A stretch of 34,156 nt of DNA from Campylobacterales bacterium (GCA_011390245.1 JAABSR010000005.1:1-34156); one strand, 5' to 3'. Shown: positions 1 to 34,156, numbered from the stretch's first letter. Numbers and translations: made by a program. Notes: generated from the sequence alone by a model not told the origin.

Positions 1-714
1 AGTGATGTTCTTTATGAAAATATGTGGACGACTATAACCTCAGGAAAGATGTGGCGAGGCGAAGTGAAAAATCGCACCAAAGATGGAAACTACTACTGGG
101 TTGATGCTATCATAAAACCACTTTTTGATAATGATAACAATATCAAAGGATACTATGCTATAAGGATTGATATCACTGACAAAAAAGAGATTGAGCGGAT
201 AAGTATAACCGATGGATTGACTGATATTTTCAATCGAAGGCACTTTAATGATATTTTTCCAAAAATAATAGAAAGTGCCAAACGAAACGACGAGATAGTC
301 TGCTTTTTGTTGATGGATATTGACCACTTCAAACAGTATAACGATAATTACGGTCATCAGATGGGTGATGATGTGCTCATCAAGTTTGCAAAGTGCTTGA
401 AAGATACTACTCAAAGAGTGGATGATATACCATTTCGCCTTGGTGGAGAGGAGTTTGGGATTGTTTATAAAGCTGATACAAAAGAGAGAGCTTTAGAGTT
501 TGCAAATCAAGTTCTAAAAAATATTGAGCAGATGGAAATAGTTCACGAATATAGTAGTGCAAGTAAATATATCACCGCATCTATGGGCCTTGTGTGTGAG
601 CATGCAAGTAAAATAGGAGATATGGATATAGTCTATAAACTAGCTGATGATATGCTCTATAAGTCAAAAGAGAGCGGAAGAAATAGAGTGAGTACAAATA
701 AGGATATAGTATGA
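1..714 (+). CDS. PAS-GGDEF diguanylate cyclase, 5' end missing
   Basis: The reading frame is open from base 1, so the start lies left of the window; an internal ATG at 22 is not the true start. What remains is the second half of a PAS domain, with the Aer-like run WRGEVKNRTKDG followed by a DIT end motif near residue 60, then a complete GGDEF domain. The active-site loop is GGEEF, and an RVDD inhibitory I-site lies nine residues upstream of it. By family knowledge it makes c-di-GMP from two GTP, with product feedback. Its stop codon overlaps the start of the binding-protein gene (ATGA at 711-714), so the two are translationally coupled and probably serve one pathway. Upstream domains (further PAS, membrane or receiver) cannot be seen. 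Catalytic competence is inferred from the motif only. Confidence 0.93.
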   Translation, partial: SDVLYENMWTTITSGKMWRGEVKNRTKDGNYYWVDAIIKPLFDNDNNIKGYYAIRIDITDKKEIERISITDGLTDIFNRRHFNDIFPKIIESAKRNDEIVCFLLMDIDHFKQYNDNYGHQMGDDVLIKFAKCLKDTTQRVDDIPFRLGGEEFGIVYKADTKERALEFANQVLKNIEQMEIVHEYSSASKYITASMGLVCEHASKIGDMDIVYKLADDMLYKSKESGRNRVSTNKDIV

Positions 715-1613
715 AAATGGTAAAAATTGTTGGTATATTGTTACTTCTTGTGACATTTGGCTTGGCAAAAGAGTACAAGATTGGGTTCGCACAAGATACT
801 TTGGCAAATGATTGGCGAAAAGCACAAGTAGATGAAGCACTCAAAGAGGCTAGTAAATATGATTATTTGGATATCACAATAAAAGATGCCAAAGGTTCTG
901 CTGCAAGTCAGATACTCTACATTGAGCAGTTTATAAAAGATGGCTATGACTATATCATATCAAGTCCTATTGAGCCTACAATCACATCTATGGTTTTAAA
1001 AAAAGCAATAGACAAAGGAATCAAGGTAATACTAATAAGCAGAGGGATTGATAGTGATGATTATACTACTTTTATCGCTCCAGATAACTACAAAATAGGA
1101 GAAGATGCAGCTCACTATCTTCTAAAAAAGATGAACTATAAAGGTACTGTTTTAATGCTTCAAGGAGTGGAGAGAGCTACAACTTCGATGCTTAGAGAAG
1201 AGGGTTTTTTGGATGTAGCAAAAGAGCATAAAGATATAAAAATCATCAAAAAAAGAGGGAATTATCTAAGAAGCGATGCGATAAAAGCACTTGAGGAGAT
1301 ATATAAAGACAAAATAGAGTTTGATGCTATCTACTCTCATAGCGATAGTATGCTAATTGGAGCTAGAGAGGTGATGGAAAAACACAATGATAAAAGGGAT
1401 ATCCCAACTATTGGGATTGACTACATCAAACCTGCAAAAGAGGCGATAATTGATGGAAAACAGCTAGCAAGTTTTACATATCCAACATGTGCAAAAGAGG
1501 GAGTGCAAGCGATAGTCGATCTTATAAATGGGAAAATAGTCCCTAAAAATATCACTATAGATACACAAATAGTAGATAAAACTAATGCCTCAAAAATAGA
1601 CCCTATTTTTTAA
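711..1613 (+). CDS. Periplasmic substrate-binding protein (Peripla_BP_4 / LuxP-TorT type)
   Basis: This 300-residue protein starts with a signal peptide (hydrophobic residues 4-18, likely cleavage after Ala19). It then has the two-lobe periplasmic-binding fold: an early KIGFAQDTLANDW strand and ligand loop, IISSPIEPT near residue 85, and IGIDYIKPAKEAI near 245. The family binds sugars or related small molecules. No ABC permease or ATPase gene is adjacent. Instead it sits between a diguanylate cyclase, which it overlaps by 4 bp, and a membrane GGDEF-EAL protein that starts 9 bp after its stop. That placement suggests a sensory co-receptor like LuxP for LuxQ, TorT for TorS, or NspS for MbaA, not a transport subunit. 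The ligand is unknown. A stand-alone scavenging role cannot be excluded, because transporter genes could lie elsewhere. Confidence 0.85.
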   Translation: MKMVKIVGILLLLVTFGLAKEYKIGFAQDTLANDWRKAQVDEALKEASKYDYLDITIKDAKGSAASQILYIEQFIKDGYDYIISSPIEPTITSMVLKKAIDKGIKVILISRGIDSDDYTTFIAPDNYKIGEDAAHYLLKKMNYKGTVLMLQGVERATTSMLREEGFLDVAKEHKDIKIIKKRGNYLRSDAIKALEEIYKDKIEFDAIYSHSDSMLIGAREVMEKHNDKRDIPTIGIDYIKPAKEAIIDGKQLASFTYPTCAKEGVQAIVDLINGKIVPKNITIDTQIVDKTNASKIDPIF

Positions 1614-1621
1614 ATAATGAT

Positions 1622-4234
1622 ATGAATCTAAAAATAAAAAGCTTTATAACCGTAACTTTTATGACTGTGGTCATATCAGTAGTAATAGTCTATATCACAC
1701 TGAAAAATAGTGATGAAGTTTTACAAAATAATCTCAAAAAAGAGCTTCGTATTGATATACAAAAGATAGATAATCATTTAAGCGATGCAAAAGAGAAACT
1801 TCAAAATATCTCACAAAGTATAGTTTTGAGTGAAAAAGTGATCTCTACTTTAAATCTTATATCAAACTATGAGGATAAAAACAACTATAACGCCTTGATA
1901 TTTGATATTGAAAAGAGAGATTTATTGGATTATTCTGAGCGATATTTTGGCAAAAATGAGTTTTTTGAGATACTTTTTTATGACAAATCAAATGCTTTGA
2001 TAGCCAAAAAGTTATTTCATCCTACTCTAGGTCAAGGTGGATATGTCACTTATGATGATGGGGTTGCCTACCTAAGGAGCAACAAAGAGCTTTTGATGAT
2101 AGATGAGAGTTATAATTTGCAAAAAGAGTGCATCGGAAAAGTGATGATTAGATATGAAGATAGCTACTATAAAATTTGTGAAAATCGCACAGTGATGTTT
2201 GGCGAGGATTTGATAGGACATATTAAGATTATCTACTACTTTGGCAAAGAGGAGCTAAGCTCTTTGGAGAGAAATCTAATCTATCCAATATCTTTGACCA
2301 CACAAGCACCAGAGCAAAAAGCTTTTGATATAACTATTTTAAACAAAGAGCTAGGAGTCTATATCAAGCACGATATTGATTTTAGCTATATAAAACAAAA
2401 ACGCCAAGAGCTTATTGTGACTATCATTTTTGTGGTTATTTTAATGACTGGTTTTATATTTTGGTTCTTTTTTGCTTTTATCAACAAAGAGGTATTAAAC
2501 CCTCTCAAAAAACTACAAATCTCATTGGAATCGATACTTTTAAATAGCTACAAGCCAATTAAGGTAAAAAATAGAGATGAGATAGGGAGGATTTTTGACT
2601 CAAGTAATAAGATTTTTAAAAAGTTTTGGGAGAGTTATTCATCTTTGCAAAGTTACAAAAAAGGTGTTGAGACTTCAAATCTTGTGACCAAAACAGACCT
2701 AAAAGGAGTTATCATCTACGCCAATGATCTTTTTTGTCAAACAAGTGAATATAAAAAAGATGAAGTGATAGGCAAGCCTCATAGCATAGTCAGACATCCA
2801 GATATGGATAAAGAGATTTTTAGAGAGATGTGGGAGACTATAAAAGATGGAAAAACATGGCGAGGAGTGATAAAAAACAAGACAAAAAGCGGTGGATTCT
2901 ATTGGGCCGATGCAGTTATAAGTCCCACTTATGATTTAAATGAACAAATTGAGGGGTATGTCTCTATACGAAGAGATATTACAGAACTTATGCAAAGTAA
3001 AGAAGATCTTGAATTTCGAGCTAATTATGATTTATTGACCAAACTTGGAAGTAGAGATAGGCTACATCTTGATCTAAAAAAGAGCATAAATCCATCTCTA
3101 GCACTGATAAATATCGATAGATTCTCTCAAGTAAATGACTTCTACGGACATGAGTTTGGAGATAAAATATTACAAGAGTTTAGTAAGCTTCTACAATACA
3201 AACTTGATGAATTATTTGCAGATAGATATTCACTTTATAGGTACGGAGGAGATGAATTTGCAGTTTTAATTAAAAAATATGATAGAGAAGAGATACAGAG
3301 TAAATTTTCAAATCTTCTTGATGAAATAGAGCAAAAATCTATAAAAGTAGATGAGAAAGAGTTCAATCTAAATCTAAGCTGTGGCATCTCTTTTGAAGAC
3401 TCTTCTATTGCACTTTTGAGTGCTGATATGGCTATGAAAATCTCCAAAAATGAGCAAAAAACTTTTGTAGTTTATAGTGAAGAAAACACTCTTAATAAAA
3501 AGTATGAAAACAATCTTCTTTGGGCGACAAAGCTAAAAGCCTCAATAGAAGAGGATAGGGTAGTGCCATTTTTTCAACCAATAGTCAACAACTCTACATT
3601 AGCTTATGAAAAATATGAAGCATTAGTGCGAATAATAGAGCCTGATGGGAAGGTGATAAGTCCATTTTTCTTTTTGGATGTTGCCAAGCAGACCAAGAAG
3701 TATCACAAGCTTACAAAGATTATGGTAGAAAAAAGCTTTGCAATGTTTAAAGAGAAGAAAGGATTGGAGTTTTCTATCAATCTTACAGTAGATGATATCT
3801 CCTGTGATCATATGCGAGGCTTTCTATTTGGGCATTTAGATGCCAATCCAGAAATCGCCAAGAGGCTTGTGCTAGAGATTGTAGAATCTGAATCCATAGA
3901 AGATTATGCTCAAATGACTGAATTTATAAGTATAGCCAAATCAAAAGGGTGCAAAGTTGCAATTGATGATTTTGGGAGTGGCTATAGTAATTTTGAGTAT
4001 CTCATCAAGCTCCAAGCTGACTATATCAAAATTGATGGTTCGCTTATCAAAAATATCACTACTCAAAGAGAGTCTTTTGTAGTGGTATCTACTATCGTAA
4101 ACTTTGCAAAAGAGATGGGAATCAAAACCATTGCAGAGTTTATAGAAAATGAAGAGATATTTCAAAAAGCTAAAGAGATAGGGATTGATTATTCTCAAGG
4201 GTACTACTTTAGTCCACCAAAAGATAAAGTTTAA
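1622..4234 (+). CDS. Membrane PAS-GGDEF-EAL c-di-GMP enzyme, probable partner of the upstream binding protein
   Basis: An 870-residue sensor. TM1 is about residues 8-27, a periplasmic domain of about 235 residues follows, TM2 is about 265-288, and a HAMP-like segment follows to about 335. An Aer-type PAS spans about 350-457 (VRHPDMDKEIF, TWRGVIKNKTKSG, RRDIT), with GGDEF at 542-546 and EAL at 666-668. The EAL domain keeps its metal and catalytic residues: Glu666, the Asn of SINLT, DDFG at 782-785, Lys803, Glu839 and Gln859, so phosphodiesterase activity is likely. The GGDEF loop is canonical, but there is no RxxD I-site at the usual position, unlike the cyclase at 1-714. Net output (synthesis or breakdown) cannot be read from sequence. 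The gene is 9 bp from the binding-protein gene. It ends opposite mobA, and I see no clear terminator between them. Confidence 0.93.
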   Translation: MNLKIKSFITVTFMTVVISVVIVYITLKNSDEVLQNNLKKELRIDIQKIDNHLSDAKEKLQNISQSIVLSEKVISTLNLISNYEDKNNYNALIFDIEKRDLLDYSERYFGKNEFFEILFYDKSNALIAKKLFHPTLGQGGYVTYDDGVAYLRSNKELLMIDESYNLQKECIGKVMIRYEDSYYKICENRTVMFGEDLIGHIKIIYYFGKEELSSLERNLIYPISLTTQAPEQKAFDITILNKELGVYIKHDIDFSYIKQKRQELIVTIIFVVILMTGFIFWFFFAFINKEVLNPLKKLQISLESILLNSYKPIKVKNRDEIGRIFDSSNKIFKKFWESYSSLQSYKKGVETSNLVTKTDLKGVIIYANDLFCQTSEYKKDEVIGKPHSIVRHPDMDKEIFREMWETIKDGKTWRGVIKNKTKSGGFYWADAVISPTYDLNEQIEGYVSIRRDITELMQSKEDLEFRANYDLLTKLGSRDRLHLDLKKSINPSLALINIDRFSQVNDFYGHEFGDKILQEFSKLLQYKLDELFADRYSLYRYGGDEFAVLIKKYDREEIQSKFSNLLDEIEQKSIKVDEKEFNLNLSCGISFEDSSIALLSADMAMKISKNEQKTFVVYSEENTLNKKYENNLLWATKLKASIEEDRVVPFFQPIVNNSTLAYEKYEALVRIIEPDGKVISPFFFLDVAKQTKKYHKLTKIMVEKSFAMFKEKKGLEFSINLTVDDISCDHMRGFLFGHLDANPEIAKRLVLEIVESESIEDYAQMTEFISIAKSKGCKVAIDDFGSGYSNFEYLIKLQADYIKIDGSLIKNITTQRESFVVVSTIVNFAKEMGIKTIAEFIENEEIFQKAKEIGIDYSQGYYFSPPKDKV

Positions 4235-4303
4235 GTACTAAAGATGCTGATGACTATCTTGTAAACTATAAAAAAGTAATTAATTACGCATTCAAATTAT
4301 TAA

Positions 4304-4897
4304 TTAAGTCAGTAACTTAGAAAAACCAATCTCTAAAGCTTTTTGATACTCATCTTTTCTATTTAGATTCAAAAACTCTTCACTATTTTCAAAATCTACA
4401 AAGGCAAAATTACACCTCTGTATTAGTGCCCCTACTCTGTAATTTTGCTCTTTTATGAGCTCTTCTATTTTTGGCTTAAGAGAGATTGAGTAGATTCCTA
4501 TGAGGTTATGTGTTTTATCCTCCTCTTTTGCAATGGCTCCATCATATGTACATCCAAGGCTTTTGAGTATCTTTTCAAAGCTCTCTATAGTAAAAAATGG
4601 TGAATCAACAGGTATAAAAAATATATATGGCAAATTTATATGCTCAAAGCTACTCAAAATCCCATTGAATGGATTGAAATCTTTCTCTTTGTCGATGATA
4701 AATTCAGCTTCAAAATCGTATATACTAGAATCCTTACATGAGATATATATATCTTGAAAAAATGGTTTTAGCCTTTTGTATTGATAGCTAGCTAAACTAT
4801 CCTCTCCACCAAAAGGTAGCAAAGACTTGTCTTCACCCATCCTCCTGCTCTTTCCGCCACAAAGTATCACACATGGTATCTCAAAGATTTTACTCAA
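4304..4897 (-). CDS. mobA: Molybdenum cofactor guanylyltransferase MobA
   Basis: A 197-residue cytoplasmic nucleotidyltransferase that attaches GMP from GTP to molybdopterin, giving the guanine-dinucleotide cofactor used by DMSO-reductase-family enzymes. The N-terminus carries the GTP-binding signature LCGGKSRRMGEDKSLLPFGG (about residues 13-32), and IFFIPVDSPFF near residue 92 supplies the Mg-binding aspartate region. Length fits the family (about 190-200). Translation starts at a TTG (4897-4895) preceded by GAGGA at an 8-base spacing. It is transcribed divergently from moaA across 126 bp, so two molybdenum-cofactor genes share one control region. Its 3' end faces the GGDEF-EAL gene. The implied consumers, molybdoenzymes such as nitrate or polysulfide reductases, are not in the window. 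Confidence 0.93.
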   Translation of the reverse strand: MSKIFEIPCVILCGGKSRRMGEDKSLLPFGGEDSLASYQYKRLKPFFQDIYISCKDSSIYDFEAEFIIDKEKDFNPFNGILSSFEHINLPYIFFIPVDSPFFTIESFEKILKSLGCTYDGAIAKEEDKTHNLIGIYSISLKPKIEELIKEQNYRVGALIQRCNFAFVDFENSEEFLNLNRKDEYQKALEIGFSKLLT

Positions 4898-4928
4898 AAA
4901 AATATCCTCACTTCTCTTTTTGTGAGCA

Positions 4929-4956
4929 ATTATACAATTTTGGTGCTCTAAGTCAG
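4929..4956 (-). promoter_or_regulatory. Candidate sigma-70 promoter of mobA
   Basis: On the minus strand CTGACT (4956-4951) is followed after 16 bases by a perfect TATAAT (4934-4929). The predicted transcript starts about 25 bases before the mobA TTG codon. The assignment rests on the -10 box and position only. Confidence 0.45.
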
Positions 4957-4961
4957 GTTTA

Positions 4962-4989
4962 TTGGATTAAAAAGAGGCTAAAATATAAG
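4962..4989 (+). promoter_or_regulatory. Candidate sigma-70 promoter of moaA
   Basis: TTGGAT (4962-4967), a 16-base spacer and TATAAG (4984-4989) lie in front of moaA. The predicted leader is about 28 bases and includes the AGGAGA ribosome site. No Moco riboswitch-sized leader is present. Confidence 0.4.
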
Positions 4990-5023
4990 TCACTATGAAA
5001 ACCAAAAGGAGAGATAAAAATAT

Positions 5024-5983
5024 ATGCTTATAGATTCGTATGGCAGAAATGTTGATTATCTAAGGGTTTCAGTTACAGAGCAGTGCAACTTTAGGTGTCA
5101 ATACTGCATGCCTGACACTCCTTTAGATTCTATAAAAAAAGAGAGTCTAGTGCCTCTAGATGATCTCTTTTTGTTTGTAAAAGTCTCTATTGATAATGGA
5201 ATAAGAAAGATAAGAATCACTGGAGGAGAGCCCCTAATCCGTGATGATATTGATAAATTTATAGATATGATAAAAAGCTACAAAGATGGTATAGATATCG
5301 CCCTAACTACAAATGCTTATTATCTTAAGAATTATGCTCAAAGACTAAAAAGTGCTGGATTGAAGAGAATCAATGTCTCTTTAGATAGTTTAAATAGAGC
5401 AACTCAGCAACTTATCGCAAAAAAAGATGTCTTACCAAATATCTTAGAGGGGATAGAGGAGGCCAAAAGAGTTGGTCTTGGTATCAAGATAAATATGGTT
5501 CCTTTAAAAAACATAAACGAAGATGAGATGTTTGATATTTTGGAGTATTCAAGAGAGCTAGGTGCGACTATTAGATTCATTGAATTTATGGAAAATGATA
5601 ATGCAAAAGATGGAGTGGTAGGTCTTAGGTCTGAAGAGATGCTAGAGAAGCTTTCACAAAAATATAACTTCAAAGAGCTAGAGAAAGATTTTTTTGGCCC
5701 AGCTAATCTATATGAGCTTGAAGATGGGTACATGTTTGGTATTATTGAGCCCCACAATGATAATTTTTGTAGTAGCTGCAATAGGGTTAGGCTAAGTGCT
5801 GATGGTTTCTTGATACCTTGCCTCTATTTTGAAGATGCAATAGATTTGAAAAATGCTATGAAGAGCAAGGATGAGGCAGAGATTTCTAATCTTTTGCATA
5901 AAGTAGTGAGTATAAAACCAGAAAAAAACAAGTGGGGAAGTAGTGAAATCTCCTCTAGAGCATTTTACAAAACAGGTGGTTGA
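5024..5983 (+). CDS. moaA: GTP 3',8-cyclase MoaA (radical SAM)
   Basis: A 319-residue radical SAM enzyme catalysing the first step of molybdenum cofactor synthesis, GTP to 3',8-cyclo-GTP (with MoaC then to cyclic pyranopterin). The N-terminal cluster motif CNFRCQYC gives the CxxxCxxC that binds the SAM [4Fe-4S] cluster. ITGGEPL binds SAM. The C-terminal CSSCNR plus a third Cys 13 residues later binds the second cluster near GTP. The protein ends in Gly-Gly, the conserved C-terminal pair that the family needs for activity. The ATG at 5024 has AGGAGA at 5008-5013. Its stop lies only 5 bp from the stop of the convergent methyltransferase gene, so the two transcripts probably overlap at their 3' ends. 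Confidence 0.97.
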   Translation: MLIDSYGRNVDYLRVSVTEQCNFRCQYCMPDTPLDSIKKESLVPLDDLFLFVKVSIDNGIRKIRITGGEPLIRDDIDKFIDMIKSYKDGIDIALTTNAYYLKNYAQRLKSAGLKRINVSLDSLNRATQQLIAKKDVLPNILEGIEEAKRVGLGIKINMVPLKNINEDEMFDILEYSRELGATIRFIEFMENDNAKDGVVGLRSEEMLEKLSQKYNFKELEKDFFGPANLYELEDGYMFGIIEPHNDNFCSSCNRVRLSADGFLIPCLYFEDAIDLKNAMKSKDEAEISNLLHKVVSIKPEKNKWGSSEISSRAFYKTGG

Positions 5984-5988
5984 ACGAT

Positions 5989-6627
5989 TTACATATTCTC
6001 AAAAACTACTATTTTTTCAAATTTCTTAAAAGAGCTAAATCCTGCAACTTCAGAGATTTTTTGAAGTGTAGGTTCTGAGTAGAAAAATATGTGAGTTGGA
6101 TCATCTTTGTAGTACCACTTCTCAAATTTTATATTTTCATCAAAAAAAGAGGTCTTTGCAAAAATCTTGCCACCCTTGTTTAGCATCTTTTTTAATCTTT
6201 TAAACTCAATATTTGGATTTGAGAAGTGCTCAATAACCTCACAACATATAATGTAGTCATACCTTTTTTCTAGTGCTTCAACATCTGGGTAGAAATATGG
6301 ATCATATAGCCATAGAGCGTAGTTATCTTCTCTAAGTAGCTTTGTGATAACAGGACCATTGCCACATCCAAAGTCAAGCCCTTTGTGAGTTTGGTTAAAG
6401 CTATTTTTTACTAGAGAGATTAGATCTGATACGAAGTTTTGATATCTTATGTCATCTACATCGTTGTTATGCATTTTATATCTCTTTAGCTCACAATCAC
6501 TATCTAAATGGAAAGATTTTGGTAAAAATACTCCTTTGCAATCCTCACACTCAAAGTATCTCTTGTGCTCTACTAATGCAAATAGATTGCTATCCCCAAA
6601 GCATAGCGGACAAACCTCTTCGCTCAA
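5989..6627 (-). CDS. SAM-dependent methyltransferase with N-terminal zinc ribbon
   Basis: 212 residues. A four-Cys zinc ribbon (Cys6, Cys9, Cys27, Cys30) precedes a class I methyltransferase fold of the Methyltransf_23 type. The SAM loop is LDFGCGNG at 84-91, the acidic post-II region is near ALWLYDPYF, and CCEVIEHFSNP and KRLKKMLNKGGKIF complete the core. The substrate is unknown; related zinc-ribbon methyltransferases act on RNA, small metabolites or cell-surface precursors. Its start overlaps the stop of the PBP1A gene (start at 6627, stop at 6624-6626), so it is the last gene of a compact minus-strand run with PBP1A and bioF. That linkage may be only transcriptional. A biotin-pathway BioC role is possible given bioF, but the zinc ribbon is atypical of BioC. 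Confidence 0.8.
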   Translation of the reverse strand: MSEEVCPLCFGDSNLFALVEHKRYFECEDCKGVFLPKSFHLDSDCELKRYKMHNNDVDDIRYQNFVSDLISLVKNSFNQTHKGLDFGCGNGPVITKLLREDNYALWLYDPYFYPDVEALEKRYDYIICCEVIEHFSNPNIEFKRLKKMLNKGGKIFAKTSFFDENIKFEKWYYKDDPTHIFFYSEPTLQKISEVAGFSSFKKFEKIVVFENM

Positions 6628-8552
6628 AAAATCAACTTCTCCTCACCTTCGCTTTTTATGCTATTTTTTGGTGGTTGGGATATATCAGTAAAAAGTATCT
6701 CTTTTCCATCAATTACTCTCTTCTCTACACCTTTTGGCACATAAAACTCTCTTTTTGTTTGAGGGTTTCTCTCCAGAAGTGTTTTGTACATATATCCAAA
6801 CACAGGAGCAGCAGCTCCACCACCAGTCTCTCTCCTGCTCATTTTGGAGTTGTCATCATTGCCAAACCAAATAATGGTCTGATATTCAGGAGAGAATCCA
6901 CAAAACCACGCATCTATATTGTCATTTGTAGTACCTGTTTTGCCAGCAAGCTCCAAACCTTCTACTTTTGCATTTTTTCCTGAACCATTTTCTACTACAT
7001 TTTTCATCATATCTATCATCAAATATACCTGTCTCTCCTCTACAATTCTCTCTCTTTTTGGTATAAAATCTATAGTTTTTCCATCTTTAGTGACTATTTT
7101 GTCTATAATTTTGGATTCTACTTTCTCTCCATAGTTTGAGATTATTGAGTACTGGGTTGCAAGCTCTAGAGGTGAGATTCCAAAGCTACCTAGTGAGATT
7201 GAGAGATTGTGAGGAAGATTTTGGAATCCATATAGTTTTATAGCATCATATACATTTTCAAAGCCAATCTTTTCAACTAGATTGATGGTTGCAAGATTTA
7301 CAGAGCTTGTTATGGCCTCTTTGAGTGTTATAAGGCCTCCAAAGTTTTTAGTATAGTTTGATGGTTGCCAAGTCTTCTCCTCATCTTCTAGTGTGTATTC
7401 ATAAGTTCTTGATATATTTGGTATTCTTGAGTATGGAGAGTAACCCATATTTAGGGCGGAAAGATAGATAAAAGGTTTAAAGCTACTTCCAGGTTGTCTT
7501 TTTGATTGCGTTGCTCTATTAAAAGCACTCTTTTTGTAATCAACCCCACCAACAAGAGCTAAAACCTCACCACTTCCTATTTTTGTAACAACAATAGCAC
7601 CATTTAGCTCTTTTGTGCTCTCATTATTTTCATCTTTTGATCTTATGCTCTCAAAGCCATATTGCAAAGATTCTCTAGCTAGTTTTTGGATATCAAGATC
7701 TATGTTTAGATATATTTTATACCCACCACTTCTTAGATCTTCTATCTTATCTTTTAGCTCTTTTATCACCTCATCTACAACATAAGGAGCTATGTTTTGA
7801 GTAAGTGTTTCATCATAAACTATAGGCGTCTCTTTTATGGCTTTTTGATATTCACTCTCTTCTATCCAGCCAATTGACTTCATTCTATAGAGTATCTTGT
7901 TTGCTCTACTTAGAGTATATTCTAGATTTTTTGTAGGGTCATAGAAGCTAGGAGCTCTAGGAAGTGCTATTAGCATGGCTATCTCTTTTGGAGTTAGATT
8001 TTTTAGCTCTTTTTTGAAATACCCATAAGAGGCTGCTTTGATTCCATAATAGCCATGCCCCATGTATATTTCATTTAGATACCTCTCTAGTATCTCCTCT
8101 TTGCTAAGTATTGTCTCTAGTTTTATAGCTAGAAGTATCTCTTTTATTTTTCTAACTATCTTCTTTTCACGGGTTAATGAGACATTTTTTATGAGTTGCT
8201 GAGTTATAGTGCTAGCTCCCTCTGCAAGTCTTCCCAGTTTTATGTCTTTGATGATTGCTCTAAAAATTGCATCAAGATTTATACCAAAATGTTCAAAAAA
8301 CATTGTATCTTCAGCAGCTATTAGTGTCTCTACAACTTTTGGTGGAATCTCTTCATAGTTAACAAAAAATCTAAACTCTTTATCAAAAAGATTTGCTACT
8401 AATCTCCCTTTTGTATCAAAAATTTGAGTAGTCTCTTGAGGATTGTAGTAGAGTACTTTATCCACCTCAAATCTAATTTCGTTGTAGAGATACAAGAGGT
8501 ATCCAGTAACTCCTAAAAAGCAAAAAAGCAAAAAAGCAAAAATGTATTTCAT
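6624..8552 (-). CDS. Class A penicillin-binding protein 1A
   Basis: A 642-residue bifunctional peptidoglycan synthase. A short cytoplasmic tail and one membrane helix (about residues 4-23) precede a periplasmic GT51 glycosyltransferase domain with the catalytic Glu81 in AAEDTMFFEHFG, and EGASTITQQLIKN at about 111-123. The transpeptidase domain has all three penicillin-binding motifs: SSFK at 356-359 (catalytic Ser356), SVN at 417-419 and KTG at 538-540. It polymerises lipid II and cross-links the stem peptides. The length is close to other epsilonproteobacterial PBP1A proteins. The start codon overlaps the bioF stop (ATGA at 8552-8549) and its stop overlaps the methyltransferase start, so the three are co-translated. 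I give no symbol because naming (mrcA, ponA, pbpA) differs between species. Confidence 0.95.
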   Translation of the reverse strand: MKYIFAFLLFCFLGVTGYLLYLYNEIRFEVDKVLYYNPQETTQIFDTKGRLVANLFDKEFRFFVNYEEIPPKVVETLIAAEDTMFFEHFGINLDAIFRAIIKDIKLGRLAEGASTITQQLIKNVSLTREKKIVRKIKEILLAIKLETILSKEEILERYLNEIYMGHGYYGIKAASYGYFKKELKNLTPKEIAMLIALPRAPSFYDPTKNLEYTLSRANKILYRMKSIGWIEESEYQKAIKETPIVYDETLTQNIAPYVVDEVIKELKDKIEDLRSGGYKIYLNIDLDIQKLARESLQYGFESIRSKDENNESTKELNGAIVVTKIGSGEVLALVGGVDYKKSAFNRATQSKRQPGSSFKPFIYLSALNMGYSPYSRIPNISRTYEYTLEDEEKTWQPSNYTKNFGGLITLKEAITSSVNLATINLVEKIGFENVYDAIKLYGFQNLPHNLSISLGSFGISPLELATQYSIISNYGEKVESKIIDKIVTKDGKTIDFIPKRERIVEERQVYLMIDMMKNVVENGSGKNAKVEGLELAGKTGTTNDNIDAWFCGFSPEYQTIIWFGNDDNSKMSRRETGGGAAAPVFGYMYKTLLERNPQTKREFYVPKGVEKRVIDGKEILFTDISQPPKNSIKSEGEEKLIF

Positions 8553-9637
8553 ATCAAGTCTTTTATCTTTTGTAGTTTATCTTTTATGGTATTTTTTGAG
8601 TATTTAGTGTTTAAGACAACTCTAAAGATTGCACTTCTAACAGTTGGTGGTCTGATGATGCCAACTGCAATATTTAAATCACTCAAAGATTCTCTATATT
8701 CTAGCAAACTTTTTGTACTTTTTAGTTTTAGAGGAAGAATTGGAGTTGAAAAGTTCTTATTAAATATATTGCTCGCTATGGCTACTCTCTCTTCTATTTT
8801 TTTTCTAAGGATTTTGTGATTTTTGTCAATATATAGACTATTTTCAAAAGCCAAAAGCAGATCAAAAAGAGATGGTGCAGTGGAGTAGATGATAGGTTTT
8901 GCTCTGTTCTCTAGAAAGCTAACTATCTCTTTTGTGCCCAAAATATAAGCTCCATAGCTACCATAAGCTTTGCTTAGAGTTCCTAGCTTTATATGGTAGC
9001 TATCTATACTTATATTGTGAAAATCAAACCAGCCAAGAAGATTTTCTCCTATCACGCCGCTACTGTGAGCCTCATCTACTATCAAAATAGCACCATATTT
9101 TTTGCAGAGTTCATCTATCTCTTTTGGTGCTATATCTCCCTCCATGGAGTAAACTCCCTCAATAGCGACTATGGCTCTTTTGTAGTTTTTATTTTTTAGA
9201 ATATCTTCTAGCTCTTCTAGGTTGTTGTGAGAAAATATTTCCACACACCCTTTGGCCAATTTTGAGGCAAGCACTCCACTAGCATGATACTTTTGGTCAA
9301 GAATTAAAATATCACCTCTTCGTGGCAAGGATTCTAAAAGTGCAATATTTGCTAAAAATCCACTACCTACTACTATCCCATCTTCAAAACCATTTTTGGT
9401 TTTGAGATACTCTTCATACTCTTTATGAATATCGCTATAGCCATTTACTAGCATTGAAGCTTTTGGGGAGAAGTAGAGATTTTTTTGAAGTTTTTTTGAT
9501 GCATTTTTGATAGACTTTTTTCTAAGACTAAGTCCTAGGTAGTCATTTGATGCAAAATCTAAAAGAGAGCAATCTATTATCTCTCTTTCTCTAAATCTAC
9601 CAGCCTTTTTGAGTGCTAGTAGCTCTTTTTGATACAC
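8549..9637 (-). CDS. bioF: 8-amino-7-oxononanoate synthase BioF
   Basis: A 362-residue PLP enzyme of the alpha-oxoamine synthase family. It condenses pimeloyl thioester with L-alanine in biotin synthesis. Visible landmarks are SNDYLGL near residue 30, a VVGSGFLANIAL loop, DEAHSSGVIG with the PLP-ring Asp188, and GTLSKAYGSYG with the Schiff-base Lys223. The length is slightly below the usual 380-390, mostly through a short N-terminus. Glycine C-acetyltransferase (Kbl) and CqsA-type synthases share the fold, but BioF is the best match for a lone gene in this phylum. It lies 4 bp after the CheY-like gene and overlaps the PBP1A gene. No other biotin genes are present, so the operon mixes functions. 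Confidence 0.87.
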   Translation of the reverse strand: MYQKELLALKKAGRFREREIIDCSLLDFASNDYLGLSLRKKSIKNASKKLQKNLYFSPKASMLVNGYSDIHKEYEEYLKTKNGFEDGIVVGSGFLANIALLESLPRRGDILILDQKYHASGVLASKLAKGCVEIFSHNNLEELEDILKNKNYKRAIVAIEGVYSMEGDIAPKEIDELCKKYGAILIVDEAHSSGVIGENLLGWFDFHNISIDSYHIKLGTLSKAYGSYGAYILGTKEIVSFLENRAKPIIYSTAPSLFDLLLAFENSLYIDKNHKILRKKIEERVAIASNIFNKNFSTPILPLKLKSTKSLLEYRESLSDLNIAVGIIRPPTVRSAIFRVVLNTKYSKNTIKDKLQKIKDLI

Positions 9638-9641
9638 CTTT

Positions 9642-10007
9642 TTAGTTTGTCAATACAGAGTAGATTTTCTGCTCCAGGGCTGTTAAAGATTCAAAAGGTT
9701 TCATGATGTAGTTATCAGCACCAATTTTGTGACTTTTTAGCACTCTATCAAGTGTTGAGTATGCTGTCATCATCACAACCTTGACTTCGGGTTTTTTCTC
9801 TTTTATCTGATCTAAAACCTCTATACCATCCATCTTTGGCATCATGATATCAAGTAGTACTAGATCCACACTATTACCCAAAATCGCATTTAACCCTACA
9901 ACTGGATCACTATATGTATTTATTTTATATTTTCCAGATTTACCCAAATACTTCTCAAGCATTGAGATTATCTGTACCTCATCATCAATTATCGCTATAT
10001 TATACAT
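9642..10007 (-). CDS. CheY-like single-domain response regulator
   Basis: A 121-residue stand-alone receiver. It has the acidic pair Asp8/Asp9, phospho-acceptor Asp53 in LLDIMMPKMDG, Thr81 in MTAY and Lys103 in MKPF, so it should be phosphorylatable. There is no output domain; it must act by protein contact. It starts 13 bp after the stop of the soluble chemoreceptor gene, with GGGGAT as the ribosome site, suggesting it works with that receptor or its CheA. The sequence around the MM-PKMDG loop looks like receivers that partner sensor kinases as much as like flagellar CheY. I therefore do not call it cheY. It is followed after 4 bp by bioF. Confidence 0.9.
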   Translation of the reverse strand: MYNIAIIDDEVQIISMLEKYLGKSGKYKINTYSDPVVGLNAILGNSVDLVLLDIMMPKMDGIEVLDQIKEKKPEVKVVMMTAYSTLDRVLKSHKIGADNYIMKPFESLTALEQKIYSVLTN

Positions 10008-10020
10008 TCATCTATCCCCA

Positions 10021-11352
10021 TCACTCTTTTTGGTTTTTTTCTATAAATAGTCTATTTGCAGCCTCATTCATAAGCTCATTTACTCTCTCTTCTAACATCT
10101 GATCCATGTATTTGAAGACATCTTTACTTGCCTCTTCTACTTTTAAAACCTTACTCTCTATAAGCTCTTTTGAACATGCTATATCATTACCACCACACTC
10201 TTTTGCAAGTACATTTGCTTCATTGTGCACTATAGAGTGCGGAAGGTCTAGCTTTTTGTAGCCTTGAGTATGTCCAAAGTGCTCTTTCCCAACACCTTCG
10301 TGATACCACTTTCCTAGTCTGCATTTTGTATGTTCTGTAGCTTTAAAATCATTCTCCTCACCAAAAATTAGTTGGTATAGATTGTTTTTATAGATCACAT
10401 GGTCGATTTTGGCTAGATTTACAAAAACCATATCGCTTATACTCTCCACTTTAAACATAGCCCTGCTTGAGTTCTTTTGGAAGGTCTCAACAGTTGAGTA
10501 AAGATTCTCTATATTATCTCTAGTATTTGTTACAATAGAGTTAGTCTCTTCAGTGGAGTTCTGTATATCATCTGTCTCTTGTTGCATTGATTTTACAACA
10601 ATTGCTATCTCTTTTGTAGCTTTTTGTGTTCGTTCAGCCAATTTTCTAACCTCATCTGCAACAACTGCAAAGCCTCTACCATGCTCTCCAGCACGAGCTG
10701 CTTCTATGGCTGCATTTAATGCAAGTAGATTTGTCTGTTCTGCTATATCTTCTATAAGAGAAATCACATTTGTTATCTCACTACTTCTCTCTGCTAGGGT
10801 TCGAGTTATAGAGACTGCATTGCTCATGTGTTCATATAGCGTTCCAAAGTCCTCATTTGCCTTTTGGATTATCTCTAGGCCTTTTGTTGATTCCTCTGCA
10901 GTGCTTCTTGATTCTGCTGTCATATCTTTTAGCTCTACTAAGAATCTATCAAAAAGCTTTTGGATGTCATATAGTGAGGTGGTTATAGTTTTATGGTGCA
11001 TATTAGTTATGCTATTTTCACCTCTTGCACTTCTAATATCACTCTTTGAGAGTGCATAAAGTTTAGTTCCATCATCCGTACTTTTCTCTAAAACAGTCGC
11101 TTCACACCCTTTAAAGTTGATAGTACCATTATGACTAGCTAGTTCACTTTTTAGGGCATCTGCATCACCTATCTCATTTTCTACTCTAGAGTTTTTAAAG
11201 ACCACTTCACCATTTTTGATAGCAATAAGTCCTTCACTCATGGAGAATCTTGCAACCTCTTTATAAAAGGAGAGCTCTTTTTTTAGATTATCAATCTCTT
11301 CTTGATATTTTTTGCTCTCTTGGGTAAAATCACTCTGTTTTGAAAAAAACAT
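10021..11352 (-). CDS. Soluble methyl-accepting chemotaxis protein with C-terminal CZB zinc domain (TlpD-like)
   Basis: 443 residues with no membrane segment. An N-terminal coiled coil (about 10-32) leads into a small PAS-like or uncharacterised sensor region (about 33-105). The MCP signalling hairpin follows, with its tip in [20 protein letters not shown] around residues 204-223. A C-terminal CZB domain has candidate zinc ligands His318, Cys344, His372 and His376. Architecture and length match Helicobacter pylori TlpD (about 433 residues), a cytoplasmic receptor for oxidative and energy stress whose CZB cysteine reacts with HOCl; a similar role is inferred here. The CheY-like gene follows after 13 bp. 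A possible sigma-28 promoter and an 18-bp palindrome lie upstream. The ATG is preceded by AGGAG. Confidence 0.92.
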
Positions 11353-11362
11353 TAACTTCTCC

Positions 11363-11379
11363 TAGCCATTTTATTGGCT
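11363..11379 (-). other. Leader hairpin in front of the chemoreceptor ribosome site
   Basis: AGCCA (11364-11368) and TGGCT (11375-11379) form a 5-bp stem with a 6-base loop in the predicted mRNA leader, immediately before the AGGAG ribosome site. It might modulate translation or simply be a chance stem; no partner sequence that would sequester the ribosome site is obvious. Confidence 0.25.
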
Positions 11380-11384
11380 TAATC

Positions 11385-11411
11385 TTATCGAAATTTATTT
11401 AAAATCCTTTT
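11385..11411 (-). promoter_or_regulatory. Candidate sigma-28 (FliA) promoter of the chemoreceptor gene
   Basis: On the minus strand AAAAGGAT (11411-11404), exactly 11 bases and TTCGATAA (11392-11385) resemble the flagellar consensus TAAAGTTT-N11-GCCGATAA (5 of 8 and 6 of 8 matches). Chemoreceptor genes are often FliA-dependent. The -35 match is modest. Confidence 0.4.
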
Positions 11412-11417
11412 CTAAAA

Positions 11418-11435
11418 TTACTGCTTAAGCAGTAA
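11418..11435. repeat. 18-bp perfect palindrome between antiporter and chemoreceptor genes
   Basis: TTACTGCTTAAGCAGTAA is a perfect dyad. It lies 14 bp beyond the antiporter stop and 66 bp before the chemoreceptor start, just upstream of the candidate sigma-28 promoter. On the minus strand a 7-bp stem with a TTAA loop is followed by TTTTAG, so it could end the antiporter transcript. It could equally be a regulator operator for the chemoreceptor operon. Confidence 0.5.
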
Positions 11436-11449
11436 ACTTTTGAAATTTC

Positions 11450-12646
11450 TCAAATTTGACAGCTATTTTCCACACTCTTTTTTCTTCTAGCCTTTATTTT
11501 GCTTGAGACTGTAGTTATGATTTTGATTCCTATCATTATAACTATTGCTTCTAGCATTGCTGCAGTTATAAAGGCATAATAGTCCTCTCTAGTTATAGAT
11601 TGTGTATTGTATCCAATAGTAGCTACAGCAACTAAAAATGTCAAAGGCATAGATAGACTAAGACCCAAAAGGTTTGAATTAAGTGGCCCTAGTTTTCTTG
11701 CAAAAACAAGATTTGAACATATAAGGTGCATCATCACCATAGAGGCAACAATCATAAATGATTTTAATACTATATCCATATCTGTAGCTATAACCACCAA
11801 ATCCAAAGTTGATCCTATGTGGATAAAAAATATGGGCACCAAAAATCCAAATCCAAATGTTGAGAGCTTTTTTGGCAACTCTTTTTTGTGTTCAAAAAAT
11901 GTGCTTATAAAAACACCAGCTAGAAATGCACCAAGCACCATCTCTAGCTCTAAAAAAAGCATAATAGAGATCATGATAAAAAATAGTGTCATAGAGAATC
12001 GTATGTCTTGATTTTTAGAATCCTCAAAGGGCATAATATACATTTTCACCTCTGGAAACCACCAGAAGAGAATCTTTATAGCCTTGAAGAAGAGAGTTAC
12101 ACCTATGGTAACCGCAGTTAGAGTAAACATTGCATTCCAAAACTCATAACTAATACCGTGTTTTAAGACACCATCTAATATCACTAGTGCAGTAATTGAT
12201 ACTATCTCACCAAATATACCTAGTATCAACGCTAACTTAACCCATTCATGCTCTTTGCCATAATCCCTAATAAGAGCCATAATCATCCCTAAAGAGACAA
12301 CAGGTAGTGCTATAAAATAGATGATAGGAAGATCTGAATAAAAGTAGATAGCAAAAGAGATAGAGTAGAGAATGAAAAAATACCTTATAGCCCTTCTTAT
12401 AAGTGATTTCTCCATCTTAGCGAGACTTCTTAGATCAACCTCCATACCAGCTAAAAACATCAGATATAAAAATCCAACCTTTCCAACTATTGCAAGCATA
12501 TCACTCTCTCCAAAAAGACCAAAAAGAACAGCAAATGCACCAAGTGACATCTCTACAACTGCTACTGGAATTTTTGTGATATTACTAAGATATGGTGATA
12601 TGCTAATAAGTACTGAGACTATTGCAATAGTTGAGAGGCTTTCCAT
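11450..12646 (-). CDS. Cation:proton antiporter, CPA2 family (KefB/NapA-like), without RCK domain
   Basis: A 398-residue inner-membrane protein with about 12 hydrophobic helices. Family marks are FLAGMEVDLRSLAK near residue 64-77, LEMVLGAFLAGVFIS near 233-247, and VPIFFIHIGSTLDL near 270-283, typical of CPA2 exchangers. It should exchange Na+ or K+ for H+; which ion is not readable. It ends after the transport domain with a short basic tail, so the regulatory RCK/TrkA-N domain of KefB and KefC is absent. It starts 8 bp after the FAD oxidoreductase gene, so the two form an operon. That recalls KefC with its flavoprotein partner KefF in gamma-proteobacteria, but the oxidoreductase here is of a different family, so the parallel is only suggestive. 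Confidence 0.88.
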   Translation of the reverse strand: MESLSTIAIVSVLISISPYLSNITKIPVAVVEMSLGAFAVLFGLFGESDMLAIVGKVGFLYLMFLAGMEVDLRSLAKMEKSLIRRAIRYFFILYSISFAIYFYSDLPIIYFIALPVVSLGMIMALIRDYGKEHEWVKLALILGIFGEIVSITALVILDGVLKHGISYEFWNAMFTLTAVTIGVTLFFKAIKILFWWFPEVKMYIMPFEDSKNQDIRFSMTLFFIMISIMLFLELEMVLGAFLAGVFISTFFEHKKELPKKLSTFGFGFLVPIFFIHIGSTLDLVVIATDMDIVLKSFMIVASMVMMHLICSNLVFARKLGPLNSNLLGLSLSMPLTFLVAVATIGYNTQSITREDYYAFITAAMLEAIVIMIGIKIITTVSSKIKARRKKSVENSCQI

Positions 12647-12654
12647 CTAAATAG

Positions 12655-13257
12655 CTATCTTCTAGAATCTGCTACATCATGAACTACAACTAACTTTCCA
12701 TATATCTCCTCTAAAACATTTAATGCAGCTCTTACTCCGCTCCCGCTTGCACATGCATACATTGTAGGTTCGCCAGCTAAAAGTCCTGCTACAAAAATCT
12801 TTTCCATGACCATCTGTTTTTGGTTTGATGCTAGTTTTACTTTTCCATCTCTTGGTACATTATCATGATGAAGAGTTACTAGCTCATCAGATTCTATTGA
12901 AAATTTGTGCATTCCAGTTGCTAGGATAAGATAATTTGAAATAAAAGTCCCACTCTCTTTAGTCTCTATTTTTATGTTACTATCTCTCTCTATTTTTGTG
13001 GCACTATCTTTTATAAAATCAACATTTTCATAGCTAGCTACATCTTCTTTTATGCTCTTTAGAGCATCTTTGCCTTGCTTTCCAAGGGTTGCTAGTGGGA
13101 CATTCCATAAGGTTGCTTTATTAAGATCTGAGTTTTCATCATCAATAACTAAAATCTTAAGATCTCTATCAAACCCCTTTGCACCTTTTGTGCTAGCAAG
13201 TGTTAATGCTGCACTAAGTCCTGCTACTCCACCACCAATAATTGCTATATTATACAT
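12655..13257 (-). CDS. Short NAD(P)/FAD-type oxidoreductase, thioredoxin-reductase-like fold
   Basis: About 200 residues from the preferred ATG at 13257, which has AAGGGG close upstream; an in-frame ATG at 13287 would add ten residues. The N-terminus IAIIGGGVAGLSAALTLAS is an ADP-binding Rossmann motif. YLILATGMHKF and the C-terminal KIFVAGLLAGEPTM, followed by a glycine-rich segment, form the FAD-domain closure seen in TrxB-like proteins. At about two thirds of TrxB length, with no CxxC and no second Rossmann motif, it resembles the FAD half alone. It may be a reduced flavoprotein or an FAD-dependent sensor or oxidase; the reaction is unknown. It lies directly upstream of the antiporter (8-bp gap) and is divergent from der. 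Confidence 0.78.
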   Translation of the reverse strand: MYNIAIIGGGVAGLSAALTLASTKGAKGFDRDLKILVIDDENSDLNKATLWNVPLATLGKQGKDALKSIKEDVASYENVDFIKDSATKIERDSNIKIETKESGTFISNYLILATGMHKFSIESDELVTLHHDNVPRDGKVKLASNQKQMVMEKIFVAGLLAGEPTMYACASGSGVRAALNVLEEIYGKLVVVHDVADSRR

Positions 13258-13348
13258 CAGCTTTACCCCTTTAAGTCTATACCGCATATTAATAGATTCT
13301 TTGTTAAAATAAGATAACTTTCAGCAGCTAATAAGGATTTAATATTTA

Positions 13349-14728
13349 ATGAAAAAAATTGCAATAATAGGCAGACCAAATGTGGGCAAAAGTTCGTTTT
13401 TTAACAGACTAGCCAAAGAGAGAGATGCGATAACTTCAGATCTTGCTGGAACCACTAGAGATAGTAAAAAAAGAGTGATAGATATTTTAGGAGTTGATGC
13501 TGAAGTGGTTGATACTGGAGGTTTAGATGAGGGAAATGAGCTTTTTGATGTTATCAAAGAACACTCTTTAAATGTAGCAAAAAAAGCAGATGTCATTCTC
13601 TACCTTGTAGATGGCAAGCTCCCTCCCTCACAAAAAGATAGAGAGCTTTTTTATGAAGTTTTAAAGATGGGCAAAGATGTTGCACTAGTTGTCAATAAGA
13701 TAGATAATGACAAAGAGAAAGAGAGGGCTTGGGAGTTTGTGAGCTTTGGTGCAAAAACTCTTTTTGATATTTCAGTCTCACACAATAGGGGCGTAAATAG
13801 AGTTCTTGAGTGGCTTATGGGGCATATTGGTTTAGAAGAAAATATCATAGAAGATAGTAGTGAAGAATCTATAGAAGATTTTTTAGAAGATTTTGATGAT
13901 GATGGAGACCTAAAAGAGGCAAAAGAGGATGAGGAGGATAGCGAAATAAGAGTAGCTATTATTGGTCGTGTAAATGTTGGCAAAAGTTCACTTTTAAATG
14001 CACTAGTTGGAGAGGAGAGATCTATTGTCTCTTCTATTGCTGGAACTACGATTGACCCTGTTGATGAGGTTATATTTACAAAAGAGCGATATGTTAGATT
14101 TGTAGATACTGCTGGGATTAGGAGAAGAGGGAAAATTGATGGCATAGAGAAGTATGCACTAGATAGAACAGAGAAGATGTTGGAGCGATCAGATATTGCC
14201 ATACTTGTCCTTGATGTAAGTGAGGGTTTTGTGGATTTAGATGAGAAGATTGGAGGGCTTATAGATAAACACAAGCTAGGATGCATTGTTGTTTTTAATA
14301 AGTGGGATATAAGAGCTAAAGAGTTTAAAGAGGTAGAGGAGGTTTTTAGGTATAAGTTCAAATATCTTCAATTTGTGCCAATAATCACTGCATCAGCTCT
14401 CACAAAAAGACATGTTGATAAGATAATTGATAAGATTTTTGAAGTCTATGCAAACTACTCTCAAAGAGTTAGCACAAGTGAGCTAAATAGAGTATTGCAA
14501 GAGGCTCAATTAAGACACAAAATCCCTTCATGTAGAGGCAAAGAGGTTCGAATCTACTACGCCACTCAATATTTTATCAAACCTCCAAAAATAGCTCTAG
14601 TCTCAAACTATCCAGAGGGTCTCCACTTTAGTTACAAAAGATATCTAGTCAATTTTCTAAGAGATAACTACAATTTTGAAGGAGTGCCAATAACTCTTGA
14701 AGCACGAAAAAGGGGCGAGAAAGCATAA
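13349..14728 (+). CDS. der: Ribosome assembly GTPase Der (EngA)
   Basis: A 459-residue protein with two tandem GTPase domains needed for 50S subunit maturation. Domain 1 begins IAIIGRPNVGKSSFFNR (P-loop), with AGTTRD, DTGG and NKID. Domain 2 has IIGRVNVGKSSLLNA, AGTTIDP, DTAGIRRRGK and NKWD. A KH-like C-terminal domain follows from about 370. The linker (about 165-200) is unusually acidic, with many Asp/Glu, as in other epsilonproteobacterial Der proteins I recall. Translation starts at an ATG after an AAGGAT site. The last codons and stop are followed by an imperfect in-frame 15-bp repeat of themselves (14717-14746), so a read-through product would end in the same residues. The transcript probably ends at the terminator near 14878. 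Confidence 0.97.
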   Translation: MKKIAIIGRPNVGKSSFFNRLAKERDAITSDLAGTTRDSKKRVIDILGVDAEVVDTGGLDEGNELFDVIKEHSLNVAKKADVILYLVDGKLPPSQKDRELFYEVLKMGKDVALVVNKIDNDKEKERAWEFVSFGAKTLFDISVSHNRGVNRVLEWLMGHIGLEENIIEDSSEESIEDFLEDFDDDGDLKEAKEDEEDSEIRVAIIGRVNVGKSSLLNALVGEERSIVSSIAGTTIDPVDEVIFTKERYVRFVDTAGIRRRGKIDGIEKYALDRTEKMLERSDIAILVLDVSEGFVDLDEKIGGLIDKHKLGCIVVFNKWDIRAKEFKEVEEVFRYKFKYLQFVPIITASALTKRHVDKIIDKIFEVYANYSQRVSTSELNRVLQEAQLRHKIPSCRGKEVRIYYATQYFIKPPKIALVSNYPEGLHFSYKRYLVNFLRDNYNFEGVPITLEARKRGEKA

Positions 14729-14746
14729 CATGTGAAAGCATAATAT
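14717..14746 (+). repeat. 15-bp tandem duplication covering the der stop codon
   Basis: GAGAAAGCATAACAT and GTGAAAGCATAATAT are adjacent and match at 13 of 15 bases. Each contains AAAGCATAA, so the stop codon is doubled in frame. It is a small slippage-type duplication with no evident function. Confidence 0.8.
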
Positions 14747-14749
14747 TTG

Positions 14750-14885
14750 TCGTCCTCTTGCGGTGGTTCAAGCCGCAAAAGGTTATGGTTCTAAGGAGAA
14801 AGTCATTTTCAGGCCTACTGGCTAGTTTTAGCTCTTCGACCTCTTCTCAAAGCCTAGGCTGGCTACCTAAGTGGTAGCACTTTTT
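14750..14885 (+). ncRNA. Candidate structured non-coding RNA downstream of der (unassigned)
   Basis: By my count 64 of 130 bases in 14751-14880 are G or C (49%), far above the surroundings and comparable to the tRNA in this window. It contains a 10-pair stem with one C-A mismatch, 14754-14763 with 14773-14782 (loop 9 bases, core TTGCGG/CCGCAA). A 10-base perfect palindrome, AGCCTAGGCT, lies at 14851-14860, and a terminator hairpin at 14862-14878 precedes TTTTT. There is no significant ORF. No landmark of tmRNA, RNase P RNA, SRP RNA, 6S RNA or common riboswitches is recognisable. It may be a new small RNA, the processed 3' UTR of der, or the right end of a decayed insertion sequence of the IS605 type. 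No promoter is evident. Confidence 0.35.
14862..14885 (+). terminator. Rho-independent terminator after der / candidate RNA
   Basis: GCTACC (14862-14867) and GGTAGC (14873-14878) make a perfect 6-bp stem with a 5-base loop, followed after AC by TTTTT. It points along the plus strand and would end transcripts from der before the convergent kinase gene at 14922. Confidence 0.65.
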
Positions 14886-14921
14886 ATTCCACCTACAACT
14901 AAATCGACAAAAATCAGATAT

Positions 14922-16331
14922 CTAAAGAGGGTTGGTATCTATTCTTATAATAAAAAGAGCACCATCTTCTAAATTTTTTGCCTCTATGTGCCCATTTAGC
15001 CTATAGTCTATACTGTTTTTTATCATATAGAGACCTAGTCCTTTATTTTTGCTTTTAAATTTTGAAGTGGTGTATGGATCAAAAATAGAAGGCAGTATAT
15101 TTTTATCAATTCCTCCAGCATTGTCCTCAATCTCTATAATAGCATCATCTCCATCTCTTGTCGCTCTTATCTCAACTTTTGCCCCATCTTTCCCTCTCTC
15201 TTCGCAGATATCTTTGACATTTGTAAGCATCCCTACAAATATCTCTATCAAAATAGATGCCTCACCGCGTATTGCCAAATCTCTATTTATATGCTCTATA
15301 ACTTCTATATTGCTATCTTGGAGACTTTGACCTACAAAATTCAAGGCTCCTACTAGAGCACTATGCAGGGTAAACTCCTCTATTTTTTGTGATTGCCTAT
15401 AATATTTTGTAAATTTTGAGATAATTGATGATAGATATTGCACCTCATCTTGAATAATATTACATTTTTGCGAGAACTCATCTTTGTCCATCTCATCTTC
15501 CGCTACCATCTCATCCAAAGAGTGAGTATTTAGAGCTATGATATTTAGTGGTTGTCTCCACTGGTGGGCGATATTCAAAAGTAGCTCTCCTAGTGCGTTT
15601 TTTCTATTTTGTTCATAGATTATCTCATCTTTTTGTTTTATAATATCTACCTCTTTTTTTATCTTTATTTCTAGGTTTTTGTTTGTCTCTTCAAGCTCTT
15701 TGGTTTTTTCTTGTAGTTTTAGTGCTATATTTTTAATTGGCACTCCATAGTAATGCGATAACCTATTTACAACAAAAAAGGAGAATAGAAGAAGTATGGC
15801 AATAGTTAGTGCCATATAGATAGTCATATTGGATAAAAGTTCCTCTTTTGAGGATAGATCCATGGTCATAGATAGGATATTTTCATCACTATCTAGATAA
15901 CCAGTTTTTAATCTCTTCTCTATTGTGATTAGATTCTTCTCACTATTTCTGATGGAGAAAGAATCTAGGGTGATATTTTCAATATTTGAAACATCTTCTA
16001 GATGACCATTTTTTTCTGGATTTGTATGAGCTACTATCTTGCCACTTGTATCAAAAAAGGATATTGAGACTATCTTTTCATTGGATTTTTTTGTGTCCTC
16101 CAAGTAGAGTCTTGTTTGATAGATGCCAGAGTAGTTTATTATTTTTATGGAGTTTGTCAAATCACTTGCTAGGGCTAAAGCAAATTCTGTCTTTTCAGTT
16201 TTGGATATGTGAGAGAACATTAATGCACTAATAGCAAAAATAAGAATCATCAAAAAAAGAATGATTCCACCAAAGCTAATGGCTAGTTTATTATCAATCC
16301 TTTTGAAATCTAACTCAATATTATTTTTCAT
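14922..16331 (-). CDS. Membrane sensor histidine kinase paired with a binding protein
   Basis: 469 residues: TM1 about 17-40, a periplasmic domain of about 130 residues, TM2 about 170-190, and a long coiled coil about 205-245. The dimerisation domain has His256 in NIAHQWRQPLN. The ATP domain follows, with the N-box MLTNVKDI, DNAGGI, FDPYTTSK and KGLGLYM. It should autophosphorylate; no response regulator lies beside it, so the partner is elsewhere or among the orphan receivers in this window. It begins 8 bp after the periplasmic binding-protein gene, and its periplasmic domain is a plausible docking site for the loaded binding protein, as with LuxPQ or TorTS. It converges with der, with the structured segment in between. 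Confidence 0.93.
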   Translation of the reverse strand: MKNNIELDFKRIDNKLAISFGGIILFLMILIFAISALMFSHISKTEKTEFALALASDLTNSIKIINYSGIYQTRLYLEDTKKSNEKIVSISFFDTSGKIVAHTNPEKNGHLEDVSNIENITLDSFSIRNSEKNLITIEKRLKTGYLDSDENILSMTMDLSSKEELLSNMTIYMALTIAILLLFSFFVVNRLSHYYGVPIKNIALKLQEKTKELEETNKNLEIKIKKEVDIIKQKDEIIYEQNRKNALGELLLNIAHQWRQPLNIIALNTHSLDEMVAEDEMDKDEFSQKCNIIQDEVQYLSSIISKFTKYYRQSQKIEEFTLHSALVGALNFVGQSLQDSNIEVIEHINRDLAIRGEASILIEIFVGMLTNVKDICEERGKDGAKVEIRATRDGDDAIIEIEDNAGGIDKNILPSIFDPYTTSKFKSKNKGLGLYMIKNSIDYRLNGHIEAKNLEDGALFIIRIDTNPL

Positions 16332-16339
16332 CAGCGTAC

Positions 16340-17395
16340 TTATCTATACTCATATTTGTAGCTATTATCCCACTCTTTTGATTTTTTAGATTCCCAACTC
16401 TTTTCAAACTTTTGAGGTATTGGACCTCTCCAGCCTGGATAGAGAGGCAAAGTCTCTTTTGTGATTGGAAAAACTGGCAAAAGTATTTTTGAAGGAATCC
16501 TCTCACCCTCTAGTAGTCTATACATCTGCAAAATAGCCTCTTCTCCTAGTGGTGCACAAAATTGTGCTGTATCTATAACTGTCAATCTATCGTTTTTTAT
16601 ATTCTCTATGGATTGTGGATCTCCATCTATTGAGGCAAAAACTATCTCATCTCTTTTGGCTTCAAATAGAGCTTTTACAACCTCTAAACTCCCACCATCA
16701 TTATTTGCAAATATTACATCTATAGAATCTTTTTGAGGAAAATCATTTAATATATTTTTTGCAGCTATTTTTGCACCCTTTGGCTCTACAGATATGTATG
16801 TTTTGAGAATTGTATATTTTTGATTGTTGTCTTCAAGAGCAGTTATGAAGCCATCAACTCTTTTTATAGCGTTTTGTTGATATGGGTAATCTAGTATCAC
16901 TATTTTTAGATTTTTGCTATTTTCAAACATAGATGCTATATATTCACCATCATAATATCCAAGCATAAAATTATCAGACACTATGTATGAGGCGATCTCA
17001 CCTTTTCCCATAATGTATCCATCGTATGTAATAACAGGGATATTTTTTCTATTTGCTTCAAGCAAAGAATTCTTAAGAGCTGCACTATCCATGGGTTGGA
17101 CTATTAGGGCATCGACACCTTCTTTGATAAAGTTATCCATAATGCTTACTTGATTTTTGATCCCCTCTTCGCCATCTCCACCATATTGCTCTATGAGATT
17201 TATTCCTCTTTTGTTTTTTGCCTGCGCCTCTTTATCTATCTCTATAGCTTTTTGGTATAAACCATCTCTCATAAGTAGTTGGCACTCTATTGTTTTACTC
17301 CAATAGACTACTCCTATATCATATTTTGAGTTTCCATCTCCAAATGAGTTGAGAGCAGTAAAGATTAGAAGAGTGGCTAAGAACTTAATCAACAA
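16340..17395 (-). CDS. Periplasmic substrate-binding protein (Peripla_BP_4, TorT-like)
   Basis: About 351 residues. The start is a TTG: two consecutive TTG codons (17395-17390) follow GAGGGG, and either may be used. An N-terminal signal peptide (about residues 3-18) precedes the two-lobe binding fold: YDIGVVYWSKT, ALIVQPMDSAAL near 97, IPVITYDGY, DVIFANNDGG near 225 and VFASIDGDPQSI near 250. Family members bind sugars or other small molecules. No ABC transporter genes are adjacent and the next gene is a histidine kinase 8 bp downstream, so a sensory role is inferred. The C-terminal YPGWRGPIP segment is reminiscent of TorT, though the ligand need not be TMAO. A minus-strand TATAAT (17433-17428) sits about 33 bp before the start. 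Confidence 0.85.
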   Translation of the reverse strand: MLIKFLATLLIFTALNSFGDGNSKYDIGVVYWSKTIECQLLMRDGLYQKAIEIDKEAQAKNKRGINLIEQYGGDGEEGIKNQVSIMDNFIKEGVDALIVQPMDSAALKNSLLEANRKNIPVITYDGYIMGKGEIASYIVSDNFMLGYYDGEYIASMFENSKNLKIVILDYPYQQNAIKRVDGFITALEDNNQKYTILKTYISVEPKGAKIAAKNILNDFPQKDSIDVIFANNDGGSLEVVKALFEAKRDEIVFASIDGDPQSIENIKNDRLTVIDTAQFCAPLGEEAILQMYRLLEGERIPSKILLPVFPITKETLPLYPGWRGPIPQKFEKSWESKKSKEWDNSYKYEYR

Positions 17396-17468
17396 AATTA
17401 CCCCTCATTTTTTCAATATTATGAATGATTATATATATTAGATACTTAATCTTTCTTATTTTGTTCAT

Positions 17469-17498
17469 TTGAAAAGTGACACAAATCTAGGATATAAT
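17469..17498 (+). promoter_or_regulatory. Sigma-70 promoter of the small exported protein gene
   Basis: TTGAAA (17469-17474), an 18-base spacer and TATAAT (17493-17498) form a good promoter. The leader to the TTG start at 17593 would be about 88 bases, AT-rich and without an obvious riboswitch fold. Confidence 0.6.
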
Positions 17499-17592
17499 AC
17501 AATTAAAGCTTTTATAATTTTTTAAGATATTTAATTTCAGCTTGTTTTTATTTTGGCTAAACTAGTAGGTAGTAACTAAAAAAGGTGAACTC

Positions 17593-17802
17593 TTGGGGAA
17601 GATTGTTTTAATAAGTATTATCGCTATTTTGTCTATATCTTTTTTTGCTGAGACTTTAGTAATTCAAAAGCTAAGAGAAGATTTTAGAAAGATTGAGATT
17701 TTAAATTTCGTCAGAAGCTACAAAATCATCGAAGATGAGGAGCTAAAAATCAAAAAAGAGGGAGAGAGCCCTGAGATAAAAATTCATGAACAGAAAAAGT
17801 AG
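17593..17802 (+). CDS. Small exported or membrane-anchored protein of unknown function
   Basis: 69 residues, starting at TTG (17593) after AAAGGTG at 17581-17587. The first 20 residues are a hydrophobic signal or anchor ending near Ala19-Glu20. The remaining 50 residues are highly charged (many Lys and Glu) with a predicted helix. I recognise no family. It has its own promoter and ends 52 bp before the receiver-kinase gene, between two divergent signalling units. It could be a periplasmic accessory peptide of either neighbour, or unrelated. Support is the clear ribosome site, the promoter and the typical export-signal-plus-helix composition. Confidence 0.6.
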   Translation: MGKIVLISIIAILSISFFAETLVIQKLREDFRKIEILNFVRSYKIIEDEELKIKKEGESPEIKIHEQKK

Positions 17803-17819
17803 CCTTACTATTTCAAATC

Positions 17820-17828
17820 TGCTATAAT
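17820..17828 (+). promoter_or_regulatory. Extended -10 promoter of the receiver-kinase operon
   Basis: TGCTATAAT is a perfect extended -10 element 26 bases before the ATG at 17855. No convincing -35 is present, as is common for promoters in this phylum. It lies just after the small-protein stop. Confidence 0.5.
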
Positions 17829-17854
17829 GTTTCAAATATGTTTTTAGGAATCTA

Positions 17855-18997
17855 ATGGATAAGCAAAAACTAAAATATGCTCAAAATCAATCTATACTTC
17901 TTATAGAGGATGATGATGACTTTAGAGAGAGTACGGCAACTTTTTTGGGTAGCTTCTTCAAAGATGTAGATAGTGCAAAAAATGGTAGAGATGGGCTAGA
18001 TATTTATGTCCAAAATATGGACAAATACTCTATAGTTTTGAGCGATATTACTATGCCAAATTTGTGTGGTCTTGAGATGTCAAAAAGGATAAAAGAGTTA
18101 AATAGAGACCAACCCATAGTCCTCATCTCTGCACATAATGATACAGATAAGTTTATAAAAGCTATAGAGATTGGAGTAGAATCTTTTCTTCTAAAGCCAA
18201 TAGATTTCTCACTTTTGATTGATAAGCTTTTAGATATTGGCAAAAGATTAGAGATTGACAAGATAGAGAGTGAGAAAAGAATCTTAGAGCTTGAGCTGAT
18301 ACAGCGCTCAAAAATGGCGATGATGGGGGAGATGATAGGAGCTATTTCTCATCAATGGAATCAGCCACTTACAATTATCTCAATGTGCATAGATGAACTA
18401 AAAGAATCTTTAGATAATGACAAAAGATTGTTGGAATTAGGAGATAGAGCCAAAGATCAAATAAATTTTATGTCAGGAACGATTAAAGATTTTATGTCAT
18501 TTTTTAAACCAAATAAAGAGCATGTATATTTTGAAATAGGTGAGCCTTTAGAGGTAGTAAAAACAATTTTAACCCATAGAGTGATGAAGATAAAAGCTGA
18601 AATTATAGAAGAGAATCTAAGCGGTGAGAGAAAATATATCAAAGGATTTAAAAATGAGTTTGTCCATTTATTGTTAATACTTTTCAACAACTCTTTGGAT
18701 GCATTTGAGGAGAGAGGACATAAAGATGGTAGGATATTAATTCAATATAAGTTTGCTAATTCTAATGCTCATATAAGAGTTTTAGATAATGGCGGTGGAA
18801 TAAAAGATGAGATATTTGAAAATATTTTCAATCCATACAATAGCTCAAAAAAGAGTGGTACAGGCGTTGGGTTAAGCATAACTAAAATGATTGTTGAAAA
18901 ATCAATGAGAGGGACTATAGAGGCCAAAAACAATAAAGATGGGGCTGAATTTTGCATAGTGGTTCCCCTTGTGATTCCTAAAGAGATGGGAGAGTAG
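17855..18997 (+). CDS. Cytoplasmic receiver-histidine kinase (REC-HK)
   Basis: 380 residues with no membrane helix. The N-terminal receiver (about 12-130) has the acidic cluster at 18-21, Asp64 in LSDITMP, a Ser (not Thr) in LISAHND, and Lys114. A kinase follows with His166 in GAISHQWNQPL, N-box ILFNNSLDAF, DNGGGI and GTGVGLSI. Because the receiver precedes the kinase, it is probably controlled by phosphorylation from another kinase. Its output may be the receiver of the next gene (REC-PAS-PAS-HD-GYP), whose TTG start lies one base after this stop. The phosphoacceptor region is very similar to that of the third gene (20782-21627), suggesting duplication. The ATG at 17855 follows AGGAA. Confidence 0.93.
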   Translation: MDKQKLKYAQNQSILLIEDDDDFRESTATFLGSFFKDVDSAKNGRDGLDIYVQNMDKYSIVLSDITMPNLCGLEMSKRIKELNRDQPIVLISAHNDTDKFIKAIEIGVESFLLKPIDFSLLIDKLLDIGKRLEIDKIESEKRILELELIQRSKMAMMGEMIGAISHQWNQPLTIISMCIDELKESLDNDKRLLELGDRAKDQINFMSGTIKDFMSFFKPNKEHVYFEIGEPLEVVKTILTHRVMKIKAEIIEENLSGERKYIKGFKNEFVHLLLILFNNSLDAFEERGHKDGRILIQYKFANSNAHIRVLDNGGGIKDEIFENIFNPYNSSKKSGTGVGLSITKMIVEKSMRGTIEAKNNKDGAEFCIVVPLVIPKEMGE

Positions 18998-18998
18998 C

Positions 18999-20789
18999 TT
19001 GAAAGATAATGGAGCTAAATATGATATTCTTTTTGCTGAAGATGATGAGCGGATTTTATTAGCCACATCAACAATCCTCAAGAAAATTTCAAAAGAGTTT
19101 TTTTTAGCAAAAGATGGAGAAGAGGCTTGGGAGTTATATAAAAAAAACAGACCACAAATTGTAATAATTGATAACTACATGCCAAAAATGATGGGCATTG
19201 AAGTTTCAAGACTTATCAAGGAGAATAATGAGGATGTTTTTGTCATACTTGTAACTGCTCTAAGCGATGATGATGTGCTCTCAGAGGCTTTTGAGATAGG
19301 TATAGATGCTTTTTTGCCAAAGCCTTATGATTTTGCAAAGATAAAAAAGACTATTGGAAGATTTTCAAAAATTATTAAAGATAGGGAGAGGATAAAAGAG
19401 CAAGAAAATCTACTAAGTCAGTATCAAAAAATTGTAGATCTCTCTGCAATTGTCACAAAAACTGATACAAGTGGAGTGATAACATATGTCAACAAGAAGT
19501 TTTGTGATATTTCCCAATACTCAAAAGAGGAACTTATTGGAAAAAATCACAATATAATAAGACATAAAGATATGGATAAAGAGGCATTTAGAGATCTTTG
19601 GGAGACTATTAGTGCCAAAAGGGTATGGAGAGGCAAGGTAAAAAATAGAAAAAAAGATGGCTCATACTACATAGTAGATGCAACGATTATGCCAATACTG
19701 GATAATAGCGGAGAGATAATAGAGTATGTGGCACTAAGGTATGATATAACAGAACTAGAAGAGTATAGAAAAAACACAGAAGAGAAGCTTTTCTACGCCA
19801 AAAATGATCTAAGAGAGAGTATGAAACACATGGCTCAATATGAGGATGCTGTAAATACTTTGGTGATGATAATAAGATGTGATAGCTCTGGGAAGATACT
19901 ATTTTTCAATGAGCGTTTTTTAAAGATTTCTAGATTTAGTAGAAATAAGCTTTCAGGCATCAATATTCATGATATTGTGTGTGAAGATGATGTCAGCAAG
20001 GCTATCAAAGAGGCAATAGAGAGGCGAGATAAGTGGAGCGGGACTTCAAAAATTAGATGTGAAGATGGAGTAGAGAAGTTTTTTGATTTGAGTCTTTCGC
20101 ATCTATTTGATTTTGATGGAAAATATAGTGAAACCATAATTGTAATGCATGATATCTCAGAGATTGTAGAGTTAAACCAAGAGATAGAGAGCACGCAAAA
20201 AGAGGTGATTTTTACTATTGGTGCAATTGGTGAATCTCGCTCCAAAGAGACTGGCAATCATGTAAAAAGAGTAGCTGAGTACTCATATATTTTAGCAGAG
20301 CTTATTGGAATGAAGCCAGAGGAGAGGGAGCTTTTAAAATATGCATCTCCACTACACGATATAGGAAAAGTAGCGATTCCTGACTCAATACTCAATAAAC
20401 CAGGAAAACTTGAGAGCGATGAGTGGGAGGTGATGAAGAGACACTCAGAGATAGGGTATGAACTCTTAAAACACAGCAAAAGAAGACTTTTTAAAACTGC
20501 TGCAATAGTTGCTAGAGAGCATCATGAGCAGTGGCAAGGCGGTGGATATCCTAGAGGGCTAAAGGGAGAAGAGATTCATATCTATGGTAGGATTACCTCA
20601 CTTGCTGATGTATTTGATGCGCTAGGAAGTGATAGATGTTATAAAAAGGCATGGCCTATTGAGAAAATTTATAGCTTTATAAAAGAGCAAAGAGGAAAAA
20701 TCTTTGACCCAACTTTGTGTGATCTTTTTATTAAAAACTTTGATCTATTTTTGGAAGTAAAAAACAGATATAGAGACTCCTTTGAGTAG
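18999..20789 (+). CDS. REC-PAS-PAS-HD-GYP c-di-GMP phosphodiesterase
   Basis: 596 residues, cytoplasmic. A receiver (1-125: acidic pair, Asp58, Lys108) leads to a first PAS at about 140-252. That PAS is of the Aer type (IIRHKDMDKEAF, VWRGKVKNRKKDG, YDIT) and is followed by a divergent second PAS (about 280-390). The HD-GYP domain runs from about 400, with His453-Asp454 in PLHDIGK, the EHHE motif at 507-510 and GYP at 516-518, all needed for metal binding and c-di-GMP hydrolysis. It should lower c-di-GMP when phosphorylated or when the PAS domains sense a cue. The start is a TTG at 18999, one base after the preceding stop, with GGGAGAG close upstream. Its end overlaps the next gene by 8 bases. 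Confidence 0.94.
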   Translation: MKDNGAKYDILFAEDDERILLATSTILKKISKEFFLAKDGEEAWELYKKNRPQIVIIDNYMPKMMGIEVSRLIKENNEDVFVILVTALSDDDVLSEAFEIGIDAFLPKPYDFAKIKKTIGRFSKIIKDRERIKEQENLLSQYQKIVDLSAIVTKTDTSGVITYVNKKFCDISQYSKEELIGKNHNIIRHKDMDKEAFRDLWETISAKRVWRGKVKNRKKDGSYYIVDATIMPILDNSGEIIEYVALRYDITELEEYRKNTEEKLFYAKNDLRESMKHMAQYEDAVNTLVMIIRCDSSGKILFFNERFLKISRFSRNKLSGINIHDIVCEDDVSKAIKEAIERRDKWSGTSKIRCEDGVEKFFDLSLSHLFDFDGKYSETIIVMHDISEIVELNQEIESTQKEVIFTIGAIGESRSKETGNHVKRVAEYSYILAELIGMKPEERELLKYASPLHDIGKVAIPDSILNKPGKLESDEWEVMKRHSEIGYELLKHSKRRLFKTAAIVAREHHEQWQGGGYPRGLKGEEIHIYGRITSLADVFDALGSDRCYKKAWPIEKIYSFIKEQRGKIFDPTLCDLFIKNFDLFLEVKNRYRDSFE

Positions 20790-21627
20790 AGCTTGGAAAA
20801 AATTACAACAAAAGAAAAATAGAGACAAAAGAGGTAAGGATACTCAAAATAGAGATCTAAAGAGACTTATAGAGCAAAAAAGCAAAGAGCTACTAGAGAA
20901 ACAAGAGGTTTTGATCCAATCTTCAAAAATGGCAGCTTTAGGAGAGATGATAGGGAGTATTGCACATCAATGGAAACAGCCAATAAATACTATATCTCTT
21001 ATAGTTGACAAAATCGATGACTTGATAGATGACTACAAAATAGAAGGAAAGCTCAAAAAAGAGCTTTTAGAGGTTGAAAAGGGGGTACAAAAACAGATAG
21101 ATTTCATGGTCGAGACTATGAATGAATTTAGAGATTTTTTTCGCCCTTCAAAACTAGATGAAGAGCTTAATGTAGAAGAGATGATAGATGATGTAATAGA
21201 ACTAGTAGATGTGCAATTTAAAGAGGAAGAGATTGATATAAGATTTGATAAAAGATGCGAATGCAAAAGTAGGGGTAGTGTAAATGAGTTTAAGCAAGTT
21301 ATTTTAAATATTCTCTCAAACTCAAAAGATGTCTTTTTGCAAAGGGAGATAAAAGATAGATATATCACAATATCTACGACAAAAGATAGGATGAGTTGTA
21401 TCATAGAGATAGAAGACAGTGGCGGCGGTATAGATGAGAGATTGCTACCTCTGAAGCTTTTTAAAAATTATGTCACCACAAAAGGTGAAAATGGCACAGG
21501 TCTTGGACTTTATATCTCAGAGATGATAATAAAAGAGAATCTAAAAGGCAATATCTCTGCTAAAAATAGCAATAATGGCTCAATTTTTACAATACAAATA
21601 CCTCAAAGTGGACAACTCATCAGCTAA
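20782..21627 (+). CDS. Small cytoplasmic histidine kinase
   Basis: 281 residues without membrane segment or recognisable sensor domain. A basic coiled coil (about 1-45) precedes His62 in GSIAHQWKQPIN. The ATP domain has the N-box ILNILSNSKDV, DSGGGI and GTGLGLYI. The start is taken as the TTG at 20782, which overlaps the HD-GYP gene by 8 bases; no strong ribosome site is visible, so translational coupling is likely, and a different start nearby is possible. The box region (SSKMAALGEMIG) resembles the REC-HK two genes upstream. With no sensor of its own, it may take input through the coiled coil or form heterodimers. The natural target is the receiver of the HD-GYP protein. A tRNA gene follows after 31 bp. 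Confidence 0.9.
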   Translation: MSRAWKKLQQKKNRDKRGKDTQNRDLKRLIEQKSKELLEKQEVLIQSSKMAALGEMIGSIAHQWKQPINTISLIVDKIDDLIDDYKIEGKLKKELLEVEKGVQKQIDFMVETMNEFRDFFRPSKLDEELNVEEMIDDVIELVDVQFKEEEIDIRFDKRCECKSRGSVNEFKQVILNILSNSKDVFLQREIKDRYITISTTKDRMSCIIEIEDSGGGIDERLLPLKLFKNYVTTKGENGTGLGLYISEMIIKENLKGNISAKNSNNGSIFTIQIPQSGQLIS

Positions 21628-21658
21628 AAAAGTGTAAAATACCTCTCCAATTCAATAT

Positions 21659-21734
21659 GGGGAATTAGCTCAGCTGGGAGAGCACAACGCTGGCAGCGTT
21701 GGGGTCAGCGGTTCGAACCCGCTATTCTCCACCA
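21659..21734 (+). tRNA. tRNA-Ala, anticodon GGC
   Basis: 76 bases including an encoded CCA. The acceptor GGGGAAT pairs with ATTCTCC (one G-U). The D-arm is GCTC...GAGC, and the anticodon stem CAACG/CGTTG encloses loop CTGGCAG, giving anticodon GGC. The T-arm is AGCGG TTCGAAC CCGCT. It reads GCC and GCU alanine codons. It stands alone, not in an rRNA operon; a TAAAAT about 20 bases upstream may be its -10 box. Confidence 0.98.
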
Positions 21735-21812
21735 CCTAGATTTCTTGCAAATAACTTAAATAGATATTTTCTCTAACTGCTCGCTCAAATCTCAAAAGAA
21801 TCATTAAAATAT

Positions 21813-21839
21813 TTAGCACTCTATATAAAATAATGCTAA
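21813..21839. promoter_or_regulatory. CIRCE-like HrcA operator upstream of hsp20
   Basis: The left arm TTAGCACTC is a perfect match to CIRCE. After exactly 9 bases the right arm TAATGCTAA matches 7 of 9 bases of GAGTGCTAA. The 9-9-9 layout is diagnostic for the HrcA heat-shock repressor. It lies 17 bases upstream of the -35 box of the hsp20 promoter, so repression would be from just upstream, or it could serve a second overlapping promoter. Confidence 0.75.
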
Positions 21840-21856
21840 AAATATACAAAAAAGTC

Positions 21857-21885
21857 TTGACATATACAAAAAAATTTTCTATAAT
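21857..21885 (+). promoter_or_regulatory. Consensus sigma-70 promoter of hsp20
   Basis: TTGACA (21857-21862), 17 bases and TATAAT (21880-21885) match the consensus perfectly. Transcription should start near 21892, giving a leader of about 66 bases. Confidence 0.85.
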
Positions 21886-21890
21886 TCTGC

Positions 21891-21915
21891 AAGTTGATAT
21901 CAAGTATGTCAACTT
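21891..21915 (+). other. Inverted repeat at the hsp20 transcription start
   Basis: AAGTTGA (21891-21897) and TCAACTT (21909-21915) are perfect inverted arms around 11 bases. A nested palindrome, TTGATATCAA, lies at 21894-21903. It overlaps the predicted transcription start, so it could be an operator for a second heat-shock or stress regulator, or a 5' stem in the mRNA. It does not pair with the ribosome site, so it is not an obvious RNA thermometer. Confidence 0.45.
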
Positions 21916-21957
21916 TAATGAATAAAATAACTTAAATTAGCTAAGAAGGAGGTTGCT

Positions 21958-22386
21958 ATGTATGTGACAAGATTTGATCCATTTAAGGAGTTGAGAGATT
22001 TAGAGAGAAAGTTTATGACCTCTGTAAATGACAATGAGAGAGGTGTAGAATCTGCAGTGTCCTCATTTTCACCTTCGGTAAATACTAGAGAAGATGAGAA
22101 GGAATATACTATAGAGGTCGATCTCCCAGGAGTTGAAAAGGATAAAATCTCTGTAGATTTGAATAATAATGTCCTGACAATATCTGGTGAGAGAAAACTA
22201 AAAAATGAGGATAAGAAAGATGAATATTACAAATTAGAGAGTTTTTATGGGAGATTTTCTAGAGCTTTTACACTTCCTGAAAATGCAGATCAAGAGGGGA
22301 TAAGAGCAAATGCACAAGATGGTGTGCTAGAGATATCTATACCAAAAAAGACAAAAAGTGACGCCAAAAAGATAGAGATCGCATAG
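21958..22386 (+). CDS. Small heat-shock protein, Hsp20/alpha-crystallin family
   Basis: A 142-residue ATP-independent holdase that binds unfolding proteins as an oligomer. A short N-terminal arm (FDPFKEL) precedes the alpha-crystallin domain (about 38-130), with YTIEVDLPGV, LTISGER and YGRFSRAFTLPE, then GVLEISIPK with the C-terminal I-x-I-like anchor ISI. The length is typical. The ATG follows an exceptionally strong site, AAGGAGG (21946-21952). With the consensus promoter and CIRCE-like element, expression should be high once repression is relieved by heat or misfolded protein. The stop codon lies inside a long hairpin (22378-22405). Confidence 0.96.
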   Translation: MYVTRFDPFKELRDLERKFMTSVNDNERGVESAVSSFSPSVNTREDEKEYTIEVDLPGVEKDKISVDLNNNVLTISGERKLKNEDKKDEYYKLESFYGRFSRAFTLPENADQEGIRANAQDGVLEISIPKKTKSDAKKIEIA

Positions 22387-22405
22387 GGGGCATCCTCTAT
22401 GCGAT
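22378..22405 (+). terminator. Long hairpin over the hsp20 stop codon (terminator or mRNA stabiliser)
   Basis: Twelve pairs (one G-T) join 22378-22389 and 22394-22405 around a GCAT loop. The arms start ATCGCATAG and end CTATGCGAT. The stem begins two codons before the stop. A TTTTT run occurs only about 14 bases further on (22420-22424), so termination may be imperfect and a 3' stabilising role is equally likely. Confidence 0.55.
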
Positions 22406-22494
22406 TTAGCGTAGCTTGCTTTTTATAACCATCTCCATCTATTTTGTAAACCCAAATCTACTAATTTTTAAACTCATATCTTTTCAAAAAATGA

Positions 22495-22527
22495 ATTATT
22501 AAGACATTATTAAGACATTATTAAGAC
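22495..22527 (+). repeat. Three perfect 11-bp direct repeats: probable response-regulator binding site
   Basis: ATTATTAAGAC occurs three times head to tail (22495-22505, 22506-22516, 22517-22527). TATACT at 22533-22538 is a plausible -10 box, which places the -35 region on the second repeat. Direct repeats with an 11-bp period are the standard geometry for OmpR/PhoB-type winged-helix dimers. The operon downstream encodes such a regulator, so autoregulation is inferred. The rest of 22387-22614 shows nothing else recognisable. Confidence 0.65.
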
Positions 22528-22614
22528 AATATTATACTAGAATCTATTTATGAAAAATAATATAAGCACAATAGGTAAAATCCACTTACTTCACTCACTA
22601 TCTTTGGATAAAAT

Positions 22615-24501
22615 TTGCATAAGAGTTTGAGTAAAACAGTGAAGCTATCATTTTTTGCTTTTCTGTTTTTTATGCTATTTTCTACGACTCTAAATGCTCT
22701 AGATGTGAGCAAGGGTAGTGTTTTTAGGGATTTCCCTATGCATTACCTAGAGGGAGAGTATAGTTTTGAGGTGGTGAAAGAGGCTAAGGAGTGGAAGAGA
22801 TTAGAGACTTCAAATTTTGCTTTTGGCTATACGCATGGAAACTATTGGTTTAAATTGGATTTCAACAATAGCTCTTCAAGAAGTGTTGAGCTTTTATTGG
22901 AGTTTAGTGAGCCTTTTGCAGATAGTATCATCTTTTATGTTGAGGATGAGGATTCTCTAAGTGTTTTTCCAAGCGGACTTGCTAATATCAAAGAGGCAAT
23001 GGATGATAGATATTTTCTACCAACAATGCCCCTAGAGTTTCAGCCCAATTCAGCCAAAACAGTCTATGTTAACTATAGTTCAAAATTTACCTCTTATGGC
23101 TCATTTGCACTATATGATAATGATAGCATCTATCTCAAAAACATGATAAGAACTGCTCTATTTTTCTTCTATTTTGGAGCTATTGCCATCATGGTTGCTT
23201 ATAACTTTTTTATTTATTTTTCCCTAAGAGATAAAAGCTATATATATTATGTTGGATATAGTTTAATTTTTGGACTCTGGATACTCCTATATAGTGGGTA
23301 TGCTATATATTTTTTTGGTGGCGAGACTATATACAGTCTCCATGCAAGTACGCCTTTGGCATTTTTCTTTTTTACTCTATTTAGTAGATATGTATTAAAT
23401 ATTGATAGATTATCACAAAAGCTAAAAGTGATTTTTAATATTTTTGCAATACTTCTTCTGCTCTTCTCAGTTATAATATTGATAGATTTAAAAGTTGGCT
23501 ATTTTCTGACAAATCTATTGGGCGTTTTCTATTTCCCTTTTGTGATATATGCTGCAATCTATGCACTAACAAAAGGAGTGAAGATAGCAAGACTATATAT
23601 CCTAGCACTTGGTATATATCTGCTTTTTATGAATTTTGTTTCACTCCTGGCTATGGGGCTTATTGAGTTCTCTTACTTCTCAAAATTCTCATTTATATTT
23701 GGCTCTTTGATTGAGATATTGCTCTTCTCTTTTTTGTTGGCTTATAGGATAAATGAGATGAAAAGTATGCAGATATCAACATCAAAAGAGCTTGCAGAAC
23801 TCAAAAGAAATGAGGCTGATAAGCTAAAAGTTGATATTGCAAAAAGCCTAGATGATCTCTCAATTTCAAATAATAGACTAAAAAAAGCACTTAGCGAAAA
23901 GGAGTTTTTACTAAAAGAGGTATATCATAGGGTCAAAAACAATCTTCAAACAATCACTAGCATATTGTGGCTCAAATCAAACAAGATAGAATCAAGCGAA
24001 GCAAAAGCAATACTAAATGATGTATCTTACAGAATCCAGTCTATGTCTCTGGTGCATGAGCTTTTGTATGATTCTAAAAATCTAAACGAGATCTCCTCTA
24101 GCGAATACATAACAAAGCTCACAGATTCTATAATAAGTAGTATATCTGCTCAAGATATCAAAATAATAAAAACTATTGATGATATAGCTTTAGATACCGA
24201 TACTGCAATTAGTATTGGTATAATAGTCGTTGAGATTGTTACAAATTCAATAAAACATGCATTTAAGAATACAGATTCATCTCTAATATTTGTAAATCTA
24301 ACATTTATAAATTATGTTATGAAAATAGAAATATCTGATGATGGAGAGTGCGATAATATAGATTATAATAAAAATTCAACCTCTCTTGGTCTAAAGCTAG
24401 TCAAGCAGATGATAAAAAAACTTACAGAAGCAAAGTACTCTATCACCTATGATGGAGGAACAAAATTTTATATGGAGTTTGTCTATGTCCCGCCCACTTA
24501 A
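22615..24501 (+). CDS. 7TMR-DISM sensor histidine kinase (HisKA_2 type)
   Basis: About 628 residues. A signal peptide (about 10-28) leads to a periplasmic 7TMR-DISMED2-like beta domain (about 30-170: GYTHGNYWFKLDF, LLLEFSEPFADSI), which in this family is thought to bind carbohydrate-like ligands. Seven membrane helices (about 179-378), a coiled coil (about 385-430), a HisKA_2 dimerisation domain with His438 in EVYHRVKNNLQTI, and an ATP domain with EIVTNSIKHAF and SLGLKLV follow. The D-box SDDGE lacks the usual GxG. The start is TTG at 22615 after GGAT; a GTG about 24 bases later is an alternative. It overlaps the OmpR-type regulator gene by 17 bases, its evident partner. Confidence 0.93.
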   Translation: MHKSLSKTVKLSFFAFLFFMLFSTTLNALDVSKGSVFRDFPMHYLEGEYSFEVVKEAKEWKRLETSNFAFGYTHGNYWFKLDFNNSSSRSVELLLEFSEPFADSIIFYVEDEDSLSVFPSGLANIKEAMDDRYFLPTMPLEFQPNSAKTVYVNYSSKFTSYGSFALYDNDSIYLKNMIRTALFFFYFGAIAIMVAYNFFIYFSLRDKSYIYYVGYSLIFGLWILLYSGYAIYFFGGETIYSLHASTPLAFFFFTLFSRYVLNIDRLSQKLKVIFNIFAILLLLFSVIILIDLKVGYFLTNLLGVFYFPFVIYAAIYALTKGVKIARLYILALGIYLLFMNFVSLLAMGLIEFSYFSKFSFIFGSLIEILLFSFLLAYRINEMKSMQISTSKELAELKRNEADKLKVDIAKSLDDLSISNNRLKKALSEKEFLLKEVYHRVKNNLQTITSILWLKSNKIESSEAKAILNDVSYRIQSMSLVHELLYDSKNLNEISSSEYITKLTDSIISSISAQDIKIIKTIDDIALDTDTAISIGIIVVEIVTNSIKHAFKNTDSSLIFVNLTFINYVMKIEISDDGECDNIDYNKNSTSLGLKLVKQMIKKLTEAKYSITYDGGTKFYMEFVYVPPT

Positions 24502-25177
24502 AGTTGCTGTAGTAGAGGATGAGTATATTACTGCCTCTTTTGTTGCAGAAGTACTTCAAGAGCTTGGATGTGAAGTGCTTTTTTGTTCGGATAATGGAGA
24601 GGATGCTCTAAAAAAAGTCATAGAGTTAAAACCTCAGCTACTATTTTTGGATATAAACCTTGAAGGTAGAGTTGATGGGATATCACTAGCCAAAAAGATA
24701 AATAATCTAAAACAAAATATTGAGCATATATATATCACTGCATACAACAATAAAGAGACACTAAAAGATGCTTCGCTTACAAAACCACTAGACTATCTTT
24801 CAAAGCCTTTTACATGTAAAGATATAGAGATAGCTCTATCTCTAGCAGAAGCAAAAATCTCAGATGCCTCTTTGACTACAGAAGAGTCAAGTACTCTTGA
24901 GATTTCAAAAGATTTGTGTTTTAACTTTGAGTACAAAACACTTTATGACAAAAACAGAGCAGTAAAATTGAGTGCTAGGGAGCTTGAGGTGATAAATCTC
25001 TTATGCAAAAGAGCAAATAGGGTAGTCTCGCAAAAAGAGATAGCCCTTACAGTGTGGCAAAAGCATGCAGATGATACCTCAGCTCTTAGAGATATTATCT
25101 ATCGCATAAGGAAAAAAGTTCCACTCATTGATATAGAGAGCGTCTCAACTCTAGGCTATAGGCTTTCCACGATTTGA
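24485..25177 (+). CDS. OmpR-type response regulator, partner of the 7TM kinase
   Basis: 230 residues from the ATG at 24485, which has GGAG about 10 bases upstream; an in-frame ATG at 24449 would add a non-conserved 12-residue tail. The receiver has the EDE acidic pocket, Asp56 in LFLDINLEG, Thr in ITAY and Lys107 in SKPF. The C-terminal winged helix (about 158-230) shows LSARELEVINLL, the recognition-helix region and the closing GYRL typical of the Trans_reg_C family. It should bind tandem direct repeats as a dimer; suitable 11-bp repeats precede its own operon and also the operon that converges on it. Its stop lies one base from the stop of the Amt-kinase gene. Confidence 0.94.
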   Translation: MSRPLKVAVVEDEYITASFVAEVLQELGCEVLFCSDNGEDALKKVIELKPQLLFLDINLEGRVDGISLAKKINNLKQNIEHIYITAYNNKETLKDASLTKPLDYLSKPFTCKDIEIALSLAEAKISDASLTTEESSTLEISKDLCFNFEYKTLYDKNRAVKLSARELEVINLLCKRANRVVSQKEIALTVWQKHADDTSALRDIIYRIRKKVPLIDIESVSTLGYRLSTI

Positions 25178-25178
25178 T

Positions 25179-27500
25179 TTAGTTGCTGCTACTTGGGATT
25201 CTTACCCTAAACTCCACTCCTTTGCCAATTTCACTTTTGCATGAAATAGTACCTTTAAATTTTTGAGTTATGAGATTATAGATAAGATGCAACCCTAAAC
25301 CACTTCCACCTTGACCTCTTTTGGTGGTAAAAAATGGATTAAAAATCTTATCGATATGCTCTTGTGGGATTCCCTTGCCACTATCTCTATAGACTAATGA
25401 GATAAACTCCCCATCTCTTTCTATATCTATATCTATCTCACCCTCATCATCTTTGTCAAATCCATGCATGAGTGAGTTTGTTATAAAGTTTGTAATAATT
25501 TGAGCAAATTCACCTGGATAGCTAGAGACGATAAAATCATCAGGACATTTTGAAGTGATTTTTATTTTTTTCTTTTTAATCTCTGGATTTAGAGAGCTAA
25601 TAATCTCTTGAAGATAGATTTTTAAGTCAAACTCTCTTAGGCTATCATTTGATTGATCTACAGCTATTTGTTTGAAGCTATTTATAAGCCTTGAAGCTCT
25701 GTTTAGATTTGTGTATATTATCTCACTACTCTCTAAGGTATTTGCTATAAAATTTTCTAGGTCTGATTTTTTCATGCTCTGATTTTCATAGAGTTTTTTG
25801 AAATCTTTACACTCATCAAGCAGATGGGTAGATGCAGTCACCCCAACTCCAACAGGAGTATTTATCTCATGTGCTACACCTGCTACTAGCGAGCCTAGTT
25901 GAGCCATCTTTTCAGATTCTATGAGTTGATTTTTTGTCTCATTTAGCTCTACAATCGTCATCTCTAGAGACCTATTTTTCTGTTCAAGTTCATAAGTTCT
26001 ATCTTTGACATCTTTTTCTAGCCTCAAATTAAAAGCCTCTAGCTCTTTGCTTTTATCTTTTAGCTCCTCCATCATGTTTTTTAGGCTTTCCACCATCATA
26101 GCTATTGAAATGCTTAGTACATCATCATTGCTTCTTGGTGTGATGATCTTTTGTTCAAAGTTGCCATTTGATACATCTTTGAGTATCATCACTTTTTGTT
26201 GTAAATCATCTAGCATTTTATTAAATGCATTTGCAACTTCACCATCTTCAGTGCCACTCTCTACATGTGCTCTTTTTGAGAGGTCACCATTATCTACTAT
26301 TGTTTTTATTGTCTTTATTGTCTCATACCAGCTCATCTTTGCACCATGTTCTACAAGATTTAATCCAAGCTCCTCATCTTCAGCAGAGACTCTTAGCCCT
26401 AAAAACCTATCTAGTATTTTAATGCACACCCAAGCACTCAAAGCAACCCAAATCACCGCACTTAAAACCCCAACTATCTGCACCCCAAGTTGGGTGATTC
26501 TATCTCCAGTTGGTAGAAGTGCTATATCTCCAAAAAAGACCAAAACAACAGTCCCAAAAATTCCAGCTCCAGCATGCACGCTTACTGCACCAACTGGATC
26601 ATCTACTTTGTATTTCAAGAGCAAATCATCTAGAAAATAGACTAAAACCCCGCTCATAGCACCTATAGCAATGGCTCCACCAGGTTCAACTATTGCACAC
26701 CCAGCAGTAATACCCACAAGACCTGAGAGGACTCCATTGAGCACCTTTTCAACTGCTATGACATCTTTTGTAAATGTCATAAGAAGTGTGACTACTCCAA
26801 CACTAGCAGCCGCTGAGAGAAATGTATTGACAATTATTTTAGAAACTCCCCCTCCTGCTTCAAGTGTACTTCCGCCATTGAATCCAAACCAACCAAACCA
26901 AAGAATAAACACACCCAAAGTAGCAAGTGTGAGATTATATGGTGCAATTTTTGTAGGATTTCCATGCTCATCAAATCTTCCAAGTCTAGGACCAATATAG
27001 ATAGTTGCCACAAGTCCTACAAGTCCACCAACAGCATGCACTACTGTGCTTCCTGCAAAATCTATAAAGCCTAAGTTGTTGAGCCACCCATTTTCATTCC
27101 AAGCCCAATGCCCAAAAATTGGATAGATAAGTATCGATACAGCAAGTGAAAGAAGCCCATAGCCCTTGAAGCTCATCCGCTCCGCAACTGCTCCACTCAC
27201 AATCGTAGCAGCAGTTCCAGCAAAAACTAGCTGAAAGAAGAAAAAGGCATATTCATCTGAAGAAAAAAGAAACTTTTCACCACCAAAAATACCAAAATAG
27301 CTATCTCCAAACATTATCCCATAGCCGATAAACCAAAAAGCAATACCTGCGATTGTGACATCTATGACATTTTTTAAAGAGATATTTATGGTATTTTTTG
27401 CTCTCACAAGCCCAGTCTCTAAAAGTGCAAAACCAGCTTGCATCAAAAAGACTAAGATTGCTGCAAATATTATCCATGTCTCATTTATTGTATGCTCCAT
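25179..27500 (-). CDS. Ammonium transporter-histidine kinase fusion (Amt-HK)
   Basis: 773 residues. Residues 1 to about 385 form a full Amt/Mep/Rh channel of 11 helices with both pore histidines, His155 (STVVHAVGG) and His309 (VSVHAGAG), the GWFGFNGGST signature and the normal C-terminal EHG segment. Two HAMP-like helical segments (about 390-470), a coiled coil (475-530) and a kinase follow: His544 in GVAHEINTP, N-box FITNSLMHGF, DSGKGI, FFTTKRG and GSGLGLHL. The best-known relative is Kuenenia Ks-Amt5, an ammonium sensor kinase whose Amt module acts as receptor. An analogous role is inferred; transport may or may not be retained. The preceding gene, 10 bp upstream, is a REC-HD-GYP protein, its probable phosphorylation target. 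TTAGGAG precedes the ATG. Confidence 0.96.
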   Translation of the reverse strand: MEHTINETWIIFAAILVFLMQAGFALLETGLVRAKNTINISLKNVIDVTIAGIAFWFIGYGIMFGDSYFGIFGGEKFLFSSDEYAFFFFQLVFAGTAATIVSGAVAERMSFKGYGLLSLAVSILIYPIFGHWAWNENGWLNNLGFIDFAGSTVVHAVGGLVGLVATIYIGPRLGRFDEHGNPTKIAPYNLTLATLGVFILWFGWFGFNGGSTLEAGGGVSKIIVNTFLSAAASVGVVTLLMTFTKDVIAVEKVLNGVLSGLVGITAGCAIVEPGGAIAIGAMSGVLVYFLDDLLLKYKVDDPVGAVSVHAGAGIFGTVVLVFFGDIALLPTGDRITQLGVQIVGVLSAVIWVALSAWVCIKILDRFLGLRVSAEDEELGLNLVEHGAKMSWYETIKTIKTIVDNGDLSKRAHVESGTEDGEVANAFNKMLDDLQQKVMILKDVSNGNFEQKIITPRSNDDVLSISIAMMVESLKNMMEELKDKSKELEAFNLRLEKDVKDRTYELEQKNRSLEMTIVELNETKNQLIESEKMAQLGSLVAGVAHEINTPVGVGVTASTHLLDECKDFKKLYENQSMKKSDLENFIANTLESSEIIYTNLNRASRLINSFKQIAVDQSNDSLREFDLKIYLQEIISSLNPEIKKKKIKITSKCPDDFIVSSYPGEFAQIITNFITNSLMHGFDKDDEGEIDIDIERDGEFISLVYRDSGKGIPQEHIDKIFNPFFTTKRGQGGSGLGLHLIYNLITQKFKGTISCKSEIGKGVEFRVRIPSSSN

Positions 27501-27510
27501 CTTCTAGCTC

Positions 27511-29043
27511 CTAATCTTTGAAAGTTTCACTTATTTCATAAAATTTATCAATATTTTCCAAAAAGAGGTCACAAAGATGTGGATCAAAATGCTCACCTCT
27601 CTCTTTGCTGAAAAGCTCAACTACTCTATCTCTCTCCCAAGCTTCTTTGTAGCATCGCTTGTGAGTTAGTGCATCAAAAACATCAGCAATTGCCGCAATC
27701 CTCCCATGGATATGAATCTCTTCACCTTTAAGCCCATTGGGATAACCTTTGCCATTGTATTTTTCATGGTGCTCTTTTGCTATGATTCCACCAAGTCTTA
27801 GGATTTTTCCTTTGCATCCAAGTAGAAGCTCTCCGCCGATTGAGGAGTGTTTTTTTATCTCTTCAAACTCTTCGGCCGTGAGTTTAGAGGCTTTATTTAG
27901 TATCTCATCTGGCACTACAAGTTTCCCTATATCATGTATAGCACTTGCCTCTTTTACCATTTCGCACTCCTCTTGACTTAGTCCATAAAGCTTGCAAAGT
28001 AGATAGACATATTCAGTCACTCTTTTGATATGAAAGCCTGTCTCTTTTGAGTGGTTTTCTGCTAGATTTCCCATCATGTTTAGTATCTCTACTTGATTTG
28101 ATTTGGTCTCTGAGATGAGTTCTACATTATCAAGAGCTACTGATATATTTGACATAAAAAGATCCAAAATGGTTATCTCATGCTCTAAAAGTTCCCTATC
28201 AAGTTCAATATAGATAAGGTTATTTCTCTCATTTACACCTTTGAAATATCCTACATATTTATCTAATACCGATGGATTTTTTTTCGCTTTTATGAGTTTT
28301 GTAATGATATTTAAATTCTCTTCACCTACGAACTCTTTGATTTTTTGACCCTTTTTGTCTTTAAAATCACCAATACATGATATGGCCTCTAAGTCGCCAA
28401 TATTGTCTATGCTGCTACCCATATTTGTACAATAGAGGGCATTTTTTGCATCTTTCATAAAGGCCAATATCTGCAATAAAGCACCCTCTATAAAACTCTC
28501 AAAAGATCTCTTTTCCAAAATAGAAGATGTTGCTTTAATAATCTCCTCTAGTCCAGTTTTGCTTACATTTAGTGAGTAGATATCCATGTATGAGCGGATT
28601 GCTGAGACTGTAGCGGTGAAAAGCCCTTGAGATGTTAGCTCGGACTTATTTTTGTAATCATTTATATCATACTTTAAAATAACCTCTCTCTCTGGTGCTT
28701 GACCAGGTTGCCCAGTTCTTAGGATGATTCTTGTGATGCTATTTTTTAGCTCATCTCTTATATATTTTGTAAGCTCTAAGCCCGCATTTTCACTCTCCAT
28801 AACTACATCTAAAAGAATAAGAGCAATATCAGGTTCTTCTTGAAGTATCTCTTTTGCTTCAAGAGAGCTCATAGCACTTATGAACTCAATCTCTCTATTT
28901 TGATAAACAAATCCTCTAAGGGCTATTTTTGTGACCGAGTGAATCTGTTCTTCATCATCAACTATCAAAACTTTCCATCTATTTTTTGCTACTATCTCCT
29001 GCTCTTGCTCATCAGCAAAAATAATATCATTGAAAGCACCCAT
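27511..29043 (-). CDS. Response regulator REC-DUF3369-HD-GYP c-di-GMP phosphodiesterase
   Basis: 510 residues from the ATG at 29043, which follows GAGGAG; the in-frame start at 29070 adds nine residues without a good site. The receiver has the DDEE acidic pocket, Asp79 in LILLDVVME, and the LRTGQPGQAPE and NDYKNKSELT segments that mark receivers linked to DUF3369. DUF3369, a GAF-like domain, spans about 160-310. HD-GYP follows, with His370-Asp371 in AIHDIGK, EHHE at 424-427 and GYP at 433-435. It is predicted to cleave c-di-GMP under control of phosphorylation. It is the first gene of a two-gene operon with the Amt-kinase, which points to an ammonium-to-c-di-GMP circuit. Confidence 0.95.
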   Translation of the reverse strand: MGAFNDIIFADEQEQEIVAKNRWKVLIVDDEEQIHSVTKIALRGFVYQNREIEFISAMSSLEAKEILQEEPDIALILLDVVMESENAGLELTKYIRDELKNSITRIILRTGQPGQAPEREVILKYDINDYKNKSELTSQGLFTATVSAIRSYMDIYSLNVSKTGLEEIIKATSSILEKRSFESFIEGALLQILAFMKDAKNALYCTNMGSSIDNIGDLEAISCIGDFKDKKGQKIKEFVGEENLNIITKLIKAKKNPSVLDKYVGYFKGVNERNNLIYIELDRELLEHEITILDLFMSNISVALDNVELISETKSNQVEILNMMGNLAENHSKETGFHIKRVTEYVYLLCKLYGLSQEECEMVKEASAIHDIGKLVVPDEILNKASKLTAEEFEEIKKHSSIGGELLLGCKGKILRLGGIIAKEHHEKYNGKGYPNGLKGEEIHIHGRIAAIADVFDALTHKRCYKEAWERDRVVELFSKERGEHFDPHLCDLFLENIDKFYEISETFKD

Positions 29044-29140
29044 GATTAATCTCCTCTTTTGAATAAACACACTAGTGCTTATTTTTTACAGTTTTTTTTG
29101 CAAAATAAAAAAACAACTACGATATTTTTGGTGATGAATA

Positions 29141-29172
29141 ATCATACATTAAAATTGTCGTAAAATTGTCGT
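29141..29172 (-). repeat. Two 11-bp direct repeats upstream of the HD-GYP/Amt-kinase operon
   Basis: Read on the minus strand, ACGACAATTTT occurs twice in tandem (29172-29162, 29161-29151). A possible -10 box, TATGAT (29146-29141), lies nine bases beyond the last GACA. The unit matches the repeat before the 7TM-kinase operon (AAGACATTATT in the same register) at 8 of 11 positions and has the same period, so one regulator may bind both. The rest of 29071-29236 is AT-rich with nothing else recognised. Confidence 0.5.
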
Positions 29173-29236
29173 AATTTCTTTATATAATATTATTTGAAGA
29201 GCTAAAAGAAGCGGGTGAGAGGTATTGTTAAAATTA

Positions 29237-29863
29237 TTATTTAGTTAATCGTAAAAAATCATCTATTCCAGCTTCTATGATTTTATCTATGTTCTCAAGT
29301 AGTTCTTTTGAGTTTGCAACATTTATGATTAGTCTAAAGTGGTAAGGTTCTTTTATGAGCACTATAAATCTATCAGCAGCATACTCATAATTTTCTATAT
29401 TGAGTTCACCTTTTTTGGCGTGATGTTTTAAAATCCTTATTAGTAAATCTTTGACTTTTAGAGGACCATTTTCATAAAACTCTTTGCTTATATTTTCACC
29501 CTCTCTTGCACATTCTGCAACGATTATTCTATAAAAAAGTATAGATTCCTTGCTAAAGAGTACTCCTAGGAACACTTTGGCAAAAAATGTCAGATTTTCT
29601 CTCATAGAGTTTCCATAAAACTTCTCACAATCTCTAAACTCCAAATAAAATAGCTCTATCTTTCTATCTAAAATGGATAGTAGAAGCTTCTCTTTGGATT
29701 CAAAGTATTTGTAAATCGTAGCAAGCGATCCGCCTGCTCTTTTTACTATATCATTTAAAGAGCACTTCTCATAGCCTAACTCAAAAAAGATTTCTGTTGC
29801 AATATCTAAAATTTTGTCATATCTAGCTTGACCTTTTGGACTAAGTAAATGTCTGCTAACCAA
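29237..29863 (-). CDS. TetR/AcrR-family transcriptional regulator
   Basis: 208 residues. An N-terminal TetR helix-turn-helix (about 12-60) shows ILDIATEIFFELGYEKCS, then NDIVKRAGGSLATIYKYF (turn and recognition helix), then SKEKLL. The C-terminal ligand domain (70-208) is all helical and resembles TetR_C types found next to efflux systems, but no pump gene is adjacent. The start is a TTG at 29863, placed 7 bases after AAGGAG. It is divergent from hisZ; a 13-bp dyad in the 86-bp gap is a candidate operator, so it probably represses itself and may touch the hisZ-purA promoter. The ligand is unknown. Confidence 0.9.
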   Translation of the reverse strand: MVSRHLLSPKGQARYDKILDIATEIFFELGYEKCSLNDIVKRAGGSLATIYKYFESKEKLLLSILDRKIELFYLEFRDCEKFYGNSMRENLTFFAKVFLGVLFSKESILFYRIIVAECAREGENISKEFYENGPLKVKDLLIRILKHHAKKGELNIENYEYAADRFIVLIKEPYHFRLIINVANSKELLENIDKIIEAGIDDFLRLTK

Positions 29864-29888
29864 TTCATACTCCTTTGTTGTAAAAATG

Positions 29889-29901
29889 CTATTTTAAATA
29901 G
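29889..29901. promoter_or_regulatory. Candidate TetR operator between tetR and hisZ
   Basis: CTATTT-T-AAATAG is a perfect 13-base dyad. It overlaps a possible minus-strand -10 box (TAAAAT, 29896-29891) of the regulator gene and sits just upstream of the plus-strand -10 of hisZ. A wider pair, GTAAAAAT (29880-29887) and ATTTTTAC (29913-29920), flanks it but has a different centre. Confidence 0.45.
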
Positions 29902-29905
29902 ATTG

Positions 29906-29914
29906 TGCTAAAAT
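29906..29914 (+). promoter_or_regulatory. Extended -10 promoter of hisZ-purA
   Basis: TGCTAAAAT is an extended -10 element. Transcription would start near 29921, about 29 bases before the GTG start of hisZ. No clear -35 is seen. Confidence 0.45.
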
Positions 29915-29949
29915 TTTTACTAAACTATCCAAAACCGACAAGGAAATAT

Positions 29950-32054
<2,105 letters not shown>

Positions 32055-32061
32055 GTTATAT

Positions 32062-32484
32062 ATGGACACTAAGTTCTCAAAACTTTTGATGGTAAAAAAG
32101 AGAAAGGCAGAGGAGTGTGAAATCAAGATCACATCTCACAATGCCAAGATAAACAGACAAAAGACCTTTTTGGAGTTACAATATTTGGAGTTAGGAAGAT
32201 TGGAGATTCCAAAAGAGGGGAGTTTCAATCTGTTTTTGCAGATGCAAAATACAAGATCAGTAATCTACTCTCAAATAGATAGCTCAAAAGAGGAGCTAGA
32301 GATGCTAAGAGGAGAACTAGAGATGTTAAAAAGTGAATTTAGAGCTTTAAATTTAGAGGTTGAGAAGGCAAAATATCTAAATAGTTTAGAGGTTGAGAAG
32401 ATTCTAAAAGCCAAAAAGATTGCCGAAGCAAAAGAGCTAGATGAGGTTTCAACAATTTTATATAACAATAGGAGCAGAGGATGA
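32062..32484 (+). CDS. FliJ-like flagellar export chaperone
   Basis: 140 residues, almost entirely alpha-helical coiled coil with no signal peptide. Size, charge pattern and the N-terminal KFSKLLMVKKRKAEECE, with its regular heptads, resemble FliJ, the soluble stalk of the flagellar type III export ATPase complex. FliJ sequences diverge strongly, so this is a pattern-based call supported by position: in the same slot of the purA-carA cluster I recall a similar small gene in Campylobacter jejuni, and the next gene is a MotE-like flagellar protein that it overlaps by 4 bases (ATGA). A generic coiled-coil protein is the alternative. Confidence 0.6.
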   Translation: MDTKFSKLLMVKKRKAEECEIKITSHNAKINRQKTFLELQYLELGRLEIPKEGSFNLFLQMQNTRSVIYSQIDSSKEELEMLRGELEMLKSEFRALNLEVEKAKYLNSLEVEKILKAKKIAEAKELDEVSTILYNNRSRG

Positions 32485-33020
32485 GATCACTTCTTTTTGT
32501 TGCACTCTTTTTTCTACCTATCTCTATCCTATCACAAGAGAGCAATCTAGTTGATTGTAATAAAATATTTGAAGAAAAAAAAGATGAACTACTAGCTGAA
32601 ATAGAAAAAATTGATGAACAACAGCAGATGCTTCAAGCACTTCAGGCTGCAACTCAGGATATACTTGATAAAAGAGAGGCACTTCTTAGAGAAAAAGAGC
32701 AAGATATAAATAATACAATGGCAAAAATAGAGGATAAAGAGGCAAACATAAAAAGAATGCTAGAAGAGAATAGAGAGCTTTTAGATGCGATAAAAAAATC
32801 AAAAGATGACAAAATATCCGAAACTTATGCCAAGATGAAAGATTCAAAAGCTGCTCCAATACTAGAAGCACTAGACAAAAAAGAGGCAGCAGCAATACTT
32901 TTTTCTCTAAAGCCCCAAGATATGGGCAAAATCTTAGCCAAGATGAATCCTCAAAATGCATCTGATTTAACTGCACTTTTGAGGATTGGACCGCCTTTTG
33001 AAGTCAACGCCTCTAAGTGA
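32481..33020 (+). CDS. MotE-like periplasmic flagellar chaperone (MgtE_N-like domain)
   Basis: 179 residues. A signal peptide (about 1-18) precedes a long charged coiled coil (about 25-110). A C-terminal MgtE-N-like module (about 117-170) contains SKAAPILEALDKKEAAAILFSL and MGKILAKMNPQNASDL. This layout defines the MotE family, periplasmic proteins that assist flagellar motor assembly; the C. jejuni homologue at this position is, from memory, Cj1496c. A cytoplasmic magnesium-transporter role is ruled out by the export signal and the lack of membrane helices. It overlaps the FliJ-like gene and is followed by an 82-bp gap with two possible -10 boxes. Confidence 0.75.
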   Translation: MRSLLFVALFFLPISILSQESNLVDCNKIFEEKKDELLAEIEKIDEQQQMLQALQAATQDILDKREALLREKEQDINNTMAKIEDKEANIKRMLEENRELLDAIKKSKDDKISETYAKMKDSKAAPILEALDKKEAAAILFSLKPQDMGKILAKMNPQNASDLTALLRIGPPFEVNASK

Positions 33021-33041
33021 TTTGGACGGCTAACACTTTTG

Positions 33042-33075
33042 TATAATCAGAAATTTACCTCTATTTGGCTATAAT
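33042..33075 (+). promoter_or_regulatory. Two candidate -10 boxes before the DUF507 gene
   Basis: TATAAT occurs at 33042-33047 and at 33070-33075 in the 82-bp gap before the DUF507-carA genes. The second would start a leader of about 20 bases. Neither has a clear -35, so an internal promoter for DUF507-carA is plausible but unproven. Confidence 0.35.
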
Positions 33076-33102
33076 CGCCACAAATTAAAAGAGGGTTGAA
33101 GT

Positions 33103-33654
33103 ATGAGATTAAGACTGCCGCACGCACCATATGTCGCAAATAAAATAGCATTAGATTTAGCACAGTCTAAGTATGTAACGCTTACTTCAGGTGTTGAGCC
33201 AATAGCCAAAATAGCACAAAATCTTATAGAAAAAAATATTCATGAAGAGATGGCAATAGAAGAGAAGGTCAAAAATATTTTAGAAGAGAATCTAGAAGAG
33301 ATAGAGTTTATGAGACTAGATGAGAGACAGCTTTTTTGGATGGCAAAAAAAAAGGTAGCTGAGGAGGAGGATTTTATCCTAAACTGGGATGATAGATACA
33401 ACTCTTTATCTCATGCGATGTTGGATCATTTAATTCAAGATGATTTGATAGATTTTGATGTATCTGAGAATATTATTAGAAATATAATTTTCAAAGGTAT
33501 AGATGGATACATGAAGTCATTTGAAGAGATTGAGGATGTTGTTATAGAGAAGATTGGGCATTACAAAAGAAAGCTTATTCAAGGTACTGAGGAGTATGAG
33601 TTGGTTTTTCAAAAGCTTTATGAAGAGGAATTAAAGAGAAAAGGTTTTCTATGA
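33103..33654 (+). CDS. DUF507 family protein
   Basis: 183 residues, soluble and mostly helical, with no signal peptide. It begins MRLRLPHAPYVANKIALDL and contains a repeated-looking hydrophobic/acidic helical pattern, including two similar segments around 50-85 and 128-160 typical of DUF507. Function is unknown. It is found next to carA in Campylobacterota, and here its stop overlaps the carA start (ATGA at 33651-33654), so the pair is coupled. The ATG at 33103 follows GAGGG. The cluster position suggests a housekeeping role, but nothing in the sequence names one. Confidence 0.85.
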   Translation: MRLRLPHAPYVANKIALDLAQSKYVTLTSGVEPIAKIAQNLIEKNIHEEMAIEEKVKNILEENLEEIEFMRLDERQLFWMAKKKVAEEEDFILNWDDRYNSLSHAMLDHLIQDDLIDFDVSENIIRNIIFKGIDGYMKSFEEIEDVVIEKIGHYKRKLIQGTEEYELVFQKLYEEELKRKGFL

Positions 33655-34156
33655 GAGATTTGAAGAAAGCGTGGTTGTATTTTCAAAATGGACTTTTTTT
33701 AGAAGCATTTAGTTTTGGGGCTGAGGGCACATCTGTAGGTGAAGCAGTGTTTAACACTTCTATGAGCGGCTATCAGGAGATAATAACTGATCCTAGTTAT
33801 GCTGGTCAGTTTATACTTTTTACAATGACAGAGATAGGAAATGTAGGTGCAAATAGCTCTGATATGGAGAGTGGCAATGCATTTTGCAAAGGAATCATCA
33901 CAAGGAATTATAACCCAAACTACTCAAATTTTAGAGCAGAAGAGAGCTTGGATGTTTTGCTCAAAAGACATGGTGTTTTAGGTATCACTGGACTTGATAG
34001 TAGATTTCTTACAAAAATGCTTAGAAATGAGGGTGCTATGATGATGGTAGCATCTAGTGAGATAAGCTCAAAAGATGAACTAAAAAAGATATTAGATTCT
34101 TCTCCAAAAATTGAAGAGATAAACTATATCAATGAAGTAAGTACAAAATCTAGCTA
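33651..34156 (+). CDS. carA: Carbamoyl-phosphate synthase small subunit CarA, 3' end missing
   Basis: An open frame from the ATG at 33651 runs off the window after 168 codons. The visible N-terminal domain is characteristic: AWLYFQNGLFLEAFSFGA, VFNTSMSGYQEIITDPSYAG, and HGVLGITGLDSRFLT. CarA supplies ammonia from glutamine to CarB to make carbamoyl phosphate for pyrimidines and arginine. The glutaminase half with its Cys-His-Glu triad lies beyond the window. The start overlaps the DUF507 stop by 4 bases. Confidence 0.97.
   Translation, partial: MRDLKKAWLYFQNGLFLEAFSFGAEGTSVGEAVFNTSMSGYQEIITDPSYAGQFILFTMTEIGNVGANSSDMESGNAFCKGIITRNYNPNYSNFRAEESLDVLLKRHGVLGITGLDSRFLTKMLRNEGAMMMVASSEISSKDELKKILDSSPKIEEINYINEVSTKSS

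Follow-up and report, generated by a model that had tools for sequence, protein, structure and literature searches.

TorT of Escherichia coli, a relative of the binding protein described below, acts from the periplasm on the sensor kinase TorS, and NspS of Vibrio cholerae is a polyamine binder of the PotD type. Control of receptors by binding proteins, including receptors that are c-di-GMP enzymes, is an established principle, and the double role of solute-binding proteins in transport and signalling is largely unexplored (PMC9602780). In the norspermidine system of V. cholerae, the binding protein NspS controls the bifunctional GGDEF-EAL receptor MbaA, and its occupancy sets the direction in which the enzyme works (PMC8967002). 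In Vibrio parahaemolyticus, a single operon encodes the periplasmic binding protein ScrB and the GGDEF-EAL enzyme ScrC, which alternates between a cyclase and a phosphodiesterase mode; an aminotransferase encoded with them, ScrA, produces the signal (PMC11315295). LuxP of Vibrio, a ribose-family binding protein, acts on the tandem-PDC membrane receptor LuxQ, and the sensor of TorS is all-helical (PMC8534201). BT1754 of Bacteroides is a hybrid two-component fructose sensor (PDB structure: 2x7x; PMC3404733). According to a 2022 census, SBP_bac_3 is the only family of the periplasmic-binding-protein clan that has been studied in c-di-GMP networks (PMC8846402).

The window analysed here is a stretch of 34,156 nucleotides from a Campylobacterales bacterium, the entire contig C126 of a draft genome that is 83% complete (1.68 Mb in 186 contigs). 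Three co-directional genes lie at its start (Table 1), and Pfam matches of all three agree with the original prediction that a binding-protein gene stands between a PAS-GGDEF gene and a gene for a membrane PAS-GGDEF-EAL protein. The predicted 4-bp overlap of the first two genes is present (ATGA at 711-714); the gap between the second and the third, given as 9 bp, is actually 8 bp (1614-1621). About 19 N-terminal residues of the binding protein, ending in TFGLA and followed by KE, were judged by eye to be the signal peptide that had been proposed, and hydropathy places the transmembrane (TM) segments of the receptor at residues 9-27 and 264-282, with about 236 periplasmic residues between them, close to the expected 235. 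In the receptor, Pfam finds a PAS domain followed by GGDEF (E 9.5e-21) and EAL (E 1.7e-61) domains, and by reading all of their motifs (RYGGDEF; EAL, DDFGSG, QGYY) are intact, so that both enzyme activities, synthesis by GGDEF and breakdown by EAL, are plausible.

Table 1. Features of the three-gene locus at the start of the window
Feature	Coordinates	Strand	Evidence
PAS-GGDEF diguanylate cyclase, 3' part (237 aa)	1..714	+	Pfam GGDEF E 5.7e-42; 74% identity to L060_3 residues 202-435
Peripla_BP_4 ribose/fructose-type periplasmic binding protein, 300 aa	711..1613	+	Pfam E 2.2e-46; AF2 pLDDT 93.6; best PDB fold match 2x7x, TM 0.86
Binding-protein subfamily signature FAQDTxxND[WF]RxxQ, residues 26-39	786..827	+	Alignment of family members
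Membrane receptor, 870 aa: TM1, periplasmic sensor, TM2, PAS, GGDEF, EAL	1622..4234	+	Pfam; hydropathy; catalytic motifs by reading
Receptor periplasmic sensor domain (predicted), residues ~28-263	1703..2410	+	AF2 pLDDT 89.3; Foldseek
Receptor signature LIxNYxDxxNYxxxLxDxEKxxL, residues 79-102	1856..1927	+	Conservation in 92 sensors
Receptor cytoplasmic PAS domain	2687..2986	+	Pfam PAS_3/PAS_9
Receptor GGDEF domain, RYGGDEF motif	3020..3457	+	Pfam; motif by reading
Receptor EAL phosphodiesterase domain, EAL + DDFGSG + QGYY motifs	3530..4219	+	Pfam; motifs by reading

From sequence comparison and predicted structures, we think it likely, with a probability of roughly 0.8, that the binding protein is dedicated to signalling and is no transporter subunit, and that together with the receptor it controls c-di-GMP. 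In the proposed mechanism, a small ligand would close the binding protein in the periplasm, and one of its conformers, either the loaded or the empty one, would dock on the tandem-PDC sensor at its membrane-distal part. The change would be relayed via the second TM helix and then the PAS domain, and the balance between GGDEF and EAL activity would shift, moving the level of c-di-GMP either up or down. The likeness to NspS-MbaA, which had been pointed out originally, holds in that a binding-protein gene lies beside the gene of a two-TM GGDEF-EAL receptor. The families differ, as was also foreseen: the window protein matches Peripla_BP_4 and Peripla_BP_1 only, and has a ribose/fructose-type pocket, while the sensor of its partner falls in no Pfam family. 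In ScrB-ScrC, too, one operon joins a GGDEF-EAL enzyme to a periplasmic binding protein; at the window locus, however, there is no gene for a ScrA-type aminotransferase.

GTDB sampling at the family level gave the genome itself alone, and the class level was used (397 genomes), with two search profiles, one for the binding protein and one for the N-terminal part of the receptor. The two profiles match the identical 26 of the 397 genomes; this count leaves out an RbsB-like match in G212, beside RbsA-like and ribokinase-like genes, and a partial sensor match in G272. The chance of such co-occurrence under independent draws, about 2.5e-41, is a measure of association and no clean probability, as the sensor profile derives partly from these loci and the genomes are related. 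Scanning 84,980 named genomes yielded 187 relatives, and the best 80 of the 187, chosen by binding-protein similarity, were analysed; these come from Campylobacterota, Alpha-, Beta- and Gammaproteobacteria, Thermodesulfobacteriota including the cable bacteria Electrothrix, and one Nitrospirota. A homologous sensor is found within 3.5 kb in 92 of 99 non-redundant binding-protein loci from four phyla (91 on the same strand), a proportion that applies to this binding-protein subfamily only, the genomes having been picked by binding-protein similarity. The gaps between the two genes are mostly -4 to +60 bp. Over-long binding-protein ORFs at L079, L085 and L133 are artefacts of ORF calling in GC-rich DNA, and a six-frame HMM search, made where GC-rich loci needed it, recovered the ordinary arrangement.

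The conserved adjacency expected in relatives is thus very strong. It was found in Campylobacterota, for which a survey had been proposed, but the module is not specific to that phylum. Sequence comparison shows that the binding protein and the periplasmic domain of the receptor make up one conserved two-gene unit, with an exchangeable output module. Among the seven loci without an adjacent receptor, one is at a contig end and three form a group of orphan paralogues. The latter (L036 9007-9900, L091 3106-3999 and L102 2857-3750) have conserved, unrelated flanks and no receptor beside them. Two genomes, G394 and G134, the second of which holds L036, have additional receptors that lack a neighbouring binding protein. 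At L037, the gene of a binding protein of NMT1/THI5 type with a lipoprotein-like start (9842-10801) separates the binding-protein gene from that of its GGDEF-EAL receptor.

Pfam searches of the sensor gave no family for the window protein and dCache_1 in only 2 of 64 members, and LuxQ-periplasm models do not match the sensors of the window member and its relatives (n=64). The AF2 model of the sensor is confident (Table 1); Foldseek relates it to tandem-PDC (dCACHE) domains and, lower down, to LuxQ bound to LuxP (1zhh_B), with weak scores (best E 1.4e-3, TM 0.36-0.42), and we predict a tandem-PDC fold, dCACHE/LuxQ-like. Conservation in the sensor is highest in a stretch with the majority form LIxNYQDxxNYxxxLxDEEKKxIA, and Y83, Y89, D95, E97 and K98 are kept in 93-99% of 92 sensors. 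In the model, this signature forms two helices before the first PDC strand; from its conservation only, it is a candidate docking surface for the binding protein.

Many dCACHE domains bind ligands directly. As the predicted sensor fold is of this ligand-binding type, the receptor might itself bind the ligand, with the binding protein only helping or competing, for instance by buffering the ligand. We regard this as improbable, given the scarcity of dCACHE matches among the sensors, none of them in the window, and the location of the conserved motif, which lies at no obvious dCACHE pocket; moreover, the strict co-occurrence of sensor and binding protein implies that the former depends on the latter.

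The best PDB match of the AF2 model of the binding protein is the fructose-binding sensor domain of BT1754 (31% identity; Table 1), followed by ribose and galactofuranose binders, with RbsB and YtfQ among the matches, and a single-sequence search likewise gives BT1754 as the closest solved relative. BT1754 is also a sugar sensor, but there binding domain and receptor form a single protein, whereas the window encodes a free binding protein and a separate receptor. Within the subfamily signature, Q28, D29, D34, R36 and Q39 are conserved in 91 of 92 family members and N33 in 90 of 92; N33, W35 and R36 are ligand-pocket positions. R111, R162 and D237 are invariant (n=92). In the alignment to E. 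coli RbsB, the equivalent pocket residues are kept, namely N33, the aromatic residue at 35, R111, R162, D237 and, in most members, an aromatic residue at 185, all at positions that we take to be ribose contacts in RbsB. The position of RbsB D89 is occupied by D, T or S, and R36 is also found in BT1754. The constancy of this near-invariant pocket over four phyla suggests one ligand or, as is probable, one ligand class. Plasmid records hold only distant relatives of the binding protein, 30-34% identical.

A carbohydrate is the probable ligand, and a furanose-type monosaccharide similar to fructose or ribose is the most likely candidate. In addition to the closeness in sequence and fold to the BT1754 fructose sensor and to ribose binders, and to the conserved residues R111, R162, D237, N33 and R36, a carbohydrate is made likely by the LamB sugar porin, which is encoded upstream and co-occurs with the module. 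In the Pfam enrichment of neighbours, LamB is the commonest family directly upstream of the binding protein, and nothing else coherent emerged there. It lies directly upstream on the same strand at eight distinct loci, of Campylobacterota and of Gallionella-type bacteria, and is divergent at one more. Five of the 397 class genomes have LamB, all of them among the 26 module carriers (chance about 8e-7 if independent); in one of the five, at L170, LamB precedes a second type of Peripla_BP_4 protein that has its own PAS-GGDEF-EAL receptor. LamB was not found in the window's own genome (83% complete).

Two further arrangements were seen at LamB-bearing loci. Genes of glycogen branching enzyme or glycogen synthase type (L106 532-2466 and L119 2354-3808, from two phyla) lie a few kb upstream of the genes for LamB, binding protein and receptor. 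The Gallionella-type loci L087 and L134 each encode two consecutive binding proteins, one preceding a PAS-GGDEF protein whose sensor is different, the other preceding a LamB-linked GGDEF-EAL receptor.

A different ligand would be expected of a LuxP-like autoinducer-2 (AI-2) receptor, a reading suggested by the fact that LuxP and LsrB belong to the same Pfam family as the binding protein (PMC12268683) and by the analogy of the sensor fold to that of LuxQ. LuxS is present in 26 of the 26 class genomes with the module, but its base rate in class genomes is 85%, and only 4 of 43 other module carriers have it (it is missing in 39), even though the pocket residues are identical. In addition, the LsrB model scores 28 bits on the binding protein against a cut-off of 384, and there is no LuxP-named chain among its 60 best PDB sequence matches. 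An AI-2 receptor is therefore very unlikely.

LuxP-LuxQ nevertheless resembles the present pair in its tandem-PDC partner sensor, LuxQ being among the weak fold matches. It differs probably in ligand (AI-2 for LuxP-LuxQ) and certainly in output, which is a histidine kinase in LuxQ, as it is in 28 relatives of the window receptor, and GGDEF-EAL in the window; furthermore, the binding protein is not of LuxP type, and the LuxQ-periplasm models do not match its partner. TorT-TorS is more remote: TorT models score 26-28 bits on the window protein, far below their cut-offs of 310 and 200, and the all-helical sensor of TorS contrasts with the predicted tandem-PDC fold. By the features tested, the pair would work like LuxPQ or NspS-MbaA, and is a member of neither, nor of TorTS.

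ABC transport is the usual role of Peripla_BP_4 proteins, and the fold is common to the window protein and to the binding proteins of CUT2 sugar ABC systems, for which, however, a BPD_transp_2 permease is expected. As originally noted, neither a permease nor an ATPase is encoded next to the binding protein by Pfam search of the window. BPD_transp_2 permeases are missing from the draft genome (83% complete) and from 21 of 25 relatives carrying the module, nearly all of which are rated 97-100% complete; those of the other four relatives are mostly adjacent pairs away from the module locus, which we read, by their spacing, as LivH/LivM-type. It is thus highly improbable that the binding protein serves, or once served, a transporter whose permease lies elsewhere, and that adjacency to the receptor reflects co-regulation only. 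A permease could be missing from a genome that is 83% complete, but hardly from so many nearly complete relatives, and the presence of one homologous receptor domain beside 92 of the 99 binding-protein genes is unlike a transporter context. The search for an orphan permease, which gave none in the draft genome and in 21 of the 25 relatives, came out in favour of the original proposal, and the permease and adjacency checks together support a transporter-free module of binding protein and GGDEF-EAL receptor.

The upstream cyclase is cut off at position 1, the end of the contig; its visible part is PAS-GGDEF, with the GGDEF motif, RLGGEEF, intact by reading. In the closest relative, L060, the same place is taken, with the same 4-bp overlap, by a response regulator-PAS-GGDEF protein of 437 aa (Response_reg E 4e-29; no TM segments), with a hybrid kinase ahead, and at L061 by a response regulator-GGDEF protein. 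Because its counterpart in L060 is a response regulator behind a hybrid kinase, the upstream cyclase is most likely a phosphorylation-controlled operon neighbour, and no target of the periplasmic protein. The original idea that cyclase and dual enzyme form a single ligand-dependent switch, with the binding protein acting on the upstream enzyme or on both, draws on the gene overlap here and in L060, but the cyclase is not conserved, being absent beside most homologous pairs, and the L060 response regulator, having no TM segment, is beyond the reach of a periplasmic protein, which makes this the least probable explanation of all.

The output of the receptor at the 92 paired loci is GGDEF-EAL in 60, a histidine kinase in 28, and unseen in 4, usually where the contig ends. 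The tree of the binding proteins is not congruent with the phyla, and the output type changes on it at least 6 times, counting by starred branches, or 10 times by parsimony. Distances between binding proteins and between sensors correlate with r 0.86 (highest value among 2000 permutations, 0.10), a coefficient that is inflated by shared ancestry, which the permutation test leaves in. The nearest neighbour of 12 sensors is a sensor with the other output. The pattern fits a fixed ligand-binding pair with an exchanged output module, as far as alignments and trees can tell. A receptor of the same family at L135 (2862-5396) has HAMP, PAS and Hpt domains, without a kinase or a c-di-GMP domain, and is followed by a separate receiver-kinase gene.

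What is new with respect to the known principle is, on the present comparison, the protein families, the phylum spread, the exchange of outputs and the porin link; a literature search, mostly without subscription journals, found no description of this pair of binding protein and receptor. With moderate confidence, we read the observations jointly as a transporter-free family of free binding proteins with a near-invariant pocket, and so probably one ligand class, whose partner is a receptor sensor that has no Pfam family; the pair is present in four phyla, its output has been rewired 6-10 times between turnover of c-di-GMP and signalling by a histidine kinase, and in some lineages it is linked to LamB. 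As far as searched, control of c-di-GMP by a ribose-family binding protein would be without known precedent. Carriers of the module include sulphur- and iron-oxidising, magnetotactic and cable bacteria, and the recurrence of the pair in four phyla suggests widespread sensing of a small, probably sugar-like molecule, so far unstudied. Few inputs of c-di-GMP enzymes are known. As the family offers two defined partner proteins with a conserved pocket and a receptor signature motif, natural controls in the form of histidine-kinase versions of the receptor, and a porin that hints at the ligand, what this widespread environmental sensor binds becomes directly testable.

The genome contains two other Peripla_BP_4 proteins. 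One is encoded in the window on the minus strand (16340-17395), with a gap of 8 bp to the histidine kinase that follows it (14922-16331), likewise with no permease there. The other, on contig C107 (L059 8431-13419), lies between a receiver-domain protein, similar to hybrid kinases, and a histidine kinase; its relative at L170, 65% identical, has LamB before it and a PAS-GGDEF-EAL-CZB protein after it.
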